Assembly: GCF_000682695.1 (NCBI RefSeq)
Contig: NZ_AWFG01000019.1
Coordinates: 124,001 to 188,000, forward strand
Source of the DNA: Hyphomonas chukchiensis
GTDB lineage: Bacteria > Pseudomonadota > Alphaproteobacteria > Caulobacterales > Hyphomonadaceae
Length of the DNA: 64,000 nucleotides
Direction of reading: 5' to 3'
A program made the position numbers and the translations under genes. Below the pieces are notes generated by a model that saw nothing but the letters and a program-made list of their open reading frames with translations, had not been told where the DNA came from and did no database searches. Shown one piece after another: positions 1 through 64,000 of this stretch; position 1 is the first letter of the stretch, and every line of letters begins with the position of its first letter.

Positions 1-1
1 C

Positions 2-145
2 ACGCAGGCAGATCCTGTCGACGACCTGCCTACACGTGAGGCGCGGGTTTATGCCGCCCTCGTGGATTTGTGCGAGCGATGCGGAGACGCGCCCGTCAGG
101 ATGGCCGATCATCAGGATATCCGGGAGCGGATCATGCGGTCATGA
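2..145 (+). CDS. C-terminal end of an upstream gene (partial, unknown)
   Basis: An open frame without stops enters from the left edge and ends at TGA 143-145. That stop overlaps the ATG at 142 of the next gene as ATGA, the usual sign of translational coupling. The visible 47 residues are hydrophilic, with two cysteines (LCERCGD) and an Arg-rich end (IRERIMRS). Too little is present to name a family. Because the next two genes are membrane proteins coupled in the same way, it probably belongs to the same operon. Confidence 0.55.
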   Translation, partial: TQADPVDDLPTREARVYAALVDLCERCGDAPVRMADHQDIRERIMRS

Positions 146-1101
146 CGTTCGGGGGAAAGGGGCGCGCCTGGAAACTGGCTCTGCTCACGCTGGGCTGGGC
201 GGCGCTGATCTATTTCCTTGTCCGCTCCCTGAACCGGCTTCCGTCGCTCGATGAATGGGGGCGCTTCCTGCATGGCGATGCGATTTCGGCCGGCCTCGTC
301 TTTGGCGCATGCTTCCTTGTCTGCACGGCGCTCAGGACTTTTCGATTTGGATACCTGCTGCGCCTGTCGAGTCCCGTGCCCTGGAGCGAGATCACACTGG
401 CTTTTCCATGGCTGTTCATGATCGGTGCGATCACACCGCTGCGTCTGGGCGAGGGCTTGCGCGCGGTGTGGATCCGGCAGCATGGCGGTGCGAGCATTGA
501 CGCCATCGGCTACTGGTTTGCAGAGCGCTGGACAGACCTGATCATGCTCGCGGCGTTTGCGCTTATCGGCATCGTTGCCGCCCCGGCCGTTGCGGGTCTT
601 GGCCTCTGGGCATGGCTGGTCGCGGGCAGTATGATCGCAGGGTATTTCGTGCTCTGGCTCGTTGCGCGCCCTGTGCTGGGACGACTGGGCGAGAAGTTGC
701 CGGTTGGGGCCGACCTCTCAGGGCGGTTCCTCAATGCGTTGCGGTACATGGACTCCCCCAAGGTTCATGGCACGGTCGTTGGGCTCACAGTGGCCATCTG
801 GCTTATCCTCGCCTTCGGGTTCTGGGTTGTCCTGAATGCTGCCTTTGGCGGAGGGGTATCTTTTGCGGTGGCGCTGGGATGCGTAGCTGCGGTCAATCTC
901 TCGGCGTTCCTGTCGGTTGCGCCTGCAAACCTTGGTAGCTTCCAGGCGGCGATGATCGCAATGCTTGCGCTTTATGGTTTTGGGCCTGAAACAGGATTCA
1001 TGGCTGCCGTGCTGATACAGGGGATCGGTCTTGTCGTGACGCTTGTGACCGGGTCGGTCGCCAGAGCGATCATTGCCATGCGTTCGTTGAGGAAAGCATG
1101 A
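142..1101 (+). CDS. Flippase-like / lysylphosphatidylglycerol synthase TM-region family membrane protein
   Basis: This is a 319-residue polytopic inner-membrane protein with about seven or eight hydrophobic helices. The pattern of paired helices with a conserved P-x-R-x-G-E segment (ITPLRLGEGLRAVWI) matches the UPF0104/LPG_synthase_TM family, whose members include flippase-like domains working on lipids or lipid-linked sugars. A longer frame opens at 70, but I chose ATG 142 because it overlaps the stop of the preceding frame as ATGA and removes a 24-residue Arg-rich extension. There is no C-terminal aminoacyl-transferase domain, so it is not a complete MprF. It also overlaps the next gene by ATGA. 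The substrate cannot be read from the sequence. Confidence 0.75.
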   Translation: MTFGGKGRAWKLALLTLGWAALIYFLVRSLNRLPSLDEWGRFLHGDAISAGLVFGACFLVCTALRTFRFGYLLRLSSPVPWSEITLAFPWLFMIGAITPLRLGEGLRAVWIRQHGGASIDAIGYWFAERWTDLIMLAAFALIGIVAAPAVAGLGLWAWLVAGSMIAGYFVLWLVARPVLGRLGEKLPVGADLSGRFLNALRYMDSPKVHGTVVGLTVAIWLILAFGFWVVLNAAFGGGVSFAVALGCVAAVNLSAFLSVAPANLGSFQAAMIAMLALYGFGPETGFMAAVLIQGIGLVVTLVTGSVARAIIAMRSLRKA

Positions 1102-3293
1102 CCCGCCAATCGCTGCGCCTTTCGAATCTGCCGGGCTTTGCGATTCCCGCCATCCTGTTTCTGGTGACGGTGATTGCCTACCTCGCTTTCTACCATGACT
1201 TCATTCTATCGACCTTCCTGATCGAGGATGACAACCGGCACCTTGCGCGCGGGATTTTCCACCAGGTCGAGACGGTCAACGATTCTCCGGGGAAGTTCTA
1301 CGTGATCATGCTGGGGTCGCTGACGGGGTCCATAGCGTTCGTGAAGTCGCTGACGCTCGTGTTCTTTGGCCTGAGTGCCGCGTTCATCTATCTGGTCCTA
1401 AAGCCTCTCATTGACAGCCGCCTCCTGCGCGCGGGCGTGGCGCTTTTCATCACGACTTTCCCCGTTGCCGTAGACCAGCCCTACTTCCTGACGGGCGCGC
1501 ATCCCACGATGGGTGTGGCCATGGTGATGGGCGCGTTGGCATGGGTGACGCTAAGCCTCCATTCGGGACGCAGGATCAATGCTGCGTTGGTGGGCGCGGT
1601 GATCATCAGCGTCGTCGCCTTCCGCTTCTCACCGACCATGTTCCTGATGCCGATCGCGCCAGCGTTATGGGCGGCGGCGGGCGTTCTGGTTGGAAAGCTC
1701 GGTCGCAAATACCTGCTCTTCTATTGCGTTCCGGTGATCCTGCTCGGCGTGCTGCTCGCATGGCTCGGTTATCAGACAGCGCATTATACGAGCAATTCCA
1801 ACTGGAGCTCGGCGCCAGAGGCGAGCGTGTTCACAAACCTCATCAAGGCCGTGACCCAGCCGTTCCTGCGACTGAAAGGCCACTTCGGTGCGGCGTTCGT
1901 GGTCTATTCGGCGCTGGCATTCGTCATGGTCGGCCTATCGGCCATCTCCGCCATACGGGTTGGCCGGGCTTTCAACGCGCGCAAGGGGCCCCTGACGGAG
2001 CCGGACCGGATGAGGCTGTTCGTCTTCCTGGCGTGCGCCATCGCCGGCGGGCTGGCCTTTGGGCCGTCCGCGCTCGCCGCCAATTTTCTCGACCGCTATT
2101 CGGTGACTGTCGTGTTCTTCACGAGCCTCGGCCTGGCCGCATTCGCGTCTATGTCGCTTCCCCGCACGGCGCCGCGTGTCTTGATGGGGATTGCGGCTAT
2201 TCTCCTGGTGGCCTCTGCCTGGAACATGTCGATCCGTTCGGATGCGGCTTATCTCAGACATGGCAGGGCGTTGGCGACGCATCAGCAGATGAGTCAGATC
2301 GCCCACCGCGATGCCGCCCTCTGGCCCCAGAATGCACAGGTCGTATTCCTCCTCGGGACGGGGGAAGGCACCACCACGGGCGGCCTGAACCACTGGAGCA
2401 CCTGGTATGTCCGCGCGCTTGCGGGGCGCGACGACCTTCTCGGCCTTGTCGGCTTCGACAAATGGGCGACCGAGGATCCATTCGTGGACGCCTACCGCGA
2501 TCACGGCGACGAATACTGGAACGCGAATCATTCCCGCCGGCTCAAGATGGTCGGCCTTGAGCGCGATCGGCCGACATTCGTGTACTATATTAAGCGCGGC
2601 GACGCCCTGCCGGAGGCCATTCCCGTCGCATTCCCGGCGGGCGATCACCTTGTCGTCATGGCGCCGGGCGAGACGCGTGCGTCCGTAGGCGATGCCCGTC
2701 CGACGGGGCCCGTCCCCGCGACAGCCTTCCTCTGGCGGCCTGCGCAAAAAGGGTTTGTCTCGCGCGCCGGCTGCGCAGGTGAATTTCCTGCGGCGCGCGT
2801 TCCGAAAGATGTCAGGACGTATTCCACCGCTGGCGGTGAACGCCATGACATGAGGGCCGGCATTCCGGAGGGGGCGTGCTTCAGCCTTGAAATCGTGGGA
2901 CGTCCGGCGACGCCCGTCACGGGGCCAATAGCCAACACTATAAATACGCCGCCCATGCCGATGCTTGGGAACGCCTTGGCGGTCTCCCAGAAGGACACCT
3001 ACTACTCCGTTATCTTGCGGGACACAGGCGAGGAGGTGCGGCTTGTTCATGGCGGAGATGATCAAACGTTCCGAATCGTCATTTACGGCAAGGCCGGCCG
3101 GTGGGCGGAAATGTATGCGGGCGGCTACAGCTACCCGCTTCCGGTTTCAATTCTCAAGGACGGCCTGTTGCTGGGCAAAGGCTTTCGCGAGCGGTCGTGG
3201 GCTGGCGCGCTAACGCTCGCGCTGGCGGTCGATGGCGACTGGAAACCCGGTATGCTGGACGTGAAAGACGAACGCGACGCAAGATTGGAGTAG
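1098..3293 (+). CDS. Large membrane protein with C-terminal soluble domain, unknown function
   Basis: This 731-residue protein starts at an ATG overlapping the previous stop (ATGA). About the first 390 residues form roughly ten hydrophobic segments, with an acidic patch (IEDDNRH) after the first helix. That layout resembles GT-C type glycosyltransferases and O-antigen or EPS membrane proteins. The remaining 340 or so residues are mostly hydrophilic and presumably lie on one side of the membrane. I see no known catalytic motif in the C-terminal part. Coupling to a flippase-like protein suggests handling of a lipid-linked glycan or phospholipid, which is inference. Confidence 0.6.
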   Translation: MTRQSLRLSNLPGFAIPAILFLVTVIAYLAFYHDFILSTFLIEDDNRHLARGIFHQVETVNDSPGKFYVIMLGSLTGSIAFVKSLTLVFFGLSAAFIYLVLKPLIDSRLLRAGVALFITTFPVAVDQPYFLTGAHPTMGVAMVMGALAWVTLSLHSGRRINAALVGAVIISVVAFRFSPTMFLMPIAPALWAAAGVLVGKLGRKYLLFYCVPVILLGVLLAWLGYQTAHYTSNSNWSSAPEASVFTNLIKAVTQPFLRLKGHFGAAFVVYSALAFVMVGLSAISAIRVGRAFNARKGPLTEPDRMRLFVFLACAIAGGLAFGPSALAANFLDRYSVTVVFFTSLGLAAFASMSLPRTAPRVLMGIAAILLVASAWNMSIRSDAAYLRHGRALATHQQMSQIAHRDAALWPQNAQVVFLLGTGEGTTTGGLNHWSTWYVRALAGRDDLLGLVGFDKWATEDPFVDAYRDHGDEYWNANHSRRLKMVGLERDRPTFVYYIKRGDALPEAIPVAFPAGDHLVVMAPGETRASVGDARPTGPVPATAFLWRPAQKGFVSRAGCAGEFPAARVPKDVRTYSTAGGERHDMRAGIPEGACFSLEIVGRPATPVTGPIANTINTPPMPMLGNALAVSQKDTYYSVILRDTGEEVRLVHGGDDQTFRIVIYGKAGRWAEMYAGGYSYPLPVSILKDGLLLGKGFRERSWAGALTLALAVDGDWKPGMLDVKDERDARLE

Positions 3294-3377
3294 AGAGAAC
3301 CTTGGCCTGCAGGCACTGGTACCCGTATTGCCCTTCACACGACATTTTACAAAAATCTTCTAGGTCCCGGAATCAAA

Positions 3378-3404
3378 GAAGCCGCCCTGTCGAGGGGCGG
3401 CTTC
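3378..3404 (-). terminator. Hairpin, probable terminator of the 26-codon ORF
   Basis: A perfect 10-bp stem (3378-3387 pairing with 3395-3404) surrounds a 7-nt loop. On the minus strand the stem is followed by TTTGATT, a short and imperfect U-tract. On the plus strand no T-run follows, so the minus-strand direction is favoured. Confidence 0.55.
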
Positions 3405-3461
3405 CGTGAGCCCATGGGGCTAGTCAGGTCCGGGCGGCGTTACAGCGGCCCTACCGCGTCT

Positions 3462-3542
3462 CTAGGTGTTGATTGGAGGCTGCTCCAGCCAGACACCATA
3501 GGACACAGACCCAACGGCCTCACCTGGTTTCTCACTCGACAT
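3462..3542 (-). CDS. 26-residue small ORF with near-perfect Shine-Dalgarno
   Basis: ATG at 3542-3540 runs to TAG at 3464-3462. The peptide begins MSSEKPGEAV, has a central aromatic stretch (SYGVWLEQ) and ends QPPINT. Directly upstream on the minus strand is GAAAGGAGGTGATCC, complementary over about 15 nt to the 3' end of 16S rRNA, with six bases between AGGAGG and the ATG, which is ideal spacing. The ORF sits between two minus-strand terminators and so looks like its own unit. It has no signal peptide, membrane segment or obvious RiPP leader, and I do not recognise the family. It could be a small protein, or a leader peptide acting through its translation. The RBS is the main evidence that it is real. 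Confidence 0.55.
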   Translation of the reverse strand: MSSEKPGEAVGSVSYGVWLEQPPINT

Positions 3543-3557
3543 GGATCACCTCCTTTC
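3543..3557 (-). promoter_or_regulatory. Unusually complete Shine-Dalgarno sequence
   Basis: Minus-strand GAAAGGAGGTGATCC is the complement of the canonical 16S rRNA 3' tail over its whole length. No other gene start I inspected in this window has more than about seven matching bases. A 5-bp hairpin (CGTGC 3561-3565, GCACG 3571-3575) lies just upstream. Confidence 0.6.
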
Positions 3558-3671
3558 AAACGTGCTGCTTGCACGGACTTTGTCCCGGACCATCCAGAAC
3601 AAGACGAAGTTAAGCATGATTTGCGCCAACACCAAGTTAAGAACGCGCTTTTTGCGTGATCTTTTTGGTTG

Positions 3672-3706
3672 AAAAGAAAAAACGCCCGGACGTGATGTCC
3701 GGGCGT
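3672..3706 (-). terminator. Rho-independent terminator of the RcnB-like gene
   Basis: A perfect 10-bp GC-rich stem (3682-3691 with 3697-3706) has a 5-nt loop and is followed on the minus strand by a run of six T, a C and four T. It lies about 30 bp past the stop of the minus-strand gene at 3737-4270. This is the clearest intrinsic terminator in the window. Confidence 0.85.
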
Positions 3707-3736
3707 GAATCAAGTGATGAAATTTCAGGCACTTAG

Positions 3737-4270
3737 CTAGTTTGTGGCGATGACACCAATCGCGAGACCGATGATCGCGCCGGTCGCCACGGAGGCGAGA
3801 ATCGCATCGCCCCGGTCATAATCGCGGGCCCAATAGTAACCACGCGGTGGGTCGTAGAGGCCATAGCGGCCATAGTCGCGGATATAAACGGTTTGCGGAT
3901 GGGGGTGGTAATAACCCCCAACGGCATAGCGGGGGACGTAGCGCGGGGGCGGCGCGTAGTAGCGCGGCGGGGTATAATAGACGCGTGCTGGCGCGCGGCC
4001 GTAATAGCGCGGGCCGCTGTAATAGTTTTTGTAGTTGTTGTGGCGATTGTCATGGCGGTAGTCGCGGCGGTCATCGCGGCGATGGTCACGTCTGCCATCC
4101 CGGCGATCATCGCGCCGGTCATAACCCCGATGATCATTGCCGCGTGAATAGTGGCCTCCACGGTCATCATGGCCCCGGCGACCCTGGTCTGCGTTGGCCA
4201 TAGGGGCGATCAACAAGCCAACCGCTGCAGTTGCCGCTACAAGACGGGAAATATTCTTGAACAGTTTCAT
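3737..4270 (-). CDS. RcnB-like secreted protein, Arg/Asp- and Tyr-rich
   Basis: This 177-residue protein has an N-terminal signal peptide ending near ANA-DQ. A low-complexity stretch (about residues 30-80) of repeated RRD/RRDG/HRRD units follows, then a Tyr/Pro-rich part (about 83-125). The C-terminal segment with YIRDYGRYGLYDPPRGYYWARD matches the RcnB-type domain, and a final hydrophobic stretch resembles a glycine-zipper helix (ASVATGAIIGLAIGVIATN). E. coli RcnB is a small periplasmic protein linked to Ni/Co homeostasis. Whether this longer alphaproteobacterial form shares that role is not known. It is monocistronic, with its own terminator downstream. Confidence 0.7.
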   Translation of the reverse strand: MKLFKNISRLVAATAAVGLLIAPMANADQGRRGHDDRGGHYSRGNDHRGYDRRDDRRDGRRDHRRDDRRDYRHDNRHNNYKNYYSGPRYYGRAPARVYYTPPRYYAPPPRYVPRYAVGGYYHPHPQTVYIRDYGRYGLYDPPRGYYWARDYDRGDAILASVATGAIIGLAIGVIATN

Positions 4271-4409
4271 GGCACTCTTGCCTCCGATGTTCGGTAGTCC
4301 TGACCAATGCCGGAACCACCGATAAGTTGCCGCACACCTGCGCGACCTTGAAGCAAGAATTAAGCCTTTCGGGCTGAACTGTGCCTGAACACCATGTTAA
4401 GGAAGCGCC

Positions 4410-4844
4410 ATGGCAGATTTTGGCGATCTTCACGTATCAGGCGAGTTGACGGTTCCCGCCTGGGAACTGAGCGAAGCCTTCGTACGCGCTTCGGGCCCCG
4501 GAGGGCAGAACGTCAACAAGGTTTCGTCGGCTGTTCAGCTGACCTGGGTTGTCGAGGCGTCGTCCATTCCGGCCGAGGTGAAGGCGCGGTTCGCCAAGCT
4601 CTATGGCAGCCGGATGACGAATGATGGTCGCATCATTGTCGAAGCCAGCGAATACCGCAGCCAGCCGATGAACAGGGAGGCCGCTCGCAAGCGTCTTGCC
4701 CAGATGATCCAGAAGGCTTCCATCCGCCCCAAGCGCCGCATTGCGACACGGCCGACGGCTGGCAGCGTGCGCCGGCGCATCAAGGCCAAGAAGCGCCGGG
4801 GCGAGATAAAGTCGCTGCGAGGCGATGTAACGCCGGAGGACTAG
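4410..4844 (+). CDS. arfB: Alternative ribosome-rescue peptidyl-tRNA hydrolase ArfB
   Basis: This 144-residue class-I release-factor-like protein releases peptides from ribosomes stalled without a stop codon. The catalytic GGQ lies at residues 31-33 in GPGGQNVNKVSS. The C-terminal tail is strongly basic (KRRIATRP, RRRIKAKKRRG), as needed to occupy the empty mRNA channel. Length and layout match YaeJ/ArfB rather than full-length RF1/RF2, which carry extra codon-recognition domains. Its stop interlocks with that of the convergent dsbA-like gene at a CTAG. Confidence 0.93.
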   Translation: MADFGDLHVSGELTVPAWELSEAFVRASGPGGQNVNKVSSAVQLTWVVEASSIPAEVKARFAKLYGSRMTNDGRIIVEASEYRSQPMNREAARKRLAQMIQKASIRPKRRIATRPTAGSVRRRIKAKKRRGEIKSLRGDVTPED

Positions 4845-5584
4845 CTTTCCAGCTCGGCCTTGATGGCGGCATCCAGCTTTGCCATGTCGGCGCCCTCGAT
4901 GTGCGTGCCGCCAACGAAGAAGCCTGGCGTTCCGCCGACTTCGAGTTTGCGACCCAGGTCTTTCATGTCGGAGAGCTGTTTCTGGATTTCCATCGACTTC
5001 ATGTCGGCGCGCATCTTGTTCACGTCGATACCAAGCGATTCAGCGATTGCATCGATGCGCTTGTCGGTGAGGTCGTCGTTCGACTTCAGCTCCATGAGGG
5101 CAACGTGCATCTTGTTGTACTTGTCCTGCTTGCCTGCGGCGAGCGCGGCAAGGGAGGCCGTTTCGCTGATGCCGCCGAAGATCGGCAGTTCCTTGAAGAC
5201 GACACGCACCTTGCCATCATATTGGGCTGGCAGGCCCTGCACGGTCTCGACCGAACGTTTGCAGTAACCGCAACGGTAATCAAAGAATTCGACAACCGTC
5301 ACTTTTGCATCGGCAGGACCGATCGAATGATCGCTGGCGAGGCTGTAGAGCTTGTCTTTCTGGCTCGAAATGGCTGCTTGCTGAGAGGCTGCCGCCTCGG
5401 CGCGCTGTTTCTCACCGAGTGCCACGAGGGCGTCTTCGATGACTTCAGGGTGCTCGACAATATATTCGTGGACGATCACTTCGATCTCGGCCTTGGTCAT
5501 CTGGCTGGTGGGCTTGCCCTGCGCGCAGGCTGGGGTCAGGGCAATGGCGGTCATCGCCGCTGCGGTGAACAGTTTGCGTATCAT
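4841..5584 (-). CDS. DsbA-family periplasmic thiol oxidoreductase (Com1/ScsC-like)
   Basis: This 247-residue exported protein has a signal peptide (about residues 1-22), an alpha-helical N-terminal extension (about 28-80) and a thioredoxin fold with active site CGYC at 105-108. GGTPGFFVGG in the C-terminal third carries the cis-proline. The N-terminal extension places it near the Com1/ScsC/BdbD type rather than E. coli DsbA. It follows the M48 protease gene on the same strand with a gap of about 96 bp, so the two envelope quality-control genes may be co-transcribed. Confidence 0.9.
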   Translation of the reverse strand: MIRKLFTAAAMTAIALTPACAQGKPTSQMTKAEIEVIVHEYIVEHPEVIEDALVALGEKQRAEAAASQQAAISSQKDKLYSLASDHSIGPADAKVTVVEFFDYRCGYCKRSVETVQGLPAQYDGKVRVVFKELPIFGGISETASLAALAAGKQDKYNKMHVALMELKSNDDLTDKRIDAIAESLGIDVNKMRADMKSMEIQKQLSDMKDLGRKLEVGGTPGFFVGGTHIEGADMAKLDAAIKAELES

Positions 5585-5680
5585 GGGGTGGGCCTTTTCA
5601 GTATTCGATACAATGTCGTCGCTAACCGTCCTGTATACGGCCAGCGGTGTCAGCGTCCATCACTCCTGACAGAAAGTTGA

Positions 5681-7126
5681 TCAGCGCCCGTCAGTCGTGA
5701 TGTCGGTTGCGAAATTGCCGAAAGGCATATCGCGACCGCTGCTCTGGATGGACAGGCGAGGGCCCCGGTTGGCGCGGTCATAGAAACTGCGATTGTCCGG
5801 ATTGTTTGGATCGGTGATCAGCATGATGTCGTCCGCCCGGCGGAAGTTTGGCGTGCCACGCTCAAGCTGGTCGGCAGCGCGGTGGGCGAAGGCATTGGCC
5901 CGCACGATGTCCCCGATTGCATAGGCGGATTCTGCTGTGGCGAGCTGTGCCTCGGCGCGGCGACCCTGTTTGTCCAGGGTGATGGCGAGCTGGGCCCACG
6001 CGAAAGCATTATCCGGCTCGGCGATCAGTGCGTCGCGCAGGGCGGCTTCGGCGGCTTCCACATCGCCTGGTTCATCGCGGGCATTGAGCGAGCGGGCATA
6101 GTTGATGAGTAGTAGCGGCTGGCCGGGTTTCAGCTCCAGCGAGCGCTTGTGCGGGGCAACCGATTCGGCCGTGCGACCGCTCTCGAACAGGATCTGGCCC
6201 TTCAGCTCGTGGAAATAGGGATTGTCGGGTTCGCGCTCGAGAAGGATGTCGACCTCTTTAAGGGCAACATCGATGTCTGAGACCTGCAGCGCTGCAATGG
6301 AGCGGGCATAGTGCGCCGGCTCGCCGTCATCGGTCGCGGGATATTCGTTGCGTACCTTGTTGGCCGTATCGAGGAAGCCGATCAGCTTCGCGCGCATCAT
6401 GTCATATTGATACTTCTCGCGCTCGGTCGGCGGTTCGTCCATCAGGCCGGATTGCTCGGCGAGCTGGCGCACGGCGCGGATACGATCAGAGGCCAGCGGG
6501 TGGGATCGGAAATAGGGGTAGCGGCGGGCATTCGAGAGGACTTCCTGGTAACGGAACTTGTCGAAGAAGCGGACGATGCCGCCCGTCGATTCGTGCAGTT
6601 GGCTCAGGTATTCCACGGCAGCGGCGTCGGCCATGGATTCCTCCGCGCGCGTGTGGACGAAGAAGTTCAGCGCGGCGAATTGCTGCGAACTGCCGATCAG
6701 GGCTGCACCGGCGCCGCCTTCGCCTGCGGCGAGGGCAAGGATGCCGAGGCCGATCGAGATGAGCGCGGGGCGCGAGGCGATTTCGGCGGCGCGTTGGCGG
6801 CTGACGCTGTGGCCACACGCGATATGGCAGGTTTCGTGCGCGATGACGCCCTTGATCTCGTCAGGCGAGTCGGCAGCGATAATCAGGCCGGTATGGATGT
6901 GGATGTTCTGGCCGTTGGCGACGAAGGCGTTCAGGCTGGGATCGTTGATGATGTAGAAGCCTACATCCTTGGGGTTGAGGCCCGCGACGGTGAGAATCGG
7001 GTCGGTCCATTCGCGCAGGGTTTCCTCGATTTCGGCATCACGGATCAGGCTCTGCGCCGATGCGGTGAAGGCAAAGGCGGCAGCGGCAAGGGCCGTAGCA
7101 GCAAGACGCAGCAATTGTCGCGCCAT
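5681..7126 (-). CDS. Periplasmic M48 metalloprotease with C-terminal TPRs (BepA-like)
   Basis: This 481-residue protein has a signal peptide (about 1-25) and an M48 peptidase domain with zinc motif HETCH at 97-101. A glutamate in the downstream ESMADAAA segment is a likely third ligand. From about residue 260 onward there are TPR-like helical repeats. The architecture matches BepA/YfgC, which degrades or chaperones outer-membrane proteins during assembly. The DsbA-like gene just downstream on the same strand fits an outer-membrane folding role. The start has a good SD (GAGGAG). Confidence 0.9.
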   Translation of the reverse strand: MARQLLRLAATALAAAAFAFTASAQSLIRDAEIEETLREWTDPILTVAGLNPKDVGFYIINDPSLNAFVANGQNIHIHTGLIIAADSPDEIKGVIAHETCHIACGHSVSRQRAAEIASRPALISIGLGILALAAGEGGAGAALIGSSQQFAALNFFVHTRAEESMADAAAVEYLSQLHESTGGIVRFFDKFRYQEVLSNARRYPYFRSHPLASDRIRAVRQLAEQSGLMDEPPTEREKYQYDMMRAKLIGFLDTANKVRNEYPATDDGEPAHYARSIAALQVSDIDVALKEVDILLEREPDNPYFHELKGQILFESGRTAESVAPHKRSLELKPGQPLLLINYARSLNARDEPGDVEAAEAALRDALIAEPDNAFAWAQLAITLDKQGRRAEAQLATAESAYAIGDIVRANAFAHRAADQLERGTPNFRRADDIMLITDPNNPDNRSFYDRANRGPRLSIQSSGRDMPFGNFATDITTDGR

Positions 7127-7219
7127 GTCAGGCGTCTCCTCTTCGTGGAACCAGACATGCCAAGCTTAAGCAGCTACGCCAGTATTGGCGAGGGGGTAGG
7201 CACATCCATGACAGTAATG

Positions 7220-8239
7220 TCAGGAATTACCTGAGGCGAACATGAATGAAAGCGCCGGATCAAGCTGGATGCCTGTCTCGGTTCCGGCGGGTAGGGACAG
7301 GGCGCGCGGCACAAGGGATGTGAGCTGGAGGTCGCCGACATTCATGACGAGGCGCGCCATCGGCCCGGTCAGTCGGCTGGAAACAATAGTGGCGCTTACA
7401 GGAGACGTCGCATCGGGGATGACGCCTTCGGGGCGGATGACAATGATGGCGTCAGGGGCGATGGCCTCTTTCAGCAGGCCTGCGGGAAGGTCATGACCCG
7501 CGATAATGTTCACGGGGCCGAGCGCGGCGGCAATGTCGGCGCCCTGAGGCTTAAGGTAGACATCGGCGGCCTTGCCCTGTTGCAGGATGCGGCCTAATTT
7601 CATGATCGCGATATGATCGGCGCTTTCGAGTGCTTCGGCGGGGTCATGGGTCACCAGCAGCGCAGGCACGCCGGCCGCGCGAATGGCATCGAGGGCTTCT
7701 TCGCGGACCGTTCCGCGAAGCGACGGGTCGAGGCCGGAGAATGGCTCGTCCATCAGGATTGCCGCCGGGCGCGGGGCAAGGGCTCGTGCGATGGCGACAC
7801 GCTGTTGCTCTCCGCCGGAGAGTTCGTGCGGATAGGCACCGCTGCGGGCTCCAAGGCCGAGGCGTGAGAGCCATTGTGTGGCAATGGCGCGCGCCTCGTC
7901 TTTTGGCAGGTTGGCGAGGCCAAAGCCGACATTCTGCAGGGCTGTCAGATGGGGAAACAGGGCAAAATCCTGGAAGATCAGGCCGATGCGACGTTTCTCG
8001 GGCGCTAGCGTGCGGCCGGGTTCGGAAAGTATGGTCTCGCCGAGGCAGACCTTGCCGGTGTCGACTGGCTCAAGGCCCGCAAGCAGGCGCAGCAGGGTGG
8101 ACTTGCCGGCGCCGGACCCACCGAGCAGGGCTGTAATGGCGCCGGGCTGCAGGTCGAGCGACACGCCGGATACGACCGCAAGGCCGTCATAGACGCGGCT
8201 GACATCCTGCGCCGAGAGAGGGGTTGGGGCGAGGGTCAT
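7220..8239 (-). CDS. fbpC: Ferric iron ABC transporter, ATP-binding subunit
   Basis: This 339-residue ATPase energises iron import. It has Walker A GGSGAGKST at 40-48, signature LSGGEQQRVAIARAL, Walker B ILMDEPFSGLD, and a C-terminal TOBE-like regulatory domain (about 240-339). It overlaps the permease gene by 4 nt and is the last gene of a three-gene binding protein-permease-ATPase operon. Similar ATPases serve spermidine or sulfate systems. The iron assignment rests on the binding protein in the operon. Confidence 0.88.
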   Translation of the reverse strand: MTLAPTPLSAQDVSRVYDGLAVVSGVSLDLQPGAITALLGGSGAGKSTLLRLLAGLEPVDTGKVCLGETILSEPGRTLAPEKRRIGLIFQDFALFPHLTALQNVGFGLANLPKDEARAIATQWLSRLGLGARSGAYPHELSGGEQQRVAIARALAPRPAAILMDEPFSGLDPSLRGTVREEALDAIRAAGVPALLVTHDPAEALESADHIAIMKLGRILQQGKAADVYLKPQGADIAAALGPVNIIAGHDLPAGLLKEAIAPDAIIVIRPEGVIPDATSPVSATIVSSRLTGPMARLVMNVGDLQLTSLVPRALSLPAGTETGIQLDPALSFMFASGNS

Positions 8240-9849
8240 TCAGGGGCTCCGGGGCGCGCACGGGACAGGCGCCAGGACAGGAAGATGACGGGCAGCAGCC
8301 CGGCCATCGTGATCAGCAGGGCGGGTAAAGCGGCGGCGGCAAGGCGCTCGTCGGTCGCATAGGCATTGGCGCGTACGGCCAGCGTGTCCCAGTTGAAAGG
8401 GCGCAGCATGAGCGTTGCGGGGAGTTCCTTGAGCGATTCCACGAACAGGATGAGGGCGCCGGCGGTTGCACCTGAGAGGGCGATGGGTAGGTCAACCTCG
8501 CGGGCCCGGCGCAGCGGCGAGGCGCCGAGGCTGCCGGCGGCCTGGCTGAGGGAGGCCGGCGCACGCGCGAGCGCGGCGACCATGGGCTCTGCCCCGGCAG
8601 CGGTGAAGCGGCTGGCATAGACCCAGGCCAGTGCAATCAGGGCCGAGGCGCCAGTCAGCGTGAATGGTAGCAGCCCCAGCACGACTAGCGCGCCCATGGC
8701 GAGAACGGCGCCGGGAATGGCATAGCCCGACGAAGCGGTAAGGCGGGCAACGCGCGGCAGCACGCCAGAAGCGCGCTGGGAAAGAGCAATCACGAGGGCC
8801 AGAACGAAGGCGAGCGCGGCGCCTGCGCCTGCGAGCATGAGTGTGTTCATCAGCGCAGGGCCAATCGGAGCAAGCGTTTCGCTCGTTTCCACGCTGCGCC
8901 AGATGAGGCGACCGACAGGCAGGCCAAAGGACATCAGAAAGATGGCGATGCAGAGCGCGGTTGCCCCGGCAGCGGCCAGTGGCGTAAGCGGCGCGCGGGC
9001 GACGGCGCGCCAGCGGCGGGAATTCTGCTCGCTGCCCCGGCGGCCCCGGCTCCATCGCTCGAACAGGACGAGGCTGAGCACGAGTGTCAGCAGGACGAGC
9101 GCGAGACGGGCGGCGGTGGCCGGTTCGCCAAAGCTCGTCCAGGCGCGCACGATGCCATAGGTCAGCGTCGGTACGCCGAGATATTCAGCGGCGCCATAGT
9201 CAGCAGCGGCTTCCATCAGCGAGAGGGAGAGGCCTGCGGCGATGGCCGGGCGTGCAGCGGGCAAGGCGACGCGCCAGAAACTGCGGGCGGCACTGGCGCC
9301 AAGGCTGCGTGCCGCTTCCAGCGAGCAGACCGATTGCGAGATGAAGGCCGCGCGGGCCGTGAGGTAGACATAAGGGTAGAGCGTCAGCGCCAGCACGAAA
9401 GCGAGGCCCGGCAGGGAATGGATATCGGGGAACCAGTAGTCGCGCGCGCGCCAACCTGTTGCCGAGCGCAGGGCCGCCTGTATCGGCCCGCCGACGCCCA
9501 TCAGGTCGCCATAGGCATAGGCCAGAACATAGCCCGGTGCAGCGAGGGGCAGGATCAGTAGCCATTCGAAAATCGCGCGGCCCGGAAAGCGATACATGGT
9601 GACGAGCCATGCAGCCGGAACGGCAAAGGCGAGAATGAACAGGCCTGTCAGCGCGAGTGTGCCGATCGTGCCGAGTAGATAGCCCGTCAGGAGTGTGGTG
9701 CGAATATGGTCCCACGCGTCGCCGCCACCAAAGACCAGACCGGCCACAAGCGTGGCGGCGACTGGCACCGCAATGACAAGGCCCGCCAGAAAGGCGGGCC
9801 CGTCACTTGCGCGAATGGCAAGGTTTCGGAAGGGGGCGACGCGGGCCAA
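8236..9849 (-). CDS. fbpB: Ferric iron ABC transporter, fused permease
   Basis: This 537-residue inner-membrane protein has about twelve helices forming two tandem BPD_transp_1 domains. Each half has an EAA-type loop (EAARSLGASAARSFWRVALP in the first; a Gly-Ala-Ser loop with LGASPLRRAREVDLP in the second). Fused permeases of this length are typical of the FbpB/SfuB family. It starts 5 bp after the stop of the binding-protein gene and overlaps fbpC by 4 nt. Confidence 0.9.
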   Translation of the reverse strand: MARVAPFRNLAIRASDGPAFLAGLVIAVPVAATLVAGLVFGGGDAWDHIRTTLLTGYLLGTIGTLALTGLFILAFAVPAAWLVTMYRFPGRAIFEWLLILPLAAPGYVLAYAYGDLMGVGGPIQAALRSATGWRARDYWFPDIHSLPGLAFVLALTLYPYVYLTARAAFISQSVCSLEAARSLGASAARSFWRVALPAARPAIAAGLSLSLMEAAADYGAAEYLGVPTLTYGIVRAWTSFGEPATAARLALVLLTLVLSLVLFERWSRGRRGSEQNSRRWRAVARAPLTPLAAAGATALCIAIFLMSFGLPVGRLIWRSVETSETLAPIGPALMNTLMLAGAGAALAFVLALVIALSQRASGVLPRVARLTASSGYAIPGAVLAMGALVVLGLLPFTLTGASALIALAWVYASRFTAAGAEPMVAALARAPASLSQAAGSLGASPLRRAREVDLPIALSGATAGALILFVESLKELPATLMLRPFNWDTLAVRANAYATDERLAAAALPALLITMAGLLPVIFLSWRLSRARPGAPE

Positions 9850-9854
9850 ACGGG

Positions 9855-10919
9855 TTAGTTCCAGCCGGCCCGGTCGTAGATTTCCTGCGCCTCGGCCTGG
9901 TGCTCGCCCAGTTCCTGAAGCGGGAATTCGCTCGGCTTGAAATCAGGAAGCTGTTCAAGCCCAGCGGGCAGCGGCATGCCGGCGACCATCGGGAATTCCT
10001 TGGTGGCGCTGGTCAGCATCTGCTGGCCTTCGGCGGTCGTAAGCCATTCGATGAAGCGGATGGCGTTCTCCTTGTTGGGCGCATGCGCAGCGACGGCAGC
10101 GCCGGAAATGTTGATGTGCGTGCCGACGTCGTCCTGCTCGGGAAAGGAAAGCGCGGTCTTTGCCGTGACGGCTTTCTCTGCGTCCGTGCCGGTTGCCATG
10201 CGCACCCAGTAATAATGGTTGATCAGGGCCGCTGAACATTCACCCGCGGCGATGGACTCGATCTGCGTCGTGTCACCGCCCTGGGGTGGACGGGCAAAGT
10301 TGGCAACCACGTTGCGGGCCCATTCAGCAGCCTTGTGAGAGCCCCAACGACCGATGAATTCACCCATAAGCGAGAGATTGTAGACGTTGGAGCTGGAGCG
10401 CATGCAGATTTCGCCGTGCAGCTTGCCATCAGCAAGGTCCTGATAATGGGCCACGTCCTCGGGTTTCAGGCGGGTCGGATCGTACACGATGATCCGGGCG
10501 CGGCGGGCGAGGCCGAACCAGTTGCCATCGGGCTCGCGGAAATGCGGCGGGATCAGGGATTCCAGTGTCTCGGAATGAATGCCTTGCGTGAAGCCGCCTT
10601 CCTGAAAGCGGTAGAGCGTGCCCACATCGGAGGAAATGATGACATCTGCCGGGCTTTTGTCGCCTTCGGCCTTCATGGTTTCGATCAGTTCAGGCGCGCC
10701 GGACTCGCGGAAACGGACATGGATGCCCGTTTCCTTCTCGAACGTGTCGTACATCACCTTGTCGGAATCATAGTGTCGGGCGGAATACACATTCAGCACG
10801 CCCGCGCTGGGAACCGCAGGCGCGGCAACGGGTTCAGCATTTGTTGCCGCAGGTTCAGCCGGTTTGCCGCAAGCGACCGCGAACAAAGCGATAGCGGTGA
10901 ATAGAACGGGAAACTTCAT
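9855..10919 (-). CDS. fbpA: Ferric iron ABC transporter, substrate-binding lipoprotein
   Basis: This 354-residue protein starts with a short hydrophobic signal and a cysteine at about residue 17 (FAVACGKP), suggesting a lipid anchor. NVYSARHYDSDK near the N-terminus and the adjacent tyrosines in INHYYWVRM match the FbpA/FutA family, where paired tyrosines bind Fe(III). It is the first gene of the operon, and a candidate Fur operator lies about 44 bp upstream. Confidence 0.9.
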   Translation of the reverse strand: MKFPVLFTAIALFAVACGKPAEPAATNAEPVAAPAVPSAGVLNVYSARHYDSDKVMYDTFEKETGIHVRFRESGAPELIETMKAEGDKSPADVIISSDVGTLYRFQEGGFTQGIHSETLESLIPPHFREPDGNWFGLARRARIIVYDPTRLKPEDVAHYQDLADGKLHGEICMRSSSNVYNLSLMGEFIGRWGSHKAAEWARNVVANFARPPQGGDTTQIESIAAGECSAALINHYYWVRMATGTDAEKAVTAKTALSFPEQDDVGTHINISGAAVAAHAPNKENAIRFIEWLTTAEGQQMLTSATKEFPMVAGMPLPAGLEQLPDFKPSEFPLQELGEHQAEAQEIYDRAGWN

Positions 10920-10962
10920 GAGATGGAACGATCCTTGTCTGGCTGTGGCCTATCAAACATAA

Positions 10963-10979
10963 TTGAGAATGGATCGCAA
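10963..10979. promoter_or_regulatory. Candidate Fur box upstream of the iron importer
   Basis: TTGAGAATGGATCGCAA is an imperfect palindrome (TTG.GA...AT.C.CAA is symmetric). It resembles the TTGAGAAT/TTGCGAAT half-sites often seen in Fur-regulated proteobacterial promoters. It lies 44 bp upstream of the fbpA start, where a repressor would overlap the promoter. It was identified by eye only. Confidence 0.4.
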
Positions 10980-11121
10980 CAAGTGAGGGTAGCGACGTTT
11001 TGCCCGAATCTTGCACAGCGCCTTACAGGAAATGGTTTTTTGGCCGAAATGACTCTGCGGATGGCGGTTTCTTCGGTAAATCAGGGATTAACTCCGGTCA
11101 GAATAACAGGGGTGGTGGGAC

Positions 11122-11379
11122 ATGAATGACATCGTATTAGACCTGGATCTGGGGACGCCAGAGGAACAGGCACTGTGGGAAATGGCTGTCGACTTCTTCG
11201 TCAACATGCTAAGTTCCAACGATAATTCCGCGGGTGGGGATGCCCCGGACATGATGGTGCACACGGCTTTCAAGCCGAACGGCCGCATCAGCAAGAAACT
11301 TATCTTCCAGGACAGGACGTGGGCAGATGCCTTCATGAACTTCTGGGAAGAGCAGAAAATGCAGGCGGCCGCCGCCTAG
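11122..11379 (+). CDS. Small acidic protein of unknown function
   Basis: This 85-residue protein begins at an ATG preceded by GGGGTGGTGGG. The first half is acidic (MNDIVLDLDLGTPEEQALWEM), and the C-terminal part is aromatic-rich (TWADAFMNFWEEQ). It has no signal peptide or membrane helix. It is divergent from the iron operon and 38 bp upstream of the ThiO-like gene. Reading frame, spacing and RBS support a real gene. I do not recognise its family. Confidence 0.6.
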   Translation: MNDIVLDLDLGTPEEQALWEMAVDFFVNMLSSNDNSAGGDAPDMMVHTAFKPNGRISKKLIFQDRTWADAFMNFWEEQKMQAAAA

Positions 11380-11417
11380 GCGTTTCGCTTCACGGCCAAG
11401 TCGCCTAGAGAGCCGGG

Positions 11418-12566
11418 ATGACCCCGAACCCCCGTTCTGCGCATGTCGCCATTCTTGGCGCCGGCATTATTGGCCTCGCCTGTGCCTGGGAACTGGTGCA
11501 GCGCGGCGCGCATGTGACGATCTATGACACGCAAACACCCGGGCGCGGCGCGAGCTGGGCCGCTGCCGGCATGCTGGCACCTGCCTTTGAGGCCGCAGCC
11601 GAAGACGGCGCGCATCCGCGCCTGTTCGATCTTTGCATGGAAAGCGCGGCCCTGTGGCCAGCCTTTGCCGCCTCCGTCAGCCAGGCATCAGGGCGCGATC
11701 TTGGCTTTTCGCCGGGGCCGTCGCTGGCGCTGGCTTTTGACGGGGCCGAGGCGGCTGGCCTGCACCGTCTCTCAGCAGCCCTGACGCGGCATGGTGTGGA
11801 AAGCGAGATGCTGCTGCCCGAGGCGGTGTGGGACATCGAGCCTGCCGTTTCGCGGGGTGTGCATGGCGCGCTGCGGTTGCCAACGGACGGACAGGTGGAC
11901 AATCGCGCGATCGTCTCGGCCCTCATAGCGGCCCTCGGCGAGCACGAGGCTGTCCGTTTCGTGACCGTTCCCGCCCCACTGGAAGACCGCGACGGGCGGC
12001 TTTGCATCGAGGGGCATGACATGATCCTCGCGGCAGCGGGGTGGAACACGGCGGCGATCAAGGTGCGCCAGAATGGCGAGGATTTCAGTCTCGTGAACTG
12101 GGACACGGCGCTCGACGAGATCGATTGCTATGGCGGCCAGATGCTGTCGGTCGCGCGCGAGCCGGGCTTGCCGACCATGACACTGCGCTGCGGCGCCATC
12201 TATATCGCGCCGAAGCCGGACAGGGTGATTATTGGGGCGACGATGGAGCCGGGCAGGGCGACGCTTGAACCTGATGAGGACACGATTGCCGAGCTGCGCG
12301 CGGAAGCGGCCCGGCTGTGCCCGGCGATTGCCTATGCACCTGAACTGGAAACATGGGCCGGAGTGCGGCCGGGCACGCTGGATCACGCGCCGCTGCTCGG
12401 GAAAACGCGGGCCGATGGGCTGTTCGTGGCCTCAGGCCACTACCGCAATGGCATCCTGCTTGCCCCTGTCACCGCGAAGATCATGGTGGATGCTATGCTC
12501 GATGGGAAAACCAGCGAACTGGCGGCAGCGTTCAGCCCGGCCCGCTTTGCGGCTGCGACCGCCTGA
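11418..12566 (+). CDS. thiO: FAD-dependent glycine oxidase-like protein (ThiO/DadA family)
   Basis: This 382-residue flavoprotein has an N-terminal Rossmann motif (ILGAGIIGLACAWEL), then the DAO-fold substrate domain. The GRGASWAAAGMLAP segment and C-terminal GHYRNGILLAPVTA are characteristic of ThiO, which oxidises glycine to the imine needed for the thiazole ring of thiamine. No other thiamine gene lies nearby, so a general D-amino-acid oxidase role is possible. Confidence 0.8.
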   Translation: MTPNPRSAHVAILGAGIIGLACAWELVQRGAHVTIYDTQTPGRGASWAAAGMLAPAFEAAAEDGAHPRLFDLCMESAALWPAFAASVSQASGRDLGFSPGPSLALAFDGAEAAGLHRLSAALTRHGVESEMLLPEAVWDIEPAVSRGVHGALRLPTDGQVDNRAIVSALIAALGEHEAVRFVTVPAPLEDRDGRLCIEGHDMILAAAGWNTAAIKVRQNGEDFSLVNWDTALDEIDCYGGQMLSVAREPGLPTMTLRCGAIYIAPKPDRVIIGATMEPGRATLEPDEDTIAELRAEAARLCPAIAYAPELETWAGVRPGTLDHAPLLGKTRADGLFVASGHYRNGILLAPVTAKIMVDAMLDGKTSELAAAFSPARFAAATA

Positions 12567-12632
12567 CGCCGCGCTCATGCTGGACGGGGGCCCCTGCCGC
12601 GCCTAAGTCTCCTGACAAGCAGGAGGAAACGC

Positions 12633-13805
12633 ATGCACCAGATCGCCCCCATGAGCGAAGACCAGATGGCCATCAAGGATGCGGTCGCCAAGACGATCGC
12701 CCCCTTCGATGACGAATACTGGGGCAAGACAGACGAGACCGGCAAATGGCCCGAAGAGTTCTGCGATGCCATGGCCAAGGGCGGTTGGCTGGGTATTGCG
12801 TTCCCCGAGGAATATGGCGGCGCGGGACTTGGCCTGACCGAAGCGGCGCTGATGATGCAGACGGTGACGCGATCTGGCGCAGGCTATTCGGGCGCCTCGG
12901 CAATCCACCTCAACATTTTCGGGCCAAAGCCGCTGGAGAAATTCGGCACCGAGGAACAGAAGCAGGAAAACCTGCCGAAGATCATCTCGGGCAAGGAGAA
13001 GATGTGCTTTGCCGTGACCGAGCCGAACTCCGGCCTCGATACGTCATCGCTGGAGACCAAGGCCGAGCGCACCAATAATGGCTATGTCATCAATGGCCGG
13101 AAGATATGGACGACCGGTGCGCAGCGCGCCGACAAGATCCTGATCATTGCGCGCACCACGCCGAAGGACCAGTGCGCCAAGCCGCATCTTGGCCTGTCGC
13201 TATTTTATACCGACCTTGACCGGGGCAAGATCGAAGCCAATCCGATCCCGAAAATGGGCCGCAAGGCGGTGGAGTGCAACACGCTCTTCATCGACGGGCT
13301 CGAAGTGCCCAAGGAACACCTCATTGGCGAAGAAGGCGCGGGCTTTAAATACCTGCTGCAGGGCCTGAACCCCGAGCGCGTTCTGTTTGCCGTGGAGAGC
13401 GTTGGCCTTGGCTTTGCCGCGCTGGAGCGCGCCGCGCGCTATGCGCAGGAGCGGGTCGTGTTTGGTCGGCCGATTGGCCAGAACCAGGGCATCCAGCATC
13501 CGCTGGCGCGCAGCTGGGCTGAGCTCTCGGCGGCTGAACTGATGGCTTACAAGGCTGCCTCGCTCTACGACGCAGGCGAGGATTGCGGCGCCGAAGCCAA
13601 CGCCGCGAAATATCTCGGCACGGAAGCGGGTTTCACGGCCTGCGAAACCGCTGTGCTGACGCACGGCGGCATGGGCTATGCCAAAGAATACCATGTCGAG
13701 CGCATGATGCGCGAAGCCATGCTCGCCCGCATCGCCCCCGTAAGCCGCGAGATGATCCTCAATTTCATCGCCGAACGCGTCCTCGGCCTGCCGAAGAGTT
13801 ACTAA
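12633..13805 (+). CDS. Acyl-CoA dehydrogenase
   Basis: This 390-residue FAD enzyme of fatty-acid or branched-chain acyl-CoA beta-oxidation starts with a strong SD (AGGAGGAAACGC ATG). It has the N-terminal helical domain, the beta-domain signature CFAVTEPNSGLDTSS and C-terminal GGMGYAKEYHVERMMREA. Length matches the family. Substrate chain length cannot be told from the sequence. It is convergent with the next gene, with a 12-bp gap. Confidence 0.9.
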   Translation: MHQIAPMSEDQMAIKDAVAKTIAPFDDEYWGKTDETGKWPEEFCDAMAKGGWLGIAFPEEYGGAGLGLTEAALMMQTVTRSGAGYSGASAIHLNIFGPKPLEKFGTEEQKQENLPKIISGKEKMCFAVTEPNSGLDTSSLETKAERTNNGYVINGRKIWTTGAQRADKILIIARTTPKDQCAKPHLGLSLFYTDLDRGKIEANPIPKMGRKAVECNTLFIDGLEVPKEHLIGEEGAGFKYLLQGLNPERVLFAVESVGLGFAALERAARYAQERVVFGRPIGQNQGIQHPLARSWAELSAAELMAYKAASLYDAGEDCGAEANAAKYLGTEAGFTACETAVLTHGGMGYAKEYHVERMMREAMLARIAPVSREMILNFIAERVLGLPKSY

Positions 13806-13817
13806 AGGGCCTCATCG

Positions 13818-14444
13818 CTACATCTCATCCGCGTCCTTCATGTGCTGGAAGAATTCTTCCTTGCTGTTGGTGCGCGGATAGGGGGTGAGCGGAACAGGGA
13901 CTTCGAGGAAGGCGCAAAGCGGGCCCCAGCCGTCCTTGGCGGAGTGAACGAGCAGGCGTTCGGGCGGCACGGTGGCCTTCACGTTTGCTTCGTGCGCGTG
14001 GAAGGTGGCGATCAGTTCGTCCTTCTCCTTGGCGTCGCCGAAGCTTCGCTCGAGGACTTGCGACACCATTTTGAACCATTCGGTCGCCTGTGGCGGCCAT
14101 GTCTCGGGCGCCCAGACCGCGGCGAGGATGGTCTCGGAGATGCTGTCATACCAGCTTTCGGCAGAGCGCGTTGAGAGGATGATCTTGGCCTCCGGATAGG
14201 TCTCGGCCACGTCCTGCCAGAAGGCGGCGGTTGGCCAGTCCACAGCCGATTTGTAGCCGTCATAGATGGCCGCATAGTCTGGCTTGCCGGCCAGCGCGGC
14301 GTTCCACAGCGGGACTTGTGCCTCGCCATTATGGATAACTTCGATCATGTGGTGGCACGGGCCGAGGCCCAGTTCCTCAAGCGCCAGCTTGAGCGACATT
14401 GTGCCGGTGCGGCCAAATCCGGCGCTGATAACAGAAAGTGTCAT
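13818..14444 (-). CDS. Sulfotransferase-family P-loop protein
   Basis: This 208-residue protein has GFGRTGTMSLKLALEELG at its N-terminus, the PAPS-binding loop form seen in a bacterial and eukaryotic sulfotransferase-like family. A central LSTRSAESWYDSI segment resembles the 3'-phosphate-binding motif. The acceptor is unknown. It has a good SD (GGGAGGGACAC ATG) and is monocistronic. Confidence 0.75.
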   Translation of the reverse strand: MTLSVISAGFGRTGTMSLKLALEELGLGPCHHMIEVIHNGEAQVPLWNAALAGKPDYAAIYDGYKSAVDWPTAAFWQDVAETYPEAKIILSTRSAESWYDSISETILAAVWAPETWPPQATEWFKMVSQVLERSFGDAKEKDELIATFHAHEANVKATVPPERLLVHSAKDGWGPLCAFLEVPVPLTPYPRTNSKEEFFQHMKDADEM

Positions 14445-14634
14445 GTGTCCCTCCCACGCCCGGTTGTCCGGGTCTCATTCAGGAGGCTAGCACGATTACG
14501 GATCATTCTGTAGCGGGGTCTTCGTCCTTCTTCCGGCGGAGGCGGATAGGGGACTTTGCGCACTACGTGCCGATTGGCTTCCTCAAACCTGCAATTCGGA
14601 CTAGGCTCTGCAAAAGCCTTGGGAGGGCGTTGGC

Positions 14635-15210
14635 ATGCTTTATCTGATACTCGGTCTGGTCATCTTTTTCGGGGCGCACCTGTTCACGACTTTCAGGTCG
14701 CGCGAGCCGAGCAAGGATATCAAGGTCAAACTTGGCTATCCGACGTATATGGGGCTTTACAGCCTTGTTTCGATTATCGGTTTTGTGCTGATCTGCTACG
14801 GGTATGGCGCATCGCGCGGGGCAGGCATCCTCTATACGCCGCCCAGCTGGGGCAAGCATGTGAACATGCTGTTGATGCTACCGGCGCTGATCCTGCTGGT
14901 GGCCTCGCAATTGCCGACCGGGGCGATCAAGAAGGCGGCGAAGCACCCGATGCTGGTGGCCGTGAAGCTCTGGGCCTTCGGGCATTTACTGGCCAATGGC
15001 GAGTTGAACTCGGTCATCCTGTTCACTGTTTTCCTGGCCTATGCCGTGATTGACCGGATCGCAGTCAAGAAGCGCGGTGACCTCGGCCCGGCCAGGGATG
15101 CGCCATCTTCGGTGATGGCAGATGTCGGGTCTGTGCTGATCGGGGCGGGGGTCTACGTGGCTTTCGTGCTTTGGCTGCACCAAATCCTGATCGGCGTACC
15201 GATTGTTTGA
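14635..15210 (+). CDS. NnrU-family membrane protein
   Basis: This 191-residue inner-membrane protein has about five or six helices. The sequence matches NnrU in length and in features such as an early FFGAHLFTTFR, the TPPSWGKHV segment and WAFGHLLANGELNSVILF. NnrU-family proteins are related to isoprenoid-side-chain modifying enzymes and to denitrification loci. No denitrification gene is present here, so a specific role is not supported. Confidence 0.85.
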   Translation: MLYLILGLVIFFGAHLFTTFRSREPSKDIKVKLGYPTYMGLYSLVSIIGFVLICYGYGASRGAGILYTPPSWGKHVNMLLMLPALILLVASQLPTGAIKKAAKHPMLVAVKLWAFGHLLANGELNSVILFTVFLAYAVIDRIAVKKRGDLGPARDAPSSVMADVGSVLIGAGVYVAFVLWLHQILIGVPIV

Positions 15211-15283
15211 TATTTCCGGCTGAACCCGTCTGTTTGGCGGGTTTGGTTCACTATCCGCGTAAACCCCTGCAGGAGTGTGACCC

Positions 15284-15646
15284 ATGAATTATGATTTCAA
15301 TTATGCCCTTGCGGTGTTTCTCGACAATGTAATGAATCGCTATGCGGCCTTTGAGGGCAGGACCAGCCGCCGGGAATTCTGGCACTATGTGTCGATCGCC
15401 TTCATGATCTCGATCGCGTTGAACATCCTGTCTGCGATCCCGTATCTCGGTGCGATTTTCAGCTTGTTGAGCCTGCTTGTCAGCCTGGCCTTGCTGCTGC
15501 CCGGCATCGGCATTGCCATCCGGCGGATGCACGATATCGAGCAGAGCGGCATCATGGTGCTGATCCCGCTCTACAATATTTACCTTGCCTGTCAGCCGGG
15601 AACGCCGGGAACCAACCGTTTCGGACCGGAACCTGCAAAGGCCTGA
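15284..15646 (+). CDS. DUF805 membrane protein
   Basis: This 120-residue protein has an N-terminal amphipathic part (FEGRTSRREFWHYV), three or so hydrophobic segments and the IAIRRMHDIEQSGIMVLIPLYNIYLACQPGTPGTNRFGP ending typical of DUF805 (split here: RRMHD, then GTNRFGP). The start has SD AGGAG. Function is unknown for the family. It follows the NnrU gene on the same strand. Confidence 0.88.
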   Translation: MNYDFNYALAVFLDNVMNRYAAFEGRTSRREFWHYVSIAFMISIALNILSAIPYLGAIFSLLSLLVSLALLLPGIGIAIRRMHDIEQSGIMVLIPLYNIYLACQPGTPGTNRFGPEPAKA

Positions 15647-15707
15647 ACAAGCCCCTGCGCGTTGACTTGTCTTGCTCGCCGGGCGCGGTCAGGCTAAGTC
15701 GCGGCCC

Positions 15708-16544
15708 ATGTCGAAACAAACACAGACCCGTCGCAAGACCGTCAAGGACATCGCCGCTGCCAAGGGGAAGACGCCGATTGTCTGCCTCACGGCCTATGAT
15801 GCGCCCATGGCGAGCCTGCTGGACCCGCATGCCGACCTTCTTCTCGTCGGTGACAGCGTGGGCATGGTCGTCCACGGCCTGCCATCCACTGTCGGCGTGA
15901 CGATGGAGATGATGATCCTGCATGGCCAGGCCGTCATGCGCGGCGCTGAGCAGGCGCTTGTCGTGGTGGATATGCCATTCGGTTCGTACGAGACGAACAA
16001 TGATGATGCCTTCCTGAATGCGGCGCGTATCATGAAGGAAACAGGCTGCCAGGCGGTGAAGATCGAAAGCGGCACCTATGCGGCTGGGCAGATCGCTCAC
16101 CTTGTGGAGCGCGGCGTGCCGGTGATGGGCCATATCGGCCTGCGCCCACAGGCGGTGAACGTAGACGGCGGTTTCCGCGCCAAGGGTCGCACCAATGCCG
16201 AGCGCGACCGGGTGATTGCCGAAGCCCGCGCTTCTGCTGATGCGGGCGCCTTTGCCATTGTGATTGAGGGCGTCGCCGAAGACCTCGCAGCCGAGATTAC
16301 GGCTGAAGTGAGCTGCCCGACCATCGGTATTGGTGCATCAGCGGCCTGTGACGGGCAGGTGCTGGTGACGCATGACATGCTCGGCCTGTTTGACTGGACA
16401 CCGAAATTCGTGCGCCGCTATGCCGATCTCAGCAAGACGATCAGCGAAGCGGCAGCGGCCTATGCCGACGATGTCCGCACGCGTCGCTTTCCCGGAGACG
16501 CTGAGACCTATGCCCTGCGAAAACCTGACCCGGAACAGCGCTGA
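15708..16544 (+). CDS. panB: 3-methyl-2-oxobutanoate hydroxymethyltransferase
   Basis: PanB transfers a hydroxymethyl group from 5,10-methylene-THF to 2-oxoisovalerate, the first committed step of pantothenate synthesis. The 278-residue protein shows [26 protein letters not shown], an MPFGSYE loop and GHIGLRPQ, all family motifs. A TTG start at 15672 would add 12 residues, but ATG 15708 gives the usual N-terminus. panC and panD are not in the window. Confidence 0.95.
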
Positions 16545-16613
16545 CACGTTGCAGCCTGCCAATAGCGCGTCTAGGTTCCTGACCGAGTCACCAAAGCCAC
16601 CGGAGCGACTGAA

Positions 16614-17366
16614 TTGAGCGATATTTTCGGAGAAGTCGACGAAAGCCTTCGACAGGATAAACTGGAAGGCTGGTGGGGTCGCTACCAGTATTTCGTGTAT
16701 GGCGCCTTTGGCCTCATACTCGTCGCGGTGGCCGTGAATGAGTTTGTGCTCATCCCGCGCACCGAGGCGGCACGTGCCGCACGCGCCCTGGAGTTGGAAA
16801 AAGGCCTGTCAGAGCTGCACAATGGCTCCTATGTCGAGGCCCAGTCGGCGTTTTCAGACCTTGCCGAGGGTGGCAGCAAGATGGCGCCGCTCGCAGCGAA
16901 CTATCTGGCCCAGACGCTCTATGAGGGCGGCGGCGATGCCAAGGGGGCTGCGGATGCCCTGGCTGCGATCGGAACAGTCGAGGGCGGCCCTTATGAGCGC
17001 CTGGCCCTGCTGAAGAATGCCTATTTCCTGGCTGACGGGCAGTCCATGGTCGAGCTGGAAGCCACTCTGGGCAGCCTGGTTGATGATGAAGGTCCGCTAG
17101 GTGCCCTGGCGCGTGAACTGGTTGCCGCCAAGGCGTTTGCGACCGGCGACAACGCCCGCGCCCGCACCGAATTCAACCGGCTCCGCTACGATGCGGCCGC
17201 ACCGGAGGGTGTCAAGCGACGCGCCGAACTTGCGCTGGCGGCCATTCCTGCCGCCGCCGAGACGCTGGAGGCGCCTGCGGAAGCAGCGCCTGAAACACTT
17301 GATACAGTAACCGAAGCGCCGGCTCCCGCGCCCGCCCCTGCAGAGTCTGAGGAGACTGGCCAATGA
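16614..17366 (+). CDS. YfgM-like TPR membrane protein upstream of bamB
   Basis: This 250-residue protein starts at TTG 16614 with SD GGAGCGACTG just upstream. An N-terminal cytoplasmic segment (DESLRQDKLEGWWGRYQ) is followed by one transmembrane helix (about 27-46), a TPR-like periplasmic domain and an Ala/Pro/Glu-rich tail. The order TPR protein-BamB-Der is widely conserved in Proteobacteria, and E. coli YfgM works with periplasmic chaperones and SecYEG. Its stop overlaps the bamB start as ATGA. Confidence 0.85.
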   Translation: MSDIFGEVDESLRQDKLEGWWGRYQYFVYGAFGLILVAVAVNEFVLIPRTEAARAARALELEKGLSELHNGSYVEAQSAFSDLAEGGSKMAPLAANYLAQTLYEGGGDAKGAADALAAIGTVEGGPYERLALLKNAYFLADGQSMVELEATLGSLVDDEGPLGALARELVAAKAFATGDNARARTEFNRLRYDAAAPEGVKRRAELALAAIPAAAETLEAPAEAAPETLDTVTEAPAPAPAPAESEETGQ

Positions 17367-18712
17367 GCTCATCGCGTAAACTGGCTGTCGCCATCGCCCT
17401 TGGTGCGACCCTGTCGCTTGCTTCGTGCAGCAGCTTCCCGAGCTTTGGGGGCAACAAGGCCAAGGAAAAATCGGCGGAGGACAAGGCTGGCAGGATCACG
17501 ATGGTTCTGGCCGATGAGGCCGTAAAGCCAAACCCTGAACTGGCGGACGTCGCCATCGAGCTGCCGGAGCCACAGGTTATCAAGGCGTGGACCGAGGCGG
17601 GCTCCAATGCCACGAAAGTGGTGGGCAATGTCGCCGCCGGTGCGGATCTGAAGATTGCATGGAAAGCCGATGTCGGCGCCAAGTCCGACAAGAAATCGGC
17701 CATCACCACGCCGCCGGTGACCAATGAAACCACCGTGTTCACGATGGACGCCGACCAGACCGTGGTTGCGACGAACCTTTCGAACGGCAAACAGGTCTGG
17801 AAGAAAAAGCTGAAAGGCCTCACCAAGCGTGACAAGCAGGCGCTCGGCGGTGGTCTCGCCGTGACGGGAGACACGCTGATCGTGGCCAGCGGCTACGGCT
17901 TCGTTTCGGCGCTTGATGCCGCGAATGGCACGGAAAAGTGGAAGCGTGAGATGGGCGCACCGATGACGGGCGCCCCGACCATCAAGGATGGTCGCATCTT
18001 TGTCGCCTCGAACAATAACGAGATTTTCGCGATGTCGCTGGCAAATGGCGAGACCGAGTGGAGCGATCAGGCGATATCGGAATCGGCCCGTGTGCTTGGC
18101 AGTTCCAGCCCCGCAGCCGTCGAAGACTTCATCATCGCACCTTATTCTTCGGGCGAGATCATCGCCTATCTCGCCTCGAACGGTCGCCGCCTCTGGACGG
18201 ATGCCATCTCTCAGGCTGGCCGGTTCACGCCAATTTCCGAGATCAACGATATTGGCTCGCGGCCGATCCTGTCGGGCGGGCTCGTTTTCGCATCCAGCCA
18301 GTCGGGCGTCACGGTCGCCATTGACGGGCGTAGCGGCACGCGGATCTGGTCGATCCCGACCGGTTCGACACAGGCCCCGGCCCTTGCGGGCGAGTTCATG
18401 TTCCTTCTCGGGACCGATGATACGCTCTCGGCGATCAACCCGGCCAATGGCGAAGCCTATTGGGTCACCCCGCTGCGGAAGTTCAAAAAAGAGAAAAAGA
18501 AGAAGGGCCGGATCAGCTATGCCGGGCCGATCATCGCCTCCGGGCGCATCGTGATTGTCTCGTCGCTGGGAGAACTGCTTGCCTTTTCGCCTCAAACCGG
18601 GCAGCAGACCGGCTCTGTGAAGCTGGGATCGACGGCCTACCTCGAACCCATCGCCGTACAGGACAAATTGCTTATCCTCACCGATGAGGCCAAGCTGATC
18701 GCCATCCAATAG
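17363..18712 (+). CDS. bamB: Outer-membrane assembly lipoprotein BamB
   Basis: This 449-residue lipoprotein has a signal peptide with lipobox LASC at about residue 21. PQQ-like beta-propeller blades follow, recognisable by repeated ALDAANGTEKWKRE-type and NGETEWS-type units. BamB is the propeller accessory lipoprotein of the BAM complex that inserts beta-barrel proteins. A Lys-rich insertion (FKKEKKKKG) lies near residue 375. The gene sits between its usual partners, the TPR protein and Der. Confidence 0.93.
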   Translation: MSSSRKLAVAIALGATLSLASCSSFPSFGGNKAKEKSAEDKAGRITMVLADEAVKPNPELADVAIELPEPQVIKAWTEAGSNATKVVGNVAAGADLKIAWKADVGAKSDKKSAITTPPVTNETTVFTMDADQTVVATNLSNGKQVWKKKLKGLTKRDKQALGGGLAVTGDTLIVASGYGFVSALDAANGTEKWKREMGAPMTGAPTIKDGRIFVASNNNEIFAMSLANGETEWSDQAISESARVLGSSSPAAVEDFIIAPYSSGEIIAYLASNGRRLWTDAISQAGRFTPISEINDIGSRPILSGGLVFASSQSGVTVAIDGRSGTRIWSIPTGSTQAPALAGEFMFLLGTDDTLSAINPANGEAYWVTPLRKFKKEKKKKGRISYAGPIIASGRIVIVSSLGELLAFSPQTGQQTGSVKLGSTAYLEPIAVQDKLLILTDEAKLIAIQ

Positions 18713-18761
18713 GGCGCACGGCCCCCAAAGCCCGCCCGTAACTTAGTGAACGGGCAGGCTT

Positions 18762-20288
18762 ATGCCGCTGAAACTCGCCATTCTCGGGCGTCCGAATGTC
18801 GGAAAATCGACGCTGTTCAACCGGCTTGCCGGCAAGAAAATCGCGCTGGTCGATGACCAGCCGGGCGTTACGCGTGACCGCAAACAAGCCGAAGGGCGCC
18901 TTGCGTCGCTGCCGCTGATCCTTGTCGATACGGCTGGCTATGAAAACGTGCACGATGACAGCCTGCAGTCGCGCATGCGCGAGCAGACGGAAGCGGCGAT
19001 TGCCGAGGCCGAAGTGGCGCTGTTCCTGATCGACGCGCGTGTTGGCGTCACGATCGAGGACCAGAGCTTTGCCCAGCTGCTGCGCAAGGCCAATATTCCG
19101 GTCGTGCTGGCAGCGAACAAGGCCGAAGGCAAGGCGGGCCGCGATGGCCTGAACGAGGCTTGGGAACTCGGCTTTGGCGAGCCTGTGGGCCTTTCGGCCG
19201 AGCATGGCGAGGGCATGGCCGACCTCTTTGAGGCGATCCGTCAGGCGCTCGGCGAGGAAGCCTTCGAGCGCGCGCTGGAAGAGGCCGAACCTGATTATAC
19301 GCGCTTTGGCGGCGAGGACATTCTCGAGAAACTCTCCCATATCGACATTGATGACATGTCGCTGTCAGACGATGATCTCGTCGCGGCGATTGAAGAAGCC
19401 GATGTCGATATCGAGCCAGAGCCTGTGCGGCCCGACAAGCCCATCAAGCTGGCCATTGTCGGCCGACCGAACGCGGGCAAGTCGACCCTGATCAACCAGC
19501 TTCTGCAATCAGATCGCCTGCTGACCGGCCCTGAAGCGGGGATCACGCGCGATTCCATTTCCATTGACTGGGAATGGGAAGGCCGCCGCATCCGCCTCGT
19601 CGATACGGCGGGCCTGCGCCGTAAGGCGCGCGTGCAGGAAAAGCTGGAGCGCATGTCGACGGGCGAGACGATCCGCTCGCTCAAATATGCCGACATCGTC
19701 GCCCTGGTGATGGACGCCGACGAAGCGATGGAGAAACAGGATCTGCAGATTGCTGACCTCGCTCTGCGCGAAGGCCGTGGCATCGTGCTGGTGATCTCCA
19801 AGTGGGACAAGGTGAAGGACCCGGATGCCGCTGCGAAGCATATTCGCGACCTGTCTAGCCGCCTGATGCCGAATGCCGGTGGCGCGCCAATCGTGTTCCT
19901 GTCGGGCCTTACCGGTCGGAATATCGAGAAACTAATGCCAGCCGTCGTGAGCGTCTATGCCAACTGGACAGCGCGGGTGAAGACCGGCGACCTGAATCGC
20001 TGGCTACGCCATACGGTGGAACGCCACCCGCCACCATCCGTGCATGGCAAGCGGATCAAGCCGCGCTACATGGCCCAGATGAAGGCGCGCCCGCCGACGT
20101 TCGTGCTGATCGCTTCGCGCGGTGAGCAGATGCCGGATCAGTACAAGCGGTACCTCGTCAATGGTGTGCGGGAAGCCTTCGACATGAACGGCGTACCGAT
20201 CCGCCTGTTCGTGCGGCAGGGCAAGAATCCCTATGCCGACAAGGTTGCGCAGCAACGCCCATCAAAGCGCTATAAGTCAAAAGAATAG
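18762..20288 (+). CDS. der: Ribosome-biogenesis GTPase Der
   Basis: This 508-residue protein has two tandem G domains (Walker A GRPNVGKST near residue 8 and GRPNAGKST near 233) and a C-terminal KH-like domain. Each G domain has DTAG and an N/SKxD-type motif (NKAEG; SKWDK). Der is essential for 50S assembly. The acidic linker between the G domains (DDMSLSDDDLVAAIEEADVDIEPEP) is long. A basic C-terminus (RPSKRYKSKE) is present. Confidence 0.96.
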   Translation: MPLKLAILGRPNVGKSTLFNRLAGKKIALVDDQPGVTRDRKQAEGRLASLPLILVDTAGYENVHDDSLQSRMREQTEAAIAEAEVALFLIDARVGVTIEDQSFAQLLRKANIPVVLAANKAEGKAGRDGLNEAWELGFGEPVGLSAEHGEGMADLFEAIRQALGEEAFERALEEAEPDYTRFGGEDILEKLSHIDIDDMSLSDDDLVAAIEEADVDIEPEPVRPDKPIKLAIVGRPNAGKSTLINQLLQSDRLLTGPEAGITRDSISIDWEWEGRRIRLVDTAGLRRKARVQEKLERMSTGETIRSLKYADIVALVMDADEAMEKQDLQIADLALREGRGIVLVISKWDKVKDPDAAAKHIRDLSSRLMPNAGGAPIVFLSGLTGRNIEKLMPAVVSVYANWTARVKTGDLNRWLRHTVERHPPPSVHGKRIKPRYMAQMKARPPTFVLIASRGEQMPDQYKRYLVNGVREAFDMNGVPIRLFVRQGKNPYADKVAQQRPSKRYKSKE

Positions 20289-20376
20289 CATACGGGCCAT
20301 TTTGGGGATTGGTCGCCGCCTGCCAGGCCGAGCCGCCAAATATACAAGTCTTGGACGGGAGCCATTCCTGCGTGTA

Positions 20377-20401
20377 GTCATATGCGAAATGCAGATATGA
20401 C
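20377..20401. promoter_or_regulatory. Inverted repeat before the MDR oxidoreductase gene
   Basis: GTCATAT (20377-20383) and ATATGAC (20395-20401) are perfect 7-bp inverted half-sites separated by 11 bp. They end 20 bp before the ATG at 20422. This could be a dimeric repressor operator or, in RNA, a hairpin just before the RBS (AGGGAGAAATGC). Confidence 0.4.
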
Positions 20402-20421
20402 AACACATCAGGGAGAAATGC

Positions 20422-21561
20422 ATGGCGACGAATGTTCCGGCTAAAGGGCTACAACTGCGCTCACACGTAAAGTCTGGCGGGGAGCTGGAGCTCTCGCTGG
20501 TAGAGGTCGATATTCCGGCACCCGGCCCTGACGACGTGATCGTGCGTGTCGAAGCGACACCGATCAACCCATCTGATCTTGGCCTCCTGCTCGGCGCGGC
20601 TGACATGAGCAGCGCGAAAGCATCCGGCACGGCAGATCGTCCTGTTGTCACAGCCAAAGTGCCCGCTGCCGGCATGCGCGCCATGGCGCCCCGTGTGGAT
20701 GAGTCCATGCCGGTGGGCAATGAGGGCGCAGGCACGGTTGTGGCGGCGGGGTCGTCCCCTGCGGCGCAGGCTCTGCTCGGCAAGACGGTCGCCGGCCTCG
20801 GCGGCGAGATGTATTCCCAGTATCGCACGCTGAACGTGGCGCAGTGTATGGAGCTGCCGGAAGGTGCAACCGCGCGCGATGGCGCCTCGTGCTTCGTGAA
20901 CCCGCTGACATCGCTGGCCATGACGGAAGTCATGCATATGGAGGGTCACAAGGCCCTGCTGCACACGGCGGCGGCGTCGAACCTTGGCCAGATGCTGAAC
21001 AAGATCTGTATCGCTGACGGTATTGATCTCGTGAACATTGTCCGCTCTGACGCTCAGGAGAAAATCCTGCGCGATATCGGCGCGAAACATGTCGTCAATT
21101 CGACCTCGCTCGGCTTCATGAACGACCTGATCCAGGCGCTGGCCACGACGGGCGCGACGCTTGGCTTTGATGCTATCGGCGGTGGCCCCCTGGCCGGGCA
21201 GATCCTCGTCGCGATGGAAGCGGCGGCGAACATGAATGCCAAGGAATACAGCCGCTACGGTTCGGCCACCCACAAGCAGGTCTATATCTATGGCCGCCTC
21301 GACATGAGCCCGACCACACTGCCGCCAGGCGTTGGCATGGCGTGGGGCGTGGGTGGCTTCCTGCTGACGCCGTTCCTGCAGAAGGTCGGCGCCGAAGGCC
21401 GCGCCAAGCTGCGCGCGCGAGTGGGCAAGGAATTGAAGACGACGTTCGCCAGCCATTATACGTCTGAAATCTCGTTGGCAGAGGCGCTGCAACTGCCCGT
21501 GATCGAAGCCTATAACCGCCGCGCAACCGGCGAGAAATATCTCATCAATCCGAGCAAATAG
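20422..21561 (+). CDS. Medium-chain dehydrogenase/reductase, quinone-oxidoreductase type
   Basis: This 379-residue NAD(P)H-dependent oxidoreductase has a GroES-like N-terminal domain (EATPINPSDLGLLLG) and a Rossmann-fold cofactor domain (LLHTAAASNLGQMLNKI). The zinc-binding Cys/His pattern of alcohol dehydrogenases is absent, so it is probably of the zinc-independent quinone or enoyl reductase kind. SD is AGGGAG. The substrate is unknown. An inverted repeat upstream may be its control site. Confidence 0.8.
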   Translation: MATNVPAKGLQLRSHVKSGGELELSLVEVDIPAPGPDDVIVRVEATPINPSDLGLLLGAADMSSAKASGTADRPVVTAKVPAAGMRAMAPRVDESMPVGNEGAGTVVAAGSSPAAQALLGKTVAGLGGEMYSQYRTLNVAQCMELPEGATARDGASCFVNPLTSLAMTEVMHMEGHKALLHTAAASNLGQMLNKICIADGIDLVNIVRSDAQEKILRDIGAKHVVNSTSLGFMNDLIQALATTGATLGFDAIGGGPLAGQILVAMEAAANMNAKEYSRYGSATHKQVYIYGRLDMSPTTLPPGVGMAWGVGGFLLTPFLQKVGAEGRAKLRARVGKELKTTFASHYTSEISLAEALQLPVIEAYNRRATGEKYLINPSK

Positions 21562-21607
21562 ACGCCCGTAACTTTAGCGAAGGCAGATGGCAGGCGAGGT
21601 ATAGGGT

Positions 21608-22627
21608 ATGGCAAAGCTTCACGTATTGATCGCGATGACCGCCCTTCTGGCGGCCTGTTCCAAGGCCCCCCCGACGCAAGACGTGTCGGAGGCGCCTGTC
21701 GCCTGGCGTCCGTTCACCGATGATAGTCCGTGGAACACGCCGATCCCTGCCGATGCTGTGGCAGACACCAATTCTGCTGAATTGATAGAGGGGCTTGCTG
21801 CGGCGGGCAGTCTTTTTATCAATATCGATCAATGGTCTGTGCCGGTTTATTATATCGACATGTCCGAGACGCCAACGCAGACCGTCTATGATTATTATCC
21901 GGGTGAATATGGTCGTGGTTTCGAAATGCCGCGTGAAATTCCGATCCCGGAAGATATGGCCACGCAGAAACCAAGCGCGGGTTATATCGCAATTGTCGAC
22001 AGGAACAGCGCCCTCGAATGGGACTTGAACCAGGCAAGCAAGAGCGAAGACGGCAAGTGGATGACCGGCTTCGGCGTGGTCTCCAGCTTGCGCGGCAAAG
22101 GCGTTTACCCGGCCTGGAATGAAGCGGAGACGCCGAATGAGGCGGCCAGCGCGCTGCCGTCCGGCTTTCCGCTTGTCGCGGGCTTGATCCGTGTCGAGGA
22201 AATAAAGAGTGGGCGCATACCGCATGCGCTGATGATTGCCAGCCCGACTATTCGCTCGGACGTTTTTGTTCGCCCCGCAAGCACGGCGCGCCTGCAGCGC
22301 AGCGGTTTCACGCCCAGTACGACCGGCCTGCCGCTTGGTGCACGCATACAGCTTGATCCGGATTTCAATGTCGAAAAGTCAGACCTGTCACCTTCGGGCA
22401 AGATCATTGCGCGCGCCCTACAGACCTATGGCGCCTTTGTCGGCGATCAGGCCGGGGCCAATATCCTGTTTGCCGAGGCGGGGCCGGAGCAATTGGCCGA
22501 GTGGCCCGGCCTGCTGAAAGCCGATGATCTGGCAGGCGTCTTCTCGGCTGAGATGATGGCCAAGCAATTCCGCGTCATCGATATGGGCGAGGCCCTGCCG
22601 GCAGAGCCTGTGCCTGCGCAGCCTTAG
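21608..22627 (+). CDS. Lipoprotein of unknown function
   Basis: This 339-residue protein has a short signal and lipobox LAAC (cysteine at about residue 17), followed by a soluble domain rich in aromatic residues. Noticeable segments are FTDDSPWNTPIP, SGRIPHALMIASP, TTGLPLGARIQL and RALQTYGAFVGDQ. This ordered set suggests a conserved secreted fold found in other bacteria, but I cannot assign a function. It is convergent with apaG, with stops interlocked at TTAG. Confidence 0.65.
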   Translation: MAKLHVLIAMTALLAACSKAPPTQDVSEAPVAWRPFTDDSPWNTPIPADAVADTNSAELIEGLAAAGSLFINIDQWSVPVYYIDMSETPTQTVYDYYPGEYGRGFEMPREIPIPEDMATQKPSAGYIAIVDRNSALEWDLNQASKSEDGKWMTGFGVVSSLRGKGVYPAWNEAETPNEAASALPSGFPLVAGLIRVEEIKSGRIPHALMIASPTIRSDVFVRPASTARLQRSGFTPSTTGLPLGARIQLDPDFNVEKSDLSPSGKIIARALQTYGAFVGDQAGANILFAEAGPEQLAEWPGLLKADDLAGVFSAEMMAKQFRVIDMGEALPAEPVPAQP

Positions 22628-23040
22628 CTCGGCAGCGAGGTGTCATAAGGGCTGTCGAGCGAGAAGACCGGAATGGTCGCCACGATCTCGAAGCCGCTTT
22701 CATCCTGCAGGTCATATGTGCCGCTCATCATGCCGGATGGGGCGGCAAGCGGCGCGCCGGATGTGTAGCTGAAACGTTCGCCGGGCTGCAGCGTCGGCGT
22801 CTGCCCGATCACGCCTTCGCCATCGACGGCCTGCATGCGGCCTTGTGCATCGACGATCTGCCAGTGGCGGCGAACGATGGTCCAGGCCTGGTCGCTCTCA
22901 TTCTCCACGTCGACCGTATAGGACCACATGAAACGTCCGCGCGAGGGCTCGGATTCGTCATGCATGAACTTCGGGCGAACGCGGATGCGCACGCCTTGCG
23001 TGGTGTGTTCATAGAGGGGGGGAGCGTGTCGCCTGGCCAT
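22624..23040 (-). CDS. apaG: ApaG-domain protein
   Basis: This 138-residue protein is a single ApaG (DUF525) domain of fibronectin-III-like fold, with VRPKFMHDES, FMWSYTVDVENES, RHWQIVDAQGR and the GMMSGTYDLQDE loop. ApaG has been linked to Co/Mg resistance in enterobacteria, but its biochemical role is unresolved. It follows metZ on the same strand with a 24-bp gap, an adjacency I expect to be common in Alphaproteobacteria. Confidence 0.93.
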   Translation of the reverse strand: MARRHAPPLYEHTTQGVRIRVRPKFMHDESEPSRGRFMWSYTVDVENESDQAWTIVRRHWQIVDAQGRMQAVDGEGVIGQTPTLQPGERFSYTSGAPLAAPSGMMSGTYDLQDESGFEIVATIPVFSLDSPYDTSLPS

Positions 23041-23064
23041 TATGCGAAATTGATCCGAATTCCT

Positions 23065-24267
23065 TCACACACTGTTAAGAGCGTTAACAACATCCGCTTC
23101 AAGATCGTCGGGATCTTCAAGGCCGACCGAAAAGCGGATCCAGCTGCGGTCAAGGCCCATGGCTGCCTGCTCTTCGTCCGTCAGCGCGCGGTGTGTCGTG
23201 CTGGACGGATGGCAGGCGAGGGACTTGGTGTCGCCGAGATTGTTACAGATATCGACAAGCTCCAATGAATTCAGGAACTTGAATGCCGCTTCCTGACCGC
23301 CATTGACCGACAGGGCGATCATCGTGCCGCCGCTCGTCATCTGGCGTTTGTGGACGTCGTAGTGTGGGTGGTCCTTGCGATGAGGGTAGCGCACGGCGGC
23401 GACGTTCGGATGGGCTCCGATAGTGTCAGCGATACGGGCCGCGCTCGCGCTTTGCGCATCGACGCGTAATTTCAGGGTTTCGAGACCCTTAAGCACGACC
23501 CATGCGTTGAATGGAGCTGCGGCCGGGCCGACATGGCGCAGGTACGGATCGTACACTCCTTCCATATATTGGGCGCTGGTCAGGATGGCGCCCAGCATGA
23601 CGCGGCCTTGGCCGTCCATGTGCTTGGTGCCCGAATAGACAACAACATCGGCGCCGAGTTCCAGCGGTTTCTGGAGGATGGGCGTCGCAAACACATTGTC
23701 CACGACCAGAACGGCGCCCGCTTTCTTGCAAAGCTTTGACACGGCTTCGATATCGACGCCGTCGAGTAGCGGGTTGGCCGGGCTTTCAATCAGGACCAGC
23801 TGGCAGCCCTTGGCGATCTCGCGTTCCCAGGCATCAAGGTCTGCGCCGTCCACGAAAACGGTCTCAATCCCGTATTTCGGCATCAGGTTGGCAATGATCC
23901 AGCGGCAGGAGCCGAACAGGGCTGTCGCGGCCACAACGCGGTCGCCAGATTTGAGGGGCGCAAGAATCGCCGAGGAAATGGCACCCATGCCGCTCGCTGT
24001 GACCCGGCATGTCTCGGCATTTTCGATAAGGGCGATGCGCTGTTGCAGCATTTCGCAGGTCGGGCTGCCATAGCGGGAATAGACGAATCCGGGCTCTTCG
24101 CCCTTCATGCGGGCCATCGCCTGTTCGGCGCTGTCATAGGCATAGCCGGACGTCAGGTAGAGCGCCTCGGAGATCTCGCCATGCTCTGAACGCATCAGGC
24201 CACCGCGCACCGCTTTGGTCGCGGCTTTCCAGTTGGCCTTGCCTGATGAGTCTGACCCGTTTGCCAT
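23065..24267 (-). CDS. metZ: O-succinylhomoserine sulfhydrylase
   Basis: This 400-residue PLP enzyme of the Cys/Met metabolism family forms homocysteine directly from O-succinylhomoserine and sulfide. It shows YSRYGSPTCEMLQQRIA, the PLP-lysine motif VVYSGTKHMDGQGR and the C-terminal SLACHPSSTTHRAL. The internal wording fits MetZ better than cystathionine gamma-synthase MetB. It is transcribed with apaG and is divergent from the dCTP deaminase gene. I could not find a complete SAM riboswitch in its short leader. Confidence 0.9.
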   Translation of the reverse strand: MANGSDSSGKANWKAATKAVRGGLMRSEHGEISEALYLTSGYAYDSAEQAMARMKGEEPGFVYSRYGSPTCEMLQQRIALIENAETCRVTASGMGAISSAILAPLKSGDRVVAATALFGSCRWIIANLMPKYGIETVFVDGADLDAWEREIAKGCQLVLIESPANPLLDGVDIEAVSKLCKKAGAVLVVDNVFATPILQKPLELGADVVVYSGTKHMDGQGRVMLGAILTSAQYMEGVYDPYLRHVGPAAAPFNAWVVLKGLETLKLRVDAQSASAARIADTIGAHPNVAAVRYPHRKDHPHYDVHKRQMTSGGTMIALSVNGGQEAAFKFLNSLELVDICNNLGDTKSLACHPSSTTHRALTDEEQAAMGLDRSWIRFSVGLEDPDDLEADVVNALNSV

Positions 24268-24331
24268 TGTAGTATAGTCCTTGTCTTTCCTGTACCGGGT
24301 CTTATGCCTGAGAGCTCAAGGGGTGCAAGTG

Positions 24332-25348
24332 ATGGTGCAGGAAACGGGCGTTTTGCCCGACCATGAAATCGAGGTGCTGGTCGCCGAAGGGGCGATCCGC
24401 AGCGACCTGGCGCTTGAGGCGGGACAGGTGCAGCCGGCGAGCCTGGACCTGCGTCTTGCGCAGGATGCTTACCGCCTGCGCGCGAGCTTCCTGCCGGGCA
24501 AGGACCGGACCGTGGCCGAGATGCTGCAGGAACCGGGCGTGCACATGCACCGCATCGACCTGACCGACAAAGGCGCTGTTCTGGAAACCGGCTGCGTCTA
24601 TCTCGTGCCACTGCAGGAGCATCTTCGCTTGCCTGCCGGCATTTCTGCGCGGGCCAATCCGAAAAGCTCGACAGGCCGTATCGACGTGTTCACGCGTCTG
24701 GTGACCAACCGGGGCCGGGCGTTTGACGATGTGCCCACGGGTTATTCCGGGCCGCTTTACCTGGAAGTGAGCCCGCGCACCTTCCCGATCATGGTGCGGC
24801 CGGGCGACCGGCTGGCGCAGGTGCGGTTCAAGCGCAAGCGGCCTGATGCGCTGAAAGAACGTGTCGTCTCGATTGATCTGGAGCCGCCTGAAGGCCAGCC
24901 AGCGGGTTACCGCGCCAAGCTTCACTCCGGCGTCGTGGACCTGCGCGGGATTGGTGCGCATGAAGCGGGCCAGTTCTGGGAGCCGGTCTATCCCCGCCAC
25001 GGCCGTATCGTGCTCAACCCTGAAGACTTCTACATTCTTGTCAGCCGCGAGACGGTGAAAGTCGCGCCCATGGAAGCGGCCGAGATGGCCCCAATTGCAC
25101 CCGAGCTGGGGGAGTTCCGGGCTCATTATGCGGGCTTTTTCGACCCGGGCTTTGGGGTGAACAAGGGCGGTAGCCGGGCCGTTCTTGAGGTTCGCTCGCG
25201 CGACGTGCCGTTCATCCTGGAGCACGGCCAGCCGGTGGCCAAACTGATCTACGAGCCGATGGCGGCCAAACCGTCAGGGCTCTATGGCGGCAAGGGCTCC
25301 AACTATCAGGGGCAGGGCTTGAAACTGTCGAAGCATTTCGCGCTTTAG
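24332..25348 (+). CDS. dcd: Two-domain 2'-deoxycytidine 5'-triphosphate deaminase
   Basis: This 338-residue protein would convert dCTP to dUTP for dTTP synthesis. Usual Dcd subunits are about 190 residues. Here a full first domain carries the RANPKSSTGRIDVFTRL active-site segment, and a second related domain starts near residue 185, giving an internal duplication. The second half repeats the pattern (FFDPGFG; EVRSRDVPFILEHGQPVAKL). ATG 24332 with SD GGGGTGCAAG was preferred to an upstream start at 24281, which would add 17 residues unlike the family. Its stop interlocks with the convergent gene. Confidence 0.88.
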   Translation: MVQETGVLPDHEIEVLVAEGAIRSDLALEAGQVQPASLDLRLAQDAYRLRASFLPGKDRTVAEMLQEPGVHMHRIDLTDKGAVLETGCVYLVPLQEHLRLPAGISARANPKSSTGRIDVFTRLVTNRGRAFDDVPTGYSGPLYLEVSPRTFPIMVRPGDRLAQVRFKRKRPDALKERVVSIDLEPPEGQPAGYRAKLHSGVVDLRGIGAHEAGQFWEPVYPRHGRIVLNPEDFYILVSRETVKVAPMEAAEMAPIAPELGEFRAHYAGFFDPGFGVNKGGSRAVLEVRSRDVPFILEHGQPVAKLIYEPMAAKPSGLYGGKGSNYQGQGLKLSKHFAL

Positions 25349-26022
25349 GCTTCGCCCCAAAGCCGCATCAGGTTGGCGATGGATTTCGACAGGGTGAGGT
25401 ATTCCGGCGAGCGGACATCGTGCGTCTGGCCGAGCGTGGCGCGCAGGTTTTCCAGATCGAACAGGATTTCGCGCGCGGCGGCATCACGGATGCTGCTTTC
25501 GATCCAGCCGACGCAGACAATGCGCTGGCCGGATGTGACGGGACACACCTGGTGCAGGCTGGTTGAGGGGTAAAGGACCAGATCTCCCGCAGCGGTCTTG
25601 GCATGGTGCGTGTTGCCGGCATGGTGGATCTCGAGTTCGCCGCCTTCGTAGCTGCCCGGCTCGGACAGGAAGAGCGTGAAGGAGAGGTCTGTGCGCAGGC
25701 GCGCCTCGCCCGTGCCCATGAACGGGTTATCGACGTGGAGGCCATAGGTGCCGCCATCCTGCGTGCGGCTGACGAGCAGGGGCGAGAAACGGCGCGGCTG
25801 GGCAGTGGCCGCCAGAACGGGATGCGCGCGGATCGCTTCCCCAAGCATGTCGCGCAGCTTCGCGCCGGTGCGCGAGGAGAGGTCCGCCTGCTCATTATGC
25901 TTCACGGTGCGGGCGGCGGGGCCAGCCGTCGCTGCGCCGTCGATCCAGCGCAGTGTGGCGGCGAGTTCGGTGGCTGTGGCCAGCTGGCCTGCGTCAAGAA
26001 CGCCCGAAAGGGTGAGGAACAT
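25345..26022 (-). CDS. PKHD-type Fe(II)/2-oxoglutarate-dependent hydroxylase
   Basis: This 225-residue enzyme has the iron triad H-x-D...H in YGLHVDNPFMG and STSLHQVCPV. An arginine in the SGQRIVCVGWIES segment probably binds 2-oxoglutarate. Length and motifs match the PiuC/YbiX family, often found near TonB receptors and linked to iron uptake. No receptor gene lies next to it here. Its stop interlocks with the dcd stop at TTAG. Confidence 0.9.
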   Translation of the reverse strand: MFLTLSGVLDAGQLATATELAATLRWIDGAATAGPAARTVKHNEQADLSSRTGAKLRDMLGEAIRAHPVLAATAQPRRFSPLLVSRTQDGGTYGLHVDNPFMGTGEARLRTDLSFTLFLSEPGSYEGGELEIHHAGNTHHAKTAAGDLVLYPSTSLHQVCPVTSGQRIVCVGWIESSIRDAAAREILFDLENLRATLGQTHDVRSPEYLTLSKSIANLMRLWGEA

Positions 26023-26098
26023 GTTCTTCCTACTTGCGAATGAGTTTCATTTCTGTAAGGCGTGTAGCCCATTACTCGGACAAGCGTAAGGGTCGCAA

Positions 26099-26944
26099 AT
26101 GCCACACATCTATCACAGCTGGACACGTCTTGGACTGGGCGCCCTGATGGGCACGACGGCGCTTGCCGGTTGCGGCCAGTCGGCCTCAACACCGACGCCT
26201 GCGGCTGAATCGGCGGCGGTTGAGGCGCCAGCTTTCGCGGCTGAAGCACTCGCCGCCGATCCTGCGCCCGTCGGCTCAGTTGGTGGCGAAGGCGAGGGCG
26301 GCGTGGCCATCGAGCAGGCCGCGACGGACCCGGTCGTGTTCAATATCGCGCTGGCTGTCACTGAGGCACACATCCTGGCGGCCCGCGACGCCTATGCCGA
26401 TGGCGAGACCGAAGCGGCGGCAGAAATGTTTGCTCATCCGGTGAGTGAAGTCCTGTTCGACATGGAGCCTGTGCTTGAAGCGCGCGGTGTGACGCTGTTC
26501 GATGGCCTGCTGACGGATGCGTCGATTGCGGCATCTGCTGGCGAGACGCCGGAGCAGATTTCGGCTCGCACGGATGCGATCATTGCTGCCCTGCGCGCCG
26601 CAGCCCTCAAGGCTCCCGATAACGGCACTGCCCCCGCCGAGGTCAAGATGCATGTCATCGCCGACATGATCGAACGGGCAGTTGCCATGTATCGCAGCGC
26701 TGCAGCGAGCGGCGTGTATGAGCCATATCTCGACGGCTATGGCTTCCACAAAGTGGCCGAGACGCAGTTCGCGGCGGCGAAGGACGAGATTGCGGCGAGT
26801 AACCCGGAGGCGGCTGCCTCCATTGGCAACGCCATCGCAGCGCTGGCGGAAGCCTATCCTAGCGCTGCCCCGCAGGACGCGCTCATGGCCGATATTTCGC
26901 AACTGACGGTGCTGGCCTCCGACGTGACCCTGTCGGTCAACTAG
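26099..26944 (+). CDS. Lipoprotein of unknown function, Ala-rich
   Basis: This 281-residue protein has a signal with lipobox LAGC (cysteine about residue 25), an Ala/Pro/Glu-rich linker, then a mainly helical domain from about residue 75 to the end. The helical part includes HILAARDAYADGETEAAAEMFAHPVSEVLFDME. It is divergent from the PKHD hydroxylase, with 76 bp between starts. No catalytic motif is evident. The helical domain could be a periplasmic scaffold or ligand-binding domain. Confidence 0.6.
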   Translation: MPHIYHSWTRLGLGALMGTTALAGCGQSASTPTPAAESAAVEAPAFAAEALAADPAPVGSVGGEGEGGVAIEQAATDPVVFNIALAVTEAHILAARDAYADGETEAAAEMFAHPVSEVLFDMEPVLEARGVTLFDGLLTDASIAASAGETPEQISARTDAIIAALRAAALKAPDNGTAPAEVKMHVIADMIERAVAMYRSAAASGVYEPYLDGYGFHKVAETQFAAAKDEIAASNPEAAASIGNAIAALAEAYPSAAPQDALMADISQLTVLASDVTLSVN

Positions 26945-26950
26945 TAGGCT

Positions 26951-27301
26951 TCAAGGATGCGGGATCGGGATACCGTGACGGTCGGACAGGGCACGCAGGA
27001 TGGCATCCTTGTCGTCAATGAAGGCGATGTTACCGTGGTGTTTTATATCCAGTCCATCTTCCGTTCCGTCCGCAAGGATCAGGACGGGGCATGATTGGTT
27101 GTCCGGCCCAAGCAAGCTCAGAAGTTCCTTGCGCGGGCGCGGCCACCCAATGCGGTGCACGGCTACACGCACAGCGAGTTCGGGAAAAGATGCCAGCAGG
27201 CCTTCCATCAGCGCGCAGTGCCAGCAATAGAAGACGTCGCCAGGATAGGCGGGATCTGAAAAGCCCGGTTGCAGCAGGAACAATTGATCCTTCCTACTCA
27301 T
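26951..27301 (-). CDS. DUF3088 thioredoxin-like protein
   Basis: This 116-residue protein opens with LFLLQPGFSDPAYPGDVFYCWHC, where a CxxC pair lies at the usual position of a thioredoxin-fold active site. SCPVLILADG in the middle resembles the cis-proline loop. These match the DUF3088 family of unknown function. Its start overlaps the GNAT gene by 8 nt, so it is the last gene of the RadA-to-DUF3088 run. Confidence 0.82.
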   Translation of the reverse strand: MSRKDQLFLLQPGFSDPAYPGDVFYCWHCALMEGLLASFPELAVRVAVHRIGWPRPRKELLSLLGPDNQSCPVLILADGTEDGLDIKHHGNIAFIDDKDAILRALSDRHGIPIPHP

Positions 27302-27752
27302 CGAGATTAAGCCTCATCTCCACGATGTGCTGGGTAAACCCGGCCTTCTCATAGGCGCTGATCGCGGGCGTGTTGCCGGCATAGACGGTGAGGCGCACTT
27401 CCGGCAGGCCCTTGGCTTTCGCCCAGTCAAAGAAGTGGGCCATCAGCAGCTTGTTGAGGCCCCGGCCGCGATAGTCCGGGTGCACATACATGAAGCCGAG
27501 ATAGGCGTGGTGCGTGTCCTGTACGTATGACCTCGACTCTTTCGTGCGGGCATAGCCCGACGCGACAAGCTGGCCATCCACGTCCACCACCGCAACTTCC
27601 GCATCATCTGAATCGATCAGCTCGCCGATATCATAGTAATTCACCGGATCGGGCTTGATCGTATGATCATAGGGGCGTTCGGCAGCGATGATGCCCTGTT
27701 CGAAGGCCTTCAGCGTTTCGAGGTCGTCGCGCGTGGCTGACCTGACTTTCAC
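27294..27752 (-). CDS. GNAT-family N-acetyltransferase
   Basis: This 152-residue protein has the GNAT fold, with acetyl-CoA loop VHPDYRGRGLNKLLMAHF (Q/RxxGxG/A form) and the late segment VYAGNTPAISAYEKAGF. The acceptor is unknown. It lies 12 bp after the SDR gene and overlaps the DUF3088 gene. Confidence 0.9.
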   Translation of the reverse strand: MKVRSATRDDLETLKAFEQGIIAAERPYDHTIKPDPVNYYDIGELIDSDDAEVAVVDVDGQLVASGYARTKESRSYVQDTHHAYLGFMYVHPDYRGRGLNKLLMAHFFDWAKAKGLPEVRLTVYAGNTPAISAYEKAGFTQHIVEMRLNLDE

Positions 27753-27764
27753 GGGATGCCTCCC

Positions 27765-28487
27765 TTACGAGCGGGCAGCGACCAGTTGCCGGTAGGCGAT
27801 GCGCTGGCCGGTGCGGGTTTCATCCGGCGAGACCAGTTTGACCAGTTCGGCGGCCACTTCGTCCGGTGACGGCAGGGTCATCGGGTCTTCGCCCGGCTTG
27901 GCCTTGGCGCGCATGTCGGTGCGCGTGCCGCCCGGATCGAAGATGTTGATCTTCAGGCCCATGTTCTCGGTCTCGTCAGCCCAGCCCATGACCATGGCTT
28001 CAAGGCCAGCCTTGGAGGCCTGATAAGGGCCCCAGAAGGCCACGGGCTTGGCAGCAACGCTCGACGTGACAAACACGGCGCGTGGCGCAGGCGACTTGCG
28101 CAGCGAAGGAGAGAGCACAGAGATGAGACGCCAATTGGCGGTCAGGTTGACCTCGATCGTTTCCTCGAAGCTGCGCGGGCCAACTGATTCCAGCGGGCCA
28201 AGCGTCCCGAGGATGCCGGCATTGGCCACAAAGCCGTCGAGGCGGCCGAACCTGTCGGCGATCACCTTGCCCAGCGTGTCGATGCCCTTTGCGTCTTTCA
28301 GGTCCATCGGCACGAGGATCGCCTCATTGCCCATGGCGCGGATTTCGTCGTCGAGCTTTTCAAGCGCCGCTTTCGAGCGGGCGATGGCAATGACGAGGTC
28401 GCCCCGGCGCGCAAGATGCAGCGCAGCGGCGCGGCCGATACCGCGCGAGGCGCCGGTGACGAGAACGAGTCTGGGTTGGTCAGTCAT
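27765..28487 (-). CDS. Short-chain dehydrogenase/reductase
   Basis: This 240-residue classical SDR has a TGASRGIGRAAALHLAR cofactor loop, an NAGIL segment and the active site S...YQASK (the Ser is in VFVTSSVAAK). The dinucleotide preference is probably NADP, given basic residues after the loop. It lies 21 bp downstream of purF on the same strand. The substrate is unknown. Confidence 0.9.
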   Translation of the reverse strand: MTDQPRLVLVTGASRGIGRAAALHLARRGDLVIAIARSKAALEKLDDEIRAMGNEAILVPMDLKDAKGIDTLGKVIADRFGRLDGFVANAGILGTLGPLESVGPRSFEETIEVNLTANWRLISVLSPSLRKSPAPRAVFVTSSVAAKPVAFWGPYQASKAGLEAMVMGWADETENMGLKINIFDPGGTRTDMRAKAKPGEDPMTLPSPDEVAAELVKLVSPDETRTGQRIAYRQLVAARS

Positions 28488-28508
28488 GCCGGGCCCTTAG
28501 CGCAGGGC

Positions 28509-29960
28509 CTACGTGTCGTCCAGCAGGGAGAGCTGGCGTTCCTTGTCCGACTCGTCATGCTGGTGGTCGACCAGCGGGGTCGGATAGTCGCCCGTGAAGC
28601 AATGGTCGGCAAACTGGGGCTGCATGTTGTTGCGCACCGGCTCGCCGATGGCCTTGTAGAGACCAGGTACGGAGAGAAAGCCGAGGCTGTCGACCTTCAG
28701 TTCCGCCACCATTTCTTCGTGCGTGTGGATCGCCGCGAAGAGTTCGGACTTGGCGGCCATGTCGATGCCGTAGAAATCCGGGTTCACGATGGGTGGGCTG
28801 GCCGAACGGAGGTGAACTTCCTTGGCGCCGGCTTCGCGGACCATCTGGACGATCTTTTTCGACGTGTTGCCGCGCACGATGGAATCGTCGACCAGGATTA
28901 CGCGCTTGCCTTCGAGCACGGCGCGGTTCGGGCTGTGCTTCTTGGAAATCGCGGCCTGACGGCCAATCTGCGTCGGCTGGATGAAGGTCCGCCCGACATA
29001 GTGGTTGCGGATGATGCCCATCCCGAACGGGATGCCCGAGGCTTCAGAGAAGCCGAGCGCGGCCGGCACGCCACTGTCAGGCACCGGCACGATCACATCG
29101 GCATCTGCCGGCGTTTCCGCGGCGAGCTGGTGGCCCATGCGGCGGCGGACTTCATAAATGGAACGGCCCTGAACAATACTGTCAGGGCGCGCAAAGTAGA
29201 CATATTCGAAGATGCAGGGGCTGGACGCGCGGGGCGGGAAGGCCCGGATCGACTCAATGCCCTCATCGGTAATGACGACCATCTCGCCATTCTCGACTTC
29301 GCGCACGAACTGGGCGCCAATAATGTCGAGGGCGCAGGTTTCCGACGCGAGCACATAGGCCGTGCCGAGCTTGCCGATGACGAGCGGACGCAGGCCGATG
29401 GGATCGCGTGCGCCGATCAGCTTCTTGCCGGTCAGGCCGACAAGGGCATAGCCGCCTTCGATCTGCTGGAGGGCGTCAACAAGACGGTCCATGAAGCGCG
29501 GCTTTGGGCTGCGGGCGACGAGGTGAAGGATGACTTCGGTATCCATCGTCGACTGGAAGATCGCGCCATCGCGCACCAGTTGGTGACGTAATTCGCGGGC
29601 ATTGGTCAGGTTGCCGTTATGCGCGACGGCGAAACCGCCGAAGGACAGGTCGGCAAAGATCGGCTGGATATTGCGGAGCATCGGCCGGCCCTGCGTCGAG
29701 TACCGGTTGTGACCGATCGCGGCATAGCCGGGCAGGCGGGTGCGCAGGTCGCCGCCGAAGTGCTCGCCGACAAGGCCCATATGGCGTTCCGAAGGGAAGC
29801 GCTTGCCGTCATATGTGGTGATGCCGCAGGCTTCCTGTCCGCGATGCTGGAGGGCGTGGAGCCCCAGCGCGGCATAGAGACTGGCTTCGGGGTTACCGTA
29901 GATTCCGAAAACGCCGCATTCTTCACGGGGTTTGTCATCGTCATGATCGAACAGGATCAT
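28509..29960 (-). CDS. purF: Amidophosphoribosyltransferase
   Basis: PurF makes 5-phosphoribosylamine from PRPP and glutamine, the first step of purine synthesis. In this 483-residue protein the N-terminal glutaminase nucleophile is Cys15 (EECGVFGIYG), preceded by a propeptide that must be removed. HALQHRGQEACG and the PRPP loop VILVDDSIVRGNTSKK are present. SD AAGGAGG lies upstream. It sits between cvpA and an SDR gene, and cvpA-purF adjacency is classic. Confidence 0.96.
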   Translation of the reverse strand: MILFDHDDDKPREECGVFGIYGNPEASLYAALGLHALQHRGQEACGITTYDGKRFPSERHMGLVGEHFGGDLRTRLPGYAAIGHNRYSTQGRPMLRNIQPIFADLSFGGFAVAHNGNLTNARELRHQLVRDGAIFQSTMDTEVILHLVARSPKPRFMDRLVDALQQIEGGYALVGLTGKKLIGARDPIGLRPLVIGKLGTAYVLASETCALDIIGAQFVREVENGEMVVITDEGIESIRAFPPRASSPCIFEYVYFARPDSIVQGRSIYEVRRRMGHQLAAETPADADVIVPVPDSGVPAALGFSEASGIPFGMGIIRNHYVGRTFIQPTQIGRQAAISKKHSPNRAVLEGKRVILVDDSIVRGNTSKKIVQMVREAGAKEVHLRSASPPIVNPDFYGIDMAAKSELFAAIHTHEEMVAELKVDSLGFLSVPGLYKAIGEPVRNNMQPQFADHCFTGDYPTPLVDHQHDESDKERQLSLLDDT

Positions 29961-30002
29961 ATGAGACCGGAGCCTCCTTTTTGCGTGACAGGTTCGTGAC
30001 GT

Positions 30003-30572
30003 CTATTGGCCTGTTTCGGCCTTTGAGGGAAGGGTCGAATGCACATCCTGACCGACTTTCGTGGCGTTCTCGTTCACATAATCGGCAACACTGCTGAGAA
30101 GCGGGTAGCAGGCTGCGTTCTGAATGAAGCCGGGGACCCGGCTCTCATCGAGCGCGAGGTGGAGAAGGACAACGAAGAATACAAGGGCGATTGCGCCGCG
30201 CGCGATGCCAAAAGCCAGACCGGCGAAATGGTCGAACAGGCCGATGCCCTCGGCGCCCTGGATGTTTTTTGACAGGCGCTGCCCGAACCAGGCGACCAGG
30301 ACATAGACGCCGATGAAAGCGGTCACGATCAGGACTGCATCGGCCAGCGGGATGGTGAATATGCCAAGATCGAGCTGGGCCAGGTTTTCCGGCAGCATGG
30401 CCTTGAGCGGCGCACTGAAGAACTTGCGGGCGTAGATAGCCGCCGTGAGGGCGCCGATGAAAGAGCCCATTGTCGCGATTTCGCGCAGAAACCCACGGGC
30501 AAACGCCATGATCGCGGAAATGACGATGACAGCGACGGCGATGGCGTCGAAAGCTGTAACAGAATCAAGCAT
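30003..30572 (-). CDS. cvpA: CvpA-family membrane protein
   Basis: This 189-residue inner-membrane protein has four hydrophobic helices in about the first 125 residues (FDAIAVAVIVISAIMAFARGF onward, with FLREIATMGSFIG following the first helix), matching CvpA (colicin V production accessory protein, now linked to envelope stress). The cytosolic or periplasmic tail is short. It overlaps radA by 8 nt and precedes purF. Confidence 0.9.
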   Translation of the reverse strand: MLDSVTAFDAIAVAVIVISAIMAFARGFLREIATMGSFIGALTAAIYARKFFSAPLKAMLPENLAQLDLGIFTIPLADAVLIVTAFIGVYVLVAWFGQRLSKNIQGAEGIGLFDHFAGLAFGIARGAIALVFFVVLLHLALDESRVPGFIQNAACYPLLSSVADYVNENATKVGQDVHSTLPSKAETGQ

Positions 30573-31947
30573 TAAGGGCGTCCGGGGCGAGCAACTCTAC
30601 GAGTTCGATAAGCCTCTTAATCGGTATGATCGTCAAGCCATCGACTGCCGCAGGGCTGCCTTCGGGCACATAGGCGCGGGCGAAGCCGAGTCGGGCGGCC
30701 TCCTTCAGCCGCTGCTCGATGCGGGCCACGGGCCGGATTGCCCCAGAAAGGGACACTTCGCCAAAGAAGACGGAGCGCTCCGGCGCAGCATTATCTGACA
30801 GCGAGGTGAGCAGGGCGGCGGCAGCGGCAAGGTCGCCGGCCGGTTCGCCGATGCGGTAGCCGCCAGCGACGGAGAGGTAGACGTCCATGCCCGCAAAGCC
30901 GATGCCGCAGCGCGCTTCCAGCACGGCGAGCAGCATGGCGAGGCGGCCGGTATCCCAGCCGACAACGCTGCGCCGGGGTGTGCCATAGGCGCTCTTGGCG
31001 ACAAGGGCCTGTACTTCGGCCAGCACGGGGCGCGAGCCTTCCATGGCGGCGAAGACGGCGGCGCCGCCCTCGGCGCCTCCGTCAGCCGACAGGAACAGGG
31101 CCGAAGGCTCCTTGGCGGGCGCGAGGCCGTATTGGTGCATCTCGAAAATGCCGATTTCGTCGGTTGGGCCAAAGCGGTTCTTCACGGCGCGCAGGATGCG
31201 GAACTGGTGGCCGCGCTCGCCTTCGAAATAGAAGACGGTGTCGACCATATGCTCGACAACGCGTGGGCCGGCGATCGTGCCTTCCTTTGTGACGTGGCCA
31301 ACCAGGACGAGTGCGGCGCCGGATTTCTTGGCCCAGCAGGTCAGTTCCTGGGCACAGGCGCGGACCTGGCTGACGGAGCCGGGCGCGGCTTCAAGGCTGT
31401 CGGACCACATGGTCTGGATGGAATCGATGACGACGAAATCAGGCTGGGCGGCCTTTAGCGCCGACAGGATCTTGCGCAGGTCGGTCTCGGTGGCGAGCTG
31501 GACGGGGCTTTCAGCCACCTTGAGCCGGACGGCCCGTTCCTGGATCTGGGCGGCGGCTTCCTCGCCCGACACATAGACCGTTTTGAGTCCGTTCCGTGCC
31601 AGTCGTGCGGCCACTTGCAGGAGCAGTGTGGACTTGCCTATGCCCGGATCGCCTCCGATCAGCGTCGCGGAGGAGGGAACGAGCCCGCCGCCAAAGGCGC
31701 GGTCGAGTTCGTCCACGCCCATAACGATGCGCGTCGGCGCTTCGGTCTTGTCATTGAGGGCGACGAATTCTGTCTTGCCGGAGCGCTTGGTGCCGACCTT
31801 GGCCGGGGCGAGTCCGCCGGGTACGGCCGCGACAGCCTCCTCGACGAGCGTGTTCCACTCGCCACAGCCATTGCACTTGCCGGTCCACTTGGAATGGACC
31901 TCGCCGCAGGACTGGCAAATGAAGGCGGAGGTGGGAGCTTTGGCCAT
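30565..31947 (-). CDS. radA: DNA repair ATPase RadA
   Basis: This 460-residue RecA-like helicase promotes branch migration in recombination. It has an N-terminal zinc finger (CQSCGEVHSKWTGKCNGC), Walker A GGDPGIGKST, the RadA-specific KNRFG motif and a C-terminal Lon-like domain (SVAGGYRIGEPAGDLAAAAAL). It is the first gene of a minus-strand run with cvpA and purF. Confidence 0.96.
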   Translation of the reverse strand: MAKAPTSAFICQSCGEVHSKWTGKCNGCGEWNTLVEEAVAAVPGGLAPAKVGTKRSGKTEFVALNDKTEAPTRIVMGVDELDRAFGGGLVPSSATLIGGDPGIGKSTLLLQVAARLARNGLKTVYVSGEEAAAQIQERAVRLKVAESPVQLATETDLRKILSALKAAQPDFVVIDSIQTMWSDSLEAAPGSVSQVRACAQELTCWAKKSGAALVLVGHVTKEGTIAGPRVVEHMVDTVFYFEGERGHQFRILRAVKNRFGPTDEIGIFEMHQYGLAPAKEPSALFLSADGGAEGGAAVFAAMEGSRPVLAEVQALVAKSAYGTPRRSVVGWDTGRLAMLLAVLEARCGIGFAGMDVYLSVAGGYRIGEPAGDLAAAAALLTSLSDNAAPERSVFFGEVSLSGAIRPVARIEQRLKEAARLGFARAYVPEGSPAAVDGLTIIPIKRLIELVELLAPDALNA

Positions 31948-31973
31948 GACGCAGACCTAGCGGTGTTTGGCCG

Positions 31974-32336
31974 TCAACGGAACGGGCCAGCGAACACAAA
32001 GTAGGCGCCAGCTGCTATCAGGCCGAAGCCGATGGCGTGGTTCAGCGTGAACGCCTCTTTCAGGTACAGCACCGAGAACACGGCGAAGACGACGAGGGTG
32101 ATCACTTCCTGCATGGTCTTTAGCTGGGCCGTCGACCAGACCGCATGACCTATCCGGTTGGCGGGCACCGCGAGGCAGTATTCGAAGAAGGCGATGGACC
32201 AGCTGGCAAGCACCACCAGCCAGAGGGCCTTGTCGGTATGCTTGAGGTGGCCGTACCAGGCGAAGGTCATGAAGACGTTGGACGCGAGCAGGAGCCCGAT
32301 GGGCGCGAGGGCCGGCCAGGACAGAAGCGAAGGCAT
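31974..32336 (-). CDS. DUF486 / DMT-like small membrane protein
   Basis: This 120-residue protein has four hydrophobic helices and fits the DUF486 family of small drug/metabolite-transporter-like proteins (ASNVFMTFAWYGHLK, FFEYCLAVPANRIGH, LKTMQEVITLVVF). I took ATG at 32336, preceded by SD GGAG, rather than a start at 32450 that adds a non-homologous 38-residue extension. Function is not known. Confidence 0.85.
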   Translation of the reverse strand: MPSLLSWPALAPIGLLLASNVFMTFAWYGHLKHTDKALWLVVLASWSIAFFEYCLAVPANRIGHAVWSTAQLKTMQEVITLVVFAVFSVLYLKEAFTLNHAIGFGLIAAGAYFVFAGPFR

Positions 32337-32403
32337 AAGGGAATCTCCGGAAGGGGCCGCAGATTCATAGACTGATATTGTGTGCGCTGGAATGCGGGAA
32401 AGC

Positions 32404-32604
32404 CTAGTGCCGCAACCCGACAGCCTTCCAGCAACAGAACCAAAAGCCAACCGAACCGAGCAAAAGAGACGGCAACAGCATCAGAGGCTCAACTTCGCCT
32501 GTTGGACCCATGATCTGCGTCATCGCAAGCGCCAGGAAGCCGAAGATATTTATCAACAGGACGATCGCGGCATAGATCAGCCAACGCTTGGACTTGATAT
32601 ACAC
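32404..32604 (-). CDS. Small two-helix membrane protein
   Basis: This 66-residue protein has two hydrophobic segments (WLIYAAIVLLINIFGFLALAM, split at residues 8-28; and LLPSLLLGSVGFWFCCW) and a basic N-terminus (YIKSKR). It begins 5 bp after the mlaF-like gene ends, so it probably shares the transcript. No family is recognised. Confidence 0.55.
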   Translation of the reverse strand: MYIKSKRWLIYAAIVLLINIFGFLALAMTQIMGPTGEVEPLMLLPSLLLGSVGFWFCCWKAVGLRH

Positions 32605-32609
32605 GGCCG

Positions 32610-33374
32610 CTACATCGCTGGCTGGATCGGGCCGCTTGCGCGGCCGTGGACGAACTGGTCGACATATTCATTGCCGCTGTGCTCGACATCGGCGGCCTTG
32701 CCGCGCCAGATGATCTTGCCTTCGAACAGCATGGCGATCTCGTCGGCGATCTTGCGGGCCGACGGCATGTCATGCGTGATCGAGACAGCTGCCGCGCCGA
32801 GGTCGCGCACCTGTTCGAGGATCAGGTCATTGATGGCATCCGCGGTGATCGGGTCGAGGCCCGTTGTTGGCTCGTCAAAGAAGATCAGGTCCGGTTCGGA
32901 AATGATCGAGCGGGCGAGCGAGACGCGCTTCTGCATGCCGCCGGAAATCTCTGCTGGGTAAAGCCCGGCGACTTCGGAGCCTAGCCGCACCTTTTTCAGC
33001 GTGGCAATGGCGCGTTCCTTCGCGTCGCTGCGCTTGAGGCGTTCCTTGTGGATCAGGCGGAAAGCCACGTTTTCCCAGACCGTGAGACTGTCGAACAGGG
33101 CGCCGGACTGGAACAGCATGCCGACGCGTGCACGCATCATCTCGCGCGGCTTGCCGGTGGACTGTGTCACGTCATGGCCGTCGAAGAAGACCTTGCCGGA
33201 ATCGGGCGTCATCAGGCCGAGCGCGTTCTTCAGCATGACAGACTTGCCGGAGCCCGACCCGCCAATGACGACAAGGCTCTGGCCGGGGGCCACATCGAGG
33301 TCGACGCCGCGCAGCACTTCGTTCCGACCGAATGTTTTGACGACATTCTCGAGTTTCAGGATCGGTTCGCTCAA
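32610..33374 (-). CDS. mlaF: Mla-type phospholipid ABC transporter ATPase
   Basis: This 254-residue ATPase has Walker A GGSGSGKSVMLK, signature SGGMQKRVSLARSI and Walker B LIFFDEPTTGLDP. The SGGMQKR signature and the SVMLKN wording after Walker A are typical of MlaF/Mkl, which drives retrograde phospholipid transport for outer-membrane lipid asymmetry. It overlaps the MlaE permease by 4 nt. MlaD, the substrate-binding MCE protein, is not present next to them. Confidence 0.92.
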   Translation of the reverse strand: MSEPILKLENVVKTFGRNEVLRGVDLDVAPGQSLVVIGGSGSGKSVMLKNALGLMTPDSGKVFFDGHDVTQSTGKPREMMRARVGMLFQSGALFDSLTVWENVAFRLIHKERLKRSDAKERAIATLKKVRLGSEVAGLYPAEISGGMQKRVSLARSIISEPDLIFFDEPTTGLDPITADAINDLILEQVRDLGAAAVSITHDMPSARKIADEIAMLFEGKIIWRGKAADVEHSGNEYVDQFVHGRASGPIQPAM

Positions 33375-34183
33375 AAGCCCAGCTCCGCAAACAGGTTGGA
33401 CATGATGTAATTAGTCGCCAGAACCAGAACGGCGGCGCCCACCATGGAGAGGGTCGCCGCACGGCCGACGCCCGTGGCGCCTGCCTGTGACCTGTCGCCC
33501 TGGTAGCAGCCCATGATGGCAATCACGGCGCCGAAGACGACGGCCTTGGTGAGGCCGACGATAATGTCGTCAGTCGTCACGAAATCGAGCGTGTTGCGCA
33601 GGTAAGTCGCTGAATCGAAGTCGAGGCTGAACACGCTGACCAGCCAGCCACCCATGACACCGATAATATCGGAGGCTGCCACAAGGATGGGCAGCGAGAT
33701 GATGGCGGCCAGAAGGCGCGGCGCATAAAGGTAGCGGAACGGAGAGGCCGACAGGGTTTCGAGCGCGTCGATCTGCTCGGTGACGCGCATGGCGCCGATC
33801 TCGGCGGAGATGCCTGCGGAGACGCGCCCGGCCAGCATCAGGCCTGTAATCACGGCGCCAAGCTCGCGCGTGATGCCGAGCACCACGATGTTCGGCACGA
33901 ACTGTTCGGCGCCGAAGCGGCTGCCGCCACTATAGATGTTGAGGGCGAGGGCGGCGCCGATGAAGACGGCCGACATGCCGACGACCGGGAATGAATAGAA
34001 GCCGATCTGGATCATCTGGCGCCAGATCTGGCCGAAGAACCAGCGGGGCGTGAAGGCTGCGAAAGTCATCCGCCCGGCGAATGTCGACAGGCGGCCGATT
34101 TCGGCAAAGGTGCCGAGGATGCCGGCGCCGATCCAGCGCAGGGGATTGGGGAAGCCGCTTTTATGCGTAGACACGTTCGACAC
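33371..34183 (-). CDS. mlaE: Mla-type phospholipid ABC transporter permease
   Basis: This 270-residue membrane protein has about six helices and the MlaE pattern: GFYSFPVVGMSAVFIGAAL, VSAGISAEIGAMRVTEQIDALE and RLLAAIISLPILV. The AEIGAMRVTEQIDAL loop contacts the ATPase in the family. Its start lies inside the 3' end of the alanine racemase gene (23-bp overlap), suggesting coupled translation. Confidence 0.93.
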   Translation of the reverse strand: MSNVSTHKSGFPNPLRWIGAGILGTFAEIGRLSTFAGRMTFAAFTPRWFFGQIWRQMIQIGFYSFPVVGMSAVFIGAALALNIYSGGSRFGAEQFVPNIVVLGITRELGAVITGLMLAGRVSAGISAEIGAMRVTEQIDALETLSASPFRYLYAPRLLAAIISLPILVAASDIIGVMGGWLVSVFSLDFDSATYLRNTLDFVTTDDIIVGLTKAVVFGAVIAIMGCYQGDRSQAGATGVGRAATLSMVGAAVLVLATNYIMSNLFAELGF

Positions 34184-35216
34184 GATTGCTCAGTCCCGTC
34201 AGGAGTTCATAACCAAGCGTGCCCGCGCGGGCGGCCTGGTCTTCGAGTTTGGCATGCTCGCCGATGAATTCAACGCGCGCGCCTGCTTTTGCCTTATCCT
34301 GTGCCTTTGAAACATCAATGGTGACAAGGTCCATCGAAATCCGGCCCAGCACGGGGCAGGCAATACCGTCGAGATAGGCTATCAGGGCGTTGGCGCCGCC
34401 GCGCAACAGGCCGTCTGCATAGCCGATGCCGACGGTCGCCAGCACGGCGTCCTGCGCCAGCGTGTGCGTGGCCCCATAACCGACCTTTTCCCCCATTTCG
34501 GCGTCAAAGACGCTGAGAATGGCTGCGTCGAGCGTCAGGCCGGCATTGATCCGGAAGCCCTTGGGCGGATGGGTGCCGCCATAGAGCGCGAGACCCGGCC
34601 GGATGAGATCGTAGCCAAAGGCCTTTCCCAGATAGCAGCCGTCGGAATTGGCGAGGCTGGCCGGCGTATCGGGGAAGACGGCGCTTATGTCGTCGAAAGC
34701 CTTGCGCTGCGCCGCGTTCATCGGATTGGCTTTTTCGTCAGCACAGGCGAGATGGCTCATCACGAGAACAGGCTGCAGCTTGTGGAGTGCGGGCAGGGCG
34801 GTTGCCAGTACCGACGGCTTGAGGCCGAGACGGTTCATGCCGGTGTCGAAATGCAGGGCCGACGTGCCCTTGGGCGCATTGGCCCAGGCTTTCACATGGT
34901 CCGGCGAGGAGAGGACGGCTGTCAGGCCCGCCGTCACATAGGCCGACATTTCCTTGCGCGTCGGCCCGTTGAGCACGAAAATGCGCGGACCGAGGCCCAG
35001 CGTCTTGCGCAGGGCCAGGCCCTCTTCAAGATAGGCCACGAAAAAGCTGGAACAGCCGGCGCGCATCAGGGCCCGTGAAACAGGGCCGGCGCCGAGACCG
35101 TAGCCATCAGCCTTGACGACGGCTGAGGTCGTTGCGCCCGGGTGGAGCCCGTCGAGCGCCCGCCAGTTGGCGACGATATTCGACAAATGAATCGTGGCGC
35201 GGGGGAGCTGGCTCAT
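34161..35216 (-). CDS. alr: Alanine racemase
   Basis: This 351-residue PLP enzyme makes D-alanine for peptidoglycan. It has the PLP lysine in AVVKADGYGLGAG near residue 35 and the catalytic tyrosine in KVGYGATHTL. C-terminal ISMDLVTIDVS carries the usual beta-domain motif. It overlaps mlaE by 23 nt, linking a cell-wall precursor gene to outer-membrane lipid transport. No dadA neighbour is present, so a biosynthetic role is more likely than a catabolic one. Confidence 0.94.
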   Translation of the reverse strand: MSQLPRATIHLSNIVANWRALDGLHPGATTSAVVKADGYGLGAGPVSRALMRAGCSSFFVAYLEEGLALRKTLGLGPRIFVLNGPTRKEMSAYVTAGLTAVLSSPDHVKAWANAPKGTSALHFDTGMNRLGLKPSVLATALPALHKLQPVLVMSHLACADEKANPMNAAQRKAFDDISAVFPDTPASLANSDGCYLGKAFGYDLIRPGLALYGGTHPPKGFRINAGLTLDAAILSVFDAEMGEKVGYGATHTLAQDAVLATVGIGYADGLLRGGANALIAYLDGIACPVLGRISMDLVTIDVSKAQDKAKAGARVEFIGEHAKLEDQAARAGTLGYELLTGLSNRVERVYA

Positions 35217-35247
35217 GCCTGCGATTTAAAACGCTTCGCCGCGGGAG

Positions 35248-36699
35248 TCACTTCCTCGCCGCGTGCTCTTTCCAGGCCTCGCCCTTCATGTTCCAGACGG
35301 GCGTGAAGAAGACCATCCAGAGAATGATCAGTGTCATGCCGCCGGCGGGCACAATGGCAATCTTCTGGGGGCCGAATATGTCGACCAGCGCGCCCATTAG
35401 GGCCGCGCCGAACGGCGCGCCAGCCATGAAGCCGAGCTGGTAGATGGAGAGCACGCGGGCGAGCTTTTCCTTCGGGGCGGCATCCTGGACGATCGAGCGG
35501 CTCATCGCGATCGAGATGCCGGCGGCAAGGCCCCAGACGAAAACAATGGTCAGAAAGCCCCAGTGCGGAATATCCCACATCATCGCGAGGATGCTGCTGG
35601 AGCCGAGGAATTGCGCGATCAGCAGGAGGCGGCCCTGACGCTTGATCCGGCGGAAGATCGACAGGACCACCGAAGAGACGAACGCGCCCAGCCAGAAGGT
35701 GACAAACATGTCCCGGATGCCGTCGGAGCCGAGATGGTAGACGTCGCGATTGATGATGGGCAGCACGACAAGGAAGGCGCCGATCACGAAGATGCCGACA
35801 CCGAACATGAGCGCCGTCATGGCCCAGAGCTTGCCATCAGCCCGCACGGCGCGGAAGCCTTCGGCAATGTCGCCGAAGGCGGCACTGATGCCCGTGCGGC
35901 CGGTGCGCACCTGCCGGCCCTTGGCGAGGTTGAGCGCGAACAGGGTGCCCACGGCGAGGACGATCCCCTGTGCCAGCAAGAGTTTCTCGGCTGCGATCGG
36001 CCCGACGCCGAAGCCGCCCAACCATTGCGGCATGCGGGTCATCTTGTCGGCATAACCGGCCAGGATCAGGCCTGCGATCTGGGCCAGGAACTGCGCCATC
36101 GTGGCCAGCGTCACGCCGAGCTGCAGCGTGACACCGGAGCCGACCCGCATGCGGCGCTCGACCACTTCGTTCACGATGGAATCCCGGGCCGGCATCATGA
36201 AGGCGCCAACCGTGCCGATGGTCAGGCCGTACAGGATCATCCCGACATAGGTGAGCTGGCCGCGCGCCACGGCGACAGCCAGGAAGAGGGCAGGGATGGC
36301 CGCCAGCAGGTGGAGGATGATCAGCAGGCGGCGCCCATCCGCGCGTTCGGCCACAACGCCGCCGATCAGCAGGAAGATCACCGAGGGGCCAGAGAGCGCC
36401 ATGTTGGCGAGGCCGAGGGCCAGACCGTCGAGATGGAGATGGTCGCGGCCGGTGATCAGGTAGGGGAACAGCACCATCTGCAGGCCGAAAGCCATGAACC
36501 AGCTGCACTGAACCATCAGATAGGCGGGCAGTTCGATCTTCACGCCGCGGCGCAGCTGTTTCGCGCGCCAGTGTGTTGCCGTGGACAGAAGGGAGGCGCC
36601 TGCACCGAGCGCTTCGCTGACGCCGCTGACCGGAGAGGTCACGTCACCGGCTGCACCCTCGGCCATATCGTCGACGAGTTCTTCGATCCTGTCGCTCAT
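35248..36699 (-). CDS. MFS transporter (MFS_3 / EntS-like)
   Basis: This 483-residue inner-membrane protein has twelve predicted helices after a hydrophilic N-terminal extension of about 50 residues. It fits the MFS_3 group that includes EntS-type exporters (VERRMRVGSGVTLQLGVTLATMAQF; MSRSIVQDAAPKEKLARVLSIYQLGFMAGAPFG as split motifs). The substrate is unknown; no siderophore synthesis gene is near. Confidence 0.82.
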   Translation of the reverse strand: MSDRIEELVDDMAEGAAGDVTSPVSGVSEALGAGASLLSTATHWRAKQLRRGVKIELPAYLMVQCSWFMAFGLQMVLFPYLITGRDHLHLDGLALGLANMALSGPSVIFLLIGGVVAERADGRRLLIILHLLAAIPALFLAVAVARGQLTYVGMILYGLTIGTVGAFMMPARDSIVNEVVERRMRVGSGVTLQLGVTLATMAQFLAQIAGLILAGYADKMTRMPQWLGGFGVGPIAAEKLLLAQGIVLAVGTLFALNLAKGRQVRTGRTGISAAFGDIAEGFRAVRADGKLWAMTALMFGVGIFVIGAFLVVLPIINRDVYHLGSDGIRDMFVTFWLGAFVSSVVLSIFRRIKRQGRLLLIAQFLGSSSILAMMWDIPHWGFLTIVFVWGLAAGISIAMSRSIVQDAAPKEKLARVLSIYQLGFMAGAPFGAALMGALVDIFGPQKIAIVPAGGMTLIILWMVFFTPVWNMKGEAWKEHAARK

Positions 36700-36758
36700 T
36701 TCCGCTCCCGTGGATCATGGCGACTGTATCTACGGCCTACGCGGAGTGAAAGTAAATC

Positions 36759-36789
36759 AGCCTGCATCGCTTGCCAGTAGATGCAGGCT
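36759..36789 (-). terminator. Hairpin at the end of the NepR-like gene
   Basis: A perfect 10-bp stem (36759-36768 with 36780-36789) with an 11-nt loop starts within the stop codon of the minus-strand gene. The minus-strand sequence after it, GATTTACTTTC, is only weakly T-rich, so termination may be partial. Confidence 0.5.
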
Positions 36790-36980
36790 CACCCTTTTTT
36801 TTGTTCAGCGGCCTTGATGCGGTCAATGAGGCTTTGCAACTTGTCGGGTACAGGTTCGTTGAGGGTTTCCTGATAGCGCTCACGCAGAGCGTCTCTGAGT
36901 CGTTTGGACAAAGCGCTGCCATCTGCATTGAATGATGCAATGTCCCCGCGCTTCTGGCTCTTGTCCTGATCGTTTGTCAC
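36789..36980 (-). CDS. nepR: NepR-like anti-sigma factor
   Basis: This 63-residue protein is hydrophilic and mostly helical. The core LRDALRERYQETLNEPVPDKLQSLID closely follows the NepR pattern (LRRVYEETVNEPIPDRF in related proteins), in which two helices bind the EcfG sigma factor. NepR keeps EcfG inactive until phosphorylated PhyR captures NepR. It starts at GTG 36980 with no clear SD; no in-frame upstream start is available before a stop. It ends after a run of eight A (coding KK). Neither phyR nor ecfG is adjacent. Confidence 0.75.
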   Translation of the reverse strand: MTNDQDKSQKRGDIASFNADGSALSKRLRDALRERYQETLNEPVPDKLQSLIDRIKAAEQKKG

Positions 36981-37031
36981 GTTCGCGCCATGTCTTTATT
37001 CATCCCGGCAGTGCTTTACCGTTCAGGACGC

Positions 37032-37070
37032 GAATACTCAACTCGCCTTTCGTGAAATTTGAATATTCAA
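37032..37070. promoter_or_regulatory. Repeated GAATA(C/T)TCAA sites
   Basis: GAATACTCAA at 37032-37041 and GAATATTCAA at 37061-37070 are near-identical and 29 bp apart. The second lies in a perfect 12-bp palindrome (TTGAATATTCAA, 37059-37070) flanked by GAAA and TTTC. They lie between the unknown gene at 37156-37641 and nepR, within the probable nepR promoter region. Confidence 0.35.
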
Positions 37071-37155
37071 TTTCTACATTGCGCTGAAGCAAGTAAGAAA
37101 ATGCGTGAATAGCATAACATGCTTGGTTGGCAGGCGCGTCATGTAGTATAGAATC

Positions 37156-37641
37156 TCATTGTCCGGTGTCTGATGAGTGAATTTCGGAAATCACTTCCAG
37201 TATTTTGGATAATTCACGCAGTGTCATTTGCCCGATCAAGTTCATCGCACCGCCCCTCGGCAAGTAAATCGCGTGTAAGTGGTTCTGTTGTTCTGCGTCC
37301 AGAAAGTCAAAAAACCGGGCCTCGAGCTCTGTCGGGCTGACGCCTTCGTCGGTGACAACGATGGTCATCAGCGATTGCACGAATCGGTGGATGTGCGCAT
37401 CCTGAGGCTTGCCATCGGTCGCCAGCAGGCTGGTTATCGCGCGGAAACGGGGCAAAAGGTGTTCCAGGGCCTCCGAGAGACCGGGATTGCGTCTATCAGG
37501 CGCAGGCTCACGTCTTGCGCCTGTACCTGTCACTACAGAACTGGATGGGCCTAAGCCGGACCCTGTCCGGATTCCGGGCCATATGACCTTACCGCGATCA
37601 GACTTATTCTGTCGCACTGGTATTTTTTTACCGGATTCCAT
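37156..37641 (-). CDS. Hypothetical protein
   Basis: This 161-residue protein has a basic, disordered N-terminal third and a helical C-terminal part from about residue 55 (LSEALEHLLPRFRAI ... LDAEQQNHLHAIYLPRGGAMNLIGQMTLRELSKILEVI). No signal peptide, membrane segment or known motif is present. The ATG at 37641 has no visible SD, so the real start may be further in. It is the gene before nepR on the same strand, with a 175-bp gap. Confidence 0.5.
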   Translation of the reverse strand: MESGKKIPVRQNKSDRGKVIWPGIRTGSGLGPSSSVVTGTGARREPAPDRRNPGLSEALEHLLPRFRAITSLLATDGKPQDAHIHRFVQSLMTIVVTDEGVSPTELEARFFDFLDAEQQNHLHAIYLPRGGAMNLIGQMTLRELSKILEVISEIHSSDTGQ

Positions 37642-37872
37642 ACTTGGTACGGCGCCTCTTGTTTAGTGATCGCTAACCAACCTTTAGGGCGCGCTTTTGT
37701 TCCTGCCCAGGTGCGGTTCACCCCCTCCAGCCCACTCACGCGGACCATTCCCGATCGCGGCGTGTAGCGACGGGATGATCAGGGAAGTGCAGGGTCAGTT
37801 GCCTTGAAGCCTGAGTGTTTGTAGCCTCCATTTTGGCGCGTTGCCTCAAGCAGATGCCAAGGGTGGAGTATC

Positions 37873-38328
37873 ATGAGACTGTTCAGGCACCTCGTCAGTT
37901 GGGCGCTCGCCCTCTTCCTCATCGCCATGTTTGTGCAGGCGACCATCTATCCGCTGCCCAACCCGCCTGAGGGCTCCGTGAAGTTCTTCGATCCGCCCGG
38001 CACCAATATCGTTTTCCAGACCCTTGCCGAGCGCTCGGGACAGACACTGTTCGAGCCTGCAGGGCGCATTCTCACTGGCGTTCTCGAGCTTGTGGCGGCC
38101 CTGTTCCTGCTGTTTCCGTTTACCCGCCGTTTTGGCGCTATCATTTCCGCGACGATCCTCGGCGCGGCGGTCGCGTTTCACCTTTCGCCCTGGCTAGGCC
38201 GTGAAGTTCCGCTCTCGCTGGCGCCCGGCGAGACGGCAACGGATGGCGGGATGCTTTTCATGCTGGCGATCATCATGCTGGTCTCCAGCCTTCTTGTGCT
38301 GGTGGTGCATCCCGGACGGGCCGACTGA
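37873..38328 (+). CDS. DoxX-like four-helix membrane protein
   Basis: This 151-residue protein has four hydrophobic helices with a loop (FFDPPGTNIVFQTLAERSGQTLFEPAGRI) between helices one and two. GVLELVAALFLLFPFTRRFGAIISATILGAAVAFHL matches the DoxX/DoxD-like pattern. SD GGTGGAG lies before the ATG. Function is unknown; some relatives take part in thiol or quinone redox complexes. Confidence 0.7.
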   Translation: MRLFRHLVSWALALFLIAMFVQATIYPLPNPPEGSVKFFDPPGTNIVFQTLAERSGQTLFEPAGRILTGVLELVAALFLLFPFTRRFGAIISATILGAAVAFHLSPWLGREVPLSLAPGETATDGGMLFMLAIIMLVSSLLVLVVHPGRAD

Positions 38329-38409
38329 CCCTCACAATTGAAATAGGCGCCTGTACGGGTCGTTAACGGTTTGCGTTCAATCTAACGGCGTTGCGATACA
38401 GGCAAGCCG

Positions 38410-39612
38410 ATGGACGATATGGAAGCGCAGATGAATACGCCGCAAGGAGGGCGTGCCCGGGATGCCCTTTTCAGGCGCCTGCTGGACCTTGTTGCCATGC
38501 CGGCCTCGCGTCTTGCCCACCAGGACCGGAACATGGTGGGCGACATCCTGCTGGACATGCTTTTTCATGCCACAACGCAGGAGCGCAGCCTGTGCGCCAG
38601 CCGGCTGGCCACGAGCCGCGAGGCGCCGCGCCGCCTTTTGCGGTATCTCGCCCAGTGTTCTTACGAAATCGCCCAGCCGCTTCTGGAACAGAATGAGGCC
38701 TTCGACGCCTGCGACCTGAGCGAGATTGTGGAGGCCACGTCCACCGAACACCGTCTTGCCATTGCCCGCCGCAAGGTTGTGCCGCCCGGTGTCAGCGCGG
38801 CGCTGGCCGAACATGGCGAGCCGCATGTGGTGCGTGACCTTGTGGCGAATGCCGGCGCTGTATTGCCTGAGTCCGCGGTCGACAAGCTGCTCACGCGGTC
38901 GCGCGATGAATCCCAGCTTTGTGCGCTTCTGGTCGAGCGGCTCGAGCTTCGGCCGTCGCAGGCCATGGCCATGTTCTGGTGGTCGGATGGCGCCACGCGC
39001 CGCAAGATCCTCCAGCGCCATTCCGCCGACCGTCTTGAAGTCATCGAGACCTGCAAGGACGTATTCGAGATGATGGCGGCCGAGAAATGGGCTGACCCTG
39101 TCGCGCGCAAGGCGCTGCAGCTGATCGAGCGGCGCCAGCGCAATCGTGAAGCGCTTGAGCGCAGCCCGTTCGACAGCCTGGAAAGCGCCATCAACTCAGC
39201 CGGCCTGGAGGGCATGAATGCGGAACTCGCCCAGGAGATCGGTTATCTCTGTGGCATCAAACCGGTGACGATTGCCAAGATCCTGTCCGACAAGGGCGGC
39301 GAAGGCCTGGCCGTGTTGTGCAAGGCGACGGGCGTGAAGCGCGACTTCCTGCCCGTTCTCTGGGCAGCCCTGCGCCGGCCGCTGGAAATCGGCGATAACG
39401 AAATCCACCCGCAGTTCGCCATTGTGGCGGAAACCTACGAGATCCTGACCGTCGCCAAGGCCCAGACCACCTTGCGTTACTGGAACTGGTCCCTGTCATC
39501 GGCGTTTTCGCCGCAAGCATTGCGCGAAGCGCAGGCATCCGGGGCACCGGCGAACGAAGAAGCGGCGTTCTCGACATCCCAGCGCACCGCCCGACTGGTT
39601 TTTGGTAGCTAG
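38410..39612 (+). CDS. DUF2336 helical-repeat protein
   Basis: This 400-residue soluble protein is built from HEAT-like alpha-helical repeats, for example ASREAPRRLLRYLAQ-type and SEIVEATSTEHRLAIARRK. These match DUF2336, a family largely limited to Alphaproteobacteria and of unknown role. It has many Cys and Trp residues near FWWSDGATRRKIL. It stands alone between the DoxX-like gene and the antiporter operon. Confidence 0.82.
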   Translation: MDDMEAQMNTPQGGRARDALFRRLLDLVAMPASRLAHQDRNMVGDILLDMLFHATTQERSLCASRLATSREAPRRLLRYLAQCSYEIAQPLLEQNEAFDACDLSEIVEATSTEHRLAIARRKVVPPGVSAALAEHGEPHVVRDLVANAGAVLPESAVDKLLTRSRDESQLCALLVERLELRPSQAMAMFWWSDGATRRKILQRHSADRLEVIETCKDVFEMMAAEKWADPVARKALQLIERRQRNREALERSPFDSLESAINSAGLEGMNAELAQEIGYLCGIKPVTIAKILSDKGGEGLAVLCKATGVKRDFLPVLWAALRRPLEIGDNEIHPQFAIVAETYEILTVAKAQTTLRYWNWSLSSAFSPQALREAQASGAPANEEAAFSTSQRTARLVFGS

Positions 39613-39683
39613 TCTGCGAAAAAGCATCAAAGAGGCTTCCCAAGGGGCCTCGAGCCATTTAGGTCAGGCACTCGTGGATTGGG

Positions 39684-40196
39684 TTGATACGGGAGCTGAG
39701 ACGCATAGTGGCGTACTTTCTAGGGCTTTTGTTTGCACTGGTTGCGTTCTGGATCGGCATGTCCGGCCATTTCGAACCACTCCTGCTGGGACTTGGCGTC
39801 CTGTCGCTCGTTCTCACACTGATCCTCGCTTACCGGCTTGATATTCTTGATCGTGAAGGCGCGCCCTATGTGCGCCTCATAGGCTTCGCGATGTACTTTC
39901 CGTGGCTGATGAAGGAAATCGTCAAGGCGAACTGGACCGTCATACGGGCCTGCCTGCGTGCCGAACTCGACATTGCGCCGACGCTTGTGAAGCTGAAGAC
40001 GATTTGCACATCCGATCTCGCCAAGGTGACCTTCGCCAATTCCATCACGCTGACGCCGGGAACCGTTACGGTCGAGATCGATGGCGACAAGCTGCTCGTT
40101 CACGGCCTCTACGAACAGGATTCCCAGCCGGAAGCCTTCCTTGAAATGGACCGGCGTTCTGCCCGCGCCATAGACGGCAAGGGAGCCGCCGCATGA
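39684..40196 (+). CDS. mrpE: Mrp-type antiporter subunit E
   Basis: This 170-residue protein with two N-terminal helices followed by a cytosolic domain fits MrpE/MnhE (KEIVKANWTVIRACLR; NSITLTPGTVTVEIDGDKLLVHGL). The start is ambiguous: TTG 39684 keeps a basic N-terminus (MIRELRRI), while GTG 39708 lies 12 nt after GGGAG. It opens a nine-gene operon in which each gene overlaps or nearly touches the next. It overlaps mrpF by 4 nt. Confidence 0.85.
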   Translation: MIRELRRIVAYFLGLLFALVAFWIGMSGHFEPLLLGLGVLSLVLTLILAYRLDILDREGAPYVRLIGFAMYFPWLMKEIVKANWTVIRACLRAELDIAPTLVKLKTICTSDLAKVTFANSITLTPGTVTVEIDGDKLLVHGLYEQDSQPEAFLEMDRRSARAIDGKGAAA

Positions 40197-40489
40197 CCGC
40201 CGCTGCCCTCATTGCCATCCTGCTTGGCATGGTCCTCCTGCTTATTCGCACGCTGATCGGACCAACGCTTTATGACCGCGTGCTCGCGGTGAACTCGTTC
40301 GGCACGAAGACCGTGCTTGCGCTCGGTCTGCTGGGCTATGTCATGGGCCGTCCGGAGTTTCTCGACATCGCGATCCTCTACGCGATGATCAACTTCGTCT
40401 CGACCATCGCGATCCTCAAGTTCTTCCGCTACCGGTCCTTCCAGGTGCCGCTCGTGCGCCGTGGCGGCACTCAGGGAGGCAAGCGCTGA
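40193..40489 (+). CDS. mrpF: Mrp-type antiporter subunit F
   Basis: This 98-residue membrane protein has three helices. The conserved core RTLIGPTLYDRVLAVNSFGTKTVL and FLDIAILYAMINFVSTIAIL marks MrpF/MnhF. Its stop (TGA) shares one base with the next ATG (TGATG). Confidence 0.92.
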   Translation: MTAAALIAILLGMVLLLIRTLIGPTLYDRVLAVNSFGTKTVLALGLLGYVMGRPEFLDIAILYAMINFVSTIAILKFFRYRSFQVPLVRRGGTQGGKR

Positions 40490-40863
40490 TGTCTGACCTT
40501 CTCGCCAACCTGGCGCAATTCTTCGAAATGGTGCGCTATCCGGCCGGTTCGGCCCTGTGCCTCGTCGGCGCGATCCTGTGCGTTATCGGCACGATCGGCG
40601 TGATGCGCTTTCCCGATTTCTACACACGCATGCATGCTGCCAGTATCACGGACACATCCGGCGCGACGGTCATCCTGATCGGCATGGCGCTGATGGCACC
40701 GGGCTGGCTGATCGTGGCCAAGCTGGTGACGATTTTCTGGCTCCTGTTCCTGACCAGCCCGGCGGCGTCCCACGCTGTCGTCAACGCCGCGCACACGGCG
40801 GGCCTGCAGCCGCTGATCGGCCGGATCGGCAAAAAGACCGATGATGAGGAGGGCGCAGCATGA
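40489..40863 (+). CDS. mrpG: Mrp-type antiporter subunit G
   Basis: This 124-residue three-helix membrane protein shows the MrpG/MnhG motif IGVMRFPDFYTRMHAASITDTSG and LLFLTSPAASHAVVNAAH. It overlaps the next gene by 4 nt. Confidence 0.92.
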   Translation: MSDLLANLAQFFEMVRYPAGSALCLVGAILCVIGTIGVMRFPDFYTRMHAASITDTSGATVILIGMALMAPGWLIVAKLVTIFWLLFLTSPAASHAVVNAAHTAGLQPLIGRIGKKTDDEEGAA

Positions 40864-41504
40864 CCGGCGTGCTTGAGGGCGATATCGGTATCGCACTGGT
40901 GAATATCCTGCTTCTGGCGGTGCTGTTCGTGGTCGCCATCGCGATTGCGCGCCTGCGGAACCTGTTTGCCATCGTCATGCTGTCGGGCATCTATTCGCTG
41001 GTTTCGGCGACATGGTATGTCGTGGTCGATGCGGTCGACGTGGCCTTTACCGAGGCCGCAGTCGGCGCGGGCATGTCCACGGTCGTGCTGCTGGGCGCCA
41101 TGCTGCTCACGTCGCGCACAGCCAAGCCGGACAAGAAATTCGCGCGTCTCGGGCCGCTTCTCGTGGTTATCGCGACCGGCGTTATGCTGATTTATGCGAC
41201 GGTCGACCTGCCGGCGCTTGGCGATCCGGATTCTGCCGTGAACCAGGGCGTCGGCCTGACCTATATGCAGATCAACTGGGCCGACACGGGCATCCCGAAC
41301 GTCGTCACCTCCGTTCTGGCCAGCTACCGGGGATTCGATACGCTCGGCGAAACCACGGTTGTGTTCCTGGCCGGTCTCGCGGTCGCGCTGCTGCTCGGAT
41401 TCGGCGAGCGGTCGCTGGCTGAATCGATCAAGCGCGAAGGCAAGCTGCCGGGCAGTAACGGCAAGTCTGTTTCTGAAACCGGCAAAGAGGAGGACGCTTC
41501 GTGA
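40860..41504 (+). CDS. MbhD/MbhE-like antiporter subunit (DUF4040), separated MrpA C-terminus
   Basis: This 214-residue membrane protein has an N-terminal MbhD-like unit (LLAVLFVVAIAIARLRNLFAIVMLSGIYSLVSATWYVVVDAVDVAFTEAAVGAGMS, about residues 17-75) and a second unit resembling MbhE (about 95-190). In standard Mrp systems these pieces are fused to the end of MrpA. Here they form a separate gene, as in archaeal Mbh-type clusters. It overlaps the mrpB gene by 4 nt. Confidence 0.85.
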   Translation: MTGVLEGDIGIALVNILLLAVLFVVAIAIARLRNLFAIVMLSGIYSLVSATWYVVVDAVDVAFTEAAVGAGMSTVVLLGAMLLTSRTAKPDKKFARLGPLLVVIATGVMLIYATVDLPALGDPDSAVNQGVGLTYMQINWADTGIPNVVTSVLASYRGFDTLGETTVVFLAGLAVALLLGFGERSLAESIKREGKLPGSNGKSVSETGKEEDAS

Positions 41505-41953
41505 ACAGTGATCATCACGTCATTCTTCGGGTTGTCTCGAAGATGCTTCTGCCGATCATCGTGATGTTTGCGTTCTACACGCAGTTCCACGGTGACTTTG
41601 GGCCCGGCGGCGGCTTCCAGGCCGGGGTCATCATCGCTGTTGCTGTGATCCTCTATGCGCTGGTCGCAGGTGTTCCGGCCGCCATGCGCGCCGTGCCACC
41701 CGCCTTCACGCGTTCGCTCGCTGCCATTGGCGTCATGATCTATGCGGGTGTCGGCTATTGGGCCCTCTTCAAGGGCGGTCATTTCCTCGAATATCAGGCG
41801 CTCTTCAACGAGCCGCCGGGCGAGCATCACGGCCAGCATATCGGTATAATGGTCATCGAGATCGGCGTCCTTTGCGGCGTGTCGGGCGCCATGTTGACCA
41901 TCTTCTACGCCTTCGCCGGCCGCGTTGCCGAAATCCGCGACAAAGACTGGTAA
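41501..41953 (+). CDS. mrpB: Mrp-type antiporter subunit B
   Basis: This 150-residue four-helix protein starts at GTG with SD GAGGAGGA. The motif FHGDFGPGGGFQAGVIIAVAVILYAL identifies MrpB/MnhB. The C-terminal loop carries several histidines (EPPGEHHGQHIG). Confidence 0.93.
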   Translation: MNSDHHVILRVVSKMLLPIIVMFAFYTQFHGDFGPGGGFQAGVIIAVAVILYALVAGVPAAMRAVPPAFTRSLAAIGVMIYAGVGYWALFKGGHFLEYQALFNEPPGEHHGQHIGIMVIEIGVLCGVSGAMLTIFYAFAGRVAEIRDKDW

Positions 41954-41956
41954 GCC

Positions 41957-42472
41957 ATGCTGGAATTCATTCTCGAACGGGCAAATTACTGGGCCATCAT
42001 CGGACTGATGATGATCGGCCTCTACATCACGTTTGCCAGCGGAAACCTCATCAAGCGCCTCGTCGGCCTGTCCCTGTTCCAGACCTCGGTCTGCCTGTTC
42101 TACGTGACACTGGGCAAGGTCGCCGGCGGCACCGCGCCGATCCTCTATGGCGAGGACGCCATCGAGCATGGCGGCGGCCATGGCGCAGAGGCGGCTCACC
42201 ACGCCACTGAAGTGGTCGGCGGCCATGCGCTCGGCAATGCCAGCGCGCCGGTGGAACTCGTCCACACCTATTCCAACGTGCTTCCCCACGTGCTGATGCT
42301 GACGGCCATCGTCGTCGGCGTGGCGACCCTCTCTGTGGGCCTCGCCCTGATCGTTCGCATCCGTGAAGCCTATGGCTCGATCGAGAGCGATGAAGTGCGC
42401 GAGATCGACCTTGAGACGGCCCTCGCGCAGGAAGCCGAGATTGACCAATGGCTCAATGAGGCGGGCGCATGA
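41957..42472 (+). CDS. mrpC: Mrp-type antiporter subunit C (NuoK-like) with His-rich insertion
   Basis: This 171-residue NuoK-related protein has three helices (ANYWAIIGLMMIGLYITFAS; LFQTSVCLFYVTLG; LPHVLMLTAIVVGVATLSVGLALIVRI as split segments). Typical MrpC is about 113 residues. The extra length is an insertion of about 40 residues before the last helix, rich in histidine (HGGGHGAEAAHHATEVVGGHALGN), plus a longer C-terminal tail. The insertion could bind metal or close an interface in this variant complex. Confidence 0.88.
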   Translation: MLEFILERANYWAIIGLMMIGLYITFASGNLIKRLVGLSLFQTSVCLFYVTLGKVAGGTAPILYGEDAIEHGGGHGAEAAHHATEVVGGHALGNASAPVELVHTYSNVLPHVLMLTAIVVGVATLSVGLALIVRIREAYGSIESDEVREIDLETALAQEAEIDQWLNEAGA

Positions 42473-44004
42473 TCGAAATGTTGTTGAGTTCTGCGCCGCA
42501 ATGGGCGCTGACGCATGCTGCGCCGCTGCTCGTGATGGTGCCGCTGATGCTGGCGCCGCTATTGGCGCTTGTGCCCAGCGGCCGCGTGGCGTGGCTGATC
42601 AGCGTCGCCGCGACCGCAATATCGCTGGTCTTTGCGCTGATCCTGCTGGGCATCATCCAGTCGCCTGAATCTGGCGGCGAAGTACGCTATGCCATGGGCA
42701 ACTGGCTGCCGCCGCTTGGCATCGAGTTCCGGATCGATGCGCTGAACGCGATGATCCTTGTCCTGGTCACGACGATTGGCCTGCTTGCGTCGATCATGTC
42801 CTACCCGACGGTTGTGGCCGAAGTGCGCAAGGAGAAGACGGCGCTTTTCTACTCCGCTTTCCTCGCCTGTTTCGCTGGGCTCTGCGGTGTTGCGAGTACG
42901 GGGGATGCGTTCAACCTCTTCGTCTTCCTCGAAGTCAGCTCGATCTCGACCTATGTGCTGGTGGCGCTGGGCGCGTCGCGGGATCGCCGGGCGCTGCATG
43001 CCGCTTTCAACTACCTGATCATGGGCACGATCGGCGCCACGTTCTTCATCATCGGCGTCGGCTTCCTCTATGCCGCGACCGGCACGCTCAACATGGTCGA
43101 CATCGCATCCAAGCTGCCCGCGCTTGATGGCAGCCGCACGGTGCAGGCCGGCTTTGCCTTCATCATCGTTGGCCTCGGCCTCAAGGCCGCCATGTGGCCG
43201 CTGCACCAGTGGCTGCCAAATGCCTATTCCTACAGCCCGAGCTTCGTCACCATGTTCCTGTCGGCAACGGCGACCAAGGTGGCGCTCTACGCGCTGATCC
43301 GCTTCCTGTTCTTCGTCTTCAGCCCGACCTTTGCCTTCGAGCATGCGGCCTTCACCTATCTGCTCATGCCACTCGGCATTGCGGCCATGGTGGCGTGCAG
43401 CTTCCAGGCCGTGTTCCAGACCGATGTGCGCCGCGTGCTGGCCTACTCCTCGGTTGCGCAGGTCGGCTACATGATCCTTGGCATCTCGGTCGGTACGGCA
43501 GCGGGCCTCAGCGCAGGCCTGTTCCATCTTCTGAACCATGCCATGATCAAGGGCGCCCTCTTCATGGCGGTTGCCGGTGTCGTGCTCACCTACAAGGGCA
43601 CCAATATCCGTGACTTTGCCGGCCTTGGCCGCTCAGCGCCCTGGACGATGACAGCTTTCGCGATTGCCGGCCTCTCGCTGATCGGTGTGCCGCTGACGGC
43701 TGGCTTCCAGTCCAAGCTGCAGCTGGGTTATGCCCTGTTTGAGCATGGCTGGTGGTGGGCCGTTATCCTGGTCGTGTTCTCGAGCTTCCTGGCCGTGATC
43801 TATGTCGGTCGCATCCTCGAAGCCGTCTTCTTCCAGCCGCCGGTCAATCCGCGCAAGACGCACAAGGAAGCGCCCATCGTGCTGCTCGTGCCGCTCTGGA
43901 TACTGGCCCTGGCCAACATCTATTTCGGCATTACCACCGAAATCCCGCTCGGCCTCGCCCGTGATGCAGCGGCGGCCGCCTTCGGACTGGAGGCATTCCG
44001 ATGA
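42469..44004 (+). CDS. mrpD: Antiporter-like subunit D, first copy (NuoN/MrpD-like)
   Basis: This 511-residue protein has about fourteen helices. It carries the proton-channel glutamate in LFVFLEVSSISTYV (about residue 155) and the lysine in GLGLKAAMWPLHQWLPNAYSYSP, hallmarks of complex-I antiporter-like subunits. It overlaps neighbours by 4 nt on both sides. It is one of three such subunits in the operon. Confidence 0.92.
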   Translation: MIEMLLSSAPQWALTHAAPLLVMVPLMLAPLLALVPSGRVAWLISVAATAISLVFALILLGIIQSPESGGEVRYAMGNWLPPLGIEFRIDALNAMILVLVTTIGLLASIMSYPTVVAEVRKEKTALFYSAFLACFAGLCGVASTGDAFNLFVFLEVSSISTYVLVALGASRDRRALHAAFNYLIMGTIGATFFIIGVGFLYAATGTLNMVDIASKLPALDGSRTVQAGFAFIIVGLGLKAAMWPLHQWLPNAYSYSPSFVTMFLSATATKVALYALIRFLFFVFSPTFAFEHAAFTYLLMPLGIAAMVACSFQAVFQTDVRRVLAYSSVAQVGYMILGISVGTAAGLSAGLFHLLNHAMIKGALFMAVAGVVLTYKGTNIRDFAGLGRSAPWTMTAFAIAGLSLIGVPLTAGFQSKLQLGYALFEHGWWWAVILVVFSSFLAVIYVGRILEAVFFQPPVNPRKTHKEAPIVLLVPLWILALANIYFGITTEIPLGLARDAAAAAFGLEAFR

Positions 44005-45509
44005 GCCCTGACATGCTGATCCTTGCTGCCCTTTGCATCCCGCTGCTGATCGCTGCAGGCATTGCCGCTGCCGGGCGTTTCCCGAACGTGCGCGAGGGCG
44101 TGACCCTTGTCGGCTCCGTGATCCTCCTCGGCGTGGTGATTGCGCTGGCCGTGGCCGTGTCAAATGGTGAGACGCCTTATCTAGATCTCGGTGCGGCGGC
44201 GCCGGGCCTGTCCTTCACGTTCAAGCTCGAACCGCTCGGCGCCCTGTTTGCGCTGGTCGCCAGCGGGCTCTGGATCGTCAACTCGTTCTATTCGATCGGC
44301 TACATGCGCGGGAACCGCGAACGTAACCAGACGCGCTTCTACATCTGCTTTGCCTTCGCCATTTTCGGCGCGCTGGGCGTTGCCATGTCGGGCAACCTGT
44401 TCACGCTGTTCGTGTTCTATGAAGTGCTGACCCTGTCGACCTATCCGTTGGTTGCGCACAAGGGCGATGCGGCGGCCAAGCGCGGTGGACGCATCTACCT
44501 GCTGACGCTCCTCGGCACTTCCATCGGCCTCTTCCTCACCGCTGTGATGTGGACCTGGACGCTGGCCGGCCAGAACCTCGACTTCGTGCAGGGCGGCCTT
44601 CTGGCGGGCCTGAACATCAGCCCGGCCGTCTCGACCGCGCTGCTCCTGCTCTTCGCCTTCGGTATCGGCAAGGCGGCGCTCATGCCGGTGCATTTCTGGC
44701 TGCCCAATGCCATGGTCGCCCCGACGCCCGTGTCGGCGCTGCTGCACGCCGTGGCCGTTGTGAAGGCTGGCGTATTCACCGTGATGAAAGTGTCCATCTT
44801 CATCTTCGGCGAAGACCTGCTCCAGGCCACGCCGGGGCGTGAGTTCATTCTCGGGGTCGCCTGTTTCACCATGATTGTCGGTTCGCTTGTCGCGATGACC
44901 AAAGACAACCTCAAGGCAAGGCTTGCCTACTCGACGATTGCCCAGCTCGCCTATGTGACGGCCGGTGCTATGATTGCCAACCAGGCCGGTTTCCTCGGCG
45001 GCAGCATCCAGATCGCGGCCCACGCTGTGGGCAAGATGACCCTCTTCATGTGTGCGGGTGCCATTTACGTCGCCACCGGCGCGACCAACATTTCCCAGAT
45101 GCGCGGCCTTGGCCGCCGCATGCCCATGGTCTTCATCGCCTTCTTCATCGCCTCCCTCTCGATCATCGGCATTCCGCCCATGGCCGGCGCCTGGGCGAAA
45201 TATGAGCTGATGCAGGGCGCCATTGATGGTGGTGACACCTATGTGCCGTGGATCCTGATCGGCTCGTCGCTGCTGAACATCGCCTACCTGCTGCCGATCC
45301 CGATCCTCGCGCTGATGCCGCCGCCCGGATCGCCCGAGCCTAAGGCGTTCAAGCGTCCCGGGGGCGCGCCAGCGCTGACCGTCGCGGCACCTGTCTTCAC
45401 GGCAGCGCTGTGTATCATCCTCTTCTTCCTCATGGGGCCGCTGGCTGATTTCCTCGCGCCCTCCGTTGGCGGCAGCGCTGCGCCCATCGTTACAGGAGTC
45501 CAGCCATGA
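44001..45509 (+). CDS. Antiporter-like subunit D, second copy
   Basis: This 502-residue membrane protein has the channel glutamate in LFVFYEVLTLSTYPLVAHK and the lysine in FGIGKAALMPVHFWLPNAMVAPTPVSALLHAVAVVKAG. The HAVAVVKAG segment is closer to NuoL/NuoM than that of the first copy. It therefore probably takes the MrpA-like (NuoL) position. Confidence 0.88.
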   Translation: MSPDMLILAALCIPLLIAAGIAAAGRFPNVREGVTLVGSVILLGVVIALAVAVSNGETPYLDLGAAAPGLSFTFKLEPLGALFALVASGLWIVNSFYSIGYMRGNRERNQTRFYICFAFAIFGALGVAMSGNLFTLFVFYEVLTLSTYPLVAHKGDAAAKRGGRIYLLTLLGTSIGLFLTAVMWTWTLAGQNLDFVQGGLLAGLNISPAVSTALLLLFAFGIGKAALMPVHFWLPNAMVAPTPVSALLHAVAVVKAGVFTVMKVSIFIFGEDLLQATPGREFILGVACFTMIVGSLVAMTKDNLKARLAYSTIAQLAYVTAGAMIANQAGFLGGSIQIAAHAVGKMTLFMCAGAIYVATGATNISQMRGLGRRMPMVFIAFFIASLSIIGIPPMAGAWAKYELMQGAIDGGDTYVPWILIGSSLLNIAYLLPIPILALMPPPGSPEPKAFKRPGGAPALTVAAPVFTAALCIILFFLMGPLADFLAPSVGGSAAPIVTGVQP

Positions 45510-45943
45510 GCAATGACACGCCTGAAACCCGCGACAAGTCCGGCCGTTTCCTCAGCCGTGCCGCCGAAAAGGCGCACGACCTGCACACCGTTTCCGATGA
45601 GGGCGTTCACCCGATGGCGAAGATCCTGTTCGGCTGGACGGAAGCCAAGAATATCGGCGCCATCATGTTCTGGGGCCTCGGCATCCTCGGCGCCTTCCTC
45701 ATCGTGCTCGACGTTTTCGTGCACCGGCATGACTATTTCACCTTTGCCAATTCGACCGGCTTCTATGGCCTTTACGGTTTTGCCTGCTTCGCCTTCGTGG
45801 TGCTGATGGGCTGGCCGCTGGGTAACCTGCTGCGTCGCAGCGAGAACTATTATGGCGATGCCGGCGGCCCGCCCGCTGATGTCGACCCGGACAGGCCCAT
45901 GCCGCCTGAAAATGCGCATCCGACCTATGAGGGAGACGACTGA
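45506..45943 (+). CDS. Small membrane subunit of unknown family in the antiporter operon
   Basis: This 145-residue protein has two clear helices (NIGAIMFWGLGILGAFLIVLDV and a second around GLYGFACFAFVVLMGWPL). A hydrophilic N-terminus contains KSGRFLSRAAEKAHDLHTVSDEGVHP, and the acidic Pro-rich tail contains DVDPDRPMPPENAHP. It overlaps both flanking antiporter genes (4 nt and 1 nt), so it is very likely a structural part of the complex. I do not recognise it among standard MrpA-G subunits. Confidence 0.7.
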   Translation: MSNDTPETRDKSGRFLSRAAEKAHDLHTVSDEGVHPMAKILFGWTEAKNIGAIMFWGLGILGAFLIVLDVFVHRHDYFTFANSTGFYGLYGFACFAFVVLMGWPLGNLLRRSENYYGDAGGPPADVDPDRPMPPENAHPTYEGDD

Positions 45944-47691
45944 TGCCCGCCTTCCTGACTGCCCTGAACCCCGGCTGGCTGCTGATCCTTGCAGGCGTCG
46001 TGGCGATTTTTCTACCCATGCGCCGCGCGCGTCAGGGCATTGCCATTGCCGCGCCCCTGGTTGGCATCGCGCTTCTGGCGATGGCCGATCAGAATGTGAA
46101 CCACCTGACGGCCAGCGTCATGGGCATGGACCTTGTGCTTTACCGCGTCGACGGGCTGAGCTTCGTATTCGGTCTCGCCTTCCTGATCGCTGCGCTACTG
46201 AACGCCATCTATGCCTGGCACACCGATGACCGCGTGCAGGACGGTATGGCACTGGCCTATGGGGGCGCGGCTGTTGCGGCGGCCTTCTGCGGCGACCTGA
46301 TGACCCTGTTCATCTTCTGGGAAATCACGGCTGTCACCTCGGTCTTCATGGTGCTTGGGGCCGGGACGCGCGCGTCCTATTTTGCGTCCATGCGCTATCT
46401 CGGCGTCCAGATCCTGTCGGGCGTTCTGCTGCTTGCGGGCATCGCCTATGTCTATAAGGATACAGGCAGCATCAGCCTGAAAGTGTTCGAAAACCTGGCG
46501 GAGCCGGGCGCACTGCTCATCTTCATCGCTTTCGGCATCAAGGCGGCTTTCCCCTTCCTCCACAACTGGCTGCAGGATTCCTATCCGAAGGCCTCTGTTG
46601 TCGGCGCTGTGGTCCTGTCGGCCTTCACGACGAAGCTCGCGGTCTATGCCTGCGCGCGCATGTTCCCCGGTCAGGATGCGCTGATCTGGATCGGCGCCGT
46701 CATGACCTGCTTCCCGGTCTTCTTTGCCGTGCTCGAGAACGACCTGCGCAAGGTTCTGGCCTATTCGACGAACAACCAGATCGGCTTCATGATCTGCGCC
46801 ATCGGCGTCGGCACCCCGCTGGCGCTGAACGGCGCCGTGGCCCACGCCTTTGCGGACATCATGTTCAAGGGCCTGCTGTTCATGTCCATGGGCGCTGTCC
46901 TCTACCGGACGGGCACGACCAAGGCCTCCGAACTGGGCGGCCTTTACCGCTCCATGCCATGGACGACCGTGTTCTGCCTCATCGGGGCCATCTCGATCTC
47001 GGCCATGCCGCTCTTCTCGGCCTTCGTGACCAAGTCCATGATCCTAAGCGCCGTGGCCCATGCCGGCCTGCCGATCATCTGGCTGATGCTGATGTTTGCT
47101 TCTGCCGGTGTGCTTGAGCATTCGGGCATCAAGATCCCGTACTTCGCCTTCTTCGGTCATGACAGTGGCCGCCGCGTGAAAGAGGCGCCATTCAACATGC
47201 TGCTCGCCATGGGCATGGCGGCGTTCATCTGCATCGCCATCGGCATTCCGGCCATCGTGCCCGGCCTTGGCTATGAATGGCTCTACAACCTGCTGCCCTA
47301 TCGCGAAGAGGCGATGTCGTACCAACCGTTCACCTTCGATCATATCCTGACGCAGATGCAGCTGCTCGTGCTCGCCACGTTCGCCTTCGTCGTGCTCAAG
47401 CGGTTCGGCCTCTACCCGCCCGAAAAGCCCGGCACGATCCTCGATACCGACTGGGCCTATCGCAAGATCGGCTTCGGCATGGCCAAGTGGCTTGGCACGG
47501 TCTGGGGCAAGGTTGGTCCGGCCATGACGGCGGTCTTCTTCGGCATCACAGGACGGGCCTATGACCGGATCGAGGCCGCTTTCAGTCCGCGGGGCGAACT
47601 CGCTCGCGGGGCGCTGACGGGCGCGATGGCGATCTGGACGGCTGCGTTGCTGGGGCTGGTGCTACTGCTCGCCTTTGTGACTGTCGGCTAG
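45943..47691 (+). CDS. Antiporter-like subunit D, third copy, C-terminally extended
   Basis: This 582-residue membrane protein has the channel glutamate in LFIFWEITAVTSVF and the lysine in FGIKAAFPFLHNWLQDSYPKAS. It is about 75 residues longer than the other two copies. The extra C-terminal part contains ILDTDWAYRKIGFGMAKWLGTVWG and a last hydrophobic helix. The extension resembles the amphipathic arm of some NuoL-type proteins, which is inference. Confidence 0.88.
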   Translation: MPAFLTALNPGWLLILAGVVAIFLPMRRARQGIAIAAPLVGIALLAMADQNVNHLTASVMGMDLVLYRVDGLSFVFGLAFLIAALLNAIYAWHTDDRVQDGMALAYGGAAVAAAFCGDLMTLFIFWEITAVTSVFMVLGAGTRASYFASMRYLGVQILSGVLLLAGIAYVYKDTGSISLKVFENLAEPGALLIFIAFGIKAAFPFLHNWLQDSYPKASVVGAVVLSAFTTKLAVYACARMFPGQDALIWIGAVMTCFPVFFAVLENDLRKVLAYSTNNQIGFMICAIGVGTPLALNGAVAHAFADIMFKGLLFMSMGAVLYRTGTTKASELGGLYRSMPWTTVFCLIGAISISAMPLFSAFVTKSMILSAVAHAGLPIIWLMLMFASAGVLEHSGIKIPYFAFFGHDSGRRVKEAPFNMLLAMGMAAFICIAIGIPAIVPGLGYEWLYNLLPYREEAMSYQPFTFDHILTQMQLLVLATFAFVVLKRFGLYPPEKPGTILDTDWAYRKIGFGMAKWLGTVWGKVGPAMTAVFFGITGRAYDRIEAAFSPRGELARGALTGAMAIWTAALLGLVLLLAFVTVG

Positions 47692-47821
47692 TTATCTATT
47701 GGCAGCGCAAGTGCCTGCATGTGTACGCAGAGTTGTCTCTGCATACCGAGGGCTGCATTTTATTATTTACTATTAGTTTTCTTCAGCTACGCCAGAATAG
47801 ATCGTGGCTGGGGAGAAGCTA

Positions 47822-48238
47822 ATGACTGATGCTCTTAAGAGTACTGCGCGGGATAGTGTGGTCATCGAACTTGCGAGCGAGATTGTATCTGCTTTCGTGC
47901 GGAACAACTCTGTTTCGGCAGCCGAACTGCCAGATCTGATCCGAAGTGTTCATGCCTCGCTGTCTGCACTGGGCACGCCAGATGCGGACCAGAGCCGCCA
48001 GAAACCGGCCGTTTCGGTCAAGCGCTCCCTCGGTGAGGATTTCCTCGTCTGCCTTGAGGACGGGAAGAAGTTCAAGTCGCTGAAGCGCCACCTGCGGACC
48101 AAGTATGACATGTCGCCCGATGAATATCGGGAAAAATGGAACCTCCCCCCTGACTATCCCATGGTCGCGCCGGGCTATTCCAAGCATCGTTCAATGCTGG
48201 CCAAAAAGATGGGCCTGGGTAAAGGCGAGAAAGTCTAG
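47822..48238 (+). CDS. mucR: MucR/Ros-family zinc-finger regulator
   Basis: This 138-residue regulator has the Ros/MucR finger in its C-terminal half: FLVCLEDGKKFKSLKRHLRTKYDMSPDEYREKWNLPPDYPMVAPGYSKHRS (read as consecutive motifs). The first zinc ligand is the Cys of CLED, and the position of the second Cys in Ros is Asp, as in several MucR homologues. ATG 47822 with SD GGGGAG was chosen over GTG 47804. MucR proteins bind AT-rich, TA-step DNA and control cell-cycle, surface and virulence genes. The upstream 100 bp is unusually AT-rich (ATTTTATTATTTACTATTAG), suiting autoregulation. Confidence 0.92.
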   Translation: MTDALKSTARDSVVIELASEIVSAFVRNNSVSAAELPDLIRSVHASLSALGTPDADQSRQKPAVSVKRSLGEDFLVCLEDGKKFKSLKRHLRTKYDMSPDEYREKWNLPPDYPMVAPGYSKHRSMLAKKMGLGKGEKV

Positions 48239-48315
48239 TTGTTGGTTGCGAATACTGTTCGTTACGGTGTCGCAACGAAATAAATTTGTAAGACTGGTTA
48301 ACAAATCCTGTAGTT

Positions 48316-48364
48316 GACTCTTGATCTGCGACTCCACTCGCGCGATAGGTGATTCTGTCGAATC
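48316..48364. promoter_or_regulatory. Cluster of four GANTC (CcrM-type) sites upstream of the PAS gene
   Basis: GACTC at 48316-48320, GACTC at 48330-48334, GATTC at 48351-48355 and GAATC at 48360-48364 lie within 49 bp and end 19 bp before the ATG at 48384. GANTC is the target of the alphaproteobacterial cell-cycle methylase CcrM, and clusters in promoters are typical of GcrA/CcrM control. The last two sites are the arms of a palindrome. Confidence 0.55.
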
Positions 48365-48368
48365 ACCT
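48347..48368 (+). promoter_or_regulatory. Perfect 9-bp stem hairpin/palindrome before the PAS gene
   Basis: AGGTGATTC (48347-48355), a 4-nt loop TGTC and GAATCACCT (48360-48368) pair perfectly. No T-run follows (TTGGGGG), so it is a poor terminator for mucR. It lies 15 bp before the PAS gene start and next to its G-rich RBS. It could be an operator, or an RNA hairpin near the ribosome site. Confidence 0.5.
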
Positions 48369-48383
48369 TGGGGGTGGCCCACG

Positions 48384-48875
48384 ATGTCTAAGAAACCTGT
48401 ATTCCAGGGCGTAACGATCGCCCAGCAAGCCTTGATAAATTACTGGAAACAGCTGCGCGACGAAGGCGGCTGCGTCCGGCGCGAGGCAATCGATCCCGGC
48501 GCGCTCCGCAGCATGCTGGCCAGTATTTCCATCGTCCAGTTTGACGAGTCAGGCGATGGTCGCTTCCGGATCGCCGGCTCACGCCTTCGAGACATTTTCG
48601 GCATGGAGGCGCGCGGGCGCCGGGTTGCCGATGTCATCGGCGAGTATGGCGATGCTTTCGCGCTCGGCCTGTCAGTCGCGCTTGAACGGCGTGCGCCAGT
48701 TGGCGGCGTCATCGAGCAGGCGAACGGCATGCATGCCTGGCTGCGTTTGCCGCTGCTGGACTCAAACGGTCAGCTCACCATGGTGCTCTGCCATGACGAG
48801 ATGCTGCCCAGCCGCCGTCTGATCACGCCGAACAGCGACTCCGTCCACACGTCTTCCCCGCGCGCGGCCGCCTGA
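48384..48875 (+). CDS. PAS-domain protein (PAS_5 family)
   Basis: This 163-residue protein is essentially one PAS domain (about residues 10-140). QALINYWKQLRDEGGCVRREAIDP and DGRFRIAGSRLRDIFGMEARGRRVADVI fit the PAS_5 family, common in Alphaproteobacteria and without an attached output domain. I chose ATG 48384, preceded by GGGGGTGG, over a start at 48321 that would pass through the GANTC cluster. The ligand and partner are unknown. Confidence 0.85.
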   Translation: MSKKPVFQGVTIAQQALINYWKQLRDEGGCVRREAIDPGALRSMLASISIVQFDESGDGRFRIAGSRLRDIFGMEARGRRVADVIGEYGDAFALGLSVALERRAPVGGVIEQANGMHAWLRLPLLDSNGQLTMVLCHDEMLPSRRLITPNSDSVHTSSPRAAA

Positions 48876-48976
48876 ATCGCCTGCACAGCCTGATGTCGTC
48901 TTGATGACATAGGAAAGTTATCCTACACCTTCCGGGGCCGGGTAGTCTTCTGCCTGCCAACCAGAAGGAGACAGTG

Positions 48977-49342
48977 ATGGCGAAATTCGATCCCCAGAAA
49001 GACGAGGACCGCGCCTATCTGGCGGCGGCACTGACGGCCTATGCGCTGGGCCTGAAGCTTGAGGCCGTGCTGTCGCCAGAACGCGGCAGGCCGATAGAGG
49101 CCCGCGCCCGACACATCGCGATGTATCTCACACATGTGGCGCTGGGCATGAGCCTCGCCCGGGTGGCGCGTGCCTTTGACCGTGACCGTTCAACGGTCGC
49201 CTACGCCTGCCACCTCGTGGAAGACAAACGCGATGATGCGGACTTCGATAACTGGCTCGATCAGCTGTCGCTGGGCCTGTCGAGTGTTGTGCTGCTGGGC
49301 ATTGCGCCGCGACTGGCCTGTTCCAATTCGCTCAGGCGGTGA
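48977..49342 (+). CDS. Solo DnaA domain IV-like helix-turn-helix protein
   Basis: This 121-residue protein consists mostly of one helix-turn-helix domain. ARHIAMYLTHVALGMSLARVARAFDRDRSTVAYAC (read as two motifs) closely follows DnaA domain IV, including the DRSTVxxAC signature equivalent to DHTTVLHAC, which contacts the DnaA box. The AAA+ ATPase domain is absent. A GTG at 48974 is also possible; SD AAGGAGA precedes both. It could compete for DnaA boxes or be a transcription regulator. Confidence 0.8.
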   Translation: MAKFDPQKDEDRAYLAAALTAYALGLKLEAVLSPERGRPIEARARHIAMYLTHVALGMSLARVARAFDRDRSTVAYACHLVEDKRDDADFDNWLDQLSLGLSSVVLLGIAPRLACSNSLRR

Positions 49343-49751
49343 GGGCCGCATGGGCATCGTTACGGATACGCTCCAGCATGGAGGCAAGGCCGTTGGAGCG
49401 CTGGGCGGTCAGCGCGCCCGACACGCCGATTTCGTCGAGCAGGGCCTTGGCATCGAAGGCCTCGGCCTCAGCCGGTGTCGCGCCGGAATAGAGCCGGATC
49501 AGAAGCGCAATCAGGCCGGAGACGATCATCGCATCGGATTCGGCCCGCACGATCAGCCGGCCGTCTTCCATATGCGTCACCATCCAGACCTGTGAGGCGC
49601 AGCCCCGCACAATTGTCTCGTCTGATTTTTCGCCGGGTGCCAGCGGCGGGTTCGCCTTGCCCAGATCGATGATGTGGGCATACCGCGCCTCCCAGTCTTC
49701 CAGCCAGGAAAACTCTTCACGTATCTCTGCGGCAGCCGATTCAATACTCAT
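49332..49751 (-). CDS. sufE: SufE-family sulfur acceptor
   Basis: This 139-residue protein accepts persulfide sulfur from the SufS desulfurase and passes it to Fe-S assembly. The catalytic cysteine is Cys51 in VRGCASQVW. A start at 49808 would add 19 residues; ATG 49751 fits SufE. No other suf gene is near. It is convergent with the DnaA-HTH gene, overlapping it by 11 bp. Confidence 0.93.
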   Translation of the reverse strand: MSIESAAAEIREEFSWLEDWEARYAHIIDLGKANPPLAPGEKSDETIVRGCASQVWMVTHMEDGRLIVRAESDAMIVSGLIALLIRLYSGATPAEAEAFDAKALLDEIGVSGALTAQRSNGLASMLERIRNDAHAALTA

Positions 49752-49841
49752 GTGCCGGAGATGGGGCATCGCGCGGCAAAAGAAAACCCCCGGCGCCGTA
49801 ATGGCCACCGGGGGTCTGGTCTTTTCAAGGGGCGGTTTGGT

Positions 49842-50819
49842 CTACTGGTAGACGCCGCCGATGCACTTACCGACATCCGACAGGGCATGCTCGCCGATGC
49901 AGAACGGCACTTCATATTGCTGGTTCGCGGCGGCAACGCATTGCTGCAGGTTAAGGTTTGCCATGTTGAGGCAGCCCTTGGTCTCGCGCTCTGCCATGGC
50001 CGAGTTGATCTGGGTTGAGTTCTTCTCGGTGCTGGCACCCAGCACGCGATAGGCAGCGAGCGTGGCGATCTGGTCGGCCACAGGTTCCTTGCCGAACTTC
50101 ACGCGCTTGCGGTTGCCGGTGAGGCCCGATGTGACAGCGGCCGGAAACTTAATGGCGCTGGCGGCGCCCGACACGTTGTCCCACAGCGAAGGGGCGCCCG
50201 TGCTGCCGGCCTGAACGAGGACCGAATCAAAATCCGTAGCGTTCATGGCTGTAACGAGGCCAAGCTTGGCTGGAATGCCGGCCGACTGGCTCAAATCGAG
50301 GCCGCGTGCCTTGGCGCCGGAATTACCGATCTTTGCCTTGGCCCAGCCGGAGGCCTGAAGCGAATAGGCCTGTTCCTTGACATAGGCGGCTGCGCTGTTG
50401 AGGCGTCGGCTGTCCGCTTCCGTGGCTGTCAGGGCCGAGCTGACGGCATTGTCGCCGCCGCTGAGTGTGCGGGCATATCGCACGTCGTTACGCATGCCGC
50501 TTTCCAGTGCGTCCCGTCCGTAGAAGCTTTCGATGTCGTGCACGGCAGCTCGATATTCCGGGTTTTGCGAAGCGATCAGCGCGGAATACGCGATCCAGCC
50601 TTTTGACAGCTGGTCGGGATTGTGGCCGCCCAGCGAAGTGAGGGCATGGTCGATGTCCCCAGCGGAAGACAGTGGTTTGTCTTTCACGTCTGTGACGTCC
50701 GACTGGTACGTGGCATATACTGCAGCTGTATCCGAAATCGGATCGGTACCCTGCGCACTTGCGCCTGCTGCCAGTCCCAATCCGACAAATGCCGCCCCGA
50801 TCATTCTGATGGTTTTCAT
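49842..50819 (-). CDS. Secreted protein of unknown function
   Basis: This 325-residue protein has a signal peptide (MKTIRMIGAAFVGLGLAAGASA-Q as split; cleavage near residue 22) and a mainly helical Ala/Ser-rich body. The end carries several cysteines (TKGCLNMANLNLQQC, PFCIGEHALSDVGKC), probably forming disulfides. SD GGGAGAG lies upstream. I do not recognise the family. It is divergent from the histidine kinase gene. Confidence 0.65.
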   Translation of the reverse strand: MKTIRMIGAAFVGLGLAAGASAQGTDPISDTAAVYATYQSDVTDVKDKPLSSAGDIDHALTSLGGHNPDQLSKGWIAYSALIASQNPEYRAAVHDIESFYGRDALESGMRNDVRYARTLSGGDNAVSSALTATEADSRRLNSAAAYVKEQAYSLQASGWAKAKIGNSGAKARGLDLSQSAGIPAKLGLVTAMNATDFDSVLVQAGSTGAPSLWDNVSGAASAIKFPAAVTSGLTGNRKRVKFGKEPVADQIATLAAYRVLGASTEKNSTQINSAMAERETKGCLNMANLNLQQCVAAANQQYEVPFCIGEHALSDVGKCIGGVYQ

Positions 50820-50981
50820 GGTCTCAACTCTCCCTCACGCGATACGCGATAGTCTTGCCCCATCTTCCCCACCGGGGGAACCTCACCTTGCCTGTCGAAA
50901 GCATTACAAATACAGCAAGGGATGGGAACCAGCTTCAGAATGCCTAATGAATCTCTATGGGATGTTAACGAGTCCCCCCGC

Positions 50982-52589
50982 ATGACGCATCGCCGATTAA
51001 ACTTGGTTAATGTTACCTGGCTGGCGCTGATTGCGGCTGCGGCACTGATTGCGGTGCTGCGCGGCGTGGGAATCATTCCGCTGCTAATCGGTTGCGTGAT
51101 TGCGATTCTGCCAGCCTGCGTGGGCCTTGTCTTCCTCCGGCCGGGCCGGGACGCGTCCAGCTTTGCGCCGCCGCTCCTCGTCATCTGCTGGACGCTCGTC
51201 GCTGTGCTTGGCGTTGCGCTGACGGGCGGACCGTCCTCTCCCTTAACCATATTGTTCGCGCTGGCCCCGCTCGTCGCGCTCAACCTTTCAGACACCGACA
51301 TGGCAGCCGAGGCCGCCATCTTCGGCGTCATCGCCTATTTCGCCGTCCTCATCATGGGCCGCTTCGGTCTCCTGCCGCCGGCGCTGGCCGAGCACCTGCC
51401 GCTGACCGTTGCGATTGCCTTTGCCGGGCTCGCCCTCGCGGGGCTGCTGGTCTGGGTTCTTGTGCGGGACCGCTATGCGAATGGCGCAGCCGTGCTGGCA
51501 GAGCCCGTGGCTGAGGCCGCGGTGGAAACGCCGCCTGCGCCGCTGCCGGTCTTTCCCACAGCATCGGGCCTCCTGCTGCTCGACATCGCTCCTGAGGGCC
51601 GCGTGCGCAGTCTCTCGGGCGATCGGCTGGGCCTCTCATCCCTGAAGACAGGCGCAGCGCTGAGCAGCCTGTTTGGCCCTGACGCTGATGTGGCCGCTCT
51701 GCGTCCCGAAAGCGGGCTCGCGCAGGGCGAGATCATGCTGGCCGATGGCCGCCTCGCCGCCTATACGGCAGAGGCCCATGATGGCGGCACGCACCTGCTC
51801 CTGCATGATATCAGCGCCGCCCAGCGGCAGAGTGAAGAAGCCTCCCGTGCCCTCGAAACGGCCGCGAGCAAACTTCAGGACCGCACGGCCTTCTTCGCCT
51901 CGCTCGGGCATGACCTGAAAACGCCGCTGAACGCCATCCTAGGCTATGCCGACATGATGCGCGCGCAGATTCGCGGTCCCCTGCCGGATGCCTACAAGGA
52001 CTATCCGGACATCATCCACGAAAGTGGGCAGGACCTCCTCCTGCTGGTCGACGATATTCTCGATCTCGCCAAGGCCAATGCCGATCGCCAGCGTCTTGAG
52101 CCGGAACCGGTCGACCTTGTGGCCTCTGCCCAGTCGATCATCCGCCAGCTCGACAATCAGGCCGAGCGCGCCGGCGTGAAGCTGAAGATGAAGGCTGACG
52201 CGGAAGTCTGGGCGGAAGCCGATGCCCGGGCCGTGCGTCAGATCTGGCAGAACCTGGTCTCCAACGCGATCAAGTATTCTGAGCGCGGCGGCACCGTGAC
52301 GCTCGATGCCTTTGAGGCGGGCGGCGCGGCGGTGATCAGCGTCATCGACCGGGGCGCCGGAATGACTGAAGATGACCTCAAGAAGGTCACAGAGCCATTT
52401 GCCCAGGGTGGCAATGCGCGCGGTCGCGCGGGGACAGGTCTCGGTCTCGCCGTGGTGCGCAGCTTTGCCGAGCTGCATGGCGGCCTGCTCAACCTCACCT
52501 CGCGGCCCGGCAAGGGCACGCGCGCCGAGGTGACACTGCCGCTGGCTGACCCGGCCGATATCGCACCGCTCGAGGATGCCGCCCAATAG
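50982..52589 (+). CDS. Membrane sensor histidine kinase
   Basis: This protein of about 535 residues has five or six N-terminal helices (to about residue 160), a linker with a degenerate PAS-like region (about 190-285) and a HisKA domain with phospho-acceptor His310 in SLGHDLKTPLNAILGYAD. The HATPase_c domain has N box NLVSNAIKYS, G1 DRGAGM and G2 GTGLGLAVV. A start at 50922 would add 20 residues without obvious homology. No response regulator gene is adjacent, so it is an orphan kinase. The HisKA wording resembles the PleC/DivJ/CckA group. Confidence 0.9.
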   Translation: MTHRRLNLVNVTWLALIAAAALIAVLRGVGIIPLLIGCVIAILPACVGLVFLRPGRDASSFAPPLLVICWTLVAVLGVALTGGPSSPLTILFALAPLVALNLSDTDMAAEAAIFGVIAYFAVLIMGRFGLLPPALAEHLPLTVAIAFAGLALAGLLVWVLVRDRYANGAAVLAEPVAEAAVETPPAPLPVFPTASGLLLLDIAPEGRVRSLSGDRLGLSSLKTGAALSSLFGPDADVAALRPESGLAQGEIMLADGRLAAYTAEAHDGGTHLLLHDISAAQRQSEEASRALETAASKLQDRTAFFASLGHDLKTPLNAILGYADMMRAQIRGPLPDAYKDYPDIIHESGQDLLLLVDDILDLAKANADRQRLEPEPVDLVASAQSIIRQLDNQAERAGVKLKMKADAEVWAEADARAVRQIWQNLVSNAIKYSERGGTVTLDAFEAGGAAVISVIDRGAGMTEDDLKKVTEPFAQGGNARGRAGTGLGLAVVRSFAELHGGLLNLTSRPGKGTRAEVTLPLADPADIAPLEDAAQ

Positions 52590-52639
52590 GCTGGGCGTCG
52601 CCGCTTGCGGGCCGCTGCAATTCACGCAAAGGTCCGTTC

Positions 52640-52978
52640 ATGGTCCGTCTGCCGTCCAAACTCTGGGTCGAAGCCCTGATCCGCACAGTGGAAGTAGCGG
52701 GCTCGTCTGCCTTCGTCGTGCAGAAGGGTGATGCCGAGCGCGGCGACACGCTGATCAAGGTCTCCCGCCTCGATGGCACCGCCGCCGCCTACACGCCCAG
52801 CACAAACCTTGAAGGCGAGCGCGTCTTCCGCAACCTTTTGGCCCAGGGCGTCGGCCCGGATGAGGCCAGTGTGGACGCCTATATCAAACGCGCCCGGTCG
52901 CGCGACAGCGACCTTTGGGTGGTCGAGATCGAGGACCGTGAGGGTCGTCATTTCCTCACAGAGGATATTGAAGACTAG
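52640..52978 (+). CDS. DUF1491 family protein
   Basis: This 112-residue soluble protein with RLPSKLWVEALIRTVEVAGSSAFVVQKGDAERGDTLIKV (as consecutive motifs) and C-terminal DLWVVEIEDREGRHFL fits the DUF1491 family found in Alphaproteobacteria. Function is unknown. It starts 50 bp after the kinase gene, probably in the same transcript. Confidence 0.75.
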   Translation: MVRLPSKLWVEALIRTVEVAGSSAFVVQKGDAERGDTLIKVSRLDGTAAAYTPSTNLEGERVFRNLLAQGVGPDEASVDAYIKRARSRDSDLWVVEIEDREGRHFLTEDIED

Positions 52979-53085
52979 TTTTGCCCCTTCCGCCCTGATT
53001 TTGCGGCAAGGCCGTTCAGGTAAACCCGCTGTTAACCCGACGAAGGCAGCCTCGGCTCAAATCCACTGCCGGGGGCGCGCAGACC

Positions 53086-53460
53086 ATGTTGTTTCTACTC
53101 AACGATACGATCGCCGAGATAGATATCCCGGAGATTCACCTGTCCAAACGCTGGAAAAGCCTCGGCTGCGGCGACCCGCACAGCATGCGGGCCCGCGAGG
53201 CACTGGAATTCGTCACACGCGTCGTTGCCGACCATGTGCGCGAGCGTATGCCGATGGACGAAATCCTGATCCAGGATCTCGGCTCACTGATCATCGCGAA
53301 GACCGGCGCCAACGCGGCCTTGTTCCCGGTGTTTGACTCAACGGTCAGCGAGCCCCGCCTGACCATCCTGCCGGAAGCCATCCTCAGGGCATTGAAGCAG
53401 CGTACCGAACAGGAAGGTACGCCGCCCAATATTGCCGAGATCTGGCCGCTGGCGGCCTGA
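53086..53460 (+). CDS. Hypothetical protein
   Basis: This 124-residue soluble protein starts with alternating hydrophobic residues (MLFLLNDTIAEIDIPEI) and continues with a helical segment (MRAREALEFVTRVVADHVRERMPMDEIL). There is no signal or membrane helix, and I recognise no family. SD GGGGGCG lies upstream. It ends 5 bp before the stop of the convergent VWA gene. Confidence 0.55.
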   Translation: MLFLLNDTIAEIDIPEIHLSKRWKSLGCGDPHSMRAREALEFVTRVVADHVRERMPMDEILIQDLGSLIIAKTGANAALFPVFDSTVSEPRLTILPEAILRALKQRTEQEGTPPNIAEIWPLAA

Positions 53461-53465
53461 GGCGC

Positions 53466-55673
53466 CTACTTCACCGAAATAGGCCTGGTGACCACGACCG
53501 AGCGCCCGCCTTGCGCCTGCAGCACGTAACGCAGCGAATATGCCCCCGCCTTGTCCGGTGCCTTCAGCGTCAGCGTCGGGCCACCTGTTGTGTAGCCATA
53601 GGAGAGCTCTCCGCTTGTGTTTTTGTAGCCCTCGGGCACGAGATCAACATAGTCCCCGTCATAGGCAGGGCCTGTCCAGGCGACATCAAAGCTCGTCCCC
53701 TTGTCGACACTCGCCGGCGCGTCCAGCGTGGCTTTCGCGGCCGTCAGCGTCAGCGGCGCGACGGCCTTGATGGCGCGTCCTGTCGATGACGTGAAAATAT
53801 AGCGCACATCATATGCGCCTGGCTCGCCCGGGGCCCGGATATTCAGTGGATTGTCCGCCTTCACATAGGTGTAGGACTTCTCCCCGCTCGTCAGTTTGTA
53901 GCCGCGCGGCACGATGTCGACATAGTCGCCATCATTGGCTGGGCCGGTCCATTCGACCGCGAAGGTTTCGCCCACGACCGCACTTGCCTTGGCAGGCTTC
54001 ACCCCAAAGGGAATATCGCTGAGAGTCAGCGGCACGGCCTTCAGCACTGTGCGCCCGTCGGCCGATTGCAGCACATAGCGCACGTCATAATCGCCCGGCT
54101 CGCCCGGCAGTTTCAGCTCGACCGGATTGCCGTCAGATACATAGGCGTAGGACTTCTCGCCGCTTGTCTGCTTGTAGCCGCGCGGAACAATGTCGACATA
54201 GTCGCCATCCGTGCCCGGCCCGGTCCAGTCGACCACCAGTGACTTGCCGAGTGTCACGGACGGGTTGAAGGCCAGCTCGATCCGCGCGTCCATCACCTCA
54301 AGGGGTACGGTCTTCAGCACTTTGCGCCCATCGCTGGCCTTGGCGACGTAGCGCAACTCATACGCGCCCGGTGTGCCGGGGGCACGCAGCTTCAGCGTCT
54401 CGCCATCCTTGGTATAGGCATAGGACTTCTCCCCGCTCGTCTTCGTGTAACCTTCGGGTACGAGGTCGACATAGTCGCCATCATTGTTGGGGCCGCGCCA
54501 TTTGACCGAGAGATTCTGGCCGATGCCGATGGAAGGTTGGGCCACAATCGCGACAGCCGCTTCGACCACTTTGATACTGGTGTTCGCGATCACGGTGCGC
54601 CCCTGCGGCGCGTTCCACACATAGCGCAGCTCATAATCACCGGGCGTGCCCGGCGCGCGCATGGAGACTGGGTTGCCGTCCTCTGTGTAGCCATAGGACA
54701 GCTCGCCATGGGTCTTGGTGTAGCCGGGCGGAACAAGGTCAATATAGTCTTCGTCAGCGCCGGGGCCGTCCCATGACACTTCAAACAGGGAGCCGATCTC
54801 GACCGTTTCAGGGCCGGTGATCGTGGCCGTCGCGGTCGCCGCTTCCGGCGGGCCGGATTCGACCGCCTCGGCGACCGTGCTCAGCGCGTCTGCCAGTTCG
54901 CCCGCGTTCGATGCTTCAATATATTTGCCGCCCGTCTGTTCGGCGAGGCAGGCGACTTGCCGGCCTTCATCGGCGCTGAGGCCAAAGCCGATCACATGGG
55001 CGGTAAAGTCGAGGCCGCGCGCCTCCAGCGACGCGCCCGCTGCGCAGGGGTCTGCGTCACACGTCTCGATGCCGTCGGTGACGAGGATCACGGTCGCCCG
55101 CGTCTCCTCGATCTTCATGGCATTCGCCGCCGTCTCGACGGCTGCCGTCAGAGGCGTCTTGCCCATCGGCACAAGCTTGTCGACCACATCGGGCAGGGGC
55201 GTCGTGGCGCCGGGGCTGCGCAGCAGCTCGATGTCCTTGCAGTCGCCCTTGCGGCGGTGGCCATAAGCAATCAGCCCCGCCGATCCGATGTCCGGATTGC
55301 TGGCCACCATGGTTCGCACGGCCTCGCGGGCAATGTCGCGCTTCGACTTGCCGTCGATCTGGCCCCACATGGAGCCCGAAGAATCCATCACCACCATGAC
55401 TTTCATGGGGCCCTTGGGCGTTTCCACCACCGCGTCTTCCGACCTGGTGGGGGCCTCAAGGCTCACCGCGATGGGCTCGGCGCCACTTTCGCTGTCCATC
55501 GTGGCCAGTTCTGCAGTCGTAGTGGGCGCTGCATCGGCTGTCTTGGCAGGCAAGGCAGCGTCCGTGGCCAGTGTTTGTGGCGCATCGGCGTCCGCCGCCT
55601 TGCTCTTGCTGCAGGCAGACACAAGCAGGGCTGCAGCAGCGCAGCTGGCGAGAAATATACGTGGATTGAGCAT
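53466..55673 (-). CDS. VWA-domain lipoprotein with five tandem C-terminal repeats
   Basis: This 735-residue protein starts at ATG 55673, with SD AAGGGGA nine bases upstream; a second ATG at 55694 is possible. The signal peptide ends with lipobox VSAC (Cys21). A von Willebrand A domain follows (about 90-275) with an intact MIDAS motif DSSGS at 97-101 and TDGIETCDADPC. The rest (about 285-735) is five tandem repeats of about 88 residues, each with W-x-GP, DY(V/I)D(L/I)VP and GY...(S/H)GE.SY.Y and ending YELRYV-like. VWA proteins bind ligands through a metal ion; the repeats look like beta-sandwich modules. A longer frame to 57056 on this strand runs antisense to prfC and is not real. Confidence 0.82.
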   Translation of the reverse strand: MLNPRIFLASCAAAALLVSACSKSKAADADAPQTLATDAALPAKTADAAPTTTAELATMDSESGAEPIAVSLEAPTRSEDAVVETPKGPMKVMVVMDSSGSMWGQIDGKSKRDIAREAVRTMVASNPDIGSAGLIAYGHRRKGDCKDIELLRSPGATTPLPDVVDKLVPMGKTPLTAAVETAANAMKIEETRATVILVTDGIETCDADPCAAGASLEARGLDFTAHVIGFGLSADEGRQVACLAEQTGGKYIEASNAGELADALSTVAEAVESGPPEAATATATITGPETVEIGSLFEVSWDGPGADEDYIDLVPPGYTKTHGELSYGYTEDGNPVSMRAPGTPGDYELRYVWNAPQGRTVIANTSIKVVEAAVAIVAQPSIGIGQNLSVKWRGPNNDGDYVDLVPEGYTKTSGEKSYAYTKDGETLKLRAPGTPGAYELRYVAKASDGRKVLKTVPLEVMDARIELAFNPSVTLGKSLVVDWTGPGTDGDYVDIVPRGYKQTSGEKSYAYVSDGNPVELKLPGEPGDYDVRYVLQSADGRTVLKAVPLTLSDIPFGVKPAKASAVVGETFAVEWTGPANDGDYVDIVPRGYKLTSGEKSYTYVKADNPLNIRAPGEPGAYDVRYIFTSSTGRAIKAVAPLTLTAAKATLDAPASVDKGTSFDVAWTGPAYDGDYVDLVPEGYKNTSGELSYGYTTGGPTLTLKAPDKAGAYSLRYVLQAQGGRSVVVTRPISVK

Positions 55674-55820
55674 GAAAAGCGTCCCCTTGTTCATGACGGT
55701 TTGTCCCCCGTCCGATTTATACAACGCAATCGCTGGGCGCAAAGCCGCCTTCAGCCCCTTCATTCCTTCAGGCAAATCGGCTAGTGGCTGGCGGCTGAAA
55801 CAGAATTGTCCGGAAATACC

Positions 55821-57419
55821 ATGTCCCATATCGCCGAAGCCGCCCGCCGGCGCACCTTTGCCATCATCTCGCACCCCGATGCCGGCAAGACGACGCTGAC
55901 CGAGAACCTGCTGCTCGCAGGCGGTGCCATCCGTGCGGCGGGCGAGGTTGCCGCACGCGGTGCGCAGCGGCGGACACGGTCTGACTGGATGAAGATCGAA
56001 CGCGACCGGGGCATCTCGGTTTCGGCCTCGGTAATGACGTTTGAATACAGCGATCTCGTCTTCAACCTGCTCGACACGCCGGGCCACGAAGACTTTTCCG
56101 AAGACACCTACCGCACGCTGACAGCAGCCGACTGCGCCGTCATGGTGCTCGACGCCGCGAAGGGTATCGAGCCGCAGACATTGAAACTTTTCGAAGTCTG
56201 CCGCATGCGTGACATTCCGATCATCACCTTCATCAACAAGATGGACCGTGAGGCGCTTGAGCCGATCGAACTGCTCGACGAAGTGCAGGACAAGCTCCAG
56301 CTCGATACCGCGCCGCTCTATTGGCCCGCCGCCTCGGGCCAGCGCTTTGCCGGTATGAAGGATCTCACCACCGGCGAGTTCTGCCAGTTCGACCGCCGCC
56401 CCGGCGAGCCGCCGCATATTGGTCCCGCCACGCGCATTCCGGGCAGCGACGAAGACCTCATCGGCAAGCTGGATGACCATGTCTATGCGGAGCTTGTCGA
56501 AGGCGTCGAGATGGTCACGGGCCTGCTGCCCAAATTCGATGAAGAGGCCTTCAAGGCCGGCAACATGACGCCCGTCGTGTTCGGCTCGGCCCTGCGCCAT
56601 TTCGGCGTGGCCGAACTCCTGAACACATTGCGCGACTTCGCGCCGGCGCCGCGCGTACAGAAGGCCGAGCGCAAGGGCCAGGTGATAAGCGTTCAGCCAT
56701 CTGACAGTGATGTCTCCGGCTTTGTCTTCAAGATCCAGGCGAACATGGATCCGAACCACCGCGACCGCGTGGCCTTCCTTCGTCTCTGTTCCGGGGAGTT
56801 CAAGCGCGGCATGCGCCTGAAGAGCGCGACAGGCAAGCAGCTGAACATTCACAATCCGCTGATGTTCCTGGCGCAGGACCGCGAGATCGCCGAAACGGCC
56901 TATGCGGGCGACGTGATCGGCGTGCCCAACCATGGCCAGCTGCGCGTTGGCGACAGCCTCTCGGAAAGCGGCGAGATCCAGTTCGCGGGCATTCCGAACT
57001 TTGCGCCCGAACTGCTGCGCCGTGCACGCGTGAAGGACCCGATGAAGGCGAAACATCTGCGCAAGGCTCTCGAAAGCCTCGCCGAGGAAGGCGTCACACA
57101 GCTCTTCAAGCCTGCCATCGGCTCCGACATGATCGTAGGCGCCGTCGGCCAGCTTCAGTTCGAAGTCATGATCGAGCGGGTCGCGGCTGAATACGGCCTC
57201 GAGGTCGTGTTTGAAATGGCGCCCTATAACGTCGCCCGCTGGATGGCCTGCGATGATCCGGCCAAGCTGGAAGAATTCCTTGATCGGAACAAGTCAGCGT
57301 CGGGTACGGACCTTGATGGCGCCCCGGTCTATCTGGCGAAGAATGCATGGGATGTCGGCTACGCGCAGGAAAAGAACCCATCGATCCGCTTTACCGCTAC
57401 CAAAGAGCGTTCGCTCTAG
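55821..57419 (+). CDS. prfC: Peptide chain release factor 3
   Basis: This 532-residue translational GTPase recycles RF1/RF2 after termination. It has G1 SHPDAGKTTL, G3 DTPGHEDF, G4 NKMD and the RF3-specific insert with RGISVSASVMTFEY. ATG 55821 was preferred to TTG 55806. It overlaps the convergent PAN-domain gene at a CTAG. With arfB, the window has two translation-termination factors. Confidence 0.96.
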   Translation: MSHIAEAARRRTFAIISHPDAGKTTLTENLLLAGGAIRAAGEVAARGAQRRTRSDWMKIERDRGISVSASVMTFEYSDLVFNLLDTPGHEDFSEDTYRTLTAADCAVMVLDAAKGIEPQTLKLFEVCRMRDIPIITFINKMDREALEPIELLDEVQDKLQLDTAPLYWPAASGQRFAGMKDLTTGEFCQFDRRPGEPPHIGPATRIPGSDEDLIGKLDDHVYAELVEGVEMVTGLLPKFDEEAFKAGNMTPVVFGSALRHFGVAELLNTLRDFAPAPRVQKAERKGQVISVQPSDSDVSGFVFKIQANMDPNHRDRVAFLRLCSGEFKRGMRLKSATGKQLNIHNPLMFLAQDREIAETAYAGDVIGVPNHGQLRVGDSLSESGEIQFAGIPNFAPELLRRARVKDPMKAKHLRKALESLAEEGVTQLFKPAIGSDMIVGAVGQLQFEVMIERVAAEYGLEVVFEMAPYNVARWMACDDPAKLEEFLDRNKSASGTDLDGAPVYLAKNAWDVGYAQEKNPSIRFTATKERSL

Positions 57420-57862
57420 TCGACGACCTTTTCGCGCTCGACAATGATGGCCCGCAAATGGTCATCGGTCGACGCGCTGTCATCGCCCATCAGTTCGTCC
57501 ACGGGCGTTTCCAGTACGGGCGAGAAGAAGGCTTCATGCGTTGGTGAGAAGCCGGATGTGGCCGCCGGATTGCGCTCCAGCCGTCCGCCGCCGCGTTTCA
57601 GCTCGCAGCGTGCAGGCGTCTCGCCCACGGTCTCGACAAAGCTCCAGGCCTTGCACATGTCATTGTCGGCGCAGGCACTCTGGCAGCTGAGCGCATCTTC
57701 TGATGGCATCACGCTATAGGTTGCGCCAAAGCGGTAAAAGCCTTGCTCGTATCCCACGGGGGTAGGGGCGGCTACAGCCTCGGCTTTCAGCGACATTGGC
57801 GCTTCGGCAAAGGCGGGCGCTACAAGGCAGGCGGCCAGTGCAAGCAGTTTGATATGGCGCAT
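57416..57862 (-). CDS. Secreted PAN/apple-like domain protein
   Basis: This 148-residue protein has a signal peptide (about 1-19) and a small Cys-containing domain (LSCQSACADNDMCKAWSFVETVGETPARCELKRG as consecutive motifs) with the cysteine spacing of a PAN_4 domain. The acidic C-terminus (DELMGDDSASTDDH) is probably flexible. PAN domains bind protein or carbohydrate; the partner is unknown. SD GGGGAG lies upstream. Confidence 0.75.
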   Translation of the reverse strand: MRHIKLLALAACLVAPAFAEAPMSLKAEAVAAPTPVGYEQGFYRFGATYSVMPSEDALSCQSACADNDMCKAWSFVETVGETPARCELKRGGGRLERNPAATSGFSPTHEAFFSPVLETPVDELMGDDSASTDDHLRAIIVEREKVVD

Positions 57863-57926
57863 CGGTTTCGCTCCCCAGTCTCAAGCCCTTTAGGCTAGGC
57901 TTCGCCGGTTAAGGAAGCTTTTACGC

Positions 57927-59744
57927 TCAGTTGGTCAGCGCCTCGCGCTTTTCCTCGATCTCCAGCCATTCCATCTCGGCGGCTTCGGCCTCGCTGCGCG
58001 CCGCGCCGATACGCTCGGATTTGGCGTTGAAGGCTTTCGGATCACGGGAATAGAGGTCCGGGTCAGCCAGTTCCTTCTCCAGTTTCGCAATCTCCGCATG
58101 CAGTTTGGGGATCAGCGCGTCGATTTCCTTCTGGCGGTGCTCGTCCTTGAACGACAGCTTGTTTTGCGGCTTGGGTTTCGGTGCCTCGGCTGGCCTGGCC
58201 TTGGCGGAACGCGCTTCATCCTCGCCAGAACGGCGCACCTGCGCCAGCTGGTCCTGCGCGTCGGTCCAGCCGCCGGCAGTCTGCACCCATTTGCCTGCGC
58301 CGAGCGGGCAGAGGCAGCTCGTCACCGTCGAGTCGAGGAAGGCCCGGTCGTGGCTCACCAGCAGCAGCGTTCCTTCATAGGCCAGCAGCATGTCTTCCAA
58401 GAGGTCCAGCGTCTGCAGGTCGAGGTCGTTGGTCGGTTCATCCATCACGAGAAGGGTGGATGGCTTCGCAAGGCCAATCGCCAGCGCCAGCCGGTTGCGT
58501 TCCCCGCCCGAAAGCGCGCCAACAGGCTGGCGCAACTGTTCGGTCTTGAACAGGAAGTCCTTCGCATAGGCCGCAATGTGGCGCTGCTGGCCCTGCACCA
58601 TCAGAGAGTCTCCGCCGGATGGCGCCAGTGCCTCCCAGATCGTGTCCTTCGGGTTCAGCGTGTCGCGCGTCTGGTCCAGATACGTCACGTCCAGCGTCTT
58701 GGCGTGGCGCACGATGCCCGCGTCTGGTTCGATCTCGCCGAGCAACAGGCGCACGAGCGTCGTCTTGCCCGCGCCGTTCGGGCCGATTATGCCGATCCGG
58801 TCGCCGCGCAGGATCTTGATCGACAGGCCATCGGCAATTACCAGCGGCCCGTTCGGCGTGTCGAACGTCTTCGACAGGTCTTTGACCTCAATCACCTTCT
58901 TGCTCATCGAGTCGCCGACGCCCGCGCTGAACTCGGCCGTGTTCTTGCGATCGTTCAGCGCCGCGCGCATGGCGCCATGCTGGGCGCGCATGTCGTGCAG
59001 CTTGGCGAGGCGGCCCTGGTTGCGCTTGCGGCGCCCGGTCACGCCGCGCGCCAGCCAGTGCTGCTCGGCCTTCAGCTGCGTGGTCACGCGCTTCAGCTGG
59101 CGTTCTTCCTCCACTTCGATGGCCTCGGCCCATTCGTCGAACTTCACATAGCCATCGGGCGATTTCAGCACGACGCCCTGGCGCAGCCACAGCGTATTGG
59201 TCGAGATATTCTCAAGGAAGCGCCGGTCGTGGCTCACGACCAGAACAACGCCGTTGAACGCCTTCAGGCGCCCTTCGAGGTACTCGATCATCGGCACGTC
59301 GAGGTGGTTGGTCGGCTCGTCCAGCAGGATGACGTCTGGCTCGGCCGCAAAGGCTTTCGCCAGCGCCACGCGCCGCTGCTGCCCGCCCGAAAGCGTTTTC
59401 GGGTCCGTGCTGCCATCGACGCCGAATTCCATCAGCTCGGCCTCGGCCATATAGTCATATTCCAGCCCGTCGCTGACATAGGCCAGCACCGTGTCATAGC
59501 CGTCAAAGCGCGGCTCCTGCACAACGGTGGCATAGGTCGTGCCCGGCTGGCGCCACACCTGGCCGCTATCGGCCTCCAGCTGCTCCGAGATGATGCGCAT
59601 CAGCGTGGACTTGCCCGCCCCGTTGCGCCCCACCAGCGCCGCCCGCTCGCCCTTGGACAGGCTAAGCGTCACCCCCTCGAACAGGGGCTTCGCGCCAAGC
59701 GACAGACGCACATCGGACAATGAAATCAGGGGAGGTTGAGCCAT
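57927..59744 (-). CDS. uup: ABC-F family ATPase (Uup-like)
   Basis: This 605-residue soluble protein has two ABC domains (Walker A GRNGAGKST and GPNGAGKTT; signatures LSGGQQRRVALAKAF and LSGGERNRLALAIGL) joined by a linker rich in charged residues. The C-terminal coiled coil after about residue 510 (KDEHRQKEIDALIPKLHAEIAKLEKEL as consecutive motifs) is typical of Uup. Uup acts on ribosomes and affects precise transposon excision. ATG 59744 was chosen over a start at 59810. Confidence 0.9.
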   Translation of the reverse strand: MAQPPLISLSDVRLSLGAKPLFEGVTLSLSKGERAALVGRNGAGKSTLMRIISEQLEADSGQVWRQPGTTYATVVQEPRFDGYDTVLAYVSDGLEYDYMAEAELMEFGVDGSTDPKTLSGGQQRRVALAKAFAAEPDVILLDEPTNHLDVPMIEYLEGRLKAFNGVVLVVSHDRRFLENISTNTLWLRQGVVLKSPDGYVKFDEWAEAIEVEEERQLKRVTTQLKAEQHWLARGVTGRRKRNQGRLAKLHDMRAQHGAMRAALNDRKNTAEFSAGVGDSMSKKVIEVKDLSKTFDTPNGPLVIADGLSIKILRGDRIGIIGPNGAGKTTLVRLLLGEIEPDAGIVRHAKTLDVTYLDQTRDTLNPKDTIWEALAPSGGDSLMVQGQQRHIAAYAKDFLFKTEQLRQPVGALSGGERNRLALAIGLAKPSTLLVMDEPTNDLDLQTLDLLEDMLLAYEGTLLLVSHDRAFLDSTVTSCLCPLGAGKWVQTAGGWTDAQDQLAQVRRSGEDEARSAKARPAEAPKPKPQNKLSFKDEHRQKEIDALIPKLHAEIAKLEKELADPDLYSRDPKAFNAKSERIGAARSEAEAAEMEWLEIEEKREALTN

Positions 59745-59807
59745 CCGCGCCAGATAGCGTGTGCGGGGCGGAATAGGAAGGGGGTGGATGTTTTGCCCAA
59801 AAGGCAA

Positions 59808-59835
59808 CACACGCGGCCGAGATTAGCCGCGTGTG
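59808..59835 (-). terminator. Hairpin after the aldehyde dehydrogenase gene
   Basis: A perfect 10-bp GC-rich stem (59808-59817 with 59826-59835) has an 8-nt loop. On the minus strand it is followed by TTGCCTTTTGGGC, where GCC-TTTT-GGC can pair as a second small hairpin. It lies 15 bp past the minus-strand stop at 59850 and likely ends that transcript before uup. Confidence 0.6.
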
Positions 59836-59849
59836 AGAGTATTTCAGTT

Positions 59850-61226
59850 TTATGGAAGATAGATCGCCTTCGCGTTGACGAATTCCTTCATGCCGAAGCC
59901 GCCATGTTCGCGGCCATAGCCGGAATCCTTCACGCCGCCGAAGGGCATGTTCGGATCGGCCGTGCCGAAGGAGTTGATGCGGACCATGCCGGTATCGAAG
60001 TGGTCGCGGGCGAGCGCAATCGCCTTCTCCTCGTCCTTCGTAAAGATGCCGCCGCCGAGGCCATAGCGGCTGTCATTGGCGATGCGCATCGCGTCCTTGT
60101 CATCCTTGGCCCTGATGATTGAGGCCACGGGGCCGAACAATTCATCGTCATAGGCGGGCGTGCCCGGCTTGCAATTGGCGAGCACGGTCGGCGGGTAATA
60201 CTGGCCTTTGCCCTCGGGCGGCTTGCCGCCGCAGAGCAGGTCCGCGCCGCCGTCGACGCTTTTCGAAACCTGTTCGCACAGCGTATCGAACTGGTCCTTG
60301 CTGGAGACGGGGCCGAGCTGGGTATCGTCCTTCATCGGATCGCCCATCTTCACGTTTTTCATCGCGTCGACAAAAGCGGAAACGAAGGCATCGTAATTCG
60401 CCTCGGTCACGATAAAGCGCTTGGCCGATACGCAGGTCTCGCCATTGTTGAACAGGCGCCCCTGCACGCACGTTTTCACGGCGAGCGAAATGTCCGCGTC
60501 GTCGAGCACGAGATAGGCGTCATTCGAGCCAAGCTCGAGCACGGTTTTCTTCAGATTCTTCGCGGCGAGCTGGCCGATGTGCTGTCCGGCGCCGTCGCTG
60601 CCCGTCATGGTCACAGCGCGCACCAGCTTGTGTTCGATAATCTTGTCCGATGTGTCATGGTCGATCACCAGCACGTCGAAAAGGCCCTTGGGAAGGCCCG
60701 CCTCAATGCACACGTCGCGCAGCAGCAGGCCGCTACCGGTGCATATGCTGGCGTGCTTCAGGATGACGCCATTGCCTGCCATCAAGTTTGCAGCGAGCAC
60801 ACGCACTGGCTGGTAGAGCGGAAAGTTCCAGGGCTGGATGCTGTAGATCACGCCTATTGGTGAGTAGGTGACGATGCCGCGTTTCTTGCCGCCTGTATGC
60901 TTGCGCTCTTCATCGGCAAGCTCGGATGGACCATTCTCGGCTGTGTATTCGAAGATGCGGGCGCACAGCTCAACTTCCATCTTGCCGTCACGTAGCAGCT
61001 TGCCCATTTCCATCGTCATCAGGTTGGCAAACTTGTCGGCATTGTCGCGCAGTCGCGCCGCGATATCGCGCAGTTTCTTTGCCCGCTCGCTATGGCTTGT
61101 CGTCTTCCAGTCGGTGAAGGCGGCATGTGACGCTTCAACTATCCTGAAGGAATCCTCGGCGCTCATTACGTCATAGTGCGTAAGGGTTTCATCCGTCGCG
61201 GGATTGGTCGTGGTAATCTGTGTCAT
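59850..61226 (-). CDS. NAD(P)-dependent aldehyde dehydrogenase, Sad/YneI type
   Basis: This 458-residue enzyme probably oxidises succinate semialdehyde to succinate. QPWNFPLYQPVRV, the catalytic Glu in LELGSND and the nucleophile Cys in NNGETCVSAKRF are present, as in the shorter Sad/YneI group (about 460 residues). The usual ELGG loop reads ELGS here, but the Glu is kept. It lies 47 bp after the DJ-1/PfpI gene on the same strand, probably in one operon for reactive aldehydes. Confidence 0.88.
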   Translation of the reverse strand: MTQITTTNPATDETLTHYDVMSAEDSFRIVEASHAAFTDWKTTSHSERAKKLRDIAARLRDNADKFANLMTMEMGKLLRDGKMEVELCARIFEYTAENGPSELADEERKHTGGKKRGIVTYSPIGVIYSIQPWNFPLYQPVRVLAANLMAGNGVILKHASICTGSGLLLRDVCIEAGLPKGLFDVLVIDHDTSDKIIEHKLVRAVTMTGSDGAGQHIGQLAAKNLKKTVLELGSNDAYLVLDDADISLAVKTCVQGRLFNNGETCVSAKRFIVTEANYDAFVSAFVDAMKNVKMGDPMKDDTQLGPVSSKDQFDTLCEQVSKSVDGGADLLCGGKPPEGKGQYYPPTVLANCKPGTPAYDDELFGPVASIIRAKDDKDAMRIANDSRYGLGGGIFTKDEEKAIALARDHFDTGMVRINSFGTADPNMPFGGVKDSGYGREHGGFGMKEFVNAKAIYLP

Positions 61227-61273
61227 GATAAAATGTCCTGGTATTCTAGAGAAGGGGTGCGCGCAGGGCGCGA

Positions 61274-61951
61274 TTAGCTGAGCAATGCCAGCAGCTTTTC
61301 GGCGGCCTCCGCCGATGAGGCCGGGTTTTGCCCGGTGACCAGCTTGCCATCCGTCACCACGAAGGAGGCCCAGTCGTCGCCCTTCCTGTAGTGTCCGCCA
61401 TTCTCTTTCAGCATGTCTTCAACGAGGAAGGGCACAACATCGGTGAGGCCGACGCCTTTCTCTTCAGTGTTGGTAAAGCCGGTTACGGTCTTGCCCAGCA
61501 CGAACGGCTTGCCGTCCTTCCCCTTTGGATACTTGAACACGGCAGGTGCGTGGCAAACAGCGCCGATGGGCCGACCGCTGGAGGCAAAGGTCTCGATCAG
61601 CGAGATGCTGTCGGCATCGTTCGCCAGATCCCAGAGCGGTCCGTGGCCGCCTGGATAGAAGATCGCATCAAAGCCATCAGCGGAAACGGTGTTAAGCACT
61701 TCAGTATTGGCCAACGCCTTTTGCGCGTCGCTGTCGCCCTTGAAGCGTTTGGTTGCCTCGGTCTGCGCGTCGTCTGTATTACTCTTTGGATCAAGCGGGG
61801 GCTGGCCGCCTTTGGGCGAGGCGAGGGTTATGTCGGCGCCTGCATCCTTGAACACATAGTAGGGCGCAGCAAACTCCTCCAGCCAGAAGCCGGTCTTGTC
61901 GCCGGTATCGCCCAGCTTGTCGTGGGATGTCAGGATCATGAGAATTTTCAT
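61274..61951 (-). CDS. DJ-1/PfpI-family protein (Hsp31-like)
   Basis: This 225-residue protein has the nucleophile elbow cysteine Cys133 in IGAVCHAPAVF and the early SHDKLGDTGDKTGFWLEE segment. These mark the Hsp31/YhbO-like class-1 glutamine-amidotransferase-fold proteins, often glyoxalase III or chaperones. It precedes the aldehyde dehydrogenase gene. A palindrome lies 14 bp upstream of its ATG. Confidence 0.9.
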   Translation of the reverse strand: MKILMILTSHDKLGDTGDKTGFWLEEFAAPYYVFKDAGADITLASPKGGQPPLDPKSNTDDAQTEATKRFKGDSDAQKALANTEVLNTVSADGFDAIFYPGGHGPLWDLANDADSISLIETFASSGRPIGAVCHAPAVFKYPKGKDGKPFVLGKTVTGFTNTEEKGVGLTDVVPFLVEDMLKENGGHYRKGDDWASFVVTDGKLVTGQNPASSAEAAEKLLALLS

Positions 61952-61965
61952 AGGAGAGTCGCCTT

Positions 61966-61980
61966 GTGTTCAATGAACAC
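61966..61980. promoter_or_regulatory. Palindrome upstream of the DJ-1/PfpI gene
   Basis: GTGTTCAATGAACAC has perfect 7-bp inverted arms around one central base. It lies between 15 and 29 bp upstream of the minus-strand ATG at 61951, so a bound protein would block transcription or initiation. It is probably the operator of a regulator not seen in this window. Confidence 0.4.
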
Positions 61981-62126
61981 GGGCACCGATGTGTTTGGAT
62001 GCGCGTGGGTCAGAGATTGAATTACTGAGCCACACCAACGAACCCGTCAGCGACTTGTTCCAAAGCTGGGTCAGTGGATACACACCGCTCCGCATGGTGA
62101 GGCGCGGGCTAGCGCGGCGCCCACAC

Positions 62127-62729
62127 CTATCGCGCGACCTCTTCCTCAACCTGACCCAACCGGTCCTTGCCAAAGAACATTTCGTCGCCAACAAAGAAAG
62201 TCGGTATACCGAAGGTCCCGCGGGCGACGGCGGCTTCGGTATTGGCGACGAGTTTCGCTTTCACGTCCGGGTCCTGCGTCGCTTCCAGAAGCGCGGCGCC
62301 GTCAAGGCCCGCCGCATTCATGGCTTCCACATAGACGGCCGGGTCGTCCATCTTCAATCCGTCTTCCCACATGGCCTTCAGGCCTGCCTCGATATAGGCA
62401 GCCAGCTCACCGCGCATCTCGGCCGCCACCGCGCCGCGCATCAGCACCAGCGTGTTGACCGGGAAATGCGGGTTCATTCTGAATTTCGACAGGCCGTGCT
62501 TTTTTACGAAGCGCATCATCTCCAGATTGTCATAGGCGAGCTTGCCCTTCACATTGCCGAAGGCCATCACAGGCGACTGGTTGCCGGTCGCCTTGAAGAT
62601 GCCGCCCAGCAAGCACGGAATGTAGTTCACGCTGGCCCCGGTGCGCGCCACGAGGCCGGGCAGGGCCATGTGCGCGAGATAGGCATTCGGGCTGCCGAAG
62701 TCGAAAATGAAGTCGATACTCTTGCTCAT
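62127..62729 (-). CDS. 2-hydroxychromene-2-carboxylate isomerase-like (DsbA-fold GST kappa)
   Basis: This 200-residue protein has the family nucleophile Ser in FDFGSPNAYLAH and the GIFKATGNQSP, FPVNTLVLMRG and GTFGIPTFFVGDEMFFGKDRL motifs of HCCA isomerase/GST-kappa proteins. Enzymes of this group isomerise ring-cleavage products of aromatic degradation using glutathione. The start has an excellent SD (TAGGAGGAAACCCC ATG). It follows the SDR gene after 11 bp. Confidence 0.9.
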   Translation of the reverse strand: MSKSIDFIFDFGSPNAYLAHMALPGLVARTGASVNYIPCLLGGIFKATGNQSPVMAFGNVKGKLAYDNLEMMRFVKKHGLSKFRMNPHFPVNTLVLMRGAVAAEMRGELAAYIEAGLKAMWEDGLKMDDPAVYVEAMNAAGLDGAALLEATQDPDVKAKLVANTEAAVARGTFGIPTFFVGDEMFFGKDRLGQVEEEVAR

Positions 62730-62740
62730 GGGGTTTCCTC

Positions 62741-63475
62741 CTACCAGGTTTCTTTCCAGGGCCGCAGGTCCAGCTCGTGCGTCCAGGCCGTGCGCGGCTG
62801 CTTGTGCAGCATGACGTAATTCTGCGCGATATGATCCGGGTTCAGAACAGCGTCCTCCTCGCGCAAGGCGTCGACATTCGGCACATTCTCGCGGATGAAA
62901 TTGGAATCGATGGCGCCATCGATGATCGTGTGCGCCACATGGATGTTCTTCGGGCCCAGCTCGCGCGCCATGGATTGCGCCAGCGCCCGCAGCGCCGCCT
63001 TTGCCCCCGCAAATGCGGCGAGATGCTCGCGCCCGCGCGTGCTGGCCGTCGCGCCTGTGAAGATGATCGTTCCATGCCCGCGGGTCAGCATCTTCTTCGC
63101 GACTTCGCGTCCCATCAGGAAGCCCGAGAAACACGCCATCTCCCACACCTTGTGATACACGCGCGCCGTCGTCTCGGTGATCGGGAAGCGCACATTCGCG
63201 CCGATATTGAACACGGCCACGTCGATCGACGCGACATCCGCCTCGATCCGCTCGACCAGCGCAATCATCGCCTCCTCGTCGCGCGCATCCGTGGGCATGG
63301 CCACCGCTTCATGCCCGTCATCGCGGATGCTCGCCGCCAGCGCTTCCAGCGCATCGGCATGGCGAGGCCGCCGCACGAGGCAGGCGGTCATGCCCTCACG
63401 CGCAAAGGCCCGGCCAATCGCGGCGCCGGTGTCATCCCCGGCGCCAATCACGAGACAGGCAGACTTGTGGGCCAT
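62741..63475 (-). CDS. Short-chain dehydrogenase/reductase
   Basis: This 244-residue SDR has cofactor loop VIGAGDDTGAAIGRAF, a degenerate NIGAN in place of NAG, and a catalytic region with Ser/Thr in TGATASTRGREHLAAFAGAKAAL. The usual YxxxK tyrosine is Phe here (FAGAK), so it may be a poor or atypical oxidoreductase. It lies divergent from the HxlR gene and upstream of the isomerase in a two-gene operon. Confidence 0.85.
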   Translation of the reverse strand: MAHKSACLVIGAGDDTGAAIGRAFAREGMTACLVRRPRHADALEALAASIRDDGHEAVAMPTDARDEEAMIALVERIEADVASIDVAVFNIGANVRFPITETTARVYHKVWEMACFSGFLMGREVAKKMLTRGHGTIIFTGATASTRGREHLAAFAGAKAALRALAQSMARELGPKNIHVAHTIIDGAIDSNFIRENVPNVDALREEDAVLNPDHIAQNYVMLHKQPRTAWTHELDLRPWKETW

Positions 63476-63493
63476 GAAATATCCTCCCTATTT

Positions 63494-63545
63494 ATTTGGT
63501 TGCTAAATAGGACCATTATTCATTTGGTTTTAATTTGCAACCAAT
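63494..63545. promoter_or_regulatory. Inverted repeats between the SDR and HxlR genes
   Basis: ATTTGGTTGCTAAAT (63494-63508) and AATTTGCAACCAAT (63532-63545, reverse ATTGGTTGCAAATT) are inverted relative to each other, with a further ATTTGGTT at 63522-63529. They fill the 99-bp AT-rich divergent promoter. This is the expected place for binding by the HxlR regulator. Confidence 0.45.
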
Positions 63546-63574
63546 ATATCGTAGCTGAATAGAAGGAGCCGCTC

Positions 63575-64000
63575 ATGGCCAAACGCCACACGCACACTTG
63601 CCCGATTGCGGGTGTCCTGAACATTTTCGGCGACAACTGGACATGGCTCGTCATCCGGGAGGCCTTCTACGGCGCCACGCGTTTCAGCGAGATCCAGCGC
63701 AACACGGGCATCGCCAAGAACGTGCTGAGTGACCGCTTGGATGTGCTCGTCAATGAGGGCATCCTCGCTCGCGAAGACGTGGGCGAAAACGGCACGCGCT
63801 ATGCCTACCGGCTAACGGCAAAGGGCGAGTCCCTCCACCCGGTGCTGCTGGCGCTACACCAGTGGGGCAATGAGCATGTCTACGGCCCCGGCAACGAGCC
63901 CGTCCTGCTGCTGGAGCGCGCCACCGGCAAGCCCCTCCAGCCGCTCGCCCCCACATCCCGCAACGGCCGCCGCCTCACCCGCGCCGACATCCTCACCCGC
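63575..64000 (+). CDS. HxlR-family transcriptional regulator (partial, runs off window)
   Basis: ATG 63575 has SD AGAAGGAG. The 142 codons present encode a winged helix: CPIAGVLNIFGDNWTWLVIREAFYGATRFSEIQ and LSDRLDVLVNEGILARE (read as motifs), typical of HxlR/DUF24. Cys9 is the N-terminal cysteine that senses quinones or aldehydes in relatives such as YodB. No stop occurs before base 64000. It is divergent from the SDR-isomerase operon, which it probably represses. Confidence 0.88.
   Translation, partial: MAKRHTHTCPIAGVLNIFGDNWTWLVIREAFYGATRFSEIQRNTGIAKNVLSDRLDVLVNEGILAREDVGENGTRYAYRLTAKGESLHPVLLALHQWGNEHVYGPGNEPVLLLERATGKPLQPLAPTSRNGRRLTRADILTR

Follow-up and report, generated by a model that had tools for sequence, protein, structure and literature searches.

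The window, that is, the whole 64-kb stretch of Hyphomonas chukchiensis DNA that was analysed, contains a mucR-type regulator gene that is followed on the same strand by a gene for a small PAS-domain protein, and four GANTC sites are packed into 49 bp of the region between them. The sequence-only reading had described these four sites as a cluster before the ATG at 48384, and all of them were located, starting at 48316, 48330, 48351 and 48360. The features of the locus, including a core promoter whose elements are predicted, are as follows:

47822 to 48238, forward strand: mucR-type regulator gene (Pfam ROS_MUCR, 3e-49), directly 5' of the PAS gene
48316 to 48320, strand not applicable: GANTC site 1, GACTC, immediately 5' of the predicted -35
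48321 to 48326, forward strand: predicted -35, TTGATC; CTTGAT is present in 40/40 Hyphomonas loci
48330 to 48334, strand not applicable: GANTC site 2, GACTC, within the predicted -35/-10 spacer
48344 to 48349, forward strand: predicted -10, GATAGG; ATAG-N-TGANTC is present in 40/40 Hyphomonas loci
48348 to 48367, strand not applicable: inverted repeat GGTGATTC-TGTC-GAATCACC, which contains GANTC sites 3 and 4
48351 to 48355, strand not applicable: GANTC site 3, GATTC, with the predicted -10 on one side and the predicted start on the other
48360 to 48364, strand not applicable: GANTC site 4, GAATC, just past the predicted start; its other strand reads TGATTCG, the published extended motif
48384 to 48875, forward strand: MopJ-like single PAS_5-domain protein of 163 aa that ends in AA (Pfam PAS_5, 7.3e-16)

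PAS_5 is the sole Pfam domain found in the 163-aa protein. Its only NCBIfam match is the MopJ model NF051868 (9.4e-17; 61.3 bits, below the equivalog cut-off of 200), and the same model is likewise the only match of all 28 aligned family members. MopJ of C. crescentus (CCNA_00999), described in 2015, is a single PAS_5 protein of 165 residues with two terminal alanines, a ClpXP class I signal; it rises when ClpXP is blocked and is found in S phase (PMC4432633). MopJ is further characterised by its localisation at the pole together with DivJ/DivL and by its support of CtrA. The Hyphomonas protein resembles MopJ as a lone PAS_5 protein of similar length with an AA end and a GANTC-bearing promoter, but unlike MopJ equivalogs it lies under the NCBIfam cut-off and is therefore filed as a relative rather than an equivalog. 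Judged by sequence and gene order, the gene is a syntenic relative of mopJ, a designation that makes no claim of equal function. The sequence-only reading had taken it for a signalling protein not previously named, a view that has to be given up, since the gene goes with the MopJ described in 2015 (PMC4432633).

Relatives of the locus were collected at two levels. The family search gave matches in 101 of 105 genomes, 40 of 42 within the genus; the genomes without a match are two of the same genus and two others of the family. Eight named loci, each of which shares its upstream region with one of the 40 Hyphomonas loci, are left out of the counts; the closest named locus is that of Hyphomonas oceanitis SCH89, with 94% identity of the PAS protein. 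The order search gave matches in 101 of 160 genomes; outside the family, 43 of them had E <1e-14, and 40 of these were used (all but G122, G142 and G153). These 40 belong to three families, here the sister family f2 (n=19), f3 (n=9) and f4 (n=12), the last two being more distant. The family f2 is probably Caulobacteraceae, as suggested by the six of its 19 proteins that were scanned, all of which pass the NCBI MopJ cut-off; its counts omit the genus g11, in which matches were weak or absent. A script set each start codon to the one closest to the aligned start, a choice that may be wrong in distant loci. For the parsimony tree, 39 distinct Hyphomonas loci were used, L013 being omitted there as a repeat of L012 and kept in the other counts.

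The gene arrangement is widely retained. Of the 101 family loci, all but L051 have a mucR gene 5' of the PAS gene in the same orientation, as do 12/12 loci of f4 and 5/9 of f3; in f2 the end of mucR lies within 700 bp upstream in 17/19 loci, and the remaining two have the gene at a greater distance, again upstream and in the same orientation. In C. crescentus, mucR2 is presumably CCNA_00998. Two terminal alanines are present in 91/101 family and 19/19 f2 proteins, and in 0/9 and 0/12 proteins of f3 and f4. The characteristics of C. crescentus mopJ itself are those given in PMC4432633, and the promoter layout was compared through the f2 loci: those sampled, in which the MopJ cut-off was passed in 6/6 proteins tested, have mucR upstream and a GANTC in the predicted spacer, as in the window. 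As a separate observation, positions 48977-49342 of the window encode a small protein bearing the C-terminal DNA-binding domain of DnaA (Pfam Bac_DnaA_C, 7.5e-13), and in 64 of the 101 family loci tblastn gives a match to this protein close to the mopJ relative.

The background of one GANTC per 256 bp assumed in the sequence-only reading is too generous, as the density in the window is one per 610 bp. The 64 kb hold 105 GANTC, compared to a mean of 282 after dinucleotide shuffling, and since the window is this poor in the motif, the cluster is rarer than had been supposed. At the real density, a Poisson model predicts 0.006 clusters of four sites in 49 bp for the window and 0.38 for the 3.86-Mb genome; the figure for the window becomes 0.12 in a Markov simulation that takes no account of how scarce GANTC is. 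On these figures, a single cluster of this kind in a whole genome is no great surprise, and the case rests on where the cluster lies and on its conservation. A genome-wide ranking of GANTC clusters had also been proposed. In the 725,703 bases scanned (19% of this genome, with 1,144 GANTC), no second set of four sites within 100 bp was found besides the array in the window, which leaves the array without an equally tight four-site rival in the scanned fraction and does not amount to an exact genome rank. The next-tightest group of four spans 118 bp (L181:10532-10650) at the start of a reading frame, presumably that of a ribonuclease HII, judging by eye; a tighter three-site group of 20 bp is present elsewhere in the same 19%.

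Loss of the sites in close relatives had been named as an observation that would speak against a role for them. Instead, at least one upstream GANTC is present in 101 of 101 family loci, at least three are present in 84 and at least four in 72. The proposed alignment of orthologous promoters showed that the last 100 bp hold three or four GANTC in every one of the 40 Hyphomonas promoters (four in 37, three in 3). The other 61 family loci have none (7), one (19), two (7), three (10) or four (18) in the same interval; in f2 there are three (2 loci), four (14) or five (3), in f3 none (1), one (2) or two (6), and in f4 none (4), one (2), two (3), four (2) or six (1). When the 16 palindromic pentamers are ranked by frequency in the last 100 bp, GANTC comes first in all five groups, with 39.25 per kb in Hyphomonas (pentamer median 1.75), 22.13 in the rest of the family, 40.53 in f2, 15.56 in f3 and 18.33 in f4. 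Within the coding part it ranks fifth in Hyphomonas (4.74 per kb), fourteenth in the rest of the family, in f2 and in f3, and fifteenth in f4; between 600 and 170 bp upstream, which is mostly mucR, it ranks fourteenth in Hyphomonas (1.40 per kb) and ninth in the rest of the family.

The position of the sites is retained along with their number. A GANTC follows 5-9 nt past CTTG in 29/40 Hyphomonas, 36/61 other family, 19/19 f2, 3/12 f4 and 0/9 f3 loci, and the 15 control words occur at this position in a mean of 0.3 to 1.0 loci per group (maxima 2 to 8). The three-site core formed by sites 2 to 4 is matched in 29/40 Hyphomonas, 12/61 other family and 11/19 f2 loci, and in none of the 12 f4 and nine f3 loci. 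Sites 2 to 4 are spaced by 21 and 9 bp in Hyphomonas, versus 22 and 10 bp in several f2 promoters, and Hyphomonas has site 1 5' of the -35, whereas most f2 loci instead have a site about 10 bp before the ATG. The spacer site is missing in 11 of the 40 Hyphomonas loci; a GATTC overlapping the -35 is found there instead, and 10 of these 11 still have four sites in total.

The variable base of GANTC allows selection on the motif to be separated from general constraint on the region. Over the 28 distinct Hyphomonas promoters that have site 2, parsimony places four changes at N and none at the fixed bases. The corresponding figure over all 39 rows, 11 of which lack the site, is seven changes at N against G1 A2 T2 C0, and the four changes in the rows with the site are the figure relied on. 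At site 3, N changed three times and the four fixed bases not at all among the 39 distinct promoters. Site 1 (G3 A1 N1 T1 C0), kept in most promoters and lost in a few, is uninformative because its N hardly varies, and site 4, with no change in any of its five columns, cannot separate selection on GANTC from other constraint. Mean changes per column amount to 4.77 in 48245-48309 versus 1.08 in the 49-bp array. Since the eight fixed bases of sites 2 and 3 stayed unchanged while N varied, selection is, as read from this substitution pattern, acting on GANTC itself.

A simple scan of the array region for the sigma70 consensus returned no promoter, and the -35 and -10 are therefore assigned from their conservation and their spacing of 17 nt. 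The transcription start is predicted near 48356, in which case all four GANTC would fall between -40 and +40. GATA followed by GTGANTC can also be seen in many aligned f2 promoters. Only two of the four sites match the extended motif YGAKTCK published in PMC7987155, namely 48351 and, on the other strand, 48360. About 20 bp 5' of the predicted -35, a GTTAA at 48297-48301 is kept in 36/40 Hyphomonas loci; TTAA is the CtrA half site as published (PMC4287350). Separately, a dyad of the kind CGGAATGAAATATTCCG or CGAAATGAAATATTTCG was noticed by eye about 115 bp 5' of the PAS ATG in some Hyphomonas loci (L017:1384-1400). Both of its sides vary between species, which hints at a protein site or the mucR terminator; the window has this dyad in degraded form.

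Absence of ccrM or gcrA had likewise been put forward as an argument against methylation control, and it does not apply, as the genome has both gcrA and a ccrM-type gene. There is one GcrA match and one RAMA match, the protein of the latter also having an N6_N4_Mtase domain. Both proteins lie above the Pfam cut-offs; in NCBIfam the GcrA model is the best match of the one and the CcrM model that of the other, each under its equivalog cut-off (218 of 280 and 612 of 830 bits, respectively). The ccrM-type gene and a neighbouring gene that resembles mutY are arranged tail to tail (L112:2181-4303). For C. crescentus, the mopJ promoter is described as bound by GcrA, dependent on GcrA and marked with m6A at GANTC (PMC4432633). 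In Caulobacter, a GANTC between -10 and -35 accompanies activation at 40-60 min; of 96 GANTC-bearing cell-cycle starts that were mapped, 11 have two or more sites in the 50 bp upstream (PMC4287350). Two juxtaposed sites are reported for mipZ and three for the CCNA_00697 probe (PMC3667746). The Hyphomonas locus thus resembles the GcrA/CcrM promoters ctrA P1, mipZ and podJ (PMC3667746) in its core-promoter GANTC and in the presence of gcrA and ccrM in the genome, and differs from them in having four GANTC in 49 bp. A GcrA ChIP-seq dataset exists for H. neptunium (S3 and S5 Data of PMC7200025).

Taken with these precedents, the array very probably belongs to a promoter that is methylated by CcrM, driven by GcrA and active in S phase, in front of the Hyphomonas mopJ relative. 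By analogy with Caulobacter, the four GANTC would be methylated by CcrM at their adenines towards the end of the cycle. Methylated sites would favour GcrA, which acts with sigma70 RNA polymerase and would help to open a promoter with weak predicted elements (TTGATC and GATAGG, 17 nt apart). S-phase production of the MopJ-like protein would follow; the protein would help CtrA to return, and ClpXP would remove it via its C-terminal AA. It is also possible, if rather doubtful, that selection acts on how many sites there are: the promoter of mopJ and its relatives would then act as a multi-site methylation reader with about four GANTC around its core, in partly interchangeable positions, and would respond to the replication fork more steeply or later than a single site. 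Four is the commonest GANTC count both in Hyphomonas (37/40) and in f2 (14/19).

The inverted repeat that holds sites 3 and 4 suggests a different reading, in which it serves as the operator of another DNA-binding protein or as a leader RNA hairpin and the GANTC are incidental. At up to three mismatches, the repeat is found at a single place in the genome, matched there on both strands. Its 8-bp arms are perfect in 34/40 Hyphomonas loci, its right arm is fully invariant in the Hyphomonas rows, and a leader RNA containing the whole repeat would fold as a 9-bp stem. However, the GANTC pair of sites 3 and 4 is kept in 40/40 loci, and parsimony places three changes at 48353 and two at 48349 in the left arm, with no corresponding change at the paired positions 48362 and 48366. 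Each change at 48353 preserves GANTC (GATTC to GAATC or GAGTC). The fold z-score is only -1.53, the predicted start lies inside the repeat, so that the RNA would hold half of it, and sites 1 and 2 lie outside it altogether. The perfect palindrome was rejected as the primary selected unit on account of the uncompensated arm changes, and the RNA hairpin on account of the weak fold signal and the predicted start inside the repeat. An operator or hairpin with incidental GANTC is accordingly improbable. Of the palindrome emphasised in the sequence-only reading, the arrangement of sites 3 and 4 as an inverted repeat stands, and its role as such is weakened by left-arm changes that are unmatched in the right arm. 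Since the palindrome breaks without compensation, its symmetry is seen as secondary and probably results from two GANTC that face each other and have conserved flanks, while the unchanged right arm may still reflect another protein that binds the repeat.

It is more improbable again that MucR or another protein shields the sites from methylation, which would make the array a persistently unmethylated repressor region rather than a GcrA activator site. In its favour, mucR is the neighbouring gene, the GTTAA upstream is conserved in 36/40 loci, and in Caulobacter and Sinorhizobium certain GANTC are protected from methylation by MucR (PMC5172544). The locus shares a mucR-type gene and GANTC sites with the hypomethylated promoters described in that article; unlike those promoters, its sites look like activator sites, and there is no sign of shielding at mopJ in the main text, where the name has 0 occurrences (PMC5172544). 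Furthermore, the C. crescentus mopJ promoter has m6A and is GcrA-bound (PMC4432633). Chance clustering combined with ordinary promoter conservation among close relatives, with which the scarcely changing N of sites 1 and 4 (no discrimination on their own) and a single four-in-49 cluster per genome, not far above the Poisson value of 0.38, would agree, is scarcely credible and was rejected on the N-only turnover at sites 2 and 3, the enrichment of GANTC over the 15 other palindromic pentamers in five groups and the standing of the array as the sole tight four-site cluster in the scanned 19%, to which the different fourth site in the 11 loci without a spacer site can be added.

The methylation-timed GcrA/CcrM promoter is thus the preferred reading, and several points weigh against it: the protein scores well under the MopJ equivalog cut-off, YGAKTCK is matched by sites 3 and 4 alone, the consensus scan gave no promoter, regulatory wiring can move between relatives, as in Brevundimonas, whose GcrA and CcrM targets largely differ from those of Caulobacter (PMC7987155), both the array and the AA tail weaken in the more distant families f3 and f4, and 26 of the 61 loci in other genera of the family have one GANTC or none in the last 100 bp. 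No earlier description of this promoter in Hyphomonas was found in the literature searched, which included article text of PMC4432633, PMC7200025, PMC12700997, PMC7987155 and PMC4287350, and the locus is probably a new, unusually dense example of a known methylation-timed switch. GcrA/CcrM control of mopJ is likely to extend from Caulobacter to Hyphomonas, where the turnover of the N base alone places the methylation motif under selection. GcrA regulons are reported to be rewired even among close relatives (PMC7987155), which makes a target that two families have kept useful as a core member, and the dense array offers a clean place to ask whether several sites sharpen cell-cycle timing.
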